Part shown: positions 1 through 29,611 of the stretch, piece after piece | How the letters are laid out: each line of letters starts with the position of its first letter | How positions within the stretch are numbered: position 1 is the first letter of the stretch | Source of the DNA: a virus | Strand: one strand, 5' to 3' | Virus record (IMG/VR): IMGVR_UViG_3300029266_000804 | Location: 1-29,611 of that record | Length of the DNA: 29,611 nucleotides | The notes under the pieces: generated by a model | Told to the model about the DNA's origin: nothing | Seen by the model: only the letters and a program-made list of their open reading frames with translations | The model's database searches: none | Program-made: the position numbers and the translations under genes

Positions 1-1090
1 CACCCATGCCAGTGTTAATCAAATATACATTACATTCATTCGATTCGATTTTCTGCATCAGCAAATCACTATATTCTTTCACAGGTCGCGGCATAAAAGG
101 TGAACCATAACATGGACTGAATAGTGGTTTAATCTCAGTTGCGCCTTTTTCAGTACCAGGCATCTGACTTGTATATCCAGTTTCGAAAAATTTACGAACT
201 GTTTCACCACTAATTTTACTATAGGGTGGAAACACTCCTTTAGCATCCATAGTTAAGAAAAATATATTATCTGGATGATCAAATTTTTGAGGTTTGTGAT
301 ATGCGTTTTCAACACAAGTAATAGGATAACTCAGTCTTGCGTTTGCAACACCTGGATTTTCTACAACTAAGCAATCTTCTAATTTTGCCTTTTCAACAGC
401 ATCGAAGATCGTCTTATGTGTTTCTGGAGTCAGTCCCTCGCTCTTGGCATAGCATCCAGTTTCGATCATTTTGATGCCCTTATCATCCCAATAAACCTCA
501 TCATCACTAATCAACGCATAATCTGGGTCACTACTTAGTGTAGTTTTACCTGTTCCACTTAATCCAAACATCAAATTTGTAGTCGCATCATATGTAAATG
601 CGCTACAATGCATTGGTAGATAATTTTTTCTAGGAAGTTCAAATCCTATGACACCAAAAACTCCTTTCTTGATCTCACCAAGGAAGGTAGTACCTGCTAT
701 TAACATTGTTTTGGTATCAAGATTTACATGAATTTTGGGTTCTGAAACTTCTAGTTCTGTGTTGTGCCAGATCGTCCACTCTGGAACATTATGCCCAAAA
801 CCTTTAGGAAGAACATCAAACATATTTCTAACAAATTGTTCATGCCTTGCATCATTAGTATACACTTGAAATCTAATATTTGCAGATTCAAATTGTAAAG
901 GTTTTCTGTAGATATATCCTGTTATCCCTCTAGGCAACATTTGATCTGCTAATGAAAGATAATCATCCATGTCACCCACTTTACAATATTTTGGTCTCTC
1001 TTTACATAGTTCTGAAGTTGCTTTACCAAAAAAATATTTGTTCTCTGGACTACGCCCAGTAGGATTTGTTGTGATACTAATGTTTGCCAT
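1..1090 (-). CDS. pckA: ATP-type phosphoenolpyruvate carboxykinase (3' end outside window)
   Basis: PEP carboxykinase (ATP) interconverts oxaloacetate + ATP and PEP + CO2 + ADP, the entry step of gluconeogenesis, in the cytosol. I translated 363 codons with no stop; the reading frame leaves the window at the left edge, so the C-terminal third is not visible. Seen: GRSPENKY at 12-19 (substrate Arg13), GEIKKG at 138-143, MHCSA at 160-164 (metal His161), P-loop GLSGTGKTT at 176-184, SDDE at 195-198 and NARLSYPI at 250-257. These match, in order, the active-site blocks of E. coli PckA, including its Lys213, His232, Asp269 and Arg333. The protein is about 70 residues shorter before the P-loop than the 540-residue E. 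coli enzyme. The position of E. coli Tyr207 appears to hold Phe136. The start ATG follows AAGG by 9 bases and lies 5 bases after the preceding small gene, so it is the last visible gene of an operon that also encodes an aldolase. Confidence 0.93.
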   Translation of the reverse strand, partial: MANISITTNPTGRSPENKYFFGKATSELCKERPKYCKVGDMDDYLSLADQMLPRGITGYIYRKPLQFESANIRFQVYTNDARHEQFVRNMFDVLPKGFGHNVPEWTIWHNTELEVSEPKIHVNLDTKTMLIAGTTFLGEIKKGVFGVIGFELPRKNYLPMHCSAFTYDATTNLMFGLSGTGKTTLSSDPDYALISDDEVYWDDKGIKMIETGCYAKSEGLTPETHKTIFDAVEKAKLEDCLVVENPGVANARLSYPITCVENAYHKPQKFDHPDNIFFLTMDAKGVFPPYSKISGETVRKFFETGYTSQMPGTEKGATEIKPLFSPCYGSPFMPRPVKEYSDLLMQKIESNECNVYLINTGMG

Positions 1091-1095
1091 TATCT

Positions 1096-1266
1096 TTAAC
1101 CTTTATTTTTTATATAGTCTAATTCAACAGGTTGATGCAGCGCACTTTGACCGATAGATTGAACAAGTCCAGTTGGATTGCCCAATGAATCACGAATTTG
1201 ATATAGTACAGGTCGTGCTTCAAGTTTCTCTATACGTTTTTCTAAATCTTCGATTTTCTTATTCAC
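1096..1266 (-). CDS. Small coiled-coil protein, unknown function
   Basis: A 56-residue protein not recognised as any family. The N-terminal 17 residues form a charged heptad-like helix (KKIEDLEKRIEKLEA), so it probably oligomerises; the rest is polar. I prefer a GTG start at 1266, which has GGA about 7 bases upstream and overlaps the cupin stop codon by 8 bases. A TTG 12 bases further upstream is in frame and cannot be excluded. Its stop lies 5 bases before the carboxykinase ATG, and its last codons supply the AAAGG used as that gene's ribosome-binding site. It therefore belongs to the same operon and may be translationally coupled to pckA. Confidence 0.6.
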   Translation of the reverse strand: MNKKIEDLEKRIEKLEARPVLYQIRDSLGNPTGLVQSIGQSALHQPVELDYIKNKG

Positions 1267-1609
1267 CAGAATATCCAATAGTTTCTCTCACAATATCATT
1301 GTGATTAAATTCTGCCCAATACAATTCAAATGCAGTACCACTTTCTACACACTCAAATTGATGATATACGCCAGGTTTTACCTTCGTATAATCGCCTGGA
1401 CCCAGAATAGTTTCGTCAACCAAATCGTAATCATTTTGCCAGACGCGAACTTTCATAATGCCTTCTTCGACATAAAATCCATTCCATTTGTATTCGTGAA
1501 GGTGTTTACTACATACACCACCTCTCACCATTTCAATTCTATGAAATTCTAGCGCACCGTTTGCTTCAATCAATTCGGTTTGCCCCCAAACTTTACCTGC
1601 AATCGTCAT
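1259..1609 (-). CDS. Cupin-fold protein (sugar isomerase or epimerase-like)
   Basis: A single-domain cupin of 116 residues. Seen: motif 1 around HLHEYKW (His36, His38) and motif 2 around KPGVYHQFE (Pro79, Gly80, His83), separated by about 40 residues as in small cupins. Three metal-binding histidines are present, but the usual motif 1 glutamate is not at its standard spacing, so metal use is uncertain. Known: small phage cupins of this kind are often annotated as mannose-6-phosphate isomerase-like, but the substrate cannot be read from the sequence. The ATG overlaps the aldolase stop (TAATG), with GGAG 6 bases upstream, so the gene is tightly coupled to the aldolase. It sits between aldolase and carboxykinase, which makes a role in sugar phosphate metabolism plausible but unproven. 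Confidence 0.8.
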   Translation of the reverse strand: MTIAGKVWGQTELIEANGALEFHRIEMVRGGVCSKHLHEYKWNGFYVEEGIMKVRVWQNDYDLVDETILGPGDYTKVKPGVYHQFECVESGTAFELYWAEFNHNDIVRETIGYSGE

Positions 1610-2409
1610 TATTTACTCCATCTACTTGCATCATATATCTTATCTATATTTGATTTAATTCTTGTATCAAAATCTTCAGTAGTTTGCGAATAGAATAGAC
1701 CTTCGCTCAATCCTCTACTGAAACTCGCACTCATGTGACTCGCCTCACTCAATCTCTCACACGCTTCTTTAGTAGAATATCCACCACTAAGACCCACAAT
1801 CTTTTCAACTGAATTGCATTCATACAAATCAGAATAAGTATGATGGTGATTAGGTATGGTCAATTTAAGAATAAGTTGTCCAGAAAAAACTTTGCATCTG
1901 TTATACAATTCTTCATTCAAATACATTTCCATCGCACTTTTTTCAATTGAAGAAATAGGTATTTCTGGTTCTATTATGGGTGTTAAACCAGCATTTGAAA
2001 TTCTAGTTGCTATTTCGAACTGTTGATCAAGAATTGCAGGGATAGCATACATTTCATTAACAATACTTCTCATTTTAGTGCCGACACATCCACTCCCTAG
2101 AGCAAATCTGATCATAGAGTCAACATCAAATTCCTTTAGGAGACCGTCTGGTTCACATCCACTATCAACCTTTAAAATAGCATGAATACCTTTATTGGCA
2201 AGAACTGCAACCATATCTTTTTCAACGGAATCCTTATAAAGAATTGCGTGACTAATCTTATCATTTGTAAAGTGTTTATTCAGTACCATACGCAACCGCA
2301 TACGGTGAACTAAATCCATTTTATTATCTTCAGTATATTCTTGACCATATCGCTCTAATACGCCGCCAGTGCTACCACCAGAATGATCCATTGCTGCTAT
2401 AAATGTCAT
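1609..2409 (-). CDS. Class I fructose-1,6-bisphosphate aldolase
   Basis: Catalyses the reversible joining of dihydroxyacetone phosphate and glyceraldehyde 3-phosphate, through a lysine Schiff base. The 266-residue protein aligns by eye along its length with the bacterial class I aldolase of staphylococci (Fda type). Seen: AAMDHSGGST at 5-14, LKVDSG at 79-84, GTKMRS at 110-115, IIEPEI at 145-150, LILKLTIP at 179-186 with the probable Schiff-base Lys182, then LSGGYS and ASFSRGL. It lacks roughly the first dozen residues of the cellular enzymes but keeps the catalytic core. The start has a strong AGGAG 6 bases upstream and lies 32 bases after the ABC/GNAT gene. In a heterotroph this enzyme and PEP carboxykinase together act in gluconeogenesis. 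The aldolase could also serve glycolysis, so direction is inferred from the carboxykinase. Confidence 0.93.
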   Translation of the reverse strand: MTFIAAMDHSGGSTGGVLERYGQEYTEDNKMDLVHRMRLRMVLNKHFTNDKISHAILYKDSVEKDMVAVLANKGIHAILKVDSGCEPDGLLKEFDVDSMIRFALGSGCVGTKMRSIVNEMYAIPAILDQQFEIATRISNAGLTPIIEPEIPISSIEKSAMEMYLNEELYNRCKVFSGQLILKLTIPNHHHTYSDLYECNSVEKIVGLSGGYSTKEACERLSEASHMSASFSRGLSEGLFYSQTTEDFDTRIKSNIDKIYDASRWSK

Positions 2410-2441
2410 ACATTTCTCCTATGTTATAAATCTTTTTTAAA

Positions 2442-3539
2442 TTATTTTAAACCTATGTATTCGTGTGAATAGCATAATCTATCAGCATGTTTTATTAAAT
2501 GCTCAACAGATAACTTAGAATCTTTTCTTCTTTTTACAGAATTATATAATTCTTTTAAATAATCTTTTCTTGTTTTCATATTGTGAGAGGTATTTCTCCA
2601 TTTTTTAGATTGATTTCTATATCCACCTAAACGAATATTTGCCGTTTTGCTATAGTATTTTTTTCCTTCACTCAACATTATTTCGCCAGTTGCTTCAGAC
2701 ATTCTTGGACCAAAACCTAAACCTTGATAATCAGGACATATAACAATCCTATGCTCTCTCCAAGCATTTTTAATGGTTCCAGTTGGCATTGAAATTACGC
2801 TAGAAAATCCGATAGGTCGGTCTTCCCACCATCCAATCCAACATCGCACACCTTTATTGATGTTTCCGCTGAGATAGTGATGGTTGCTGAAATATTTCCA
2901 GACCTTTGTAGAACTTTCTTCAAGAGTGAATTTGATATTAGGTCGCCTTTGACACCCCCTAGTTAAAGTTTCTGTTGCAAGATCATATACCCAATCAGGT
3001 TCTAACCATTCTAATATATCATAATGACACGTAGCCAACACAACATTTTTAACATCAAATTTCTTTACATATCTTCCCATCGCACATGCTAAAGATATTG
3101 CAACTGTCCTATCAACGACTGATGTAAACTCATCTACTACTGCTCCAGACCGCAAGCATCTAGCCATATCCGCTCTATGTTTTTCACCAGTTGATAGAAC
3201 ATGATAAGGTTTTGTCCAAGTTGGTACACTATTAAGACCAACCGCACCCAACATTTTAGCGGCAGTTTTTGCATCTGGAAAATGACTAACGATGGCTTTA
3301 TTTGGATTCCAATCGTAAGTATATTCATTTCCAAACTTTTTTAGCAAAGTGCTTTTTCCTGTTCCAGATGGACCAACAATAACACCAATACCAAAAGAAG
3401 ATTCAACTTCTGGCATATCTGGAACTTTAAATTGAGAGTTCCCATCAAAGTCATAATCAAATATTTTTGATATCTCATCAGTTATATCGTCAAGTTCTAC
3501 TACTGAATTTAAATATTCGGTTTCTCCAAATAAACTCAT
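2442..3539 (-). CDS. ABC-type ATPase fused to GNAT acyltransferase domain
   Basis: A 365-residue two-domain protein. Residues about 50-190 are an ABC ATPase: Walker A GPSGTGKS at 56-63, signature LSTGE at 115-119, Walker B AVVDE at 133-137 and switch His172 (ATCHYD). No membrane segment is visible, so it is not a transporter. Residues about 205-315 look like a GNAT domain, with HHYLSG at 220-225 and the acyl-CoA pyrophosphate loop QGLGFG at 272-277. The C-terminal 45 residues are very basic, suggesting nucleic acid contact. ABC ATPase-acetyltransferase fusions are a recorded architecture of unknown role (COG2401-like). The GNAT enzyme Mom of phage Mu modifies adenine in DNA, and a Dam-type methylase lies just upstream here, so DNA modification is a reasonable inference but not shown. 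The start overlaps a duplicated mini-ORF that supplies the AGGA ribosome site. Confidence 0.82.
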   Translation of the reverse strand: MSLFGETEYLNSVVELDDITDEISKIFDYDFDGNSQFKVPDMPEVESSFGIGVIVGPSGTGKSTLLKKFGNEYTYDWNPNKAIVSHFPDAKTAAKMLGAVGLNSVPTWTKPYHVLSTGEKHRADMARCLRSGAVVDEFTSVVDRTVAISLACAMGRYVKKFDVKNVVLATCHYDILEWLEPDWVYDLATETLTRGCQRRPNIKFTLEESSTKVWKYFSNHHYLSGNINKGVRCWIGWWEDRPIGFSSVISMPTGTIKNAWREHRIVICPDYQGLGFGPRMSEATGEIMLSEGKKYYSKTANIRLGGYRNQSKKWRNTSHNMKTRKDYLKELYNSVKRRKDSKLSVEHLIKHADRLCYSHEYIGLK

Positions 3540-3570
3540 AATACATTCCTATATGCGTATTCTAATGTCA
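3537..3570 (-). CDS. 11-codon leader ORF coupled to the ABC/GNAT gene
   Basis: A tiny ORF reading M-T-L-E-Y-A-Y-R-N-V-L-stop. Its stop overlaps the ATG of the ABC/GNAT gene (ATGA). The last eight residues and most of the bases repeat the end of the AEP-primase-like gene at about 4645-4668, which couples to the Dam-like gene in the same way. It therefore looks like a copied translational coupling segment: it supplies the AGGA and the overlapping stop/start rather than a functional peptide. The preceding small gene ends 16 bases upstream, and the ORF has GGGAG about 8 bases before its ATG, which supports real translation. Confidence 0.55.
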
Positions 3571-3585
3571 TATATTTCTCCCAGT

Positions 3586-3744
3586 TTAAAATTTCTTTGT
3601 GTCTTCTTTACCTTGCTTACGGAATCTTTTATTGTATCCACGTTTGATCTTTTTAAGTTGTCCTTTGCTCCACATATAGAACTTACGTGTGCGTTTATTA
3701 AGAGCATCGTATTCATCTCCACCCTTCATGGGAATCTTAACCAT
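3586..3744 (-). CDS. Small basic phage protein, 52 residues
   Basis: A short ORF reading MVKIPMKGGDEYDALNKRTR and on to a Lys/Arg-rich end (SKGQLKKIKRGY, RFRKQGKED). I do not know its function. Small proteins with a KGGDEYDAL start and a WSKG-basic tail resemble conserved hypotheticals I associate with tailed phages, but I cannot name a family. The charge suggests nucleic acid binding. The ATG has AGGA 6 bases upstream and comes directly after the hairpin that closes the Dam-like gene. Its stop is 16 bases before the 11-codon leader of the ABC/GNAT gene. Confidence 0.75.
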   Translation of the reverse strand: MVKIPMKGGDEYDALNKRTRKFYMWSKGQLKKIKRGYNKRFRKQGKEDTKKF

Positions 3745-3759
3745 ATGTTTTCCTACTCT

Positions 3760-3786
3760 AAAAAATTATCTAATGACATTAGATAA
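3760..3786 (-). terminator. Hairpin with U-run overlapping the Dam-like gene stop
   Basis: A perfect 9-base inverted repeat, TTATCTAAT and ATTAGATAA, separated by three bases, is followed on the minus strand by six T residues. The first arm contains the TAA stop of the Dam-like gene. The stem has only two GC pairs, so termination may be partial. It could attenuate transcription into the ABC/GNAT and metabolic genes, or shield the 3' end of the message. Confidence 0.55.
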
Positions 3787-4645
3787 ACTCCATCAAATTT
3801 ACTTCTGTTTTCATTGAATAGTTTGTCAAAAGCAATTCTTTTCTTTTCTTTTGATTTGTATTATAGTTTCCAGTGCTTCGCATAGTATAAGTTAATCCCC
3901 ATTCTTTTTGATCCCATGCTGAAAACCATTCCTTCAATATATCATTAGAATTATATGTGATCATTACAGTATTATTAGACTCTTCGCAATCCAAATAAAA
4001 TTTCTTATGGTCAAATCCGCTATGCATATCTCCGCTGGCACCATATAAATTATCCTTTATATCATAAGGTGGATCAAGAAATACAAATGCTGATGGATCA
4101 GCATCTAACACACAAGTATAATCATCGTTTGTAATTTTCCAATCTTTTATAAAAGGACCGTATTTTTTTAACTTTTCGATGACCGAAATGGTCCAATTAC
4201 TCTTACATGCAAGTATACTAAAACCTCCAGTTTCTGTCAATCCAGAAAATGACATTTTGTTTAGATTAAAGAACCGCCATGCTACTTCGAATGTATCATC
4301 AGTTTCTTTTAATTCATTCTGCCAGATTTTGAATTGTTCTTTGTGATGCTCATCAGATTTACCGTCCAATATCTGTTTGTCGTTTTTTACTTTATTATAA
4401 AGATTTTTCCAATCATCTCTTAGAGTGATCCAAAAGCAGTATAGGTTGTAATATTTGTCATTAATATGAATTGGAATATTTGGATATTTTTTGGCAAATG
4501 CGATTGCAGGCGAACCGCCACCGATAAACCCTTCCCTATAAGTTTCTATATTTTCCATAGAGGGCATATGTTCAGATTGCAAAAGAAACGGCATGGCGCG
4601 GGACTTACCACCTGGATACCTCAGAGGGGTCTTACAGTTTTTCAT
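3779..4645 (-). CDS. dam: Dam-type DNA adenine N6-methyltransferase
   Basis: Transfers a methyl group from S-adenosylmethionine to adenine N6 in DNA. The 288-residue length fits the Dam/D12-class family. Seen: the N-terminal RYPGGKSR block at 9-16, the SAM-site FIGGGS at 40-45 (family FxGxG), an acidic IND at 61-63 following a strand, and catalytic DPPYD at 191-195. The target sequence cannot be read from the protein. The ATG overlaps the stop of the AEP-like gene (ATGA), with AGGA about 8 bases upstream inside that gene. T4 also encodes a Dam, so a phage enzyme that protects DNA from restriction is expected. Its neighbour, an ABC/GNAT fusion, hints at a larger modification module. Confidence 0.9.
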   Translation of the reverse strand: MKNCKTPLRYPGGKSRAMPFLLQSEHMPSMENIETYREGFIGGGSPAIAFAKKYPNIPIHINDKYYNLYCFWITLRDDWKNLYNKVKNDKQILDGKSDEHHKEQFKIWQNELKETDDTFEVAWRFFNLNKMSFSGLTETGGFSILACKSNWTISVIEKLKKYGPFIKDWKITNDDYTCVLDADPSAFVFLDPPYDIKDNLYGASGDMHSGFDHKKFYLDCEESNNTVMITYNSNDILKEWFSAWDQKEWGLTYTMRSTGNYNTNQKKRKELLLTNYSMKTEVNLMEFI

Positions 4646-5577
4646 AATACATTCCTATACGCATATTCTATTGCTCTATCCGCTTCAACAGCAAGTGCTC
4701 TTTTTTCGTATTTCCTAGAAGTTTCAGCATCTAATTCTCTTATCAATTGATCTAACTCAAATGCTGTTATAGGATACTTTTTCTTAATTGCGTTCATTGC
4801 AGTGCTTACCATAATTTTATATATCATAGCATATCTACCAGAATTGTCAACACCAGAAATATCAAACCAATCTTTTATTTGACGCTTATTCACAAATGGA
4901 CAATCTCTGTATCCTGTCCATCTAATATCCGTGTTATCTAATTTACTCTTTTCATATTCAATCGCTCTTTCCATTATATGTTTTGGCATACGATCTTTGA
5001 AACTACTTCCTACTTTAGTTTCATATGGATGCTTTGCAATCAACTCATTAGGGTTAATATCATTACCATCATTGCTGAATATGAAATTGTGGGAATTAGT
5101 ATAATTAGCAGGAATGTAATACATTCTAGATAAATCTTTAGTTTGCCCATCACCTATTTCACCTAGTTCCTTGTTCAGCGCAAACCAAAATGGACGAATT
5201 TTAAGGTTTTCGACTTCTTCAGTGAGTGGAAATACAAGTCTAAATTTTGGATGAGCAATCGAACTACTAGCGGTGCTATAACAAATATAAGTGTAATCGC
5301 CAAAACGATCAGATAATTCATCCTTTAAGTTTCCTTTAAAGACATGATCATCAACATCAACAGCAGTCCAATTTGCCCAATTAACCACATTCGAGTTTGC
5401 CCTAGTTGTGCTAGGTAAGTAAGTAGCAGGTGAAATAAGTTGTGCATCCTGTTTTCCTTCTATGTTCTGCTCCGATAACTTATATAGGAAATCCTTAAAG
5501 GTATCCCACCGAAGAAAATTCATTCTTCGATGGGTTTTATTATCGTATATAGATTTAAATACTGTTAGCGAATACAC
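4642..5577 (-). CDS. Archaeo-eukaryotic primase (AEP/PrimPol)-like protein
   Basis: A 311-residue protein resembling the catalytic region of AEP primases. Seen: a DVD pair at 74-76 in the context NWTAVDVDDH (family metal site hhDhD), then an ICYSTASSS strand followed by HPKFRLVFPL (family S-x-H and nucleotide-contacting Arg), then DLSRMYYIPANY, typical of plasmid and phage primase-like proteins. No helicase domain is attached. T4 uses a DnaG-like primase (gp61) that is not in this window, so this may be an accessory primase-polymerase or a replication protein from a mobile element. The start is GTG, chosen because the first residues look like a natural protein start; an ATG at 5523 is a shorter option. 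It ends in EYAYRNVL, whose coding bases overlap the Dam-like start. Confidence 0.6.
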   Translation of the reverse strand: MYSLTVFKSIYDNKTHRRMNFLRWDTFKDFLYKLSEQNIEGKQDAQLISPATYLPSTTRANSNVVNWANWTAVDVDDHVFKGNLKDELSDRFGDYTYICYSTASSSIAHPKFRLVFPLTEEVENLKIRPFWFALNKELGEIGDGQTKDLSRMYYIPANYTNSHNFIFSNDGNDINPNELIAKHPYETKVGSSFKDRMPKHIMERAIEYEKSKLDNTDIRWTGYRDCPFVNKRQIKDWFDISGVDNSGRYAMIYKIMVSTAMNAIKKKYPITAFELDQLIRELDAETSRKYEKRALAVEADRAIEYAYRNVL

Positions 5578-5624
5578 TTTGATTATCTACTTATTTGAAA
5601 ACAACATTAAATGAATCTGCATAA

Positions 5625-5951
5625 TCAGGAATCTCCCTCTTTTACAAAGATACCGTCAATCATGCGACCTTTACGATCCTTGATATCATTATAAGCAACG
5701 GTTAAGCAATCATTCATAGTAATATTGTTACGTTTCATAATATTAATCATTACAACCATCATATCACCTAAGTCATCACGAATATCATTACCCTTACATA
5801 CACTATCAGACAACTCACCTAACTCTTGCATGAGTTTCAAGACCTGATCTTTATCTGTCGAACCTTCAATTAGATTTCGATCTTCGTGCCAATCTCCAAT
5901 TTTATTCACCAATGCTGCAACGTGTAGTTTTTGCGTAGTTTCCATATTCAT
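5625..5951 (-). CDS. mazG: MazG-like nucleotide pyrophosphohydrolase
   Basis: An all-alpha NTP pyrophosphohydrolase that cleaves nucleoside triphosphates to monophosphates. The 108-residue protein has the metal-binding helix pair of the family: QELGELSD around 42-49 (Glu43, Glu46) and IRDDLGDMM around 57-65 (Asp60, Asp63). Known: marine phages often carry mazG; it was proposed to lower (p)ppGpp but also hydrolyses (d)NTPs. The ATG has AAGGGA about 7 bases upstream and its own sigma70-type promoter. An internal ATG two codons later is possible. The stop lies 47 bases before the AEP-like gene. Confidence 0.85.
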   Translation of the reverse strand: MNMETTQKLHVAALVNKIGDWHEDRNLIEGSTDKDQVLKLMQELGELSDSVCKGNDIRDDLGDMMVVMINIMKRNNITMNDCLTVAYNDIKDRKGRMIDGIFVKEGDS

Positions 5952-5984
5952 TTGCTATCCCTTATCCATTCACTAATTTATAAT

Positions 5985-6013
5985 ATAATACCATATATTT
6001 AATGCGTTGTCAA
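5985..6013 (-). promoter_or_regulatory. Sigma70-type promoter for mazG
   Basis: Minus-strand TTGACA (6008-6013), a 17-base spacer, then TATTAT (5985-5990) preceded by TGG, an extended -10. The -35 lies just after the end of the upstream 67-residue gene. It points at mazG 34 bases downstream. Confidence 0.8.
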
Positions 6014-6016
6014 GGT

Positions 6017-6220
6017 TTATTTGTACACCTCAATTCCGACTTGCCAATAGGTTTTAGTATCAGTTACCCAAGGCATATCTTTGAAAACAACTGCCTCATC
6101 GACAAAAAATGGACCTGACGTATAAACGTCACATGTTTGATCATAACTACGCAACTCTGCATCAACAAATGTTTGGGCATCTGCTTTGGTGTCGAATCTA
6201 TATTCTTTTTTATTGTGCAT
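6017..6220 (-). CDS. Hypothetical protein, 67 residues
   Basis: Not recognised. The protein is hydrophilic and starts MHNKKEYRFDTKADAQTFVD, with an alpha/beta look and no membrane segment. ATG has AAGGA about 9 bases upstream and a dedicated consensus promoter overlapping the end of gene 43. Its position between gene 43 and mazG, with an early-type promoter, suggests an early host-takeover or DNA-metabolism role; that is inference only. Confidence 0.7.
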   Translation of the reverse strand: MHNKKEYRFDTKADAQTFVDAELRSYDQTCDVYTSGPFFVDEAVVFKDMPWVTDTKTYWQVGIEVYK

Positions 6221-6240
6221 CTTATCAAGTCCTTAATTTT

Positions 6241-6281
6241 ATCTACTCCTATACTATAATATAAGAGTAGATACTTGTCAA
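6241..6281 (-). promoter_or_regulatory. Consensus promoter with dyad operator-like arms
   Basis: Minus-strand TTGACA (6276-6281), 17-base spacer, TATAGT (6253-6258). The TTGACA overlaps the TGA stop of gene 43. An 8-base inverted repeat, ATCTACTC at 6241-6248 and GAGTAGAT at 6265-6272, flanks the -10 with 16 bases between the arms. The symmetry around the -10 looks like a repressor site, though a transcript hairpin is impossible for the upstream arm. Confidence 0.7.
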
Positions 6282-8779
6282 CAGAAAAAGTCTTCTAAAC
6301 TAGACCTTTCTTCCACAGACCATCCAATCGCATCTAAAATTGGCGTGATTGGTTCAACAAAGGTCTTTGAAAATTGGATGTCATAATCAACATATCGGTG
6401 AAGATTAAATTCATTTGGAATGTAATCAGGAAATGATATGACATTTTCTTTCAAAGGATTTGGCATTTTCAAATAACAAAATTTGATTTTCTCTCCATTC
6501 TGAATAAGAGCATAACTCTTTTCCAGTGCCTTAGATTTGATTTGATTGTTATAAAGTAAACTACCTCTCACATGGATCGGTGTTCCCTTCTTATAGATTA
6601 TATTTCTATCAGACCATTTCACAATATCACTCACACCCCTTGGAAAAGATATTTCCTCTGGAGGTAACGATTTGAACTCTTTCTTAAATTCAGCAATAAA
6701 TTGCCTTGTTTTTTCTTCAGAACCTGACATGATAATTTTGAATGATTGCATGAATTTATCACGAACCACTTGAGGCGTACTTGATTTAATTGCCTCAATA
6801 CCCATAATTTTTAGTTTGGGTTCTGCATATTGAACACCTTCGTTATTGTGGACATTTAATAAATATCTCTTTTTAGCAGTCCAGATACCACGATCTGCAA
6901 TTGCTTCGCGCTCCATTACCATACGATCTGTATATGCATTCATTTGAGTGAATAGTTTATCGTATGATTCTTTAATAACTTTCTCAAAATGTTCAGCACA
7001 GATTTTATCTAATGCCTTTACAGGATCTTTGGGTTTCAATTTATCGATAAATGGACCAAAGTTGATATATAGCGAGTCAGTGTCGATTGCTATTACATAG
7101 TCAACATTATCAGTCTTCAGAACTTTATTCATCTCACCATTAATAGCACGTTCTGCCCATTGGATTGCCAACTGTCCAGACAACGTAATGCCTTCCGCAA
7201 CTCTCATATCAAAGTAACGAAAGTATGCGTTTCCCAAGGCACCATAAAGAGAATTCAATAGAATTTTAATTGCCATCTGACGATTTTCTAGTTGATTGAT
7301 CTCTTTTTCAAGTGCAACAGATGGATTATCTTGATTTTTCTGCATTGCCGCAAGCATTGCTTTTTTAGTAGTTTTTCGCTCTAACATATAATCGGCAATA
7401 ATTTGCGGAACAATCCCTTGCTTTTTTCTAGTATAAGTCGATCCGTTTGCCGCAACAGAAAGATCGTTTTTTACATCAGGAGAGTTATTCATATAATATT
7501 CAACACCCGATGGATAGGTGTTATCAATGTCAACTACCAAGGTTTCTGGTGACATGTTATACTGAATAATCAAATTTGGATACAGAGAATTCAAATCAAA
7601 CGAAACTACCCAATCATGTAACCCAACTTGAGGTTCTTTAACATAACCACCAGGATATGGAGATTTTATTGTGGGTTCGTTTGGTGGGATAGCAACATAC
7701 TGTTTGCTCAGTTCACGATAGATGATTGAATCCCATATAGCAGTAGTTCCAAGTGTTGCTTCATAGTTAACGCCACCACGATACGCCATAGTTAATGCAA
7801 GGGTAATCAAGTCCATCTTTTCATCAATCTTATCTACCAGATAAACGTCCTTGATGTTATAATCAATGAATAGTTGATGATCGTTTTTATAAAGTGTATG
7901 AAGTGTACCATGCTCTTCGTAAGATAGTTTTTTCTCACCAAGCACCGTGTTGGCAATATGATCCAATTTATATGATGCTTGGGTTCCATACGAATACCCA
8001 AATTTTTTGAATAAGTCCAAATAATCCAGTTGAGCAATACCTGTTATTTCATAGTGCTTGTGGTGCTGCCCAGCAATATTAACGGTTCGCTCACTTACTA
8101 AACCCCATGGTGAAAACTTTTTCGCCACGGCAGCACCAGCAAGTTTAGTTACACGGTTTATCAAGTAGGGCATATCAAACATCTTGATATACCAACCAGT
8201 GATTACATCTGGTGGGTTTTTAGTCCAGAACTCCATGTACTTTGCAAGCAATTCCAATTCACTTTTACAGTGACGATACTGAACAATCAGATTTTGGTTT
8301 TCACGTTTCTCAACATCATAGTCGCCCAGACCCCAAACATGATAAACATTGGAAGTCGATGATTTATGGCAGATCGATATTACTGGATAGTTTGCCTCAT
8401 CAGCGTGTGGAAATCCATCGTCAGATGCAACTTCGATGTCTAAATTTGCTACATTGATTGTCTTACGATCAAATTGAATATCGCTTGGAAATGCATCAGT
8501 TATAAACTGCTGGATATAATTAGTCATGCCATAAATTTTGACATTATCCATATCCTTGTAGGTCTCTAACCATTCCTTTGCTGCTTTCATAGATTCAAAT
8601 TCTACTGGCGCAACAGAATAACCTTCAAGGGTCTTCCATTTTGAATCTCTATCTTTGCTGCGAACAAAGAGTTTTGGTTTAAATTTGACCTTCTTTTCAA
8701 TCCTTACACCGTGGTCATTATAACCACGATATAGAAGTGAGTTGCCATAACGAGCAACATTTGTATAAAATGCTTTCAA
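6278..8779 (-). CDS. 43: DNA polymerase gp43 (family B)
   Basis: The replicative DNA polymerase with 3'-5' proofreading, 833 residues (T4 gp43 is 898). Seen: Exo I DIE (Asp114, Glu116), Exo II with Asp202 in GWYIKMFDMPY, Exo III YNIKD (Tyr307, Asp311), motif A FDLNSLYP (Asp395), motif B RQMAIKILLNSLYG at about 500-513, motif C DTDS (Asp566, Asp568) and KKRY further on. In Exo II the Asn usual after GW is Tyr197. The C-terminal SLEDFF resembles the clamp-binding tail of T4-type polymerases. The start is TTG, not ATG: GGAG lies 7 bases upstream and MKAFYTNVARYGN is a natural T4-like N-terminus. It has its own sigma70-type promoter. Confidence 0.98.
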   Translation of the reverse strand: MKAFYTNVARYGNSLLYRGYNDHGVRIEKKVKFKPKLFVRSKDRDSKWKTLEGYSVAPVEFESMKAAKEWLETYKDMDNVKIYGMTNYIQQFITDAFPSDIQFDRKTINVANLDIEVASDDGFPHADEANYPVISICHKSSTSNVYHVWGLGDYDVEKRENQNLIVQYRHCKSELELLAKYMEFWTKNPPDVITGWYIKMFDMPYLINRVTKLAGAAVAKKFSPWGLVSERTVNIAGQHHKHYEITGIAQLDYLDLFKKFGYSYGTQASYKLDHIANTVLGEKKLSYEEHGTLHTLYKNDHQLFIDYNIKDVYLVDKIDEKMDLITLALTMAYRGGVNYEATLGTTAIWDSIIYRELSKQYVAIPPNEPTIKSPYPGGYVKEPQVGLHDWVVSFDLNSLYPNLIIQYNMSPETLVVDIDNTYPSGVEYYMNNSPDVKNDLSVAANGSTYTRKKQGIVPQIIADYMLERKTTKKAMLAAMQKNQDNPSVALEKEINQLENRQMAIKILLNSLYGALGNAYFRYFDMRVAEGITLSGQLAIQWAERAINGEMNKVLKTDNVDYVIAIDTDSLYINFGPFIDKLKPKDPVKALDKICAEHFEKVIKESYDKLFTQMNAYTDRMVMEREAIADRGIWTAKKRYLLNVHNNEGVQYAEPKLKIMGIEAIKSSTPQVVRDKFMQSFKIIMSGSEEKTRQFIAEFKKEFKSLPPEEISFPRGVSDIVKWSDRNIIYKKGTPIHVRGSLLYNNQIKSKALEKSYALIQNGEKIKFCYLKMPNPLKENVISFPDYIPNEFNLHRYVDYDIQFSKTFVEPITPILDAIGWSVEERSSLEDFFC

Positions 8780-8804
8780 GAATCAACTCCAGTTATTAGT
8801 CTTT

Positions 8805-8833
8805 ATTATACCATAAAAGTCGATTACTGTCTA
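8805..8833 (-). promoter_or_regulatory. Sigma70-type promoter for gene 43
   Basis: Minus-strand TAGACA (8828-8833), 17-base spacer, TATAAT (8805-8810) preceded by TGG (extended -10). The -35 overlaps the end of the upstream 73-residue gene. The TTG start of gene 43 is 25 bases downstream. Confidence 0.75.
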
Positions 8834-9052
8834 CTCTTTTGTGGAAACAAAGGCATACATTTCTTTTGCGGCATCGATTACATCTTGGATAGGATACATT
8901 TCATATGCCTCTTGCACATCATACATATTATTTTTGCCGTGTTCAAACATATCATTGGCAAGTTGAATATTTACTTGGTGTTGAGTGTCCATATATTCTT
9001 TTGCGAGATGTAAAATATCAGAGCGGATTTCAAAGGGATTTTTATTTGTCAT
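8831..9052 (-). CDS. Conserved hypothetical protein, 73 residues
   Basis: Function unknown. A hydrophilic, mostly helical protein starting MTNKNPFEIRSDILHLAKEY, a type I associate with marine T4-like phages near the polymerase gene. ATG has AGGA 8 bases upstream. It lies 12 bases after the stop of the upstream membrane protein, so the two are likely co-transcribed. Confidence 0.75.
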   Translation of the reverse strand: MTNKNPFEIRSDILHLAKEYMDTQHQVNIQLANDMFEHGKNNMYDVQEAYEMYPIQDVIDAAKEMYAFVSTKE

Positions 9053-9064
9053 GTGGGTTTCCTA

Positions 9065-9370
9065 TCAATTATGTTCGCCGTTGTTTTGGCGTCCGTTATA
9101 TCCATCAATTCTTTTGAATACATCAGGATTTCGTTTCGCAGTTTCAAATGTTGCTACTGTGACTGCTACTACACCTAACAATGCAATATGTGCCACCATA
9201 CTAGCAATACCCGCGAAGATATCATTTACAATCATACCAAAGGCAATACACCACATCCATGCAAGAACTTGCATTATCATATGTCGTACCTGTAAATTGG
9301 GGATGTTTTTTAGTGGACTAATATCTGAGTCCATAACACTATTCCAAGTGTCGTAAATAAATTTTCTCAT
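9065..9370 (-). CDS. Small two-pass membrane protein
   Basis: About 101 residues starting MRKFIYDTWNSVMDSDISPL. Two hydrophobic segments are visible, around MIMQVLAWMWCIAFGMIV and ASMVAHIALLGVVAVTVA, followed by a polar tail, so it is probably an inner-membrane protein. I do not recognise the family; a role in lysis timing, superinfection exclusion or membrane remodelling would be guesswork. The start at 9370 has GGAA 6 bases upstream. An ATG four codons earlier (9382) is possible, and a TTG at 9424 is unlikely because it lies in a hairpin. Confidence 0.72.
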   Translation of the reverse strand: MRKFIYDTWNSVMDSDISPLKNIPNLQVRHMIMQVLAWMWCIAFGMIVNDIFAGIASMVAHIALLGVVAVTVATFETAKRNPDVFKRIDGYNGRQNNGEHN

Positions 9371-9408
9371 TCGCTTTTCCATTATTATTTGTGTGTGTTG
9401 TGTGAAAA

Positions 9409-9422
9409 GGGCATTTCTGCCC
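9409..9422 (-). terminator. Short GC hairpin between micro-ORF and membrane protein gene
   Basis: Minus strand GGGCA-GAAA-TGCCC followed by TTTT: a five-base GC-rich stem with a GNRA-type loop. It follows the micro-ORF stop by 6 bases. It may be a weak terminator or a stabilising 3' hairpin. Confidence 0.4.
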
Positions 9423-9428
9423 AATTCT

Positions 9429-9509
9429 TTAGTTTTGATACTTGTTCAAATAGTAGTTAGTCACTTGATGTAACCGTTTGTAGTTCATAATCATCAAGTA
9501 TAGAATCAC
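9429..9509 (-). CDS. Possible 26-codon micro-ORF
   Basis: Reads from GTG (overlapping the TGA of the upstream 50-residue gene as GTGA) to TAA. AAAGG lies 6 bases before the GTG. The predicted peptide contains NYKRLHQVTNYYLNKYQN, an amphipathic basic and aromatic stretch. An 8-base inverted repeat (ACTTGATG at 9463-9470, CATCAAGT at 9492-9499) lies inside it and could be a regulatory RNA element instead. The good ribosome site and stop/start overlap favour translation, but its length makes this uncertain. Confidence 0.35.
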   Translation of the reverse strand: MILYLMIMNYKRLHQVTNYYLNKYQN

Positions 9510-9658
9510 TGCCAACCTTTAAGGTTTGAATTCTCCCATACTTTCATACGCCTTTCTAGTTCAGCAATATTTTGAGAACCAGCAAACCATTCGTCACGGT
9601 AATCGTTTTCACTTTTAGGTGTTACTTTACGAAACATTTTCATTATTAAGGCAATCAT
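9506..9658 (-). CDS. Small conserved-looking protein, about 50 residues
   Basis: Starts at an ATG sharing a base with the TAA of the upstream gene (TAATG), with AGAGGTG about 7 bases upstream. An ATG five codons later is also possible. The product has a hydrophobic start (MIALIMKMF) and a charged body, ENDYRDEWFAGSQNIAELER, ending NLKGWQ. Function unknown. It forms a chain of overlapping small genes with the 86-residue gene upstream and the micro-ORF downstream. Confidence 0.65.
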   Translation of the reverse strand: MIALIMKMFRKVTPKSENDYRDEWFAGSQNIAELERRMKVWENSNLKGWQ

Positions 9659-9918
9659 TATGAATCACCTCTAGGTAATGATCTATGACCATCAATCTGT
9701 GGAAGATTCATAGTTTGTCTGTTCAACATGTCTTCGATTTGGTGTATCGTCATATTTGGATATTCACATCTAAGCATGACTGCGATTTGTTTGTTCGCTT
9801 TGACCTGTTGACCCATTTGACAAGATTCTATGATGCCAGAAATGTTATCAGCGATTAGTTCAAATAAAGCACTAATTGCCTTCGTTAAGTAGTTGTGACT
9901 TGTTAGTATATGTTGCAT
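9658..9918 (-). CDS. Hypothetical protein, 86 residues
   Basis: Function unknown. A soluble helical protein, starting MQHILTSHNYLTKAISALFE and ending HRSLPRGDS. The ATG has AGGA 8 bases upstream and lies inside the hsp20 coding region, giving a 47-base out-of-frame overlap. Long overlaps are unusual, but the ribosome site is good and no later start is better placed. It is probably transcribed from the hsp20 promoter. Confidence 0.65.
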   Translation of the reverse strand: MQHILTSHNYLTKAISALFELIADNISGIIESCQMGQQVKANKQIAVMLRCEYPNMTIHQIEDMLNRQTMNLPQIDGHRSLPRGDS

Positions 9919-10342
9919 TTGAGTTTTCCTCGTTTTTTCCTATTGAAATTTTACGAGGACGCATTTCTTCTGGGATTTCATACTTCAGTTCTACGGCAAG
10001 TATGCCATCTTGAATATCTGCTCCGTTTACTTGAACGTGTTCAGACAATCGAAAAGTACGTTTAAACTTCTTGGTACTAATACCCCGATGGATAAAGTCT
10101 CTTCCTTTGCTTACATGCTCTCCAGTTACCATCAATGTTCGGTCTTTGACTTCGATTGATAATTCATCTTTTGAAAATCCAGCAACTGCGAGTTCAATAA
10201 GATACTCATGTTCGCTTGATCTAATAATATTGTGGGGTGGATAGTGGTCAGATGCGTGACGAACTGTATGTTCCATTTCGTTAAACAAATGATCGAATCC
10301 CACAAAAGATGATCGTGGAAATAGTGTTTGTATGCCTGTCAT
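9872..10342 (-). CDS. hsp20: Hsp20 / alpha-crystallin small heat-shock protein
   Basis: An ATP-independent holdase that keeps unfolding proteins soluble. The 156-residue protein has the alpha-crystallin domain, with GFSKDELSIEVKDRTLMVTG and the signature GILAVEL, then a C-terminal IxI-type RKISIG used for oligomerisation. Known: hsp20 genes are common in T4-like marine phages. Start: ATG at 10342 with AGGAG 8 bases upstream; a TTG 24 bases further upstream is rejected because it lies inside the leader hairpin. It has its own perfect consensus promoter and a long leader whose last hairpin sequesters the ribosome site, so expression is likely strong and temperature dependent. Confidence 0.95.
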   Translation of the reverse strand: MTGIQTLFPRSSFVGFDHLFNEMEHTVRHASDHYPPHNIIRSSEHEYLIELAVAGFSKDELSIEVKDRTLMVTGEHVSKGRDFIHRGISTKKFKRTFRLSEHVQVNGADIQDGILAVELKYEIPEEMRPRKISIGKNEENSNATYTNKSQLLNEGN

Positions 10343-10350
10343 TTTGGTTT

Positions 10351-10367
10351 CTCCTTTTCCAAGCAAG
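10351..10367 (-). promoter_or_regulatory. ROSE-like RNA thermometer hairpin over the hsp20 ribosome site
   Basis: Minus-strand RNA CUUGCUU-GGAA-AAGGAG. It can fold as U-A, U-A, C-G, bulged G, U-G, U-A, C-G closed by a GGAA (GNRA-class) loop, burying AGGAG 8 bases before the hsp20 ATG. A UUGCU pairing with the Shine-Dalgarno with a bulged G is the known signature of ROSE thermometers in front of bacterial small heat-shock genes. I inferred folding by eye; no energy was computed. Confidence 0.6.
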
Positions 10368-10408
10368 AATGTTCTGAGACCAGATTGTTCTGCATCTCGC
10401 CGTGTTTG

Positions 10409-10428
10409 GACAACCTCTACAAGTTGTC
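10409..10428 (-). promoter_or_regulatory. 5' leader hairpin of the hsp20 transcript
   Basis: Inverted repeat GACAAC (10409-10414) and GTTGTC (10423-10428), with an 8-base loop, about a dozen bases after the expected transcription start. It could stabilise the 5' end of the message or form the first stem of a multi-hairpin thermometer. Confidence 0.5.
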
Positions 10429-10447
10429 TCTATTGTATATATGTATT

Positions 10448-10476
10448 ATTATAGCAGATTACAAGACTTATGTCAA
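10448..10476 (-). promoter_or_regulatory. Perfect-consensus sigma70 promoter for hsp20
   Basis: Minus-strand TTGACA (10471-10476), exactly 17 bases, TATAAT (10448-10453), preceded by TGC (extended -10). It overlaps the stop codon region of the DHODH-like gene and gives a leader of about 100 bases before hsp20. Confidence 0.9.
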
Positions 10477-11157
10477 TATATTTTTTAATTTCCATGGTGT
10501 AAAACATACTGTACCTAAACTTACATAATCAGCACCTTGATCGAAATAGTATTTCGCGTCACTTTTATTCGTAACGCCACCACCAGCAATAATAGTGACA
10601 TGAGGGTGCTTTACCTTTATGTAATCTATAATCCTTGTCGTATATGGTTTCAAAATGTTACCGCTTTGACCACCATTCAAAGAATACAGAGTATTGCTTG
10701 CGTGTATCTGATTATAACCAGAATCAACTATTTTGTCAATAAGATTTTCTGAGGCAGTTGGGGGTATTTTACAAATACACCATTCTCTTTTAGTTTGGGG
10801 GAAAATATCAAAACCAGGAAGATTAACTGCGCCGATATCTTTGTCAAGATTTGGGCAACTAATATTAATTTCTACACTTGTGGTGCTTGGTACTACATAA
10901 GACAAACTGATCCAATCATTTTTGTCTATAGCAGCAAGACTCAAAACTTCTGTAGTTTTTGTCCGTTTAAGACCAGTTACAACTCCAGCGTTGCGGAGTC
11001 CAATTTTATTCACCCATCCAGATTTAGTATATCGTAGAGTTTTTAGTACTTGAGGCAGAAGTCCTGGTCTACTCTGGTACGTCCAACTTCCAGTTACACT
11101 AATAGTGTTGGGAAGTTTTATATAATTTCCAAAGGGTGCCGATATAAAATATTTCAT
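10468..11157 (-). CDS. Dihydroorotate dehydrogenase-like flavoenzyme
   Basis: A 229-residue TIM-barrel enzyme similar to DHODH, which oxidises dihydroorotate to orotate in pyrimidine synthesis. Seen: NISCPN at 98-103, matching the class 1 motif with catalytic Cys101; KIPP at 130-133 (substrate or FMN Lys130); HASNTL at 152-157; GGQSG at 162-166; and the phosphate-binding strand IIAGGGV at 189-195. It is much shorter than the usual 310-340 residues, mostly at the N-terminus, so activity or substrate may differ. The start is at 11157, just after the upstream stop; an ATG at 11193 overlaps that gene and has no ribosome site. It ends the late accessory operon, which is odd for a nucleotide synthesis gene. 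Confidence 0.82.
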   Translation of the reverse strand: MKYFISAPFGNYIKLPNTISVTGSWTYQSRPGLLPQVLKTLRYTKSGWVNKIGLRNAGVVTGLKRTKTTEVLSLAAIDKNDWISLSYVVPSTTSVEINISCPNLDKDIGAVNLPGFDIFPQTKREWCICKIPPTASENLIDKIVDSGYNQIHASNTLYSLNGGQSGNILKPYTTRIIDYIKVKHPHVTIIAGGGVTNKSDAKYYFDQGADYVSLGTVCFTPWKLKNILT

Positions 11158-11168
11158 AATGTATATAC

Positions 11169-11639
11169 TCAATTCAAAAAGATTTTGCGCCATTCTTTTT
11201 TATATTCTTCTTCATCAATACTTTTGGTAAAAGATTTTGGGAATTTTTTTATTGCTCTGAGCAATACTCTTATTTTTACATCTGCTTTGATGATAGAAAT
11301 ATTCTGACCACCATTTCTTGCTGCTAACCAACGATGATGACCATCAACAATATAGTTATCGGATGAAACAATTAATGGGTTTGCCTTGTCTATTTTCTTT
11401 AAGATACCCATGATGCTCAGTATCTTACCTAGATTAAAGTCAGATTGAGTCGCACTCAACTTTTTTGCTTTGATCTCACCCTTTTCCATCTTTATACCCA
11501 GACTTGTTAGATAAGTAAGGAGTTCTGCATAATCTTTTGGATGCACTTGGGGCATATCTAATCTTTCGATTTCAAGAGTATCCTTAGACTTAGGAGTGGT
11601 TGCCCTAAATTCTGCTATTACTTGACTATATTTACGCAT
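11169..11639 (-). CDS. ParB/sulfiredoxin-like domain protein with capsid-targeting-like leader
   Basis: A 156-residue protein with a ParB-like nuclease/NTPase core: NPLIVSSDNYIVDGHHRWLA, including the DGHHR motif of the fold. Known: this domain occurs in DNA segregation proteins, nucleases and phage proteins, so the reaction is uncertain. The N-terminus MRKYSQVIAE resembles the T4 internal-protein propeptide MKTYQEFIAE and ends in I-A-E, a gp21 protease consensus. This suggests packaging into the head and injection. It lies 15 bases after the upstream gene in the late accessory operon. Confidence 0.72.
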   Translation of the reverse strand: MRKYSQVIAEFRATTPKSKDTLEIERLDMPQVHPKDYAELLTYLTSLGIKMEKGEIKAKKLSATQSDFNLGKILSIMGILKKIDKANPLIVSSDNYIVDGHHRWLAARNGGQNISIIKADVKIRVLLRAIKKFPKSFTKSIDEEEYKKEWRKIFLN

Positions 11640-11654
11640 ATCTAATTACCTTAC

Positions 11655-12056
11655 CTATTCGTATTTTATGACTTTATCAGGCGTCTTAAAATTTTTCTTC
11701 CTCATAACAGTTTTCATCACAACGTCAAATTCGTCATTTCTCTGGTCATACTTAACAGCAACAGGAATATTTAAATCGCTCTGCATATCTTTTATAACTG
11801 CTTCAGCACCAGCAACACCTTTGATGGATTTACCTTGACGCTTGTATATCTTTTTAATAAAATCGGCAAGTTCTTTCATGCTGATGCAAGGATCATTTCT
11901 ATCATCACCCATTCTATCACCAAAATGCCTAGTGAAATTAAAATCGATTCCATATTTTTTAAACAATTTATCTACAACAGTTTCAAATGTTTTGATTTGT
12001 TTAATACCAATAAGATCGCATTTACCTTCGTCTAAATGTTGTTTAAAGTTTTTCAT
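11655..12056 (-). CDS. Late operon protein with capsid-targeting-like leader, unknown function
   Basis: A 133-residue basic protein. The N-terminus MKNFKQHLDE ends in L-D-E before Gly, fitting the gp21 cleavage rule (L/I-x-E). The body contains FTRHFGDRMGDDRND and ends VVMKTVMRKKNFKTPDKVI, a pattern I associate with conserved T4-like phage hypotheticals but cannot assign to a reaction. His, Arg and Asp in TRHFGDR could be catalytic or structural. The ATG overlaps the stop of the upstream gene (ATGA), so translation is coupled. Confidence 0.7.
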   Translation of the reverse strand: MKNFKQHLDEGKCDLIGIKQIKTFETVVDKLFKKYGIDFNFTRHFGDRMGDDRNDPCISMKELADFIKKIYKRQGKSIKGVAGAEAVIKDMQSDLNIPVAVKYDQRNDEFDVVMKTVMRKKNFKTPDKVIKYE

Positions 12057-12520
12057 TTTAGTTTTTTCAACCTTTTCAATTGGTAAACAACCCCGTGCTC
12101 ACCGTCGATTTCTTTGAAATTAAATCCCAGTTTAGATGCATATTTTTTTAATAATCTACTGTATAATTTAGACCTGCTGGGGTTTGCGCTTCCATCTGGG
12201 GTTTCTGAATGCGCTTTTGATGCTGAGAAAATAATTTCGTCAAGATTGGGATTTTCTTTAACGTAAGTTTTGATATGATTTATGACCGCACCAAAGATTT
12301 GCATTTGACTGCCCTTACCAGTAACTCGACTATGACCATTTACGTCAAAAGATATACTAAGTTCGCTGTCTTCTATCTTATATCTCAGTTCTATCTCTTG
12401 TGTTTCCACTTTACCGCTATATACTTGAATTGACCGCGAGTTATTGAACTTGGTGTCGTGTTTTAGAGTCCATTTGACTTTGGTATTAAATGCTTCACTG
12501 AACTCCTGAAATGTTTTCAT
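12053..12520 (-). CDS. Late operon protein with capsid-targeting-like leader, weakly GNAT-like
   Basis: A 155-residue protein starting MKTFQEFSEAF, very close to the T4 internal-protein leader MKTYQEFIAEA; the putative cut site is F-S-E before Ala, a near match. The C-terminal half (GSQMQIFGAVINHIKTYV, then SRSKLYSRLLKKYASKLGF) looks like the helix-strand pattern of phage proteins sometimes labelled acetyltransferase, but no clear acyl-CoA loop is visible, so I leave it unassigned. It lies directly after the SprT-like gene and overlaps the next gene by four bases. Confidence 0.7.
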   Translation of the reverse strand: MKTFQEFSEAFNTKVKWTLKHDTKFNNSRSIQVYSGKVETQEIELRYKIEDSELSISFDVNGHSRVTGKGSQMQIFGAVINHIKTYVKENPNLDEIIFSASKAHSETPDGSANPSRSKLYSRLLKKYASKLGFNFKEIDGEHGVVYQLKRLKKLK

Positions 12521-12521
12521 T

Positions 12522-13271
12522 TTAGGTAACTCCGCGTATTGCTATTATTATTTTATTTTTATTTTCTTTGAAATACGCACTAATCTCTGCAAATACGTGT
12601 GGTTCCACTGCACTAGCACCACCAAAGGTTTTTAAAGTTCTTTTGACCGAAAGCGTATGATATAGATTGGTAGGCATCACACCAACCAATAAGAGTTTAT
12701 ATCTTTTCTCTATGTGGTGTTTATACTTTGTATAATGTGCAAGGGGATCAGAGACACTTTTATTGTGTAGTGTAACAAATGCTTTATTCTCTTTATTCAC
12801 ATATAAAGAAACGATATATTCTTTGGTTTTATCCTTATATTCATCAGCAAGGTCTAATTTTCCGATTGCTTCAGTTGCAGGTATTTTCAAATTATATCTG
12901 GTGTTTAATTCTTTTAGTTTACTCATAAAAATGCTACCATGCATAACGCCATAATCATTAAGTTTTTTATGTGCAACCCAAACGTGAATCATTTCATGTA
13001 ATAATATCGAAATGATATCTTCATTTGATCTTTTCAGAGTATTCGAAATTTTAAGATGATTTATTTTTACAACTTCTTTTGTTCTTTTTAGCACTTGAAG
13101 TCCAACTTCACCACCAAGTCTTTTATTCTTGTACCAAACAATTGGAAAATCGTTGGGTAATTCGCCTTGAAAATATAATTTATTAAGAGAATTATATGAA
13201 TCCAACAAATCTAATTGAGGCATTACTTTTTCAGTGATAAGTGTTTCTACGAACTGATTGAAAGTCTTCAT
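12522..13271 (-). CDS. SprT-like zinc metalloprotease with capsid-targeting-like leader
   Basis: A 249-residue protein. Seen: zinc motif HEMIH at 92-96 in LLHEMIHVWVAH and a third ligand His111 in MHGSIF, the arrangement of SprT/Spartan-type proteases, which cleave DNA-bound proteins in eukaryotes. The leader MKTFNQFVETLITE ends in I-T-E before Lys, a gp21-type site. The C-terminal 100 residues are an unassigned alpha/beta region. An injected protease could remove host proteins from DNA or degrade a defence factor; that is inference. The ATG overlaps the stop of the HNH gene (ATGA). Confidence 0.8.
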   Translation of the reverse strand: MKTFNQFVETLITEKVMPQLDLLDSYNSLNKLYFQGELPNDFPIVWYKNKRLGGEVGLQVLKRTKEVVKINHLKISNTLKRSNEDIISILLHEMIHVWVAHKKLNDYGVMHGSIFMSKLKELNTRYNLKIPATEAIGKLDLADEYKDKTKEYIVSLYVNKENKAFVTLHNKSVSDPLAHYTKYKHHIEKRYKLLLVGVMPTNLYHTLSVKRTLKTFGGASAVEPHVFAEISAYFKENKNKIIIAIRGVT

Positions 13272-13525
13272 GTTCGTCTTCTTGGTTCAGTGCGATTGTA
13301 TTTTACGGTAACACTTGATAGATTATCTTCGTTATTATTTAAAGGATCGTTATCTTTGTGGTGGATATCTCTGCCATCGAAAGGTGCTGCTTTTCCAACT
13401 TTTTCCATTTTACGTCTAGCACGTTTTCTGGCAGCATTCCTCTCCATCTGTACTGGAGTTCCTAAGTAATTTTCACGCTCTTTCTTATAATCCCTTTCAC
13501 AAAGATATGCCTTAAAAGTCTTCAT
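13268..13525 (-). CDS. Small HNH-motif protein with capsid-targeting-like leader
   Basis: An 85-residue, strongly basic protein. Seen: an HNH-type core DIHHKDNDPLNNNEDNLSSV at 53-72 (His55/His56, Asn64/65, Asn68), as in small phage HNH nucleases, preceded by an Arg/Lys/Ala helix. The N-terminus MKTFKAYLCE matches the leader seen on neighbouring genes and ends in L-C-E, a gp21-type site. It could nick host DNA after injection, or assist packaging as some HNH proteins do. The ATG overlaps the upstream stop (ATGA). Confidence 0.78.
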   Translation of the reverse strand: MKTFKAYLCERDYKKERENYLGTPVQMERNAARKRARRKMEKVGKAAPFDGRDIHHKDNDPLNNNEDNLSSVTVKYNRTEPRRRT

Positions 13526-13755
13526 GATGCATTATCCCAAAAAGTTTTACTCATTTCACCCATAGAGACTGTGGAAGTACCAGATGCTGAATTTACTGTT
13601 TTTCGAACATCTGTATATACCGAATGACCATTGGTAGTTCTAACTCCGCTAGTTTGCTTTAACCATAGTGGTCTTAATGGACTAGTAGCGCCAGGATCAG
13701 CAGGGGCGTTGTTATATTGCCAACTTGGATTGTTTGTAATAGTTACCCATGCCAT
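13522..13755 (-). CDS. Small late protein, probable virion component
   Basis: A 77-residue protein starting MAWVTITNNPSWQYNNAP and ending GEMSKTFWDNAS; rich in Thr, Ser, Asn and Trp, with a beta-structured look. I associate this sequence type with conserved small late proteins of marine T4-like phages but cannot name a function. ATG has GGAC 6 bases upstream and lies 29 bases after a T4-type late promoter. It is the first gene of the late accessory operon, followed by four genes joined by stop/start overlaps. Confidence 0.75.
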   Translation of the reverse strand: MAWVTITNNPSWQYNNAPADPGATSPLRPLWLKQTSGVRTTNGHSVYTDVRKTVNSASGTSTVSMGEMSKTFWDNAS

Positions 13756-13783
13756 GTTTTAGTCCTTTATTATTTGTTCTTAC

Positions 13784-13791
13784 TATTTATA
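13784..13791 (-). promoter_or_regulatory. T4-type late promoter
   Basis: TATAAATA on the minus strand, followed by GTAAG. This is the T4 late -10 recognised by gp55. It serves the 77-residue late gene and the operon behind it. Confidence 0.8.
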
Positions 13792-13813
13792 TGTTTAAGA
13801 ATAAAACTTTTCA

Positions 13814-14371
13814 TCACAAGTAAGGATTTATTATGGTTTCTATATTTTTAATAATTTTCTTATGTGTGGGACTTAGGTCTTTTCTGTCTTTTTTAACTGC
13901 ATCCAATGCAAGTTTGGTATCACCACCATATTTCTTTTGCCATGCTGGAGGTTGAAGCGCAATATCACCAACATTTGCAAGTCTGTCAGCAAGTTTAATG
14001 ACTAATGCCCAAGAGGTCATGTTGACCATTTTACCTTTGATATATTCGCCCTTGCCGCCTGCTGCTTCCAGATCATCTTTTTTAGTGGTCAATTGGTCAA
14101 CAAGATTGGCAACCAGACCACCAAACTGCTTAACTAAGTCTTCGTGAGTTAAATCAGTATCTTCTATAGTATCGTGCAAGTATGCTGCTTGGACTAATGC
14201 TGATAAGTTTTTAGAATTTGGTTTGAACTTAGCAACTATTTTGGCAACTTCTTTAGGATGTGCAATATACTCGCCACCGTTCTTTCTGAATACGCCCTTA
14301 TGCGCTTTTGTAGCAGTTCTTAATGCACTCAAAGCACTTTCGTTTATGGTATGTGATGTGAAACTCTGCAT
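13814..14371 (-). CDS. HD-domain (p)ppGpp hydrolase-like protein with capsid-targeting-like leader
   Basis: A 185-residue single-domain HD hydrolase of the SpoT/MESH1 type. Seen: ATKAHKGVFRKNGGEYIAHP (His24, His38), the HD pair in AAYLHDTIEDT (His66, Asp67, with the ED that follows) and VIKLADRL with Asp129. No synthetase, TGS or ACT domain is present, so it would only degrade alarmone, to GDP or GTP plus pyrophosphate. In LADRLHN-type motifs the His is replaced by Ala here. The leader MQSFTSHTINE ends in I-N-E before Ser, a gp21-type cut site. It starts directly after the regA stop and is downstream of a late promoter, which fits packaging in the virion. Confidence 0.85.
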   Translation of the reverse strand: MQSFTSHTINESALSALRTATKAHKGVFRKNGGEYIAHPKEVAKIVAKFKPNSKNLSALVQAAYLHDTIEDTDLTHEDLVKQFGGLVANLVDQLTTKKDDLEAAGGKGEYIKGKMVNMTSWALVIKLADRLANVGDIALQPPAWQKKYGGDTKLALDAVKKDRKDLSPTHKKIIKNIETIINPYL

Positions 14372-14785
14372 TTATTTTCTTCCTATGTTGTACTTAGGAC
14401 ATAATTCCCAATTTACTTTTTCTTTGAAAGGAATAATTTTGATTTGTCGCAGAGGTGCTAAATTTTGAGCAACCGATTCATTTTGTATTGAAACCAAACC
14501 CCAATCGGACATGAGTGTAGCAATAGTATTTCTACGCCCTATGTCACTTTCTTCCAAGTTGGACTTTTTACCATCTAGTAAAAATAATTCCTTAAAATGA
14601 ACTATAAAGTATCTGCCTTGCTTGTGCAAAATGTGGCACGATTGAAATAGTTTATTTTCTTTTCGACTCGATACGCCTATTCTTGTTAGTGTTTCTCTTA
14701 CCTTTAAAAAATCATCAGGTTCATTTAAGGTTACTTCCAACATATCAGTTGGTGACCAGTTAATTACATTAGTATCTTCATTCAT
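14372..14785 (-). CDS. regA: RegA translational repressor
   Basis: RegA binds ribosome-binding regions of early phage mRNAs and represses their translation. The protein aligns well with T4 RegA: DDFLKVRETLTRIGVSS, LFQSCHILHKQGRYFIVHFK, a RRNTIATLMSDWGL stretch and the C-terminal WELCPKYNIG. It has about 14 extra N-terminal residues if the ATG at 14785 is used; an ATG at 14743 would give the T4-like start, and neither has a strong ribosome site. It follows gene 62 as in T4, but also has its own late promoter, and is followed without a gap by the HD hydrolase gene. Confidence 0.96.
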   Translation of the reverse strand: MNEDTNVINWSPTDMLEVTLNEPDDFLKVRETLTRIGVSSRKENKLFQSCHILHKQGRYFIVHFKELFLLDGKKSNLEESDIGRRNTIATLMSDWGLVSIQNESVAQNLAPLRQIKIIPFKEKVNWELCPKYNIGRK

Positions 14786-14827
14786 TGTCAACTCACTTTT
14801 TTTTATTTATTCATTACATGACAATGC

Positions 14828-14835
14828 TATTTATA
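14828..14835 (-). promoter_or_regulatory. T4-type late promoter upstream of regA
   Basis: TATAAATA on the minus strand, followed by GCATT, between genes 62 and regA. It would give late transcription of regA and the HD hydrolase gene. Confidence 0.75.
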
Positions 14836-14854
14836 CTTTTGTAATTTTATAGTT

Positions 14855-15235
14855 TTATCGTTTTTTACCACCCTTGGACACCTTCATTTTTATAATATCC
14901 AAATGCTCTTTAGTTAATAGTGATAATACTTCTCTCGCACGTTGATTAGAGTATCCGTAGTAAGTCTTAATTGAATCTAATGAGTCCACTTTGTCTGCTT
15001 TTGTCCACTTGGAAAACCGCTTGCGTTTTCTGACGATATTTCGCATGAAATCGAATTGCAATCTATTATCAATCTGATGGTGAATATTCATCTCATTTGC
15101 TGCCAAGGCAGTGTCATTGAAATACGACAAGGTTCTATTGATCATGAAACCTTTATATTCTTTTTCAGTGATGTCATCAACCATGATATCGTTCTTATCA
15201 TGGTTGATTGATTTTAAATAATCAAAATGATTCAT
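14855..15235 (-). CDS. 62: Clamp-loader small subunit gp62
   Basis: Partner of gp44 in the clamp loader that places gp45 on DNA. The 126-residue protein has the features of marine T4-like gp62: NHFDYLKSINHDKNDIMVDD, FMINRTLSYFNDTALAANEM, RKRKRFSKWTK and a basic C-terminus. It is shorter than T4 gp62 (187 residues), as I recall for marine T4-like phages. Start: ATG at 15235, which overlaps the dexA stop (ATGA); a longer frame into dexA is rejected. Its position between 44/dexA and regA supports the call. Confidence 0.88.
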   Translation of the reverse strand: MNHFDYLKSINHDKNDIMVDDITEKEYKGFMINRTLSYFNDTALAANEMNIHHQIDNRLQFDFMRNIVRKRKRFSKWTKADKVDSLDSIKTYYGYSNQRAREVLSLLTKEHLDIIKMKVSKGGKKR

Positions 15236-15828
15236 AGGTTTTGAATTACGGTTTGCATCCGCATCACATCCATTACGCAATCATGTCGCGCATCATGCTT
15301 GAAGAACTTTTCAGCGCAACCGTCAGGAATATAATCATTTTTTACGTCAGAACCCCAAAGTAGACCATCAAGGAATGATCTGGTATCCCTCACCATCCAA
15401 AATGGATAAGGAACTTTCTTACCAGTGTCATTCAAAATTCCTTCAAAGAAAGGTACATCAAAAGTATTGCCGCGAGTGAACACAGTTTTAAGATTATTGA
15501 TATTCACATTTTGAACAAAAAAGTTATAGGTTTCACTAATATCTTTATCGTTTTCAGATGGTGTCATTACAGCGGTTGTGGTTTTTTTATCTTGAGAGTT
15601 CCACCAAGCAAGAGTAGATTTTGAAATCTTACGATCATAAACTTCTACTTGCTTTTTAACATCATATTTTATAACGACACTCTCAGAAAGCAGTTCTTCG
15701 TAAGTATATGGATTATTAGTGAATCTTGTTGTAGAAAATGTGAGTAATCCTAAAGATAACACCACACCTCTATTCACATCGACAGAAAGTGTTTCAAAGT
15801 CGTACACTACACATTCATTAGCACTCAT
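15232..15828 (-). CDS. dexA: DexA-like 3'-5' exonuclease
   Basis: A DnaQ-fold (DEDDh) exonuclease of 198 residues, similar to T4 exonuclease A. Seen: Exo I VYDFETLS (Asp10, Glu12), KSTLAWWNSQ as in T4 DexA, Exo II TRGNTFDVPFF and Exo III HDARHDCVMDVMRM with the His and Asp of the DEDDh active site. It sits between genes 44 and 62, whereas in T4 dexA is elsewhere, and overlaps both neighbours by four bases. It may degrade host DNA or help in repair. Confidence 0.93.
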   Translation of the reverse strand: MSANECVVYDFETLSVDVNRGVVLSLGLLTFSTTRFTNNPYTYEELLSESVVIKYDVKKQVEVYDRKISKSTLAWWNSQDKKTTTAVMTPSENDKDISETYNFFVQNVNINNLKTVFTRGNTFDVPFFEGILNDTGKKVPYPFWMVRDTRSFLDGLLWGSDVKNDYIPDGCAEKFFKHDARHDCVMDVMRMQTVIQNL

Positions 15829-16790
15829 TCCATAAACTCCACATTCGCCATTATTTCAGTTAGACATGCCACAGTATTGATTTCTAAATCTGCTACAAAA
15901 GCATTTTTGTATTGGTACTCCGCAAGAATTAACACAACTTGAGGAATAGCATGAGGTTTGATATGATTTGACATTTTATCATAGATACCTCTGAAGATAG
16001 TAGAACTATCTGTATCAATATTATTGACTACCCAAGAACGCATCTTCTTAAAGTCTTTGTTTTTGATGTGCTTTAGGAGAGAGTCGATTTCATTATTACC
16101 AGCGTTAGTAAAACCACTGCCACTAAGAACGCCACCCACAGATCGTCGTTGTGCTTCATTTAAAACCCTTCTCCAATCAGGAGCGTGTTTCATAATAATA
16201 TTAACAAGGTCTTGATCTTCAAATTTAATATTCTCTTGTTCAAGAATATTTCTGGCATGTTTTAAAAAATCTCCGCAAAGACCTGCCATTTCTTTTTTTG
16301 TTGTGTTAAATTCATAAACCCCACATCTGGAATGCAGTGGTTCGATAATCCTATTCTTGAAATTACATGTCATTATGAAACGACAGTTATTACTAAATTC
16401 TTCTATGAATCCACGCAAAGCAGGTTGAGTTGACTGAGGATTAAGATAATCTGCCTCATCCAAAATTACAACCTTGTAACCGCCTTGTAGGGATACTGTA
16501 GAAGCAAACTGTTTAATCTTTCCACGTAGGGTGTCAATATTTCCATCTTCAGAACCATTAACTAAGATATAATCTAACCCTAACGTATTACATAACGCTT
16601 TTGCAACAGTAGTTTTGCCAAGACCAGCAGTTCCCGTGAATAGCATATTAGGGATTTCGCCCGTCTCGACAATTTTTTCTAGATTAATTTTTAATTCTTT
16701 TGGTAGGATAGTTCTTTCAATATTCTGTGGGCGGTACTTCTCCACCCACAGAAATTCATTTGTATTACCGAATTCAGTCGGAGTATTCAT
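15825..16790 (-). CDS. 44: Clamp-loader ATPase gp44
   Basis: The AAA+ large subunit of the clamp loader, 321 residues (T4 gp44 has 319). Seen: Walker A GTAGLGKTT at 53-61, Walker B DEAD at 111-114, the sensor region IMTCNFKNRI and the SRC arginine finger at 154-156. It acts with gp62 to open and load the gp45 clamp. The stop overlaps the dexA ATG. Confidence 0.97.
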   Translation of the reverse strand: MNTPTEFGNTNEFLWVEKYRPQNIERTILPKELKINLEKIVETGEIPNMLFTGTAGLGKTTVAKALCNTLGLDYILVNGSEDGNIDTLRGKIKQFASTVSLQGGYKVVILDEADYLNPQSTQPALRGFIEEFSNNCRFIMTCNFKNRIIEPLHSRCGVYEFNTTKKEMAGLCGDFLKHARNILEQENIKFEDQDLVNIIMKHAPDWRRVLNEAQRRSVGGVLSGSGFTNAGNNEIDSLLKHIKNKDFKKMRSWVVNNIDTDSSTIFRGIYDKMSNHIKPHAIPQVVLILAEYQYKNAFVADLEINTVACLTEIMANVEFME

Positions 16791-16813
16791 TATATAAATC
16801 TATCCTTTAATAT

Positions 16814-17026
16814 CTATTCTTCTGCTTGATCTTGCTTAAAAGTCTCTACAATTTGTACACCTTGTGTACACTGATCTCGCAATTGCCCGATTGTCGATAG
16901 TTCTTCACCACGAAAACCACCACGCTGCGTTACAGTATCAATTACCGCAATAGCACTTCGTGAAATTTGGTTCATGAGGTCGTATGCTTTTTTGTGGTCT
17001 TTACTTAGGTCTTTATCATCTGACAT
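16814..17026 (-). CDS. Small conserved protein between genes 45 and 44
   Basis: A 70-residue acidic, helical protein, starting MSDDKDLSKDHKKAYDLMNQ and ending FKQDQAEE. Function unknown. It lies 6 bases after gene 45 and 23 bases before gene 44, inside the replisome operon. In T4 the RNA polymerase-binding protein gene rpbA lies near gene 45, but on the other side of it, and I see no similarity. Confidence 0.75.
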   Translation of the reverse strand: MSDDKDLSKDHKKAYDLMNQISRSAIAVIDTVTQRGGFRGEELSTIGQLRDQCTQGVQIVETFKQDQAEE

Positions 17027-17032
17027 TTTTAA

Positions 17033-17719
17033 TTATTCTCCATAGGTTGATGTTTTTTCAAGTGCAATCCAATATTGCAACTTAGATTCTGTATTAGTTA
17101 GTTTCGAAATTAGTTTAGATGAAATCTCCACATCATAGTTACCAGTTAGAATCTTCAAGTTGTTAATGTTATACACGAACTTATATTTGTTTACATTTTC
17201 TTCAACTGGAATGTCAATAGAAAAGGTATTCGCTGTAGAATTGTCGGTTGTCGTAACAGTCAACTTTGCAAGACCGTCATCATCACTTGATTCAATAATC
17301 AATTCCGAATGACCTAACGCAGATGCCGCACGTTTTAGTTTATTTAACGTATCAATATCTAGGCGAAATTTAACGTCACCTTCTGGCATTTTAACATCTT
17401 TTGAGGATGTAGTCAACATATCTGGATCAGAGAAAAAATACTTAATGTTTGATCTTCCAGTAGAATCTCCAATAGTCACATAATCACCTGAGAAGTCCAA
17501 TACTGGTGTATCGACTAGACCAAGGACACCAAGAAATTCACTTAGATCGTAGATGCCAAAGCGTTGAGGAAACGTCTGTTCAACTTCTGCCTTCGCCAAG
17601 ATGTTTTTTGCTTCTGAGATTGTACGAATACTACTGCCCTCGTCAATAACAATATTAGAATTAATAGATGCGAAGTTCTTCAAAATTTGAATTGTAGAAT
17701 CGCTAATCACTTCTCTCAT
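17033..17719 (-). CDS. 45: Sliding clamp gp45
   Basis: The trimeric DNA sliding clamp that holds polymerase gp43 on DNA and activates late transcription with gp55. It is 228 residues, the same as T4 gp45. Visible features are QRFGIYDLSEFLGVLGLV, the PEGDVKFRLD domain joint and the C-terminal LQYWIALEKTSTYGE. ATG has GGAG 8 bases upstream and its own sigma70-type promoter in the 63-base gap after gene 46. Confidence 0.96.
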   Translation of the reverse strand: MREVISDSTIQILKNFASINSNIVIDEGSSIRTISEAKNILAKAEVEQTFPQRFGIYDLSEFLGVLGLVDTPVLDFSGDYVTIGDSTGRSNIKYFFSDPDMLTTSSKDVKMPEGDVKFRLDIDTLNKLKRAASALGHSELIIESSDDDGLAKLTVTTTDNSTANTFSIDIPVEENVNKYKFVYNINNLKILTGNYDVEISSKLISKLTNTESKLQYWIALEKTSTYGE

Positions 17720-17748
17720 AATTTAGTCTCCATTGTTTCATTTCTATA

Positions 17749-17777
17749 AGTATAACACATAACAAATCAATCGTCAA
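17749..17777 (-). promoter_or_regulatory. Sigma70-type promoter for gene 45
   Basis: Minus-strand TTGACG (17772-17777), 17-base spacer, TATACT (17749-17754) preceded by TGT (extended -10). The ATG of gene 45 is 30 bases downstream. Confidence 0.8.
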
Positions 17778-17782
17778 GTACA

Positions 17783-19498
17783 TTATTTCATTCTGCTAAA
17801 GTTTTTCTCTTTGTAAAACTCTAACTTATTTTCAAACTTCCCGTCAAGAATCTCTCCTTTATGAGAAATGACGAATACATTGGTATCATCACCAAGAGTA
17901 TACAGTATCTTCATAAGATTGTCAACACCATCATGATCAAGAGAAGAGTCAAAAGTTTCGTCTAGGATCAAGAGATTTGTGGCAACAGAATTTTTCATCT
18001 TAGCAATCATTCTCCAAGTAAACAAAAGTGCTAGATCAATACGCTGCTTTTCACCTTCACTAAATGAAGCATATGAAAAAGCATCACGGTGGCGTGACCT
18101 AATAGTTTCTTGAAACGCCTCATCCAAATCGAAATGAACAAAGAAGTCTAAGGTTTGTAAATATTTGTTCACCAAATTATTGATTACAGGTAAATACTGT
18201 TTGATCACTTTAGTTTTAATACCAGTGTCTTTAAGCATCTCTGCCATCACATTGTTATATGTGTACTCTTCATTTGATGCATATCTTTCATTATTTAAAT
18301 CTTCTCTGGCATCGTTTAATGTTTGCAATTCTGCATTTGCTTTTGATAGGTCACCAGTTTTTCCGCTAAGAGCATTTAACTCATCTCTATAGAGTTGTAT
18401 AAGTTTCTGCAACCGTAAGATAGTATTACTATTAGAAGATATAGTAGACAAGTTCGATCTGATTTTCTCTGCCAAATCAGTGTACCGCTCAATAGTCTGT
18501 TCCACAATAGATGACTCATTAAGTCCATGATCCATTGCTTTTTGAAACTCTTTTGCTTTTGACTTTGCAGATTTTAGATTCTCTGATCTAACACTCTCAT
18601 CAATATCTTGGGTACAAGTTGGGCATGTTTCGTTTTCTTCATAGAACTTAGATTCTTTGACCAAGATTTTGATTTTGGTTTGGAACTTTGCTTGGTATTG
18701 TAGTAGTGCTTGTTTTTTATCGTTGGCGCGGTCTAATTCTTCCCTCATGGTTTTCTGATTTTCATCTACAAATTTTTGACATGTTTCATTGTCAGTTTCT
18801 AATTCTGTACGCTCAGATTCTAGGTTAGATATGTCTATATTCTTTTTCTCAATAAACTCAGCATTTAATGTGCTAATATCATTAATATACTTTTGCTGAG
18901 TTTTTATTTGATTTTTATTTAAATCTATGCTATATTTTATGTCTTTCAACTTCTCTCTGAGCATAGAGGTCTTCTCTTTAAGAATAATATTCATCTTAGA
19001 AAAGACGTTGATATCCAATAAATCTTCGATAACATCACGCCTGTGCTGTGCAGGCAACTGCATAAATGGAATGAACGAACTGCTACCTAAGACCACAATC
19101 TGATGAAAAGATTTGTGGTTTAATTTTAAGATATTTTGTTCTAATATTTTTTGATATTCTTTGGCGTGTGACGATTGATCAATCATATTACCATTCGTCC
19201 AAATCTCAAAGATATTTGGTTTTATGCCACGAACAATTTTAAAATCTTTTTGACCTATACTAAACTCGACTTCAACTAGACAATCTTTATTATTAATAGT
19301 ATTGACTAATTGAGGTTTATTGATACCACGGTGAGGTTTTCCAAAGAGACCAAATGAAATAGCGTCCAGTAGCGTTGATTTACCTGCACCATTAGAACCC
19401 ACAATGAGTGTGGATTTAGATTTATTTAGATTTATTTCAGTCCAATTATTTCCAGTTGATAGGAAATTTTTATATCTTAGCGATTTAAATACTATCAT
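17783..19498 (-). CDS. 46: Recombination nuclease subunit gp46 (Rad50-like)
   Basis: The SMC-like ATPase of the gp46/gp47 complex, which processes DNA ends for recombination-dependent replication. It has 571 residues (T4: 560). Seen: Walker A GSNGAGKS at 34-41, long coiled coils around a zinc-hook CPTC at 292-295, ABC signature FSEGEKQR at 479-486 and Walker B LLILDE at 509-514. The ATG overlaps the gene 47 stop. Confidence 0.97.
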   Translation of the reverse strand: MIVFKSLRYKNFLSTGNNWTEINLNKSKSTLIVGSNGAGKSTLLDAISFGLFGKPHRGINKPQLVNTINNKDCLVEVEFSIGQKDFKIVRGIKPNIFEIWTNGNMIDQSSHAKEYQKILEQNILKLNHKSFHQIVVLGSSSFIPFMQLPAQHRRDVIEDLLDINVFSKMNIILKEKTSMLREKLKDIKYSIDLNKNQIKTQQKYINDISTLNAEFIEKKNIDISNLESERTELETDNETCQKFVDENQKTMREELDRANDKKQALLQYQAKFQTKIKILVKESKFYEENETCPTCTQDIDESVRSENLKSAKSKAKEFQKAMDHGLNESSIVEQTIERYTDLAEKIRSNLSTISSNSNTILRLQKLIQLYRDELNALSGKTGDLSKANAELQTLNDAREDLNNERYASNEEYTYNNVMAEMLKDTGIKTKVIKQYLPVINNLVNKYLQTLDFFVHFDLDEAFQETIRSRHRDAFSYASFSEGEKQRIDLALLFTWRMIAKMKNSVATNLLILDETFDSSLDHDGVDNLMKILYTLGDDTNVFVISHKGEILDGKFENKLEFYKEKNFSRMK

Positions 19499-20556
19499 GC
19501 TATCTCAAGTGCTTGTGCTTCAGTCAACAAATTTCTCATTTCAATTTTAATTCTAGACTTATCTAATTCAGTTTCTACATTATCTACATAACTGTCAAGA
19601 AGGGTTGTAGTATCCTCTACAGACACGCCTTCATCCCCAACTCTGTCGCCAATAAATTCATCAAAATTCTCAGCAATTTTTAGTTCATGTATTTTCTTAC
19701 TATGTATTCTATCACATAATTTGTCGAATGTAAAGGGGTCAGATTTATTTACTACAACTAATTTAACAAACTTATCATCTAAATGTTCTACGTTGTAATT
19801 ATTATAATCGGTCTTCGTATCATCATATGTTATCTTTTCAAATAATGTGAATGGATTACGAATTGCCTCTAGTTCACGAGTCTCTGTGTCCAAAATATGA
19901 AAATGTTTTGGATCATGGGCATCAGACCAGAAAAACTCCATCTGTGTACCAAGATAAAGTATATTATCTTTCTGTGATTTGGTATGATAATGTCCAGATA
20001 ATACCATTTCAAATCTAGAAAATGCTTCTTTATCCATACCATGTTTATTCTGAATCCCTCGCATCATATCAAAACCTGATAATTCTAAATGCCCAGCAAG
20101 AAATGACGCTTTGCAATTTTTTACGAAATTCATAGATTCTTCTTGGTTCTCTGAGGTAATCCAAGGAAGCAGCGCAATATCAAGACCACCATAGTTCATC
20201 ACTGTGGGTTTCATAACGATATGAATCTCATTCATATAATGCCCAAGTAATTCTTTAAGTGAGTTTAAATCATTCGTGTTTTTGAAATAAGTGTCGTGAT
20301 TGCCAGGAATAATATCCATAGACATTCCACGTTCTCGCATAGGATTTAAAAAACTGTGGCGATTGTGAGTTAGTGCTTTGAAATTGATAAACTTACGATG
20401 GTCGTAATAATCTCCCAGATGCAATATCTGCTTTATGTTGTGTTCATCGCAATATGGAAAAAGAACTTCTCTATAAAATTTTGCAGCATTTTCTAAAAAA
20501 ATATCAGACGCATTTCTGATACCTGTGTGTGTATCATTTAGTATTAGTAACTTCAT
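19495..20556 (-). CDS. 47: Recombination nuclease subunit gp47 (Mre11-like)
   Basis: The metallophosphoesterase nuclease partner of gp46, 353 residues (T4: 339). Seen: NDTH (Asp8, His10), HLGDYYDH (Asp49), GNHD (Asn86, His87, Asp88), AGHLE (His156) and SGHYH (His189, His191): the complete two-metal site. It overlaps genes 55 and 46 by four bases each. Confidence 0.97.
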   Translation of the reverse strand: MKLLILNDTHTGIRNASDIFLENAAKFYREVLFPYCDEHNIKQILHLGDYYDHRKFINFKALTHNRHSFLNPMRERGMSMDIIPGNHDTYFKNTNDLNSLKELLGHYMNEIHIVMKPTVMNYGGLDIALLPWITSENQEESMNFVKNCKASFLAGHLELSGFDMMRGIQNKHGMDKEAFSRFEMVLSGHYHTKSQKDNILYLGTQMEFFWSDAHDPKHFHILDTETRELEAIRNPFTLFEKITYDDTKTDYNNYNVEHLDDKFVKLVVVNKSDPFTFDKLCDRIHSKKIHELKIAENFDEFIGDRVGDEGVSVEDTTTLLDSYVDNVETELDKSRIKIEMRNLLTEAQALEIA

Positions 20557-21149
20557 TCTAAAAAGTCTTTCAAATCGGAATCGACATTAACTGTTCGTTT
20601 TTTTCTTTGCTGTTTTTCTACCTTTCCAAATTCTTTTATTTCGGTGTCATACTCTTTTACTTTATCAATCCTATCTTTGAGTACATCAATAAAGTGTGTA
20701 GCAACTCCTGTGGCAGCAGCACCAGTTTCACTCACTAAAAATGCTTCTACGCCAGATTGGGACATAAATCTTTCTTTGATATCTTGTTGTTTCTTTTCTT
20801 TAGCAATTCGTCTTAGAAAAGCATACCAAATAATCTGAGTAAAATATGCGAAAGCGTTTGGTTTACCACTTCTAGTGGCAGCATTAATGTTATAGTTTTC
20901 TACTGCCTTGAGACAGTTCTCAACTGCATCCATAACCATTTCTTCACGGTAAGTGTATCTAATAAAGTTAGATTTATGGGAAAGATTCTCAGCGATTTTT
21001 AGAAAACAGAGCGCGAGATAATTTGGAACTACAGGCAATTCTTTGTCATTATCTCTTGCTTCATTTATAGTTACAACATATTCTACTATATTTGCGGAAA
21101 ATTCTTTGTTATCTACATAGTGCGTACTTTTTGATCGTGCTTTCGCCAT
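20553..21149 (-). CDS. 55: Late-transcription sigma factor gp55
   Basis: The phage sigma factor that directs host RNA polymerase to TATAAATA late promoters, 198 residues (T4: 185). Seen: the sigma core region YREEMVMDAVENCLKAVENY followed by NAFAYFTQIIWYAFLRRIAKE, and the C-terminal SDLKDFLE, which matches the T4 gp55 clamp-binding tail. ATG has AAGGAG 7 bases upstream and its own sigma70-type promoter. The late promoters found in this window are its expected targets. Confidence 0.95.
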   Translation of the reverse strand: MAKARSKSTHYVDNKEFSANIVEYVVTINEARDNDKELPVVPNYLALCFLKIAENLSHKSNFIRYTYREEMVMDAVENCLKAVENYNINAATRSGKPNAFAYFTQIIWYAFLRRIAKEKKQQDIKERFMSQSGVEAFLVSETGAAATGVATHFIDVLKDRIDKVKEYDTEIKEFGKVEKQQRKKRTVNVDSDLKDFLE

Positions 21150-21175
21150 TCAATTCACTCCTTAATATTTCTACC

Positions 21176-21204
21176 ATTCTACCACAGATAGACGGTAATG
21201 TAAA
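21176..21204 (-). promoter_or_regulatory. Sigma70-type promoter for gene 55
   Basis: Minus-strand TTTACA (21199-21204), 17-base spacer, TAGAAT (21176-21181) preceded by TGG (extended -10). Gene 55 starts 27 bases downstream. Confidence 0.7.
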
Positions 21205-21236
21205 GCATAATTAATTTATTTATTTTATTTTAGGGG

Positions 21237-21265
21237 TTGACAGAATTGTCTATTGGGTGTATAAT
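21237..21265 (+). promoter_or_regulatory. Perfect-consensus sigma70 promoter on the opposite strand
   Basis: Plus-strand TTGACA (21237-21242), exactly 17 bases, TATAAT (21260-21265). It points rightward, against every gene in the window, and would transcribe antisense into the small conserved gene and uvsW. An AT-only-like tract (21207-21231) lies behind it. A short dyad GACA-GAAT-TGTC overlaps the -35. AAGGAG follows the -10 directly. Confidence 0.75.
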
Positions 21266-21290
21266 AAGGAGTATCCTTTATGGAGGGGAA

Positions 21291-21755
21291 TCAGTGTTTG
21301 TATCCCGAAGGAAAACGAATCACATTTTCATCACTATCAAACATTTCATGGAACTGTATATTCTTTTCAACTCCACCCTTTTTATTATATAGACGGTCCA
21401 TCCAAGTTTCTACGTCAAACTCTTCACCAGAGGTCATTTCTCCATCTTTAGATATAGCCGCCATCTGTTCTTCACCTATTGCATTTGCAAACTGTTTCAT
21501 CAAATCATTACTTGGGAGAGCAATTGCAACAATATGCATGTCATTTAATGATATTAATTCTTGTGTTGTTTCTTGAAATGAAATCCAAGGTCTGAGCATC
21601 CCATAGGTTCGTGTTGCATCAACATCAACTTTGCAAATCTGTAGAGCATTGCGAATTATAAGTTCATCATCATTTATGTCCACAATTTCGCATAGTATTT
21701 CATCTCCAGATGACATCTTAATTTGCTTTATATCTTCTTTACCATTGTAACTCAT
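21291..21755 (-). CDS. Conserved T4-like phage protein downstream of uvsW
   Basis: A 154-residue protein of unknown function. The first 60 residues, IKQIKMSSGDEILCEIVDINDDELIIRNAL (read in two parts: IKQIKMSSGDEILCEIV, then DDELIIRNAL), look like a small beta-barrel of the Lsm/Sm kind; the C-terminal half is acidic and helical. Proteins of this look are common in marine T4-like phages. The ATG overlaps the uvsW stop, with GAGG upstream. Its 3' end is covered by the antisense promoter transcript, if that is made. Confidence 0.75.
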   Translation of the reverse strand: MSYNGKEDIKQIKMSSGDEILCEIVDINDDELIIRNALQICKVDVDATRTYGMLRPWISFQETTQELISLNDMHIVAIALPSNDLMKQFANAIGEEQMAAISKDGEMTSGEEFDVETWMDRLYNKKGGVEKNIQFHEMFDSDENVIRFPSGYKH

Positions 21756-23257
21756 AATTTTACCTCGTATTTTTTAAAGTTGAACTGTTCTTTTTTATAG
21801 ATTTTTAGTCGTTCTTCCCCGTGAAGCATGGCATAATTTATTTTATTCTTATGCCGTAAATCGTCTATTACATCGTATAATTTAGTAATTCTCCCATCAT
21901 CACTTTTTCTCAATCCCCTTCCAACACTTTGCAATACTCTTATCTGAGATTTGCTTGGTGAAGCAAACACTATGTTGTGCAAGTTCCTAATATTTATACC
22001 AGTACTAAAGGTTCCTAAAGAGGCAACGATGATTGCGTCCTTTTGACTTTCTACGATTTTTCTAATTGCTTCTCTGTCAGATGCTTCTGTCGCACCTGAA
22101 ACAAAAAATACCTTTCTCTTATCTTCCTTTTTATCACAAATTAAGTTATATAATACCTTACCATGCTTTTCTACAAATTGAAATAGCACCAAAGTATTCC
22201 CATTCATACCTAGCGCCAAGTTCCGAATAAATTTATTTCTTTTCTCATTTAGAACAATCAAATTAATTTCTTGGGCATATGTGTTTCCTACATTTTGAAA
22301 ACACTCATCCTCATCATATCTTAATGTCAATAGATATATTTCAAGAGGTGCGAGAGTTGAGTCATCTTGTAGTTTCTTGGTTGTAGTCACCTTTATTACT
22401 TTTCCAAACAAACCCTCTAACACTAATTTATGGGTTTCAGTCCCATCTAAAGTTCCAGTAGTTCCAAATCTGTATGCAGTGTTTCTGCTTTTATTCATGA
22501 TTGAAGTTAAAGATTTAGACTTGAATCCGTGACACTCATCACCAAAAATCACCCCAAAATTCGAGAACCATGTTGCAGGTAATTTGTAGATAGACTGCCA
22601 TGTCGAAATAATTATTCTTTCTTTAATGCCAGTTTTTGCTTGCCCAGAGTAAATAAAATGACAATCAGTTTCCATATTAATACTATCGTCGTGTGATGAA
22701 TAGTCTCCAAAATCTGTAAACATTTGTTGTACAAGTGAAGTGGTAGGTACGATAACCAAAACATTGTCATGATGGTTTTCCATATACCACCTCAGTAGAA
22801 TGTATATGATTAATGATTTACCCGATCCAGTTGGTGATAGTAAAAGAGACCTTCTTTCTTTTATAGCAGAGCAAACCGCATCAAATTGATAACTTCGTAT
22901 AGTTATCGATTCGCCTCTGCTTTTTAAATTTAACTTTTCGATGAAATCCATAATTTCTCTTGGATTTATTTTATTGAAAACTTCTGGCGGTCCATACTCA
23001 CCATCTTCATAGTCTAACTCATAACCTCTTTCTTCAGAGAAAACTTTAAGTTGATGCAATAATCCTGTTGGTAATTCATGCGACAAAGCATTGAATATCT
23101 TGATTTTACCATCCCACATTTTTGCTTTGTATTTTGGCATATACTTGTATCCTGGAACAAAAAACGAGAAATACTCATTCAGTTCTTGAATAATACCATT
23201 ATCACATCCTAACAAAAGAGAACATTCATTCTTCTTTTGCACCACTATTTTATCCAC
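21752..23257 (-). CDS. uvsW: UvsW DNA helicase
   Basis: A superfamily 2 helicase that unwinds branched DNA and R-loops, and in T4 shuts off origin-dependent initiation late in infection. It has 501 residues (T4: 503). Seen: motif I SPTGSGKS, motif II DECH in IFGDECHGF, motif III GTTGT, and C-terminal motifs around LGTFSTGINIRNLHN and QSVGRGLRKS. The start is GTG, overlapping the uvsY end by 8 bases, with AAGG upstream. Confidence 0.96.
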   Translation of the reverse strand: MDKIVVQKKNECSLLLGCDNGIIQELNEYFSFFVPGYKYMPKYKAKMWDGKIKIFNALSHELPTGLLHQLKVFSEERGYELDYEDGEYGPPEVFNKINPREIMDFIEKLNLKSRGESITIRSYQFDAVCSAIKERRSLLLSPTGSGKSLIIYILLRWYMENHHDNVLVIVPTTSLVQQMFTDFGDYSSHDDSINMETDCHFIYSGQAKTGIKERIIISTWQSIYKLPATWFSNFGVIFGDECHGFKSKSLTSIMNKSRNTAYRFGTTGTLDGTETHKLVLEGLFGKVIKVTTTKKLQDDSTLAPLEIYLLTLRYDEDECFQNVGNTYAQEINLIVLNEKRNKFIRNLALGMNGNTLVLFQFVEKHGKVLYNLICDKKEDKRKVFFVSGATEASDREAIRKIVESQKDAIIVASLGTFSTGINIRNLHNIVFASPSKSQIRVLQSVGRGLRKSDDGRITKLYDVIDDLRHKNKINYAMLHGEERLKIYKKEQFNFKKYEVKL

Positions 23258-23696
23258 CGCTTTGGTACACCTTCCATTTTATTATGTTACCGATTGTCTG
23301 GTGACGCCAGCGCAAGGTTTCCACAATTTCTTGTAATGTTTCGATCATAGTTTTATAATAAACTATTTTTTCTTCGCTTCTTTGAATGTCAACATCAGAA
23401 TCATAATAGTGGTTCATGTCACCTTTCATGATTTTCATGCCATCAAATGGATCAAAATCCCAACCTTTTTCGGTGATTTGTTCGCCAGACATTTTTCCGT
23501 TATAATATAACCATTTGTCCTTGAGAAGAATTTTTTGTTTCATCTCTGCTTTTTTCTTTTGAAGTTTATATACGGAAAGTAGTTGTAGATATTTTGCATG
23601 TAGTTTTGCAACATCTACGCTAGATCGATCTAGGTTATGTTCATCAATATTACAATCATTAGACCAGTGTTCAAGTATTTCCTCAAGGTTAAGCAA
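23250..23696 (-). CDS. uvsY: UvsY recombination mediator
   Basis: Loads the UvsX recombinase onto gp32-coated single-stranded DNA. The 148-residue protein resembles marine T4-like UvsY: ILEHWSNDCNIDEHNLDRSS, LHAKYLQLLSVYKLQKKKAE, KWLYYNGK and IIKWKVYQSGG. The start is TTG with GGAG 7 bases upstream; an ATG 4 bases earlier is out of frame and stops after three codons. It lies directly before uvsW, as in T4. Confidence 0.9.
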   Translation of the reverse strand: MLNLEEILEHWSNDCNIDEHNLDRSSVDVAKLHAKYLQLLSVYKLQKKKAEMKQKILLKDKWLYYNGKMSGEQITEKGWDFDPFDGMKIMKGDMNHYYDSDVDIQRSEEKIVYYKTMIETLQEIVETLRWRHQTIGNIIKWKVYQSGG

Positions 23697-23731
23697 TCAT
23701 ATTCTCCATAATGTATTAATAATATATAGGA

Positions 23732-24235
23732 CTATTTTATCTCGTAATATCCAATCTTAAAAGTTACTGGAAATGTAATTACTGGTGAAGTTTCTGAGGT
23801 TGCTTCCATCAAAATTGTTCCAATGCTGGTTGGTACGCAATCGATATATCTTATCGTCCTCACAACATTATTGTGACTACTAGTTATTGTTAAAGTAATA
23901 TCTAACTCTTGTGATGTTCCGATAGAGGTTGCCTTTGCCATCGGTGACTTATAATTAGTTTCAACTAAAGAATTTAATAGATCGAAGACTTCAATGTAAG
24001 TCTGCATATTTTCATCAACCAAAATATCCATTGATAAATCTTCAAAAGTTAATGTATCACCTGGGACTGAAATACTAGAAATTCTTTTGTATGCAACACT
24101 TGGTGCTTGGACGCTAACTCCTGGATGGATTATTCTTTGAGCAAAAAACTCAAGGTTACCAAATGTGCTATGGTTTATGACTACCTTAAAATTGGTAGGT
24201 TGAAGATAATTCATATTTGTGGTGACTGTTGCCAT
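23732..24235 (-). CDS. Tail-tube-like structural protein (gp19/gp54 type)
   Basis: About 167 residues, beta-rich. Seen: NYLQPTNFKVVINHSTFGNL, FFAQRIIHPGVSV, then PGDTLTFEDLSMDILVDENMQTY (a GD.L.FE...M...VDE...Y pattern) and EVFDLLNSL. This pattern is typical of T4-like tail tube and baseplate tube proteins; which one cannot be said. I chose the ATG at 24235 because the late promoter is only about 10 bases before the alternative ATG at 24259, which would leave it almost without a leader. Confidence 0.68.
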   Translation of the reverse strand: MATVTTNMNYLQPTNFKVVINHSTFGNLEFFAQRIIHPGVSVQAPSVAYKRISSISVPGDTLTFEDLSMDILVDENMQTYIEVFDLLNSLVETNYKSPMAKATSIGTSQELDITLTITSSHNNVVRTIRYIDCVPTSIGTILMEATSETSPVITFPVTFKIGYYEIK

Positions 24236-24268
24236 CTGATTATATCCGTTTATATCCATTCATACCTA

Positions 24269-24276
24269 TATTTATA
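24269..24276 (-). promoter_or_regulatory. T4-type late promoter for the tail-tube-like gene
   Basis: TATAAATA on the minus strand, followed by TAGGT, in the gap after the gp23 terminator. Confidence 0.8.
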
Positions 24277-24297
24277 CTTAATAGATAGAATTTAGAT

Positions 24298-24363
24298 AAA
24301 AAAAGCAGCGCCGAAACACTGCTTTAAAGTTTTATGGAAGGTGGGATCGTTAATCGTCCCACC
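24298..24363 (-). terminator. Double hairpin terminator after gene 23
   Basis: Two hairpins in series on the minus strand. The first is GGTGGGA...TCCCACC (24340-24363). The second is AAAGCAGTG...CGCTGCTTT (24302-24325) with one G-U pair, a six-base loop and a run of seven T residues behind it. The second is a classic rho-independent terminator; the first may protect the capsid mRNA. Confidence 0.88.
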
Positions 24364-24377
24364 TTTCTTGTGCGATA

Positions 24378-25724
24378 TTATGCACCCAGAATGTTGTCCA
24401 CTCTGAAGATTCTGTAGTACTGGTTTGTACGTACAGTGGCAAGACCGTTTGCGGGCGCAGCGCCAACAAATGGGTTCGATACCATACCATAACGGGTTTT
24501 GAAACCAATTTTTGGTTGGAAATCGTTCTCACCAACGGCGCGAACCATGGTCAGAGGTACGTATGGGCAATAGAAGATACCAGCATCATATGCGTTTGTA
24601 CCTTTATAACCGACAGTGATATAGTCAACAGTGGCATATGGGTCAACATATACTTTTGTACGACCATTAAGAACACCAGCAAAAGTGTTACCAGTGTCAT
24701 CAACATTCAAGTTGGTTGACATTGCTGGAGCATAATCCAACATACCAGTTGCTGCCAAGCACGATGCAACATCACTGGAAGTGATGATGAAGTTACCGCG
24801 ACCTCTACGAGTTTCTTTGGCAATGTTATTTGCTTCACGCTCGATTTGGACCATGAGACCTTTAAACTTCTCTACGCTCCAACGACCATCAGCATCTGTC
24901 TGAAGATCAAACACACCATTCAGCAAGGTGTTACCAGTGGATGCACCAGTTTTTGCTTGTGAGTTAATGGTACGAATTACTTCGCGGTTGATTTCTGCAA
25001 GAATCTCAGTTGAAAGAATATTGGCAAGTTCGCTTTCAGCGTCCAGACCGTGAATTGCTTTCAAATCCTGTGCGAGTTCAAGCGAATATTCCGCTTTCAA
25101 TGCGCGTGTTTTGGCAGATACAGTTGCTTTTGAAATGGTGAAACCCATTTCAGCAAATGCGCTTGCGCCAGTTGTACCCAGCATTTCGCCATTGGCGAGA
25201 GTCATTGGTGTACCTGTGAGCGGATCAACACGTTGATCGTCAATGGTTGAGTCAGTGTCAGTGTCTGTTACACCACCAAGACCAGAACCATCTGCTAATT
25301 GAGTGCTTGCAGAATCGCCCGAATAACCAGAAACTGCTTCGCCAGTTAATGCTTCACCGTTAGCAGTAGCACCTGAACGTGTTGTTTCGTAGGTTGACTT
25401 CATGGCAAAGATCAGTCCAGTTGGACCAGTCATTGGTTGAACACCACATACGTCATATGCCATCATATTTGGCATGGCACGACGAACAAGCGAAATCAGA
25501 ACTGGGTTCCAATTAGCAACATTTGCTGTGTTGTTTGATGGTGCTGCTTCTGTCAGTTGACCGAAACCACCTTGTGCTGTTTGTTGCTCACGCAGAGCAA
25601 TTTCTTGGTTCTCAAGCACAACAGCAGTTACTGCTTTGCGGTGCTTATCTTGAATTGCGCCAGCAGATTCTTCATTCAGAACCGGGGCCCACTTTTCAAT
25701 CAATTGGTTGTAGTTCATTTCCAT
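24378..25724 (-). CDS. 23: Major capsid protein gp23
   Basis: The hexamer-forming head protein, 448 residues. Seen: an N-terminal propeptide of about 59 residues with the gp21 cut site QLTE before AAPS (Leu57-Thr58-Glu59), then NVANWNPVLISLVRRAMPNM, a marker stretch of T4-like gp23, GPTGLIFAMKSTY and the C-terminal DNILGA. After cleavage the mature protein is about 389 residues, shorter than T4's. Strong AAGGAG upstream; 12 bases after gene 22. Confidence 0.97.
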   Translation of the reverse strand: MEMNYNQLIEKWAPVLNEESAGAIQDKHRKAVTAVVLENQEIALREQQTAQGGFGQLTEAAPSNNTANVANWNPVLISLVRRAMPNMMAYDVCGVQPMTGPTGLIFAMKSTYETTRSGATANGEALTGEAVSGYSGDSASTQLADGSGLGGVTDTDTDSTIDDQRVDPLTGTPMTLANGEMLGTTGASAFAEMGFTISKATVSAKTRALKAEYSLELAQDLKAIHGLDAESELANILSTEILAEINREVIRTINSQAKTGASTGNTLLNGVFDLQTDADGRWSVEKFKGLMVQIEREANNIAKETRRGRGNFIITSSDVASCLAATGMLDYAPAMSTNLNVDDTGNTFAGVLNGRTKVYVDPYATVDYITVGYKGTNAYDAGIFYCPYVPLTMVRAVGENDFQPKIGFKTRYGMVSNPFVGAAPANGLATVRTNQYYRIFRVDNILGA

Positions 25725-25736
25725 TATGGATACTCC

Positions 25737-26828
25737 TTAATTACTTGCTTTAATAGCGGCAACATATTGCGCCATACTATTTGATACGTTTACGTCTACA
25801 TCCGTATCTTCTTGGGTTTCTTCTGTAAGTGTTTCTTCTACAATAGCAGCAGGTGCGACTGCTGGTTTACCGTGGAAGTAAGACTCTTTGATGGTCTCGA
25901 CTTTAAATTTGAAATTTTCTTCAGTTTCAAATTCTACGCCTTCAACCAGTTTTTCCAATTTAGATGCTTCAGTACTAGCAAGATCATTTGCTGCTTCTAC
26001 AATAATTGCAGCGCGTTTCAAATTAGAAATTGCTTCGTTCATATCAACATTATTTTGGGTTTGCTTATTCAAAAGTTCTTCTAGTTCTTGAACTTCTTCT
26101 GCAAGTTGGTCTACTAGGTCAACTTTGGTTTCTGGAACTTCGATGTAAGATTCTACAAACAGGTCTTTCAACTTGCCCATGAAACCTTCAGCGATTTCCG
26201 ACCGAATACCATGCTCTACAGCAATACGGTTTTCTTCAACCCATTGTTCGACAACGTAGTTTAAATAAGAATCAATCTTGTCTACAAGGTCACCCTTTGC
26301 TTCTGTGATTGCTTCTTCAGTCTCTGTAGCATATTGCTCTTCCAGAGAATAGACTTTTTCACCAAATTCCTCATCCAATTCTTGAATTCTAGTTGCAACT
26401 CTTGTAGTAAGTGCTGCCTCAAAAATTGTACTTGCTTTTGCTTTAAAGTCTTCTGATAGAGATTCATCAGCAGAAATTAGGACTTCTAAATCAGCACTGG
26501 TAGTATCTTCTACCATTGCAACATCGTCTTCCATTTCTACTTCTACTTCTTCACCCATCATTTTTTCATATGCTGCTTTGATTTCAGTCTTGGTTTTCAT
26601 ACCATTCATTTTATCAGTCATAGCATTGACCATTCCCGCCTTAGTCTTAGGAGGGGATGCTTTTTTAGTAACTTTGCTTGCGAGTGCTACAGATTGCACA
26701 GAATCATCTTCTGCGCCTTCTGGATCATCCGAAAGTGATGCTTCCGCTACCATTACTTCTTCGTGAGATTCCACAATTTCGTTGTCATCATGGACCTCAA
26801 GTTCCTGTTCGTTATTTTGATCAGTCAT
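25737..26828 (-). CDS. 22: Prohead core scaffold gp22
   Basis: The main internal scaffold of the prohead, degraded by gp21 during maturation. The 363-residue protein is highly acidic with long helices and coiled coils (for example VQELEELLNKQTQNNVDMNE). It sits between the protease and capsid genes as in T4 and is longer than T4 gp22 (269). Recognised mainly by position and composition. AAGGAG lies 6 bases before the ATG. Confidence 0.88.
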   Translation of the reverse strand: MTDQNNEQELEVHDDNEIVESHEEVMVAEASLSDDPEGAEDDSVQSVALASKVTKKASPPKTKAGMVNAMTDKMNGMKTKTEIKAAYEKMMGEEVEVEMEDDVAMVEDTTSADLEVLISADESLSEDFKAKASTIFEAALTTRVATRIQELDEEFGEKVYSLEEQYATETEEAITEAKGDLVDKIDSYLNYVVEQWVEENRIAVEHGIRSEIAEGFMGKLKDLFVESYIEVPETKVDLVDQLAEEVQELEELLNKQTQNNVDMNEAISNLKRAAIIVEAANDLASTEASKLEKLVEGVEFETEENFKFKVETIKESYFHGKPAVAPAAIVEETLTEETQEDTDVDVNVSNSMAQYVAAIKASN

Positions 26829-26842
26829 ACTTGACTCCTTTT

Positions 26843-27493
26843 TTATTTCAGCAACGAGAGGAAATTTTCAAACCCACGAATTTGCGCTTCTTGCAAACCT
26901 TTTGATGGAGTTCTTTTTATTTCAGTCTCTATTTTTTCAATTTCTTGAGGTTTAATCATTCCATTATCCCATACCCATTCAACACCTTCCATAATGCCAT
27001 TTACAAAAGCATTAGGTGCACTTGGGTCTTGAACAATGTCAACGGTGTTAAGAATAAAATCTTCCTTAACTTCCATTATCCCATTACGTTTCTCAAGACT
27101 TCCCATACCACGAGTCGAAACACCTAGTTGACAACCACCATCCAGCAAACCTTTTACAATTTTACCCATAGGAGTGTCTAATATAAGTGCTTTACCCATC
27201 ACATCATTTCCTTCAAATTGAAGTTCTGTAATACGATGGGATACCTTGTCCAAATTAACTGTTGGTCCTTCAGGATGATTTAACTCACCTACAGCACGAC
27301 CAGTGCTAACTTGTTCTTTTACATATTTGTTAACAGCATTTTCCATAACTGCTTTTGGATACATTCTTTTGTTGCGGTTCGCTGCTTCTGCCTGAGCAAA
27401 CACGCCTTCTATCTGATAAGTTTTTTCACCGTTAGCATTTGCTTCCGTGATTAAGTTTAATGCACCGTCACAGTACTCAGCAATCAGTTTCAT
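26843..27493 (-). CDS. 21: Prohead protease gp21
   Basis: The serine protease that cleaves capsid, scaffold and internal proteins after Glu in L/I-x-E sites. Seen: ELNHPEGP (His73), GVSTRGMG (Ser126) and VQDPSAPNA (Asp156), the prohead protease active site. The 216-residue length matches T4. Its own start MKLIAEYCDGALNLITEA contains a possible self-cleavage site (I-T-E before Ala). It would also cut the leader-bearing accessory proteins in this window. Confidence 0.96.
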   Translation of the reverse strand: MKLIAEYCDGALNLITEANANGEKTYQIEGVFAQAEAANRNKRMYPKAVMENAVNKYVKEQVSTGRAVGELNHPEGPTVNLDKVSHRITELQFEGNDVMGKALILDTPMGKIVKGLLDGGCQLGVSTRGMGSLEKRNGIMEVKEDFILNTVDIVQDPSAPNAFVNGIMEGVEWVWDNGMIKPQEIEKIETEIKRTPSKGLQEAQIRGFENFLSLLK

Positions 27494-27496
27494 ATC

Positions 27497-27691
27497 TTAT
27501 CCCTTATATTGCTTAATGAATTCTTTTGCCATGGCGAGACCTTCTTTTTCTGAACCATAAGTGTCCAAAACTTCGCCATCTATTTCAACTTTAAATTCTT
27601 TTCCTACTTTTTTTATATCAACTTTTGCACCATCTATTTTCATAGATTTTTCAATTAGTAGGTCTGCATTTAATTCTTTAAAAGTCTTCAT
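27497..27691 (-). CDS. Small prohead-associated protein with capsid-targeting-like leader
   Basis: A 64-residue protein, directly upstream of gene 21 (3-base gap) and after a late promoter. The leader MKTFKELNADLLIE ends in L-I-E before Lys, a gp21-type site; the remainder (IDGAKVDIKKVGKEFKVEID) is a small basic beta-like domain. It could be a prohead core protein or a packaged internal protein. T4 has small core genes 67 and 68 at this place, but I see no firm similarity. Confidence 0.75.
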   Translation of the reverse strand: MKTFKELNADLLIEKSMKIDGAKVDIKKVGKEFKVEIDGEVLDTYGSEKEGLAMAKEFIKQYKG

Positions 27692-27722
27692 TAAATTAAC
27701 TCTTTTTTATTTGTCTATATTG

Positions 27723-27730
27723 TATTTATA
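27723..27730 (-). promoter_or_regulatory. T4-type late promoter for the prohead gene cluster
   Basis: TATAAATA on the minus strand, followed by CAATA. It serves the 64-residue gene and by read-through genes 21, 22 and 23. It sits just upstream of the stop region of the 83-residue gene. Confidence 0.8.
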
Positions 27731-27735
27731 CAAAT

Positions 27736-27987
27736 TTATTCTTCACTTTCGTCTTTATTAAACATTTTTTGACCCATAGCGACTCTTTCTACCTCTATGG
27801 CACTTTGGATTTTATCTCCAATCATGTCGGCAAAAACTTCACCCGCAACCCTAAGATTACCGTCATGGATAGCATCAATCATTTCGTGTGCTGGATCAAG
27901 TTCTTGTTCCACTTCACTAACATCTTTGCTGTCATCTTCACCACTAATTTCATGGTCTACTTCAAATACGATATCTTCATCTTCCAT
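27736..27987 (-). CDS. Small acidic prohead core-like protein
   Basis: An 83-residue acidic protein, starting MEDEDIVFEVDHEISGEDDS and ending QKMFNKDESEE, with a central helix HEMIDAIHDGNLRVAGEVFA. Acidic small proteins at this place in T4-like genomes are prohead core components (gp67/gp68). The assignment rests on position and composition. AGGAG lies 8 bases before the ATG, after a late promoter. Confidence 0.7.
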   Translation of the reverse strand: MEDEDIVFEVDHEISGEDDSKDVSEVEQELDPAHEMIDAIHDGNLRVAGEVFADMIGDKIQSAIEVERVAMGQKMFNKDESEE

Positions 27988-28011
27988 TTCAATGTCTCCT
28001 TGTTACAGTCT

Positions 28012-28019
28012 TATTTATA
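28012..28019 (-). promoter_or_regulatory. T4-type late promoter for the 83-residue gene
   Basis: TATAAATA on the minus strand, followed by AGACT; the ATG is 24 bases downstream. Confidence 0.8.
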
Positions 28020-28036
28020 CAAAATAGTTTTTCCAA

Positions 28037-29584
28037 TTAATGCCATCCATCTGGTTCAAACCAACCATTCATACTAGGAAATATATGCGGTAATTGTATT
28101 TCTCCACCATCTGCGGTTAGGTTAGATGCGCCTGCTGATGGAGTTACACCAAACATCACAAAAATTCCTGGACCACCGCAATTACCACAACCATTTCTGG
28201 CAGTATCACTTGCATCAGTTAGGGTACTATTAGCACCACCTCCACCGCCCCAATTAGACGGTGCATATTCTCTTACCGTACCATTACCTGGTGTCAAAGA
28301 GGAACTACTTGCACCACGATGCTGCATTCCTCCATCTTTTCCACCATAAGTTCCTCGACCACCTTTAGAACTGAGACCACCTAATTTATTGGTATCATCC
28401 TTATTAGTAGCAGTTAATTTAAAATCAAACCTTGGATCATTGGATGTATTGTTGGTGCCGATAAAAAAATTCTTCTGTCTTGCGTTTATTCCAGTTAAGT
28501 CTGACGCTACATGGGCAACAGGTGGGACGCCGACTGCATCATGAAAACCAATGTCCACTCCAGATAAAAAATCACTTGTCGAAAGATTATCCATCACCGA
28601 AGCAGTACCTTTATCATAGGCAGAATCGAAAATGCCGCCACCGCAATTTCTTGCTTGCAAAGTACTTGTTGGTGTGCTATGACCAAGGGATGTACCTCTG
28701 CCACCACCACCAGCAGATGAAATGAACCCAGTACCGCCAGTGCCATTAGCATTGTCTCCAAGACCCCATCCATCACCACCAGTTGGTTTACTCCCAGATG
28801 CGCTTGCTGCTGTAAAATTAGCAGCACTAAACCCACCAACACCACCGCCGCCACCGCCCAACTGTGTATTTCCCGAACTAGATGGTGAACGCTTTCCACC
28901 ATCACCACCGATACCAAACACCATTTGACCAGTATTTGGGTAATTTGCATTATTGAAATTAGAATTACTTGACCTTGATGAAGTGCCACCTGCTGGTTTG
29001 ATTGCAGTATTACTTGTGCCACCACCAGCACCACCACCAGCAGTTACGAGCGTAACACCATCAACTTTAAATATTGTTGAACCACCGCTAAACCCAGATG
29101 CAGTATTTCCACTTGATACTTCTTTAGCAAGTCCACCACTTCCGACTATAACAGTCCAAACTTCTCCAGCAGTATACTTTACACCTTTAGGTATGTACAC
29201 CGATCCACCGCCAGCGCCGCCATTACCTGGATTGCCACTAGCACCACCTCCAGCACCAATCAAAATCATCCCAAAATGTTTTCCATCCATTGTTGATGGT
29301 GGCGTTACTGTGAAACTTTTTCCAGAGTTTGAAACTGGCACTGGTGATTCACCAGTACATACGACACCCCAATGTCTGTTTGCAAAACCTTGTGGTAAAC
29401 CTTCGCCAGCACTTTGAAAGTCTAATATGGTAATCTGCCCAGAGGTTGGAATAGTTGCTGATTCGACTGTGGGTACGATACCACCGCCTCTATATAAATC
29501 CGTTAGTCTGTAGTTACTAATACCACTTGAACTATATTGAGAATGTCCAGAAGGTGGTGGGAACACAGCAAATATGTCCTCCAT
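28037..29584 (-). CDS. Glycine-rich fibre or adhesin-like protein
   Basis: A 515-residue, low-charge protein with many glycine runs (GAGGGASGNPGNGGAGGGS, LGGGGGGVGG, SAGGGGRGT, NWGGGGGANS). The N-terminal 60 residues (ISNYRLTDLYRGGGIVP, then ATIPTSGQITILDF) look like the attachment region of tail fibres. The glycine-rich part probably forms a polyglycine-II type receptor-binding tip, as in the gp38 adhesins of T2-like phages. The C-terminus GNCGGPGIFVMFG closes the domain. ATG has AGGAG 5 bases upstream, but the frame stays open to the right edge, so a longer protein cannot be excluded. It lies unusually close to the prohead genes. Confidence 0.72.
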   Translation of the reverse strand: MEDIFAVFPPPSGHSQYSSSGISNYRLTDLYRGGGIVPTVESATIPTSGQITILDFQSAGEGLPQGFANRHWGVVCTGESPVPVSNSGKSFTVTPPSTMDGKHFGMILIGAGGGASGNPGNGGAGGGSVYIPKGVKYTAGEVWTVIVGSGGLAKEVSSGNTASGFSGGSTIFKVDGVTLVTAGGGAGGGTSNTAIKPAGGTSSRSSNSNFNNANYPNTGQMVFGIGGDGGKRSPSSSGNTQLGGGGGGVGGFSAANFTAASASGSKPTGGDGWGLGDNANGTGGTGFISSAGGGGRGTSLGHSTPTSTLQARNCGGGIFDSAYDKGTASVMDNLSTSDFLSGVDIGFHDAVGVPPVAHVASDLTGINARQKNFFIGTNNTSNDPRFDFKLTATNKDDTNKLGGLSSKGGRGTYGGKDGGMQHRGASSSSLTPGNGTVREYAPSNWGGGGGANSTLTDASDTARNGCGNCGGPGIFVMFGVTPSAGASNLTADGGEIQLPHIFPSMNGWFEPDGWH

Positions 29585-29586
29585 AG

Positions 29587-29610
29587 TTACTCCTGGATCG
29601 TTTGGGTCAA
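29587..29610 (-). CDS. Possible end of an upstream gene
   Basis: On the minus strand a frame reads LTQTIQE then TAA at 29587-29589, three bases before the fibre-like gene ATG. It could be the C-terminus of the next upstream gene, whose AGGAG would serve the fibre-like start. Only seven codons are visible, so it remains tentative. Confidence 0.25.
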   Translation of the reverse strand: MTQTIQE

Positions 29611-29611
29611 A

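Follow-up and report, generated by a model that had tools for sequence, protein, structure and literature searches.

The viral DNA analyzed here (29,611 nucleotides, positions 1 to 29,611 of IMG/VR record IMGVR_UViG_3300029266_000804; referred to as the window) carries at its left edge a gene, pckA, for a shortened ATP-type phosphoenolpyruvate (PEP) carboxykinase (PEPCK). We consider it probable, at roughly 70%, that this protein represents a compact ATP-dependent PEPCK of a phage-specific subfamily, which forms PEP from oxaloacetate during infection and feeds gluconeogenesis, PRPP, and sugar nucleotides. The initial annotation had called it an ATP-type PEP carboxykinase in a T4-like phage, an assignment now backed by the sequence family and predicted fold of the protein, by its catalytic residues, by purifying selection, and by the phage context of the gene.

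The frame in the window starts with an ATG at position 1090 and runs for 363 amino acids until it meets, still open, the left contig edge. It matches the Pfam model PF01293 (PEPCK_ATP) with 293 bits and an E value of 4.1e-87 (Pfam cut-off, 26.5), and every active-site motif quoted in the initial annotation is found in it. A chance resemblance can be excluded. The gene is completed by IMG/VR contig 3300031848_000744 (L005), which is 99.96% identical to the window (3 mismatches in 7,090 bases). There, pckA encodes 405 amino acids, ends with a normal stop, and overlaps the next gene by 4 bases, and no frameshift or early stop was found on this continuation beyond the window's left edge. Given that a near-identical contig completes the gene without interruption in the same phage operon, the window pckA is neither debris nor chimeric; dozens of other assemblies also place pckA among phage genes. 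The leftward extension proposed earlier as a check thus ends in an intact gene that retains the equivalents of the adenine-side residues Arg449 and Thr455, and both an early stop or frameshift beyond the edge and a chimeric contig, named at the time as outcomes that would speak against the gene, were looked for and not found. The view of pckA as a candidate active metabolic gene is upheld, with activity itself a prediction from sequence and model. The complete protein scores 309.5 bits (E value of 5e-92) against PF01293, above the curated cut-off of 26.5 bits, and this was the only family listed in the Pfam scan of the window and L005 protein, with no match to the GTP-type PEPCK family PF00821. 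Since its score for the NCBIfam equivalog model TIGR00224 (pckA) is 268 bits, below the cut-off of 590.05, we file the phage protein, by its profile scores, as a divergent subfamily of PF01293 that lies outside the narrower equivalog.

The window comes from a marine phage that is T4-like by its gene content. PHROG profiles identified a T4-type gp43, a gp23, and a UvsW-like helicase (E values of 0, 3e-158, and 3.5e-98, respectively), a RegA-type translational regulator was confirmed by Pfam, and other frames resemble gp44, gp46/47, and others. The closest gp23 in INPHARED is that of phage C48C1 (65%, Kyanoviridae), followed by those of Methylophilales, Stenotrophomonas, and Pelagibacter phages (∼58 to 60%). 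The genes preceding pckA are, in this order, an aldolase, a cupin, and a small open reading frame (ORF) (Table 1). The cupin is a recurrent neighbor of pckA, present in 24 of 80 viral loci, and a 61-amino-acid relative of the small ORF occurs in five related loci. The aldolase, which the initial annotation missed, has a relative in locus L012 that matches NCBIfam PRK05377 with an E value of 1.7e-66, also under the cut-off of that model. On L005, pckA is followed by genes for a PMM-like HAD protein, a cytidylyltransferase-like protein, a DNA methylase, and an APRT-like phosphoribosyltransferase. The partners of pckA in the lineage of the window are the aldolase and sugar-phosphate genes. Most genes of the pckA region in the window and L005 have start and stop codons that touch or overlap.

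Table 1. Positions of pckA, the genes preceding it, and further genes of interest in the window.
Feature	Position	Strand	Evidence or remark
pckA, shortened ATP-type PEP carboxykinase	2..1090	-	Residues 1-363 of 405; whole gene L005:6001-7218
Small ORF between cupin and pckA, 60 aa	1096..1278	-	No Pfam/PHROG match
Cupin-domain protein, 116 aa	1259..1609	-	PF07883, E 2.8e-8
Class I fructose-bisphosphate aldolase, shortened, 266 aa	1609..2409	-	PF00274, E 2.8e-4, just under cut-off
ABC/AAA-type ATPase and GNAT acetyltransferase parts in one protein	2442..3539	-	phrog_11143, function unknown
HSP20-type small heat-shock protein	9872..10366	-	Relative in 22/83 pckA loci
Short dihydroorotate dehydrogenase-like protein, 241 aa	10468..11193	-	Relatives near pckA in four viral loci
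HD_4 domain protein, 185 aa	13814..14371	-	Resembles RelA/SpoT hydrolase half; possible phage (p)ppGpp hydrolase

The short PckA family, missed by the initial annotation, is widespread in uncultivated phages. Searched with five phage copies, IMG/VR yielded at least 119 viral matches; we kept the 80 best loci as our viral set and compared 79 copies. These copies are 393 to 442 amino acids long (median, 398), and their mean identity is 70% among themselves and 34 to 38% to the nearest cellular PckA. The median dN/dS of 0.094 (pairs with dS of 0.1 to 1.2) shows that phage PckA is under purifying selection. No family member was found among the phage isolates in INPHARED, where the few matches (≤39%) look bacterial or are of the long type. 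Candidates rejected in this way were the PckA of phage record UPMK_1, which sits among Staphylococcus genes, those of Salmonella and Escherichia phage records, which look like host DNA from their record names, and that of LR756504 (636 kb), which is the long cellular type in a 528-amino-acid frame. A seemingly bacterial copy from a Flavobacteriales metagenome-assembled genome (L091) was also set aside; it lies on a 4-kb phage contig that was probably misbinned, and the genome has a long PckA as well. This pckA (L091:1-1228) equals that of the window after about residue 75 and differs before it, by either intragenic recombination or assembly mixing.

An AlphaFold2 model built from a 46-sequence alignment (pLDDT of 89.7) predicts that the phage protein adopts a PEPCK fold; a model from 5 sequences (pLDDT of 47.7) was set aside. 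Its best matches among solved structures are all ATP-type PEPCKs (Z of 35 to 39, rmsd of 2.1 to 2.6, ∼385 residues), with GTP-type PEPCK next (Z of ∼27). The model spans residues 53 to 519 of E. coli PckA; its residue 2 aligns to E. coli residue 53, and phage R13 equals E. coli R65. The protein is indeed shortened at the N terminus, as the initial annotation had stated, but it is the ∼52 residues 1 to 52 of E. coli that have no counterpart rather than ∼70, and the C-terminal part is also ∼60 to 70 residues shorter than in E. coli. All 79 phage copies retain equivalents of R65, K212, K213, H232, S250, K254, T255, D268, D269, R333, R449, and T455 (with one gap at R65); those of R449 and T455, on the nucleotide side, are R368 and T374 in L005 and invariant. 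The P-loop GxSGTGKTT, D268/D269, K212/K213, H232, R65, and R333 are also kept in the five bacterial short copies described below. The earlier claim of a preserved catalytic core thus holds for these residues but overlooked two family-wide substitutions. Tyr207 is replaced by Phe in 78 of 79 viral copies and Glu297 by His in all 79, both changes are present in all five bacterial short copies, and the 35 long forms compared invariably have Tyr and Glu. In E. coli, we take Tyr207 to contact CO2, as in the CO2-bound structure, and Glu297 to contact the nucleotide; kinetics or nucleotide use could hence differ from those of the cellular enzymes. A literature search found no paper on Y207F kinetics or confirming the Tyr207 and Glu297 contacts. 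The Y207F mutant of E. coli PCK has been crystallized with oxaloacetate, according to the title of entry 6at3.

Across the viral loci, pckA is often found near other metabolic genes, whose identities we checked with NCBIfam and Pfam: class I aldolase (FBA) in 28 of 80 loci, GAPDH in 15, KDO-8-P synthase (KdsA) in 11 (in 6 of them directly upstream of pckA), and PRPP synthetase in 7. At least one of the four is present at 41 of 80 loci, and the remaining 39 loci have none within the flanks seen; when loci are grouped at 90% identity, 25 of the 37 clusters have one. On one 172-kb contig, prs, FBA, pckA, and GAPDH lie within ∼9 kb. Among the 50,697 phage records of INPHARED, relatives were rare, numbering 2 for FBA, 27 for GAPDH, and 6 for KdsA, many of them apparently host DNA; those of FBA and KdsA were thus very scarce. 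KdsA and/or KdsB stand beside pckA in loci L049, L051, L053, L060, L072, L077, L084, L086, and L088-L090, and the phages bearing them apparently synthesize KDO or a sugar resembling it.

In the role we propose, phage PckA would convert host oxaloacetate and ATP to PEP, CO2, and ADP during infection. The PEP would enter gluconeogenesis, with the phage's own aldolase taking part and GAPDH doing so in other phage lineages. This flow would supply the synthesis of phage DNA and of glycans with hexose and pentose phosphates, PRPP, and sugar nucleotides. Where a phage KDO-8-P synthase adjoins pckA, as in some relatives, it may use PEP directly. We infer the activity, its PEP-forming direction, and the use of its products from an intact gene with a PEPCK-like predicted fold, conserved residues, purifying selection, and metabolic neighbors. 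The neighbors point to PEP formation and gluconeogenic flow because PEP is a substrate of KdsA and ribose phosphate one of PRPP synthetase. The reactions of FBA and GAPDH are reversible and fit the glycolytic direction too, so these two alone do not settle the direction. The short form is the sole PEPCK found in the five bacterial genomes, which argues that it is a working PEPCK.

The PEPCK reaction being reversible, the same enzyme could instead act anaplerotically, turning PEP, CO2, and ADP into oxaloacetate and ATP for energy and for aspartate and pyrimidine synthesis. The dihydroorotate dehydrogenase-like gene of the window, with relatives near pckA in four loci, would suit such a role, and FBA and GAPDH could run glycolytically toward PEP. 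We nevertheless regard it as unlikely, since several lineages have the PEP-consuming KdsA as the immediate neighbor of pckA and others have PRPP synthetase near it, and since the change of Tyr207 to Phe removes a hydroxyl taken above to contact CO2, which should hurt carboxylation.

It is also quite improbable that the PEPCK fold was recruited for something else, be it an altered nucleotide, another phosphoryl acceptor, or plain oxaloacetate decarboxylation. The substitutions Y207F and E297H in essentially the entire family, the TIGR00224 score of 268 against a cut-off of 590, and the truncation at both termini would be compatible with such a shift, but the remaining catalytic and metal ligands checked are all invariant, no PEPCK but the short type was found in one bacterial group, where it occupies the native pckA locus of four of five genomes, and the E. 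coli Y207F mutant binds oxaloacetate, according to the title of 6at3. Accidental host DNA, contamination, or a decaying gene might be suspected from the bacterial look of PckA in named phage records, such as UPMK_1 with its Staphylococcus genes. This explanation is refuted by the at least 119 viral matches, the conserved length, the dN/dS of ∼0.09, the repeated gp43/gp44 context, and the absence of a stop in the gene. PEP formation during infection remains our preferred reading.

The short type is also found in bacteria, which the initial annotation missed. The single-cell genomes AG-404-G18 and AG-414-O15 of marine alphaproteobacteria encode a 397-amino-acid short-type PckA, ∼66% identical to the window copy. 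We considered whether their contigs (L092 and L093) are phage genomes in single cells and rejected this, as the 139-kb contig reads as a bacterial chromosome. Three further relatives carry the short type, giving five genomes in total (L092, L093, L143, L144, and L145), and four other near relatives have a long PckA (∼540 amino acids) at a different place. In four of the five, the short pckA occupies the ancestral pckA locus, between rapZ-hprK and an acyl-CoA dehydrogenase gene; the fifth contig ends inside the gene. At the corresponding locus of another alphaproteobacterium, a long pckA lies behind hprK and chvGI, and the chvGI genes are absent at the short-pckA locus of this group. Neither another PF01293 gene nor a GTP-type PEPCK was found in the five genomes, which come without completeness values. 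Among sampled genomes, 1 of 385 from alphaproteobacteria and 1 of 398 from Pseudomonadota had the short type, the same genome both times; 240 of the latter 398 have a PckA match.

The five bacterial copies cluster together in the PckA tree, nested among phage sequences on starred branches, and their identity to a phage copy reaches 82%. Rooting on the bacterial stem ranks 91st of 95 branches for root-to-tip evenness, and the outgroup branch is very long. Because an AU test did not reject a topology with phages as one clade and the bacterial copies outside (p of 0.249), we put forward phage-to-bacterium replacement as a better reading than the reverse, not as a proven direction. On balance we lean toward the view that, in a marine alphaproteobacterial lineage, the native housekeeping pckA gave way, at its own locus, to a PEPCK that evolved in phages and has two active-site residues altered. 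If true, a free-living bacterium relies on a phage-derived enzyme for its central carbon metabolism.

Compared with known systems, the phage form resembles the cellular ATP-type PEPCKs (E. coli 1aq2/2pxz and Thermus 1xkv/1j3b) in fold (Z of ∼38) and shares with them the P-loop GLSGTGKTT, the DDE motif, and the metal and substrate residues. It differs from them in size (393 to 442 versus ∼510 to 560 amino acids, at 34 to 38% identity), in Y207F and E297H, and in the missing E. coli residues 1 to 52 and part of the C-terminal region. A literature search found no description of the phage family reported here and turned up two viral cases. The PEPCK of giant viruses (Mimiviridae) has been read as metabolic reprogramming (PMC9270025); the Catovirus (A0A1V0SAL7) and Klosneuvirus proteins are also viral, but from eukaryotic viruses, and the phage form has 29% identity to the Catovirus protein. 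In trench sediments, pckA and ALDO are named in passing among viral auxiliary genes and read as gluconeogenic (PMC12448302, 2025), a likeness that goes by gene name and may or may not concern the present family, as no analysis of sequence, family, structure, gene neighborhood, or origin was seen in the text read. The family described here offers a natural set of ∼80 minimal PEPCKs in which two active-site changes are fixed, and its alphaproteobacterial members present a concrete candidate case of a core metabolic enzyme passing from virus to cell. Cyanophage auxiliary genes redirect host carbon toward nucleotides, in the pentose-phosphate direction and in phototroph hosts, and to our knowledge no PEPCK is among their carbon-metabolism genes. 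With pckA, uncultivated T4-like phages of the sea would control the step at which gluconeogenesis begins, a route different from the pentose-phosphate diversion of cyanophages.

Follow-up and report, generated by a model that had tools for sequence, protein, structure and literature searches.

The window, that is the whole stretch of DNA analysed here, is a 29.6-kb viral contig with T4-like genes. Its major capsid protein matches the PHROG 138 profile (528 bits) and is 65% identical to that of Phage C48C1 and 60% to that of Methylophilales phage Melnitz; DNA polymerase, clamp-loader and gp46/47-like genes are also recognizable by sequence, and the phage is T4-like by its gene content. At the left end of the window four genes follow one another (Table 1), and the layout claimed in the original prediction, a cassette of aldolase, cupin, coiled-coil protein and PEP carboxykinase with TAATG and GTG overlaps and short gaps, is present in full on the minus strand. 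The genes of the class I fructose-bisphosphate aldolase (FBA) and the cupin share a TAATG overlap, the GTG start of the coiled-coil gene lies inside the 3' end of the cupin gene (GGTGAATAA), only 5 bp separate the coiled-coil gene from that of the PEP carboxykinase (PEPCK), and an AGGAG is found upstream of FBA. This arrangement confirms the four as one predicted operon; a scan for promoters and terminators gave no signal above shuffles. An alternative TTG start at 1278 would extend the coiled-coil gene to 1096-1278 (60 aa).

Table 1. Genes of the operon at the left end of the window.
Product	Position	Strand	Evidence
Class I fructose-bisphosphate aldolase (FBA), 266 aa	1609..2409	-	NF003784 230 bits; 2IQT 1e-38
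Small cupin, 116 aa	1259..1609	-	Cupin_2 33.8 bits; AF2 cupin fold
Small coiled-coil protein, ~56 aa from GTG	1096..1266	-	kept in 7 loci
Short ATP-type PEP carboxykinase (PEPCK), cut by window end	2..1090	-	PF01293 293 bits

The left end of the window truncates PEPCK, leaving 363 of about 405 codons inside. Contig G001 (46.3 kb) is 99.96-100% identical to the window over its full length, and the complete PEPCK of G001/L005 has 405 aa. A search for further genes of the path to the left had been suggested: what lies there in G001 is a phosphomannomutase (PMM), a cytidylyltransferase (CytT), a DNA methyltransferase and APRT. In the window's lineage the operon, judged by gene order, runs on downstream of PEPCK with PMM and then CytT. 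The coiled-coil protein is conserved between cupin or purM and PEPCK, and in one locus (L004) its first 13 residues are purM residues, which suggests a deletion scar and that purM once stood in this operon. Host contamination or mis-assembly is ruled out by the T4-like genes of the window and by the recurrence of the gene order in many contigs, and these are auxiliary metabolic genes in that homologues of cellular metabolic genes lie in a virus genome, with the T4-like capsid gene in the same window.

The window PEPCK scores 293.3 bits against PF01293 (Pfam gathering score 26.5), and this cut copy reaches 253.9 bits against TIGR00224, under the 590-bit equivalog cut-off. The complete homologue is about 135 aa shorter than the 540-aa PckA of E. 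coli, and in alignments to the latter the phage proteins lack ~57 residues at the N-terminus and a large part of the last ~80. By profile and length the viral protein is thus a short variant of PF01293 and not a TIGR00224 equivalog. Kept with respect to E. coli PckA are R65, K212, K213, H232, D268, D269, R333, R449 and T455, the P-loop 248-256 including K254 and T255, the metal ligands K213/H232/D269 and the DD kinase-2 motif, and the catalytic residues are largely invariant among 49 aligned relatives. The AlphaFold2 model (pLDDT 88.6, pTM 0.89) found only ATP-PEPCKs as its best Foldseek matches (6AT3, E=1.5e-36, query TM 0.83). The phage enzyme has in common with E. coli PckA (1AQ2/6AT3) the fold, the P-loop, the kinase-2 aspartates, the metal ligands and the substrate arginines, and differs from it in being shortened at both ends and in the substitutions Y207F and H271V; a long branch separates it from the cellular enzymes. 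The change of Tyr207 to Phe is seen in nearly all phage PEPCKs and does not settle the direction of the reaction.

The FBA reaches 230.4 bits against NF003784, below the cut-off of 392, with positions 16-295 of the 297 in the profile covered. With the S. aureus copies found it shares ~40% identity, and 98% of the phage protein aligns with the S. aureus class I FBA 2IQT (1e-38); in this alignment the LKLTIP lysine, GTKMRS, EPE, SGGYS and SFSR are matched, so that the Schiff-base lysine and the phosphate-binding motifs are present. These motifs are kept in 60-66 of 66 phage relatives, with the exception of EPEI (24 of 66). On sequence grounds the protein is a divergent relative of class I FBA of the PRK05377 type and not a certified equivalog: it shares the catalytic motifs with S. 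aureus FdaA, but is shorter, lacking ~14 residues at the N-terminus and having deletions in the core. The FBA of locus L073 occupies the same operon position as its L005 counterpart but shares only 56% identity with it, compared with 85% for PEPCK; the gene may have been exchanged there with its place in the operon kept.

The cupin, which had been proposed as a sugar phosphate isomerase completing the path, exceeds the Cupin_2 cut-off (33.8 bits against 27.2), and its AF2 model has a cupin fold (pLDDT 86.8). The fold is compatible with the proposal, as the phosphomannose isomerase (PMI) structures 7ZVM/7ZVY were matched with Z 12.0-12.5, but they appeared amid many other cupins, with KdgF on top (13.9). 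The PF01050 (type II PMI) profile gave 15.2 bits for the L004 homologue, below the cut-off of 23.6, hhalign of the window cupin against the CpsB C-terminus returned a probability of 15%, and the QMHHHRAEHW-type PMI motif is missing from the window cupin, which has HLHEYKWNGF there. Profile and motif thus do not show the window cupin to be a type II PMI, and the fold search pointed to no specific family; that the cupin is a sugar-phosphate isomerase or epimerase is plausible. In six related loci CytT is fused to a type II PMI cupin domain, whose motif differs from that of the window cupin, and this fusion supports a link of the gene group to mannose or fructose. The PMM of G001 is of the eukaryotic type (PF03332, 78.7 bits, cut-off 22.4; PDB 2I54, 4e-23) and has the DVDGT and GDK..GGND motifs, while its CytT scores 71 bits for rfaE domain II and 70 bits for glycerol-3-P cytidylyltransferase, both under cut-off. 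The dN/dS ratios, which are rough where synonymous sites are near saturation, are low for the genes of the operon, with few exceptions (PEPCK 0.07-0.14; FBA 0.09-0.22 for pairs above 80% identity; cupin and PMM mostly 0.07-0.24; CytT 0.05-0.13), and by this measure PEPCK is under strongly purifying selection.

The distribution of the short PEPCK was addressed by a profile scan, which found the family in at least 119 IMG/VR viral contigs. It is thus common in viral contigs, yet it was found in no credible isolated-phage record and in no PHROG family. Most INPHARED matches to PEPCK and FBA were set aside, since the records concerned (Salmonella, E. coli, S. aureus) seem to contain bacterial DNA; the one exception is an uncultured 636-kb phage, whose PEPCK of 524 aa belongs to the cellular type. 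Gene contexts were scored in 83 PEPCK loci, all figures referring to cut loci, and include five types, A through E. Context A, that of the window, is FBA-cupin-[purM, metK or coil]-PEPCK-PMM-CytT; B is DNA polymerase-PEPCK-[metK]-PMM-MazG-primase, followed at some distance by cupin and CytT; C is primase-KdsA-PEPCK-KdsB-cupin-PMM-CytT-RecA and variants; in D, where the gene order varies, PEPCK is accompanied by FBA, GAPDH and a small HAD-like protein, and in part of these loci by PRPP synthetase; and in E, about 18 loci, PEPCK stands alone between gp46 and gp45. FBA is present in 30 of the 83 loci and GAPDH (above the TIGR01534 cut-off) in 14, compared with none of 37 FBA-only loci. In L087-L089 and L104 the genes after PEPCK and FBA encode a DegT aminotransferase and a GDP-mannose 4,6-dehydratase (GMD). 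At least one curated NCBIfam cut-off is passed by KdsA (NF003543), GAPDH, MetK, PurM, APRT, PRPP synthetase and GMP reductase; KdsB and UDP-sugar dehydrogenase pass none, and GMD exceeds the cut-off of Pfam but falls short of that of NCBIfam.

The gene order of the window recurs in several independent contigs, among them L002, L003, L004, L011, L073 and L097, and FBA lies near PEPCK in 18 distinct arrangements. Within the same loci the mean distance between the two was 5.0 genes, compared with 7.7 under random placement (p=0.005, to be taken as a guide only, the arrangements being not fully independent and the loci cut). The controls gp44, DNA polymerase, Hsp20, exonuclease and RecA showed no closeness to PEPCK in the same permutation, and for PMM, CytT, KdsA, PRPP synthetase and DHODH the proximity across arrangements was no better than chance. 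For MetK it gave p=0.02, resting on two arrangements only. Because the order recurs, the proximity is significant at this level and PEPCK dN/dS is low, the association of PEPCK with FBA is more than chance. The two genes are therefore not generally found singly and in unrelated contexts, although one large group, gp46-PEPCK-gp45, is without FBA in the stretch examined.

A scan of bacterial genomes identified the short PEPCK in five marine alphaproteobacterial genomes, with 64-65% identity to the phage L005 protein. The gene is chromosomal, its neighbours resemble by sequence HprK, RapZ, HPr and electron-transfer flavoprotein, and it is the only PF01293 match in each of the five. In the same genus four genomes have a full-length PEPCK only, with different neighbouring genes, and three, which may be incomplete, have no PEPCK; each of 148 further genomes sampled from the order has a PF01293 match, essentially full length, one of them in two pieces. 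In congeners without the short gene, its flanking genes are present and enclose no PEPCK, so that the site is empty. In a maximum likelihood tree the bacterial short copies form one shallow clade (100/100) nested in that of the phages (97/90 and 100/100), with a long branch between these and every full-length PEPCK of cells. Given this nesting and the empty site, the simplest reading is that the short PEPCK moved from phage to bacterium. The phage FBA had no match in the host genus, in a search run without a positive control. That the short gene is the only PEPCK detected in five genomes argues, indirectly, that the enzyme works, and with intact catalytic residues and purifying selection the enzymes are not evidently inactive, as the original prediction required. 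We consider it fairly probable that a virus-specific minimal PEPCK drives gluconeogenesis in infected marine bacteria and was passed to an alphaproteobacterial genus, where it replaced the ancestral full-length PEPCK as sole copy. If so, a cell has inherited an enzyme of its central metabolism from a virus; the sole-PEPCK bacteria suggest that phages can supply cells with such enzymes, and are themselves a natural test of the function of the viral one.

Genes and evolution give good support to the label gluconeogenic, by the recurrence of PEPCK with FBA and by the third enzyme, GAPDH, since all three fit a carbon flow from oxaloacetate to hexose phosphate; we infer the direction of flux, the function of the cupin and the final product. 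During infection PEPCK would convert oxaloacetate to PEP, which host enolase, phosphoglycerate mutase, PGK, GAPDH (phage-made in some phages) and TPI would take to triose phosphate; FBA would join the trioses into fructose 1,6-bisphosphate, from which FBPase of the host would yield fructose 6-phosphate. Enolase, PGK, TPI, GpmA, FBPase (Fbp, GlpX) and PGI, as well as transketolase, transaldolase, aceBA, KdsC and KdsD, were not found in 2.09 Mb of phage loci searched with E. coli queries, a search that would miss very divergent or different-class enzymes; the host would therefore have to supply the first eight. In the window's lineage fructose 6-phosphate would most likely go first to mannose 6-phosphate, perhaps via the cupin, which PMM would turn into mannose 1-phosphate, and from this a nucleotide-activated sugar could be made that enters a glycan, either of the virion or of the infected cell; the synthesis of PRPP and nucleotides could draw on PEP and hexose phosphate as well. 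The downstream genes of this lineage suggest, in the first place, hexose phosphates and sugar nucleotides, those of other lineages (KdsA/KdsB; GMD with DegT aminotransferase) Kdo or GDP-mannose sugars, and those of some PRPP, purine and pyrimidine steps. That the operon makes hexose phosphate from organic acids, onward to sugar nucleotides, we hold to be slightly more probable than not. Against it can be set that FBA is below the curated and PEPCK below the NCBIfam cut-offs, that the cupin is without the PMI motif, that the loci of context E have no companion genes nearby, and that PMM and CytT are no closer to PEPCK than chance and occur as a pair without PEPCK in an Acinetobacter phage.

The destination originally foreseen, pentose phosphate and nucleotide supply, is one option among several. 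The main purpose could be ribose phosphate, PRPP and nucleotides, with fructose 6-phosphate and glyceraldehyde 3-phosphate entering the host non-oxidative pentose phosphate pathway, and PRPP synthetase is indeed found in seven of the 83 PEPCK loci and purM in four (within the operon in L002, L003 and L011, adjoining PEPCK in L106), in addition to the purM scar of L004, APRT downstream in L005, OMP decarboxylase in L007, a DHODH-like gene in several loci and GMP reductase adjoining FBA in L014-L017. This is nevertheless unlikely to be the main purpose, if still to be reckoned with, as neither transaldolase nor transketolase was found in the related loci, the closeness of PRPP synthetase to PEPCK is at chance level, and the enzymes after PEPCK in the window's lineage are for sugar phosphates and nucleotidyl transfer. 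PEP itself might instead be the wanted product, for a PEP-consuming step such as KdsA in Kdo synthesis, with FBA a separate addition: KdsA consumes PEP and is found in 12 of 83 PEPCK loci, adjacent in several, with KdsB in nine, and PEPCK stands alone in context E. We regard this as improbable, given that KdsA was not found in the window's lineage and that the recurrent proximity of FBA and the company of GAPDH would be left unexplained. A reverse flow, with PEPCK carboxylating PEP (for TCA refill and ATP) and FBA running glycolytically, is open to the chemistry, both reactions being reversible and some bacterial PEPCKs anaplerotic, but is very doubtful, as the short PEPCK is the only ATP-PEPCK detected in its bacteria and a PPDK/PEP-synthase domain was not detected in four of these five incomplete single-cell genomes, both of which fit a gluconeogenic role.

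Most carbon genes known from phages direct the carbon of cyanobacteria toward the pentose phosphate pathway. The phages described here, whose hosts are probably heterotrophic bacteria of the ocean, encode the entry step of gluconeogenesis together with as many as two others; a host that feeds on small organic acids could thereby form sugar phosphates as they are needed. Carbon genes of cyanophages include talC, zwf, gnd and cp12, and fba and manA have been named in ocean viromes (Hurwitz 2013, PMC4053976); these genes and the present operon alike would steer central carbon flow, the former toward the pentose phosphate pathway and the latter into gluconeogenesis from organic acids. Both pckA and ALDO have been named as viral auxiliary metabolic genes in trench sediments, from KEGG annotation, and the available part of that report describes neither operon, short family nor host transfer (PMC12448302). 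In the accessible portion of the open-licence literature we found no description of a short family of PEPCK, of the operon or of the phage-to-cell transfer. A marine phage whose complete genome has aceBA together with Gmd, WcaG, ManC, NeuA, KdsA and WaaG likewise combines carbon assimilation with sugar-nucleotide genes, KdsA included, but it has the glyoxylate bypass where the present group has PEPCK/FBA/GAPDH (PMC5332604). Auxiliary metabolic genes as such are already known, and what is unusual here is the apparent takeover of a phage PEPCK by bacteria.

The protein encoded directly upstream of the fructose-bisphosphate aldolase gene, which joins an ATPase part to an acetyltransferase part, belongs to PHROG 11143. 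In the compared locus L004, the PurM-derived start of the coiled-coil gene is apparently the scar of a deletion of purM within the operon. The fusion tabulated for locus L147 was also seen in L030, L035, L048, L103, and L137, and relatives of the window's dihydroorotate-dehydrogenase-like protein lie near the PEP carboxykinase (PEPCK) gene in L007, L095, L134, and L144.

Features of the window and of the compared loci
Feature	Location	Strand	Remarks
ABC/AAA-type ATPase part and GNAT acetyltransferase part in one protein	window 2442-3539	-	directly upstream of aldolase gene
Dihydroorotate-dehydrogenase-like protein, 241 aa	window 10468-11193	-	PF01180, 44 bits (cut-off 27)
rfaE-type nucleotidyltransferase fused to type II phosphomannose isomerase cupin	L147:3740-4510		
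Coiled-coil gene	L004:7715-7927		first 13 residues are PurM

Judging from sequence alone, the phage contigs of L057 and L066 (G002 and G015) also appear to encode a CHASE2/adenylate-cyclase-like protein together with curli-like repeat proteins. Matches to PEPCK or the aldolase in four records of the phage collection (MG543995.1, AGRM01000003.1, AFYI01000003.1, and OR844989.1) appear to be bacterial DNA (Staphylococcus, Salmonella). Phage-type PEPCK is present in the chromosomes of five marine Alphaproteobacteria (L151, L152, L153, L154, and L156), and in their congeners the site that it occupies is empty.

Follow-up and report, generated by a model that had tools for sequence, protein, structure and literature searches.

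The leader of a phage hsp20 gene, which encodes a small heat-shock protein (sHsp), probably works as a ROSE-type RNA thermometer; for this statement as a whole, from structure through repression and melting to translation, we put the probability at about 0.78. That a ROSE-like structure is present is, taken alone, close to certain. The DNA analysed, hereafter the window, comprises all 29,611 bases of a virus record, and the leader between the promoter and hsp20 measures about 100 nt. The anatomy of the element, its conservation with compensatory changes, its specificity for hsp20 and its likeness to proven bacterial ROSE elements are direct observations.

The element would be of the short Pseudomonas type: hairpin I is stable and carries a bulged G, and behind it, in the weak hairpin II, a U(U/C)GCU motif would pair with the Shine-Dalgarno (SD) sequence around a bulged G. 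By analogy with characterised bacterial elements, translation is expected to be repressed in the cold and to respond to temperature through melting. Hairpin II would bar ribosomes from the hsp20 mRNA at low temperature; warming, or protein-folding stress acting on the same structure, would open it, whereupon the chaperone mRNA, already transcribed, would be translated.

The gene itself is readily recognised (Pfam HSP20, E 5.4e-18; PHROG 432 Hsp20, 8.9e-35). A TTG at 10366 was rejected as its start in favour of the ATG given in Table 1. A preliminary description of this DNA had placed an exact TTGACA-17-TATAAT promoter with an upstream TGC ahead of hsp20, and it is indeed there. Three exact promoters of this form occur in the window against 0.01 expected from shuffles. 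The third, at 21237-21265 on the plus strand, lies between the minus-strand ORFs 20553..21149 and 21291..21755 and may drive an unannotated or antisense RNA.

Table 1. Features of the hsp20 locus in the window.
Feature	Position	Strand	Basis or remark
hsp20 (small heat-shock protein, 156 aa)	9872..10342	minus	ATG at 10342; gene predicted to be under control of the leader
CAGGCA, codons 2-4 of hsp20	10333..10338	minus	can form a helix with UGCUUG 10365..10360 in place of hairpin II
Shine-Dalgarno AAGGAG	10351..10356	minus	sequence; 8 nt before ATG 10342; 3' arm of hairpin II
ROSE-like hairpin II CUUGCUU-GGAA-AAGGAG, bulged G 10364	10351..10367	minus	sequence and covariation
Anti-Shine-Dalgarno arm CUUGCUU (U(U/C)GCU motif)	10361..10367	minus	sequence
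ROSE-like hairpin I GAGAU-[G]-CAGA-ACAA-UCUG-GUCUC, bulged G 10393	10376..10398	minus	folding and covariation
5'-most (third) hairpin GACAACUU-GUAG-AGGUUGUC	10409..10428	minus	folding; found in this sub-lineage only
Sigma-70-type promoter TTGACA-17-TATAAT, TGC before -10	10448..10476	minus	exact match
Second sigma-70-type promoter, within the upstream ORF, directed at hsp20	10711..10739	minus	exact match

Three hairpins make up the leader (Table 1). The bulged-G hairpin over the SD that the preliminary description had proposed is present, as is a hairpin near the 5' end; what had been overlooked is the telling middle hairpin I, with its own bulged G. The arms of the 5'-most hairpin vary together among window-like leaders, and the L028 group has a different stem at that position. 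The leader agrees with published accounts of ROSE-like elements (PMC3669281, PMC11182007): it lies directly upstream of an sHsp gene, its UUGCU pairs imperfectly with AGGA of the SD around a bulged G (10366..10352), and among its hairpins, two to four being usual, a stable one stands upstream of the SD hairpin.

Of 200 dinucleotide shuffles of the whole leader, 197 fold less well than the leader itself (z -2.5). The hairpin II motif CTTGCTTGGAAAAGGAG at 10367..10351 (minus strand) has no other match in the window, even with two mismatches allowed. Since 0.63 matches to this 17-nt motif are expected in a shuffled window at up to two mismatches, the motif alone could be due to chance; it is conservation that speaks against this.

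A protein search of IMG/VR yielded 80 loci whose Hsp20 is 77-100% identical to that of the window. Upstream sequence is strongly divergent among these close relatives, with both hairpins kept. Covariation was assessed in an alignment (A2) of 20 of their leaders that leaves out the window's own group. In hairpin I, 7 of the 9 pairs show double changes, and pairing holds in 99.3% of cells. Double-changed cells number 33, where shuffles give 8.9 (0/500); like all shuffle controls used here, these ignore the relatedness of the sequences. If the partner is shifted by one column, pairing falls to 57-59%. In one relative (L031), the hairpin I stem is shorter by one base on each side, which amounts to a paired deletion. 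A covariance model (R1), built from the same 20 relatives, finds the window leader at 10402..10340 with 48.7 bits (E 1.3e-10), the next-best match in the window reaching 12.6 bits. A larger MAFFT alignment (A3, 73 leaders) mixed the registers of hairpin I between groups, and a rule-based parse was used in its place.

In hairpin II the anti-SD arm shows no variation in the 20-row alignment, and the signal comes from the outer pairs. The first pair outside the core is C-G in 48, A-U in 7 and U-G in 1 of the distinct segments fetched by protein, so that all 56 are paired, against 78% in shuffles, none of 2000 of which is as high. The pair beyond it is formed in 55% of these 56 segments against 35% when shuffled (0/2000), and in 97% against 69% (0/2000; U-A 19, C-G 15) of 36 segments selected by a pattern to which this second pair does not belong. 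The third outer pair and the inner pairs give little or no covariation signal; the four core pairs carry none because they are fixed by the search rule or invariant. The check that the preliminary description had put forward, whether stem positions vary in relatives without compensation, thus finds compensated changes in both hairpins.

The association with hsp20 also emerges when the protein is ignored. A DNA pattern of the two hairpins, devoid of protein information, was scanned over IMG/VR and retrieved at least 119 loci. R1 matched 117 of the 119 pattern loci listed, at E <=1 or E <=10, the exceptions being L098 and L145. Of the 84 R1 matches listed at E <=1, L081 and L082 included, 77 are followed by hsp20, 3 are cut off by a contig end and 4 precede another gene; these last are weaker, second matches, their contigs having an hsp20 match as well. 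One such second match (L123, 11787-11848, plus strand, 32.5 bits) precedes an 80-aa ORF in a contig that also has the hsp20 one. This ORF has no Pfam match, a weak PHROG match only (E 0.2) and no counterpart in another phage record, and a search of viral contigs returns its own contig only.

Two further protein searches added 80 cyanophage-type and 80 pelagiphage-type loci. The cyanophage leaders have a UUCG-capped hairpin I, GGUU[G]CC-UUCG-GGGACC, followed by ACUCGCUU...AAGGAG; their hairpin I stems include the swaps GAAU/GUUC, GGAU/GUCC and GAUU/GAUC. In pelagiphage leaders, hairpin I reads GUAAU[G]CCC-AUUA-GGGAUUAC and is followed by AUCGCUUAACGAAAGGAU. A common layout, defined as one bulged-G hairpin, then U(U/C)GCU, a loop of 3-10 nt and AGGA at most 16 nt from the start codon, is found in 138 of 154 distinct hsp20 leaders fetched by protein alone (marine 38/40, cyanophage 53/62, pelagiphage 35/38, named records 12/14; the truncated L072 was left out of the count). 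The same layout occurs in none of 1629 other distinct ORF leaders of these loci and, by a slightly stricter rule, in none of 4360 shuffled leaders.

Most of the 16 misses have a visible cause. Five look truncated (L022, L025, L309, L342, L281), three are artefacts of a wrong start whose true leader has the layout (L219, L221, L259), five have an altered SD (L238, L239, L240, L258, L271) and one has hairpin I only (L374). The last two, phages S-B68 (L207) and S-TIM61 (L209), have by eye ACGCU/AGGU in place of U(C)GCU/AGGA, a U-A to A-U swap that keeps the helix.

The layout is present in the named phages Melnitz-3, C48C1, S-SM1, S-RIM2, P-TIM40 and HTVC103P. P-SSM5 meets the final rule and fails another variant of it. 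For named phages, the count is best given as 11 of 13, which leaves out the unverified P. aeruginosa record of Pseudomonas phage Y7. In that record (L214, 1398-1464) the sHsp gene is preceded by an ibpA leader of the host type, and the locus is probably host DNA. Misplaced phage DNA turns up as well. One contig (188,235 nt), assigned to Nonlabens xiamenensis, has an hsp20 leader (L443, 503-558) nearly identical to that of cyanophage P-TIM40 (188,632 nt), and is probably a cyanophage contig inside a bacterial assembly. Phage-like hsp20 leaders in the Rhodobacteraceae MAG Water_Bin34 (L375, 522-585, and L376, 527-585; R1 scores of 32.7 and 27.2 bits) are possibly phage sequence binned with a bacterium. 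Since the design precedes nearly every phage hsp20 examined, it appears that phages carry chaperone genes under the control of heat or stress.

The promoter does not share this constancy. Among eight window-like leaders checked, the exact sigma-70 promoter is found in three, those of the window, L008 and L010, the latter two having the window's hexamers and a different spacer; the remaining five have TATATATA in its place. The perfect promoter, from which the preliminary description had predicted abundant mRNA translated chiefly when warmed, is thus restricted to a small set of near relatives. Relatives often have a T4-type late box, TATAAATA, that ends 3-6 nt upstream of hairpin I. An exact box is found in 39 of the 68 leaders from other phages (1.5 expected), 14 of the 41 marine leaders (1.0 expected), 4 of 57 cyanophage leaders (0.2 expected) and 1 of 36 pelagiphage leaders (0.3 expected). 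If the box works as in T4, the mRNA would start at about hairpin I. With a sigma-70 promoter in the window, L008 and L010, and TATATATA or the late box elsewhere, the RNA element is constant and the promoter class variable.

Comparison with Rfam, which the preliminary description had suggested, gives a match of the right kind that stays below threshold. Of 4227 families, ROSE_3 (RF02523) scores highest on the short stretch of the window scanned, with 19.9 bits (E 0.044) against a cut-off of 43; for this reason the leader is called ROSE-like and is not filed as RF02523. A search of the window's full record, with a coarser first pass, gave no ROSE_3 match at E <=10. ROSE_3 is also the sole family at E <=1 in a set of 12 relatives, two of which it matched (L058, 28.1 bits; L076, 24.8 bits), and the top match of Melnitz-3 (34.1 bits, E 0.0014); the P. 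aeruginosa-type ibpA leader of the Y7 record scores 69.2 bits. At gathering score, the window has no Rfam match, 20 loci have a single tRNA only, and none of the phage leaders scanned reaches that of a ROSE family. ROSE_2 (RF01832) and ROSE (RF00435) match neither the window nor the scanned loci, E. coli with ROSE_2 excepted. The true ibpA ROSE of E. coli (L455) obtains 100.4 bits with ROSE_2 and only 20.8 bits with ROSE_3, so a score below the cut-off is no argument against a ROSE element. Absence of a gathering-score match was likewise rejected as such an argument; ROSE_3 at E <=1 matched 1 of 20 bacterial sHsp loci.

The layout rule recognises hairpin II in 65 of 80 bacterial sHsp loci and the full pair of hairpins in 51, which argues that phage and cellular elements are of one design. 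Among these are SAR11 loci that R1 matches too (L386, L391, L400, L404 and L439; 21.3-23.4 bits); R1 gives no match to the E. coli ibpA leader or to Y7. The closest parallel is the short two-hairpin ROSE element of Pseudomonas with its U(U/C)GCU motif, in which, according to PMC3669281, hairpin II alone suffices for thermoregulation and hairpin I does not melt. The phage elements share with this ROSE_3 element of Pseudomonas ibpA the sHsp gene downstream, the two hairpins, the U(U/C)GCU-SD pairing and a stable hairpin I of the GGAUGC..GGGUUC type. They differ from it in being phage-borne, AT-rich and below the Rfam cut-off, and the window has an extra 5' hairpin. Promoters differ too: the ibpA gene of P. 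putida is described as sigma-32-dependent (PMC3669281), whereas the phage promoters are sigma-70-like or T4-late-like. With ROSE_2 of E. coli ibpA (RF01832), the logic of the 3' hairpin and the gene family are shared; the upstream hairpins differ and R1 does not match the ROSE_2 element. The second-best Rfam score of the window belongs to freshwater-2 RNA (RF02980; 19.7 bits, E 0.53), a model that ends in AAGGAG..AUG, but the score is far under the cut-off of 49.9 and the hairpins of this family lack the bulged-G design. No paper on freshwater-2 RNA was found in the open-access literature. Taken together, the SD pairing, the upstream hairpin, the hsp20 context, the compensatory changes and the sub-threshold ROSE_3 score lend good support to the ROSE-like identity that had been claimed for this leader.

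The leader might instead serve mainly as a binding site for the phage's own Hsp20, which would repress its own synthesis until aggregates titrate it away, the signal being aggregation during infection rather than heat. There is precedent in E. coli, where IbpA represses its own translation via the thermometer 5' UTR and needs Arg93 to do so (PMC10474464). All 68 cyanophage-group and all 43 pelagiphage-group proteins have the corresponding Arg, as do the Melnitz proteins, and late expression, at the time of assembly, to which the late box may point, would suit such a loop. In the window lineage, however, the IbpA-type Arg at position 93 is replaced by Lys: this is so in 9 of 9 window-like and 26 of 26 other marine proteins, and an R93K substitution is reported to be repression-defective in E. 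coli (PMC10474464). In other phages the position is Arg in 34 and Lys in 41. The case for self-repression is consequently weaker for the window than for the cyanophages, and we regard it as the chief rival account of the leader, though an unlikely one. Self-repression and a thermometer are, moreover, not mutually exclusive.

Folding at several temperatures, another of the checks suggested at the outset, divides in its outcome: the SD of marine relatives is predicted to open more than that of controls, but the SD hairpin of the window itself is not favoured. ViennaRNA gives hairpin II a probability of about 0.01 in the window leader (computed on the identical leader of L001), because UGCUUG is engaged with CAGGCA in codons 2-4. 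The probability that the window's SD is free goes from 0.52 at 5 C to 0.66 at 50 C. Over 5-45 C, group means rise from 0.39 to 0.71 in marine relatives and from 0.44 to 0.55 in control genes; the increase is from 0.15 to 0.26 in cyanophage leaders and, in the Y7 ibpA leader, from 0.01 to 0.19. Thermal folding was accordingly rejected as proof of a thermometer, since ViennaRNA takes no account of the non-canonical pairs of ROSE and so cannot be decisive here. NMR work (Chowdhury 2006, cited in PMC11182007) reportedly found such non-canonical pairs within the SD helix of ROSE.

The same predictions raise the prospect that, in the window lineage, the working structure is the helix between UGCUUG and codons 2-4, acting as a two-state switch or a mild damper and not as a simple ROSE hairpin. 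This helix is within the minimum-energy fold at 10-37 C. Codon 3 hints at selection, being GGC in 64 of 69 MTG-starting relatives against 0-29 of 69 in six other invariant Gly columns. Synonymous codons are nearly fixed at the hsp20 3' end as well (alignment columns 132-135, 93-97%), an equally high conservation that weakens the argument from codon 3; the fixed codons at the two places suggest a further RNA-level constraint on hsp20. Cyanophage and pelagiphage leaders, for their part, retain hairpin II without these codons, and the program that predicts the helix leaves out the non-canonical pairs of ROSE. A working role for this helix in place of hairpin II is improbable.

Somewhat less probable again is a static SD hairpin that would set only a low fixed translation rate or its timing, for instance together with a RegA-type repressor encoded nearby, and would sense nothing. 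It is consistent with the UUCG-capped cyanophage leaders, which are predicted to stay closed over 5-45 C, and with a gene for a regA-type translational repressor just upstream of hsp20 in C48C1 (L081), S-B68 (L207) and P-SSM5 (L212). But a poor SD would suffice for a fixed low rate, and the fact that distant phages and bacteria alike keep the bulged G, U(U/C)GCU and a separate hairpin I speaks for a specific device. Hairpins that arose by chance in AT-rich leader sequence and are shared through recent descent only would be in keeping with the expected frequency of the 17-nt motif but are contradicted by the double compensatory changes in both hairpins, the paired deletion in L031 and the absence of the layout from all control leaders, and hardly merit consideration.

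The ROSE-type thermometer thus remains our reading of the leader. No description of a ROSE element in a phage, or on a phage hsp20, was found in the open-access literature, in agreement with the preliminary description, which knew of none. Phage-linked RNA thermometers as such are known: lambda cIII and the fourU element of SP-beta blyA (PMC10586365), and a fourU thermometer on a sigma-70 gene of one gut phage of the Caudoviricetes (PMC11182007). The cIII element is described as inhibiting expression at increased temperature (PMC10586365). The putative thermometer described here resembles these cases in residing in phage mRNA; unlike it, they are not of the ROSE type, are not on chaperone genes and are single cases. 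ROSE-like elements of bacteria have been surveyed (PMC11342760). Judged from the sequences compared, this is a known kind of element, ROSE-like, with an unusual breadth and carrier, being widespread on phage hsp20.

The gene hsp20 is among the core genes of cyanomyoviruses. Roles proposed for it there are capsid scaffolding (PMC3037559) and host survival of heat (PMC7674155), and cyanophage Hsp20 is reported to be a working chaperone in vitro (PMC5028025). According to PMC3827213, the cyanophage sHsps lie closer to class A of bacteria than to those of cyanobacteria, and 13 genomes of Prochlorococcus lack an sHsp. The word "thermometer" does not appear in the available text of the cyanophage sHsp papers PMC5028025 and PMC3827213. 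A ROSE leader fits an hsp20 gene acquired from a proteobacterium with its regulator attached.

A broader proposal, which we hold to be slightly better than an even bet, is that an sHsp gene with a ROSE leader, of proteobacterial type, forms a cassette that is a standing part of marine and freshwater phages, namely T4-like phages of several hosts, podo-type phages of SAR11 and a Sinorhizobium jumbo phage. The cassette would have been kept across promoter classes, T4-late and sigma-70, and would have reached cyanobacterial hosts, some of them lacking an sHsp; the phage would set the dose of its assembly chaperone after transcription, according to heat or folding stress. A conserved, stress-gated leader would argue that phages need Hsp20 on demand. 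If the thermometer reading is true, it would add another class of RNA thermometer to those of phages, and it may provide a link between water temperature and phage production.

Follow-up and report, generated by a model that had tools for sequence, protein, structure and literature searches.

The locus between positions 11,169 and 14,371 of this viral DNA, which belongs to a T4-type phage represented solely by environmental sequence, raises the question of whether a short N-terminal leader, shared by proteins of otherwise unrelated type, marks them for packaging into the phage head and delivery into the next host. In T4, a capsid-targeting sequence (CTS) of 10 residues is sufficient, residues 4 and 7 serving targeting and residues 8 and 10 processing, and the prohead protease gp21 cuts after L/I-x-E (PMC9026906). 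We analysed the whole stretch of 29,611 nucleotides (the window) together with related contigs, and consider it probable that these accessory proteins carry a CTS of the T4 internal-protein type, are packaged, cut by gp21 and injected, the last two steps being inferred.

Leader-bearing genes and their surroundings

All seven leader-bearing open reading frames (ORFs) of the original prediction were recovered with their N-termini when ORF coordinates were checked, and all lie on the minus strand (Table 1). The leaders are 9-14 residues long in every case, with F or Y at position 4 in 7/7 and F, Y or H at position 7 in five, this residue being Val in the ParB-like protein and Leu in the 64-aa protein. 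Six of the seven end in L/I-x-E as had been claimed, the FSE site of the 155-aa protein (MKTFQEFSE) departing from the consensus. The residues following the predicted cut (F, G, A, K, R, S and K) are more varied than in T4, where Glu-Ala bonds are typical. The domains assigned to the cargo were likewise borne out, by Pfam for the SprT-like (PF10263, E=2.8e-12), HNH (HNH_3, PF13392, E=1.5e-6) and HD proteins (HD_4, PF13328, E=1.9e-13) and by PHROGs for the ParB-like protein (PHROG 2859, E=6.2e-26, plus ParB-like PHROGs).

Table 1. Features of the leader cassette and of the head gene region, in window coordinates.
Feature	Coordinates	Strand	Leader or basis
ParB-like protein, 156 aa	11169..11639	-	leader MRKYSQVIAE at 11610-11639
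133-aa protein, fold unidentified	11655..12056	-	leader MKNFKQHLDE at 12027-12056
155-aa protein, no assigned function	12053..12520	-	leader MKTFQEFSE at 12494-12520
SprT-like zinc metalloprotease, 249 aa, HEMIH motif	12522..13271	-	leader MKTFNQFVETLITE at 13230-13271
HNH endonuclease-like protein, 85 aa	13268..13525	-	leader MKTFKAYLCE at 13496-13525
77-aa ORF MAWVTITNN..., without leader, first in cassette	13522..13755	-	sequence
T4-type late promoter TATAAATA, 28 nt 5' of cassette	13784..13791	-	consensus
HD-family (p)ppGpp hydrolase-like protein, 185 aa	13814..14371	-	leader MQSFTSHTINE at 14339-14371
regA translational repressor, immediately upstream of HD gene	14372..14785	-	PF01818 E=8.5e-42
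TATAAATA 5' of regA-HD	14828..14835	-	consensus
gp23 major capsid protein	24378..25724	-	PF07068 E=5.7e-144; LTE site at residue 59 (FGQLTE followed by A)
gp22-like scaffold core protein	25737..26828	-	PF25623 E=5.9e-62
gp21 prohead protease (Peptidase_S77)	26843..27493	-	PF03420 E=9.4e-43; candidate self-site LITE followed by A, residue 17
64-aa protein, T4 gene 68 position	27497..27691	-	leader MKTFKELNADLLIE at 27650-27691
TATAAATA 5' of 64-aa gene	27723..27730	-	consensus
83-aa acidic protein, T4 gene 67 position	27736..27987	-	position and composition only

Five of the genes had been described as joined behind a late promoter by mostly ATGA overlaps. The promoter and the overlaps (13522/13525, 13268/13271 and 12053/12056) stand, the remaining junctions being a 1-nt gap on the 12520/12522 side and a 15-nt gap between the 133-aa and ParB-like genes, but the run is headed by the leaderless 77-aa ORF, for which a Pfam search gave no match. 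The separate late promoter proposed for the HD gene could not be upheld: the nearest site precedes regA, which starts at 14785, and the ATG of the HD gene directly follows the regA stop codon, so that the gene lacks a dedicated late promoter. Late promoters were assessed by consensus match only. Copy number taken by itself shows no enrichment of TATAAATA across the window (6 copies against 3.6 expected, a number reached by 16/100 shuffles); it lies no more than 70 nt upstream of 8/46 leader ORFs compared with 33/749 other ORFs (p=0.0015).

The window encodes both the gp21 protease and the gp22 scaffold, as in T4 CTS systems, and its gp23, with 58-65% identity, places the lineage nearest C48C1, Melnitz and HTVC008M. 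Compared with the T4 order 20-67-68-21-22-23, the seventh leader-bearing gene, which does lie beside gene 21 as predicted, occupies the position of gene 68, and that of gene 67 is taken by the acidic protein, which has no Pfam match. The gene 68 position suits a core protein as readily as cargo; judged by position, this seventh protein may be either. Among 34 related loci of the 64-aa protein F4 is retained, and the final Glu is present in most and lost in one group (LLLGS).

A leader beyond chance, on unrelated bodies

In the window, the strict pattern is found at 4/43 ORF starts, as against 0/209 internal Met and 0.13% of all positions. In related contigs, M..[FY]..[FYH][LIVM].E begins 34/818 nonredundant ORFs (4.2%, compared with 0.025% of any positions), and when a single ORF is taken per body family, a mean of about 12/472 carry the leader, against 0.1 in shuffles. 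Among ORFs chosen solely by an aromatic residue at position 4, position 7 is aromatic or His in 49% vs 12%, position 8 is L, I, V or M in 48% vs 28% and position 10 is Glu in 33% vs 6%. This co-occurrence (Fisher p=1e-27) was computed over partly related ORFs, and the trend at residues 7, 8 and 10 persists with one ORF per family. The enriched residues are the T4 targeting (4 and 7) and processing (8 and 10) positions, which supports the identification of the leader as a T4-type CTS. Applied to T4 itself (60-108 kb), the strict test selects IPII and IPIII among 67 proteins; a longer spacer adds IPI and one chance ORF. The strict leader is absent from podovirus HTVC010P (61 ORFs) and from bases 1-50,000 of HTVC008M (55 ORFs). 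In C48C1 (150 of 156 kb), four of the five strict leaders fall within 63-72 kb, the fifth being UvsW. Leaders are also present in the cultured relatives HTVC008M, Melnitz, S-SM1 and DLP6.

The leader was found on about 45 body clusters in related phages, which do not all count as independent, one of them (L055) being the 133-aa family and another (L086, MPFFNSHTEIME) probably a chance match; moreover, BLAST single linkage joins families via fused proteins, and the resulting figure of 18-24 leader families is therefore a lower bound. The claim that unrelated folds stand behind one leader is confirmed: the bodies cluster separately, which rules out common descent of whole genes, and some of them lack the leader in other phages. 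The cargo includes alarmone hydrolase, SprT, HNH, CCA-adding enzyme, SAM lyase and ADP-ribosyltransferase (the last an ADP-ribosyltransferase-like protein at L031:1047-1985 in a related contig), and the set differs between close relatives. ADP-ribosyltransferase and SAM lyase cargo is consistent with the injected or anti-restriction roles of such enzymes known elsewhere.

Evidence from individual proteins

Presence in virions has been shown by others in relatives, for one leader-bearing protein and for leaderless relatives of one cargo protein. The former is the T4-GC190 cytidyltransferase of cyanophage S-SM1, which was detected in purified virions (PMC3037559) and whose N-terminus reads MKKFSAFLNE. 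The latter concerns the ParB-like protein: a ParB protein is present in CsCl-purified Sajous1 virions (PMC10892097) and the LIMEstone1 relative is annotated 'confirmed structural protein', the relatives known from virions all being without such a leader. Near relatives of the ParB-like protein retain MRKYSQVLLE.

The HD protein contains HDTIED and KLADRLAN, with the corresponding residues invariant across the family, and matches RelA/SpoT and MESH1 structures in the PDB with E-values down to 4.8e-16; on sequence grounds it has a RelA/SpoT-type hydrolase core and qualifies as small alarmone hydrolase-like, the activity itself being inferred. F4 of its leader is invariant in 16 aligned relatives. 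Standalone relatives of the 133-aa protein (alignment A1) conserve F4, [FYH]7, [LI]8 and E10, the other leader residues being variable, and this widespread cargo is fused into larger proteins elsewhere. Its model reaches a pLDDT of 82.6 overall, with leader residues 3-10 below 50. The best PDB match of the model is the HigB2 toxin (E=0.11, TM 0.34), and Pfam and PDB profile searches gave no credible match; no function is therefore claimed. An HNH relative (L015:10721-10987) begins MKTFKAYISE, and another has Asp at position 10 (MIKFMTFITDE), a residue which in T4 blocks processing and not targeting. The SprT-like and 155-aa proteins have few relatives, so that leader conservation in close kin cannot be assessed. 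Vibrio phage D479 encodes a weak relative of the latter (24% identity, E=8e-5), which has MKTLQTYMVE as its N-terminus and adjoins ORFs with the starts MEFRTFLTE and MNDFKQFMVE. PADLOC returned no matches.

Proposed mechanism and alternatives

We propose that the aromatic residues 4 and 7 would dock each new protein onto the prohead's gp22-type scaffold core, that a gp21-type protease would cut after the leader-terminal [LIVMF]-x-Glu, and that the trimmed protein would remain in the head beside the DNA and enter the host with the genome at the next infection. The cargo, which comprises two proteins of unknown function besides the (p)ppGpp hydrolase, the SprT metalloprotease, the HNH nuclease and the DdrB-like ParB protein, would probably be directed against host stress signalling and defence during the opening minutes of infection, ahead of phage gene expression. 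Packaging of the leader-bearing proteins is well supported, with virion evidence from relatives only; that the leaders of this phage are cut at the Glu is likely, by inference; injection and a role of each cargo in host takeover are inferred.

It is unlikely, if not to be dismissed, that the leader targets the prohead core while the cargo serves head assembly or DNA condensation and not the next host. The 64-aa protein in the gene 68 position of the head operon would fit such a role, as would the aberrant heads caused by loss of T4 IPIII (PMC9026906), but many cargo proteins have recognisable enzyme folds in a set that varies among close relatives, and T4 Ip1-3 inhibit restriction enzymes once injected (PMC12373910). 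We find it very improbable that the N-terminus is a common signal unrelated to the head, for instance in translation control or tail targeting: every copy is indeed N-terminal and several genes form translationally coupled runs, yet selection acts on amino acids 4, 7, 8 and 10 and the underlying nucleotides are not fixed, in agreement with the mapped T4 CTS, and the leader-bearing GC190 is a virion protein. That a genome in which Lys, Phe and Glu codons abound would produce such a resemblance by chance is hardly credible. Although ORF starts selected just by the two aromatic positions, 4 and 7, exceed background only about 9-fold, the full T4-exact pattern does so 166-fold in related contigs and is missing or scarce in the control genomes and regions, and the counts at internal Met, at any position, in shuffles and in control genomes rule out chance or base-composition bias.

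Relation to known systems

The packaged-cargo reading describes a variant of the T4 internal-protein system, already known in T4, with enzymes as cargo. In common with T4 IPI, IPII and IPIII it has a leader of 10-19 residues, aromatic at positions 4 and 7 and with L/I-x-E, in front of mature parts that are unrelated to each other; variable, nonessential genes and the gp21/gp22 head system are further points of agreement, and the T4 IPI leader MKTFKEFTSTTTPVSTITE is similar to the long leaders of the SprT-like and 64-aa proteins. T4 internal proteins have hitherto been regarded as small inhibitors of restriction, specific to T-even phages; they are non-enzymatic, whereas the cargo here includes identifiable enzymes in a multi-gene cassette. 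The T4 ADP-ribosyltransferase Alt is a head-packaged enzyme whose N-terminal propeptide is cut by gp21 and which is injected (PMC9026906). No Alt is present in this window, and the 7-residue Alt propeptide is shorter than the leaders described here. Nor is the Alt propeptide known to carry the aromatic 4/7 pattern. Polyvalent proteins such as P1 DdrB and DarA are packaged effectors with DdrB-like ParB and nucleotide-signalling domains (PMC5512222); here, in contrast, the proteins are separate with one leader each, no second domain was found in the window proteins (Pfam, PHROGs) and the multi-domain criterion for polyvalent proteins is not met. The SPN3US/phiKZ-type ejection proteins are similar in that many different propeptide-bearing packaged proteins are cut by a prohead protease, in a different phage lineage and by a different protease (no sequence comparison). 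No report of such leaders in cyanophages or pelagiphages was found in the open-access literature, subscription journals lying mostly outside the search.

If marine T4-type phages at large put this tag on enzymes such as alarmone hydrolase, CCA-adding enzyme, SAM lyase, ADP-ribosyltransferase, metalloprotease and nucleases, a search for the leader could list what uncultured phages inject; the first minutes of infection would become testable and candidate anti-defence genes would be supplied.

Fused relatives

Fused multi-domain relatives occur in other contigs, with open frames reaching 1385 aa. Unexpectedly, in the long proteins of other phages that incorporate the HD domain, [LIVMF]xE immediately precedes it in 13/13 cases, with LDE/LNE as the candidate sites in the fused proteins L028 and L050; the processing of DdrB is, by comparison, ascribed to its own peptidase domain. 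We advance only tentatively, and with more doubt than conviction, that part of the phage group makes polyproteins, with at least two cargo domains per chain that would be co-packaged and separated in the prohead by a gp21-type protease cutting the linker [LIVMF]xE; head maturation would then also release the arsenal. Internal full CTS copies number 9 in the fused proteins against 2.5 in shuffles. They were not retained as main evidence, 6/9 being otherwise explained: one is an N-terminal leader, two lie within the 133-aa family core and three belong to a recurring KFKxMFGE linker.

Leader pattern and chance expectation

The seven leader proteins of the window, a 29.6-kb virus contig of a T4-type phage, would by sequence criteria work like, and belong with, the T4 internal proteins bearing a capsid-targeting sequence (CTS); their presence in the virion, cleavage and injection are inferred. 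In the T4 IPIII leader, residues 4 and 7 have a part in targeting, and residues 8 and 10 in processing (PMC9026906). Our search pattern was derived from the T4 leader, with His at position 7 added from the leader list of the original prediction. Its strict form was found at 4 of the 43 ORF starts of the window versus 0 of 209 internal methionines. The exact T4 spacing, M..[FY]..[FYH][LIVM].E, matched 34 starts (4.2%) among 818 nonredundant ORFs of related IMG/VR contigs, which still include related ORFs, as against 0.025% of internal positions; this rate is not genome-wide, because the contigs were fetched for encoding HD, SprT or 133-aa proteins. With one ORF per body family, the body or cargo being the part behind the leader, the pattern was found in a mean of 12 out of 472, versus 0.1 in shuffles. 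Among ORFs chosen only by an aromatic residue 4, position 7 was enriched for aromatic residues or His, position 8 for aliphatic residues and position 10 for Glu; Glu was in lesser excess at position 9, and other neighbouring positions showed little. As controls, the pattern picked IPI, IPII, IPIII and one chance ORF in T4 (60-108 kb), and had no match in the podovirus HTVC010P or in bases 1-50,000 of HTVC008M, a region dominated by genes for the tail and replication. Four of the five strict matches in phage C48C1 lie between 63 and 72 kb.

Gene layout and probable late expression

The major capsid protein is closest to those of C48C1 (65%), Melnitz (60%) and Pelagibacter phage HTVC008M (58%), and the head genes include the gp21 protease, a gp22-type scaffold and gp23. 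The seven leader ORFs of the original prediction are borne out at exactly the places given, all on the minus strand. The run of five leaders that it placed behind a late promoter is retained in part: the T4-type late promoter consensus TATAAATA is present, but it lies 28 nt upstream of a leaderless first ORF, for whose product a family match was sought and none found. The separate late promoter assigned to the HD gene is not supported, the second TATAAATA being upstream of regA, which HD directly follows. Close relatives have regA-HD in common and differ in the downstream genes; in contigs L004 and L005, the places of HNH and SprT are taken by a leader protein of 115 aa and a CCA-adding enzyme that also has a leader. 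The cassette content is variable.

The most likely mechanism is the whole packaging-and-delivery sequence, from late synthesis to the next infection. Leader proteins would be synthesised late, would use residues 4 and 7 to dock on the scaffold core and would be trimmed by gp21 after Glu; the trimmed proteins would then be retained with the DNA and delivered in the following infection. Two observations on TATAAATA support late expression: its position, and its occurring more often upstream of leader ORFs (8/46) than of other ORFs (33/749; p=0.0015). Since T4 Ip1, Ip2 and Ip3 enter the host by injection and there inhibit type IV restriction enzymes (PMC12373910), an anti-defence role is a reasonable guess for the unknown cargo. 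The folds are the basis for the roles inferred for the enzyme cargo, namely (p)ppGpp removal, proteolysis and DNA cleavage.

Unlike the T4 CTS-bearing proteins, the window system has recognisable enzymes as cargo, draws them from a multi-gene cassette and belongs to a phage of a different lineage. Identifying internal proteins by their leader is already practised in the T-even literature, and the open-access papers searched gave no account of leaders of this type in cyanophages or pelagiphages; we therefore regard the system as a variant of the known T4 one, not wholly new.

Cargo and its separability from the leader

The bodies behind the leader in the related contigs cluster into ~45 groups, not all independent. 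Above Pfam curated cut-offs are CCA/poly(A) polymerase, SAM lyase, ADP-ribosyltransferase exoenzyme, NT5C 5'-nucleotidase, DUF6267, DUF5824 and DUF6321, and, in the window, HD_4, SprT and HNH_3, ParB being named by PHROGs; RelA/SpoT, zeta-toxin, AAA_33 and acid phosphatase (HAD) fall below them. The window HD protein retains the RelA/SpoT hydrolase motifs. It is possible that the SAM lyase of contig L028 is a packaged version of an anti-restriction enzyme that destroys SAM, and that the CCA-adding/poly(A) polymerase-like enzyme is a packaged tRNA-repair enzyme.

Leader and body are separable parts. F4 is invariant in 16 aligned HD sequences, the rest of the leader being mostly variable, and standalone members of the 133-aa family keep F4, [FYH]7, [LI]8 and E10. 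Such a leader is lacking in the HD protein of Vibrio phage phiKT1024 and in the ParB proteins of Marzo, Aswh_1, LIMEstone1 and Vi01. AlphaFold models residues 3-10 of the 133-aa protein at pLDDT <50 and places the start of its first helix at residue 18.

Coordinates of features in the window and in other phage contigs or genomes (L handles)
Feature	Location	Observation
TATAAATA, before cassette	window 13784-13791	
TATAAATA, before regA	window 14828-14835	
Protein heading cassette (MAWVTITNN...)	window 13522-13755	77 aa
Its counterpart in a close relative	L007:10151-10723	190 aa
Leader-ORF run	window 11169-13525	
Dihydroorotate dehydrogenase-like ORF	window 10468-11193	PF01180, E=1.4e-11; just past cassette, overlaps ParB ORF end
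S-adenosylmethionine lyase	L028:5167-5754	PF23780, E=1.9e-12; leader MQSFKSFLGE
CCA-adding/poly(A) polymerase-like enzyme	L004:2112-3335 and relatives	MKSF[ILTC]xHLNE-type leader in 13 ORFs
Three adjacent ORFs, Vibrio phage D479	L170:10514-12429	starts MEFRTFLTE, MNDFKQFMVE, MKTLQTYMVE; third weakly related to the window 155-aa protein
P-loop kinase-like protein, Aeromonas phage Aswh_1	L171:13264-14115	start MKRFKDFVLE; near leaderless ParB relative
Protein similar to the Aswh_1 one	L102:6298-7275	leader MLNFKSFMIE

Evidence from virions

Proteomics of purified S-SM1 virions detected T4-GC190, a putative cytidyltransferase (PMC3037559); the S-SM1 sequence has the N-terminus MKKFSAFLNE, and its S-SM2 counterpart has MKSFFQFLSE. 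The LIMEstone1 relative of the window ParB protein (28% identity) is recorded as a 'confirmed structural protein'; being leaderless, it supports the cargo and not the tag. CsCl-purified Sajous1 virions contain a ParB protein (gp192; PMC10892097), which may belong to the same family.

Fused forms

The HD domain also occurs inside longer open frames in other contigs, and the 133-aa family is likewise fused in several. In the 14 residues that precede the HD core, [LIVMF]xE is found in 13/13 fused cases and in 32/32 counted as standalone, against a background of 15-20% per case; these cases are not independent, because the sequences are homologous and some nearly identical. Cutting of the fused HD and 133-aa chains by the prohead protease is possible; the motif could also be a feature of the domain edge. 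A linker, [HS]T[KQ][KR][FY]KxMFGE, recurs in cytidyltransferase/DUF5824-type proteins of four other contigs (L028, L117, L120 and L045) and resembles an internal CTS that includes a cut site.

Follow-up and report, generated by a model that had tools for sequence, protein, structure and literature searches.

The window analyzed here, a whole stretch of 29.6 kb (36% GC) from a virus record of IMG/VR, carried a T4-like phage gene set marked by gp23, a gp22-like scaffold, an S77 prohead protease, a gp55-like late sigma factor and regA, together with a sliding clamp, a tail tube and clamp loader subunits (Table 1). Within it, a gene encoding a small alarmone hydrolase-like protein starts where the regA stop codon ends, so that regA and the hydrolase are probably co-transcribed. 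The locus does not fit a toxSAS antitoxin (SAH type), which presupposes an adjacent toxic synthetase: no synthetase was identified among the window proteins scanned, and the neighbors of the hydrolase are regA and a 77-aa ORF without assignment.

Table 1. Features of the hydrolase locus and of the predicted head-processing genes, in window positions (↓, predicted or expected scissile bond).
Feature	Position	Strand	Details
Small alarmone hydrolase-like protein (RSH-type HD domain)	13814..14371	−	185 aa + stop, ATG start
Ribosome-binding site AGGAAG	14379..14384	−	7 bases before the hydrolase ATG, inside the regA 3′ end; direct reading
Leader MQSFTSHTINE, predicted capsid-targeting sequence	14339..14371	−	Site I-N-E↓S, scissile bond at codons 11/12
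regA translational repressor	14372..14786	−	phrog_242, E 6e-59
TATAAATA, T4-type late promoter upstream of regA-hydrolase	14828..14835	−	Kept in 19/19 close relatives
TATAAATA, late promoter upstream of the following genes	13784..13791	−	Some of these genes leader-bearing
HNH protein	13268..13525	−	Leader MKTFKAYLCE; packaging candidate
SprT-like metalloprotease-fold protein	12522..13271	−	Leader MKTFNQFVETLITE; packaging candidate
Protein without assigned function	12053..12520	−	N-terminus MKTFQEFSE; weaker packaging candidate
Module without assigned function	11655..12056	−	Leader MKNFKQHLDE
ParB-like protein	11169..11639	−	Leader MRKYSQVIAE; packaging candidate
gp55-like late sigma factor	20553..21149	−	Needed for TATAAATA promoter use; phrog_234, E 1.2e-50
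gp23-like major capsid protein	24378..25724	−	Expected cleavage QLTE↓A by T4 homology
gp22-like scaffold	25737..26828	−	[LI]xE sites 15 vs 6.9 expected (enriched)
gp21-like prohead core protease (Peptidase_S77)	26843..27493	−	Predicted processing enzyme; E 9.4e-43

The hydrolase was matched above cut-off by Pfam HD_4 (E 1.9e-13), over its HD part only by TIGR00691 spoT_relA (E 6.6e-24, far short of the full-length cut-off) and by PHROG 990 "metal-dependent phosphohydrolase", and its best PDB matches by sequence were Rel, SpoT and MESH1. The AlphaFold model reached a mean pLDDT of 90 with residues 1–8 disordered, and its nearest solved folds were human MESH1 (3nr1) and the P. aeruginosa SAH (6yvc), at TM 0.75–0.80. 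H38, H66, D67, D129, R29, E70, D71 and N133 were invariant in an alignment of 31 homologues; mapped onto the RSH motifs known from Rel and MESH1, H38, H66-D67 and D129 correspond to the metal ligands and R29, E70-D71 and N133 the catalytic residues. Profile search of the 185 aa returned HD families only, with no synthetase, TGS or ACT domain. The profiles and the alignment thus agree with what had been read from the sequence alone, a single-domain HD protein with complete SpoT/MESH1-type ligands and no synthetase part. Where computable, dN/dS among close relatives was about 0.01–0.06, with most pairs at 0.03–0.06 and synonymous sites near saturation in the more distant pairs, indicating that the gene is strongly constrained. 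No bacterial relative exceeded about 43% identity, a distance that identifies neither the host nor a recent donor. It is improbable that the HD protein uses a different nucleotide (e.g. NADPH or some other pyrophosphate) in place of alarmones: NADPH is a reported substrate of MESH1, and promiscuity has been described for some SAHs (PMC9765508), but the best profile scores went to the hydrolase domains of MESH1, Rel and SpoT, all known alarmone hydrolases, and the full RSH HD motif set is present.

The N-terminus of the protein reads, as the earlier reading had it, as a leader ending in INE before Ser. Removal of this leader would leave a predicted mature hydrolase of 174 aa from Ser12; the sole other start codon ahead of the HD domain is a TTG at codon 14. 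Relatives were collected from IMG/VR (79 loci, 49–100% identity), and clustering at 90% gave 20 T4-like clusters; the close relatives of the window hydrolase are all uncultured. In 20/20 of these non-redundant clusters a Glu preceded the first domain His by 13 residues (in one case 14), and in 0/13 control hydrolases, taken from other public phages or from records further away; the counts across relatives are not phylogenetically independent. The motif at this position was [LIFM]-x-E followed by S, D, N or G in solo proteins and polyproteins alike, and solo leaders ranged from MQSFTSHTINE↓S to MKTFKKFISEDTLNE↓S. Conservation of the Glu whatever lies upstream argues that the leader is more than chance and favors the gp21-type cleavage site that had been predicted there.

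Capsid-targeting sequences of T4 are propeptides of 10–19 residues with targeting residues 4 and 7, cut after L/I-x-E, and in T4 IPIII an Asp in place of the Glu at the cut prevents processing (PMC9026906). The hydrolase leader fits these rules in its length, in the aromatic residue at position 4 and in L/I-x-E, with His at residue 7 as in several relatives; it is less canonical than the leaders of its relatives, having His at 7, Thr at 8 and 11 residues instead of 10. In the structural model Glu11 sits within the first helix (residues 7–23), so that the INE↓S site would have to be exposed in the prohead. The putative processing enzyme, the S77 protease, was present in 10/24 sampled relative contigs and in 5/6 of those >100 kb, and gp23 of most sampled relatives, as in the window, carried a matching cleavage site by homology, e.g. 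QLTE↓A.

The window hydrolase is solo, one polypeptide without the several effector domains that define a polyvalent protein, and in some relatives (L027, L049, L066, L067, L071, L073 and L076) the hydrolase was a module of a long multi-module protein of 590–1385 aa. When the fused forms were searched for cleavage-type sites ([LIVMF]xE[ASGTND]), 17 were found in 434 aa upstream of the hydrolase domain and 15 in 455 aa downstream, against 0 in 7369 aa inside it, and 12/13 fused members had a downstream site. Marine solo hydrolases stop at ...IKEYV, where fused forms run on as ...IKEYVTE↓S/G. The shorter motif [LI]xE occurred 3 times in T4-like hydrolase domains, with 18.6 expected from composition, compared with 16 against 19.7 in other phages and 61 against 98.6 in bacterial domains. 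Since bacterial HD domains are mildly depleted too, part of this depletion is fold-driven; we read it as probable selection against cutting by the head protease, in a set of related and hence not independent sequences. The polyproteins of L066, L067, L071, L073 and L076 (790–1385 aa), which belong to freshwater-type phages, have modules parted by repeated (Q)GVAE-like sites and are apparently processed by the head protease.

Leader-like N-termini were found on 214/1052 ORFs of the hydrolase loci, against 11 after shuffling. By family, they were present on the hydrolase (57/66), a CCA-adding enzyme (13/14), a DUF6267 protein (16/22) and a 133-aa module (13/14), and were absent from the clamp, clamp-loader, regA, gp46 and gp47 families of these loci. 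The predicted leader is concentrated in accessory families and is common to unrelated neighbor genes. A module like the one at window 11655..12056 was fused to the hydrolase in L049 and lay within the same polyprotein as the hydrolase in L027, and the window cluster of SprT-like, ParB-like and HNH proteins and this module probably comprises other injected effectors. The CCA-adding/poly(A) polymerase enzyme (L009:6916-8136; PF01743, PF12627) lies a short way downstream of the hydrolase and has the leader MKSFISHLNE↓S, and the same enzyme occurred in 12 more relatives (L003–L007, L011–L016, L051); no CCA-adding gene was found in the window. By its leader, this enzyme is a second candidate for packaging that would act on tRNA ends. 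A class 3 lipase gene was also found near the leader cluster of L004 (8639-9406), and a lipoprotein-lipase-like protein has been reported in S-CREM1 virions (PMC9964418).

The virion proteome of cyanophage S-CREM2 has been published by mass spectrometry, in a report whose authors could not exclude co-purification (PMC10665884). A leader rule derived from the T4 facts (an aromatic residue at position 4, then [LIVM]xE by about residue 22) fitted 4/24 virion-detected proteins that are non-structural or function-unassigned and 2/115 undetected ones (p = 0.008). Three of the four annotated non-lysis enzymes detected in the virion obeyed it, namely a SAM hydrolase (MKDFDSFLEE), an APH-like kinase (MKRFDAFLTE) and a cytidylyltransferase (MKNFSSFLTE). 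The strict rule was kept for the count, so that the near-matching virion proteins ORF13 (MKDLHSFLTE) and ORF136 (MQTFSMFFSE) were missed. With the co-purification caveat of the authors, such leaders do mark enzymes recovered with T4-like virions. The Cas9-like nuclease of S-CREM2 has LRFASFMAE↓A at residues 17–25.

All six copies of TATAAATA in the window lie on the coding strand, and 5/6 were intergenic, with 0.43 expected (maximum 3 in 2000 simulations). The intergenic copies precede the head genes, the tail tube, the gene at 13755 and the regA-hydrolase pair. The TATAAATA ahead of this pair was conserved in 19/19 close relatives, though the sequence just upstream diverges. As a class, leader genes were not enriched for a TATAAATA directly upstream (0.106 vs 0.113, p 0.88), probably because most sit inside operons, and the promoter evidence used here is confined to the copies in the window and those before regA-hydrolase. 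The predicted promoter favors late expression of the hydrolase, and early or middle transcription in addition is possible. The sequence-only reading had taken late synthesis as grounds for refuting packaging; this was mistaken, since packaging into the prohead needs late production, and a conserved late promoter is what was found.

Leaderless phage homologues exist, in Vibrio phage pv27 and in BcepSauron, and in the tree both are nested inside the group, which has no single clean leader origin but 2–3 changes. The pv27 hydrolase is leaderless despite an S77 protease in the same phage, indicating that packaging is not the rule for the hydrolase family. In T4, regA is an early/middle gene, and co-transcription with it could mean intracellular use. 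An ordinary, unpackaged intracellular alarmone hydrolase with an incidental N-terminal tail is nevertheless unlikely, given the cleavage motif conserved in solo and fused forms, the leader shared with unrelated genes, the site avoidance, the polyprotein architecture and the late promoter.

Those same lines of evidence, leader conservation included, agree with the packaging proposed at the outset, and it is very likely, as predicted from these genomes, that the hydrolase is packaged and trimmed by gp21. It would be transcribed late together with regA, and its 11-residue leader would direct it to the assembling prohead core, where the gp21-type S77 protease would cut after INE to give the mature 174-aa HD enzyme, whose N-terminus would lie near the natural starts of leaderless phage hydrolases. 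The hydrolase would then go into the host along with the DNA and remove 3′-pyrophosphates from host (p)ppGpp and/or from toxSAS products (pyrophosphorylated tRNA 3′ ends, (p)ppApp). We infer four of these steps: that the protein is targeted to the core, that the cut falls after Glu11, that the enzyme is injected and that it hydrolyzes 3′-pyrophosphates. Taken as a whole, the explanation that we consider probable is an internal head protein of the small alarmone hydrolase type that is cut, injected and removes 3′-pyrophosphates.

Host (p)ppGpp is one candidate substrate of the packaged hydrolase, and toxSAS products are as likely. Lowering of pre-existing host (p)ppGpp right upon injection, which would open starved cells to infection, is possible: marine hosts are often nutrient-limited, and the RSH-type active site is nearest to those of Rel/SpoT and MESH1. 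The earlier proposal that this happens before any phage gene is expressed presupposes enough injected copies, however. T4 carries about 300 copies of each internal protein (PMC9026906), and by a rough estimate clearing the full stringent pool at T4-like copy numbers could take minutes, not the moment of injection.

Counter-defence as the main job, with the packaged hydrolase clearing the tRNA 3′-end pyrophosphate or (p)ppApp made by toxSAS/CapRel-type systems, is a possibility that we hold tentatively and at the same level. The phage SSU5 hydrolase PaSpo reverses the tRNA pyrophosphorylation of FaRel2 (PMC11559606) and has been co-expressed to protect cells making CapRel (PMC9712102). CapRel occurs in cyanobacteria and proteobacteria and is triggered by newly made capsid protein (PMC9712102); the window hydrolase is predicted to be late. 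The T4 internal proteins Ip1-3 are all counter-defence proteins (PMC12373910). A function at tRNA 3′ ends would go well with the leader-bearing CCA-adding enzyme that follows the hydrolase in 13 relatives, but the window has no CCA-adding gene, PaSpo falls in a different clade of the tree, the sequence does not give substrate preference and no toxSAS is tied to the hydrolase. A broader scenario is doubtful, namely that marine and freshwater T4-like phages inject a packaged set of enzymes for the repair or protection of translation early in infection, some of them made as polyproteins that the head protease cuts apart, with the hydrolase and a packaged CCA-adding enzyme restoring tRNA 3′ ends attacked by toxSAS.

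Compared with known enzymes, the window hydrolase shares with MESH1, the P. aeruginosa SAH and SSU5 PaSpo a single RSH-type HD domain, equal metal and catalytic residues and the predicted fold. In the tree, phage sequences dominate the clade of the T4-like hydrolases, which is separate from bacterial Rel/SpoT and from PaSpo, and the SSU5 and Klebsiella phage SAHs belong to another clade. The control phage SAHs lack the prohead-protease leader that the T4-like hydrolases have, and the LxE depletion is likewise a feature of the latter, unlike the small alarmone hydrolases compared. With T4 IPI-IPIII and Alt, the hydrolase shares a short leader with an aromatic residue at 4 and (L/I)xE, an S77 protease in the genome and a predicted late promoter; IPI-IPIII are small restriction inhibitors and Alt is an ADP-ribosyltransferase, none being a nucleotide-signal hydrolase, and for the window hydrolase presence in the virion is a prediction. 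The S-CREM2 virion enzymes are also from a T4-like phage and have the same kind of leader, MKxFxxFLxE, with detection in virions (PMC10665884), but they have other chemistry, and no such hydrolase is annotated in S-CREM2.

Polyvalent proteins are multi-domain and thought to be packaged, cut and injected (PMC5512222), and among the relatives here the hydrolase forms one module of proteins of this kind. Their parts are separated by a built-in protease, whereas the hydrolase polyproteins would be cut by the head protease. The polyvalent survey describes RelA/SpoT synthetase domains, with no "HD domain" in its text, and the hydrolase would have the opposite activity (PMC5512222). HD-alarmone PDEases of jumbo phages are, like the window hydrolase, predicted to counter nucleotide signals, and the passage describing them ties them to neither a capsid-targeting leader nor the virion (PMC7824862). 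That injected proteins may destroy nucleotide signals has been predicted before (PMC5512222, PMC7824862). The claim of novelty stands in part: no description of a virion-borne alarmone hydrolase was found in the open-access literature, but PaSpo, the jumbo-phage PDEases and predicted virion-delivered signal-degrading enzymes were already known. Each half has precedents, one in phage alarmone hydrolases and the other in T4 internal proteins, and the two in combination appear undescribed in that literature.

If the packaged hydrolase acts as proposed, it would have, as far as found, no earlier counterpart among virion-delivered enzymes that target a pyrophosphate alarm or toxin signal, and it would work ahead of the first response of the host or while that response is under way. 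The injected proteome of abundant aquatic phages would then be tied directly to the stringent response or to toxSAS immunity. The leader, a late promoter and the absence of internal protease sites together offer a testable rule for packaged effectors in uncultured T4-like phages.

The window also carried genes of central metabolism that are unusual for a phage, encoding an ATP-type PEP carboxykinase (2-1090; PF01293, E 4e-87), a possible class I aldolase-like protein (1609-2409, below cut-off) and a dihydroorotate dehydrogenase-like protein (10468-11193). A MazG-like pyrophosphatase without leader, of an enzyme type often linked to ppGpp, was encoded at 5625-5951, and an ABC-type ATPase fused to a GNAT acetyltransferase domain (phrog_11143, no known function) at 2442-3539.
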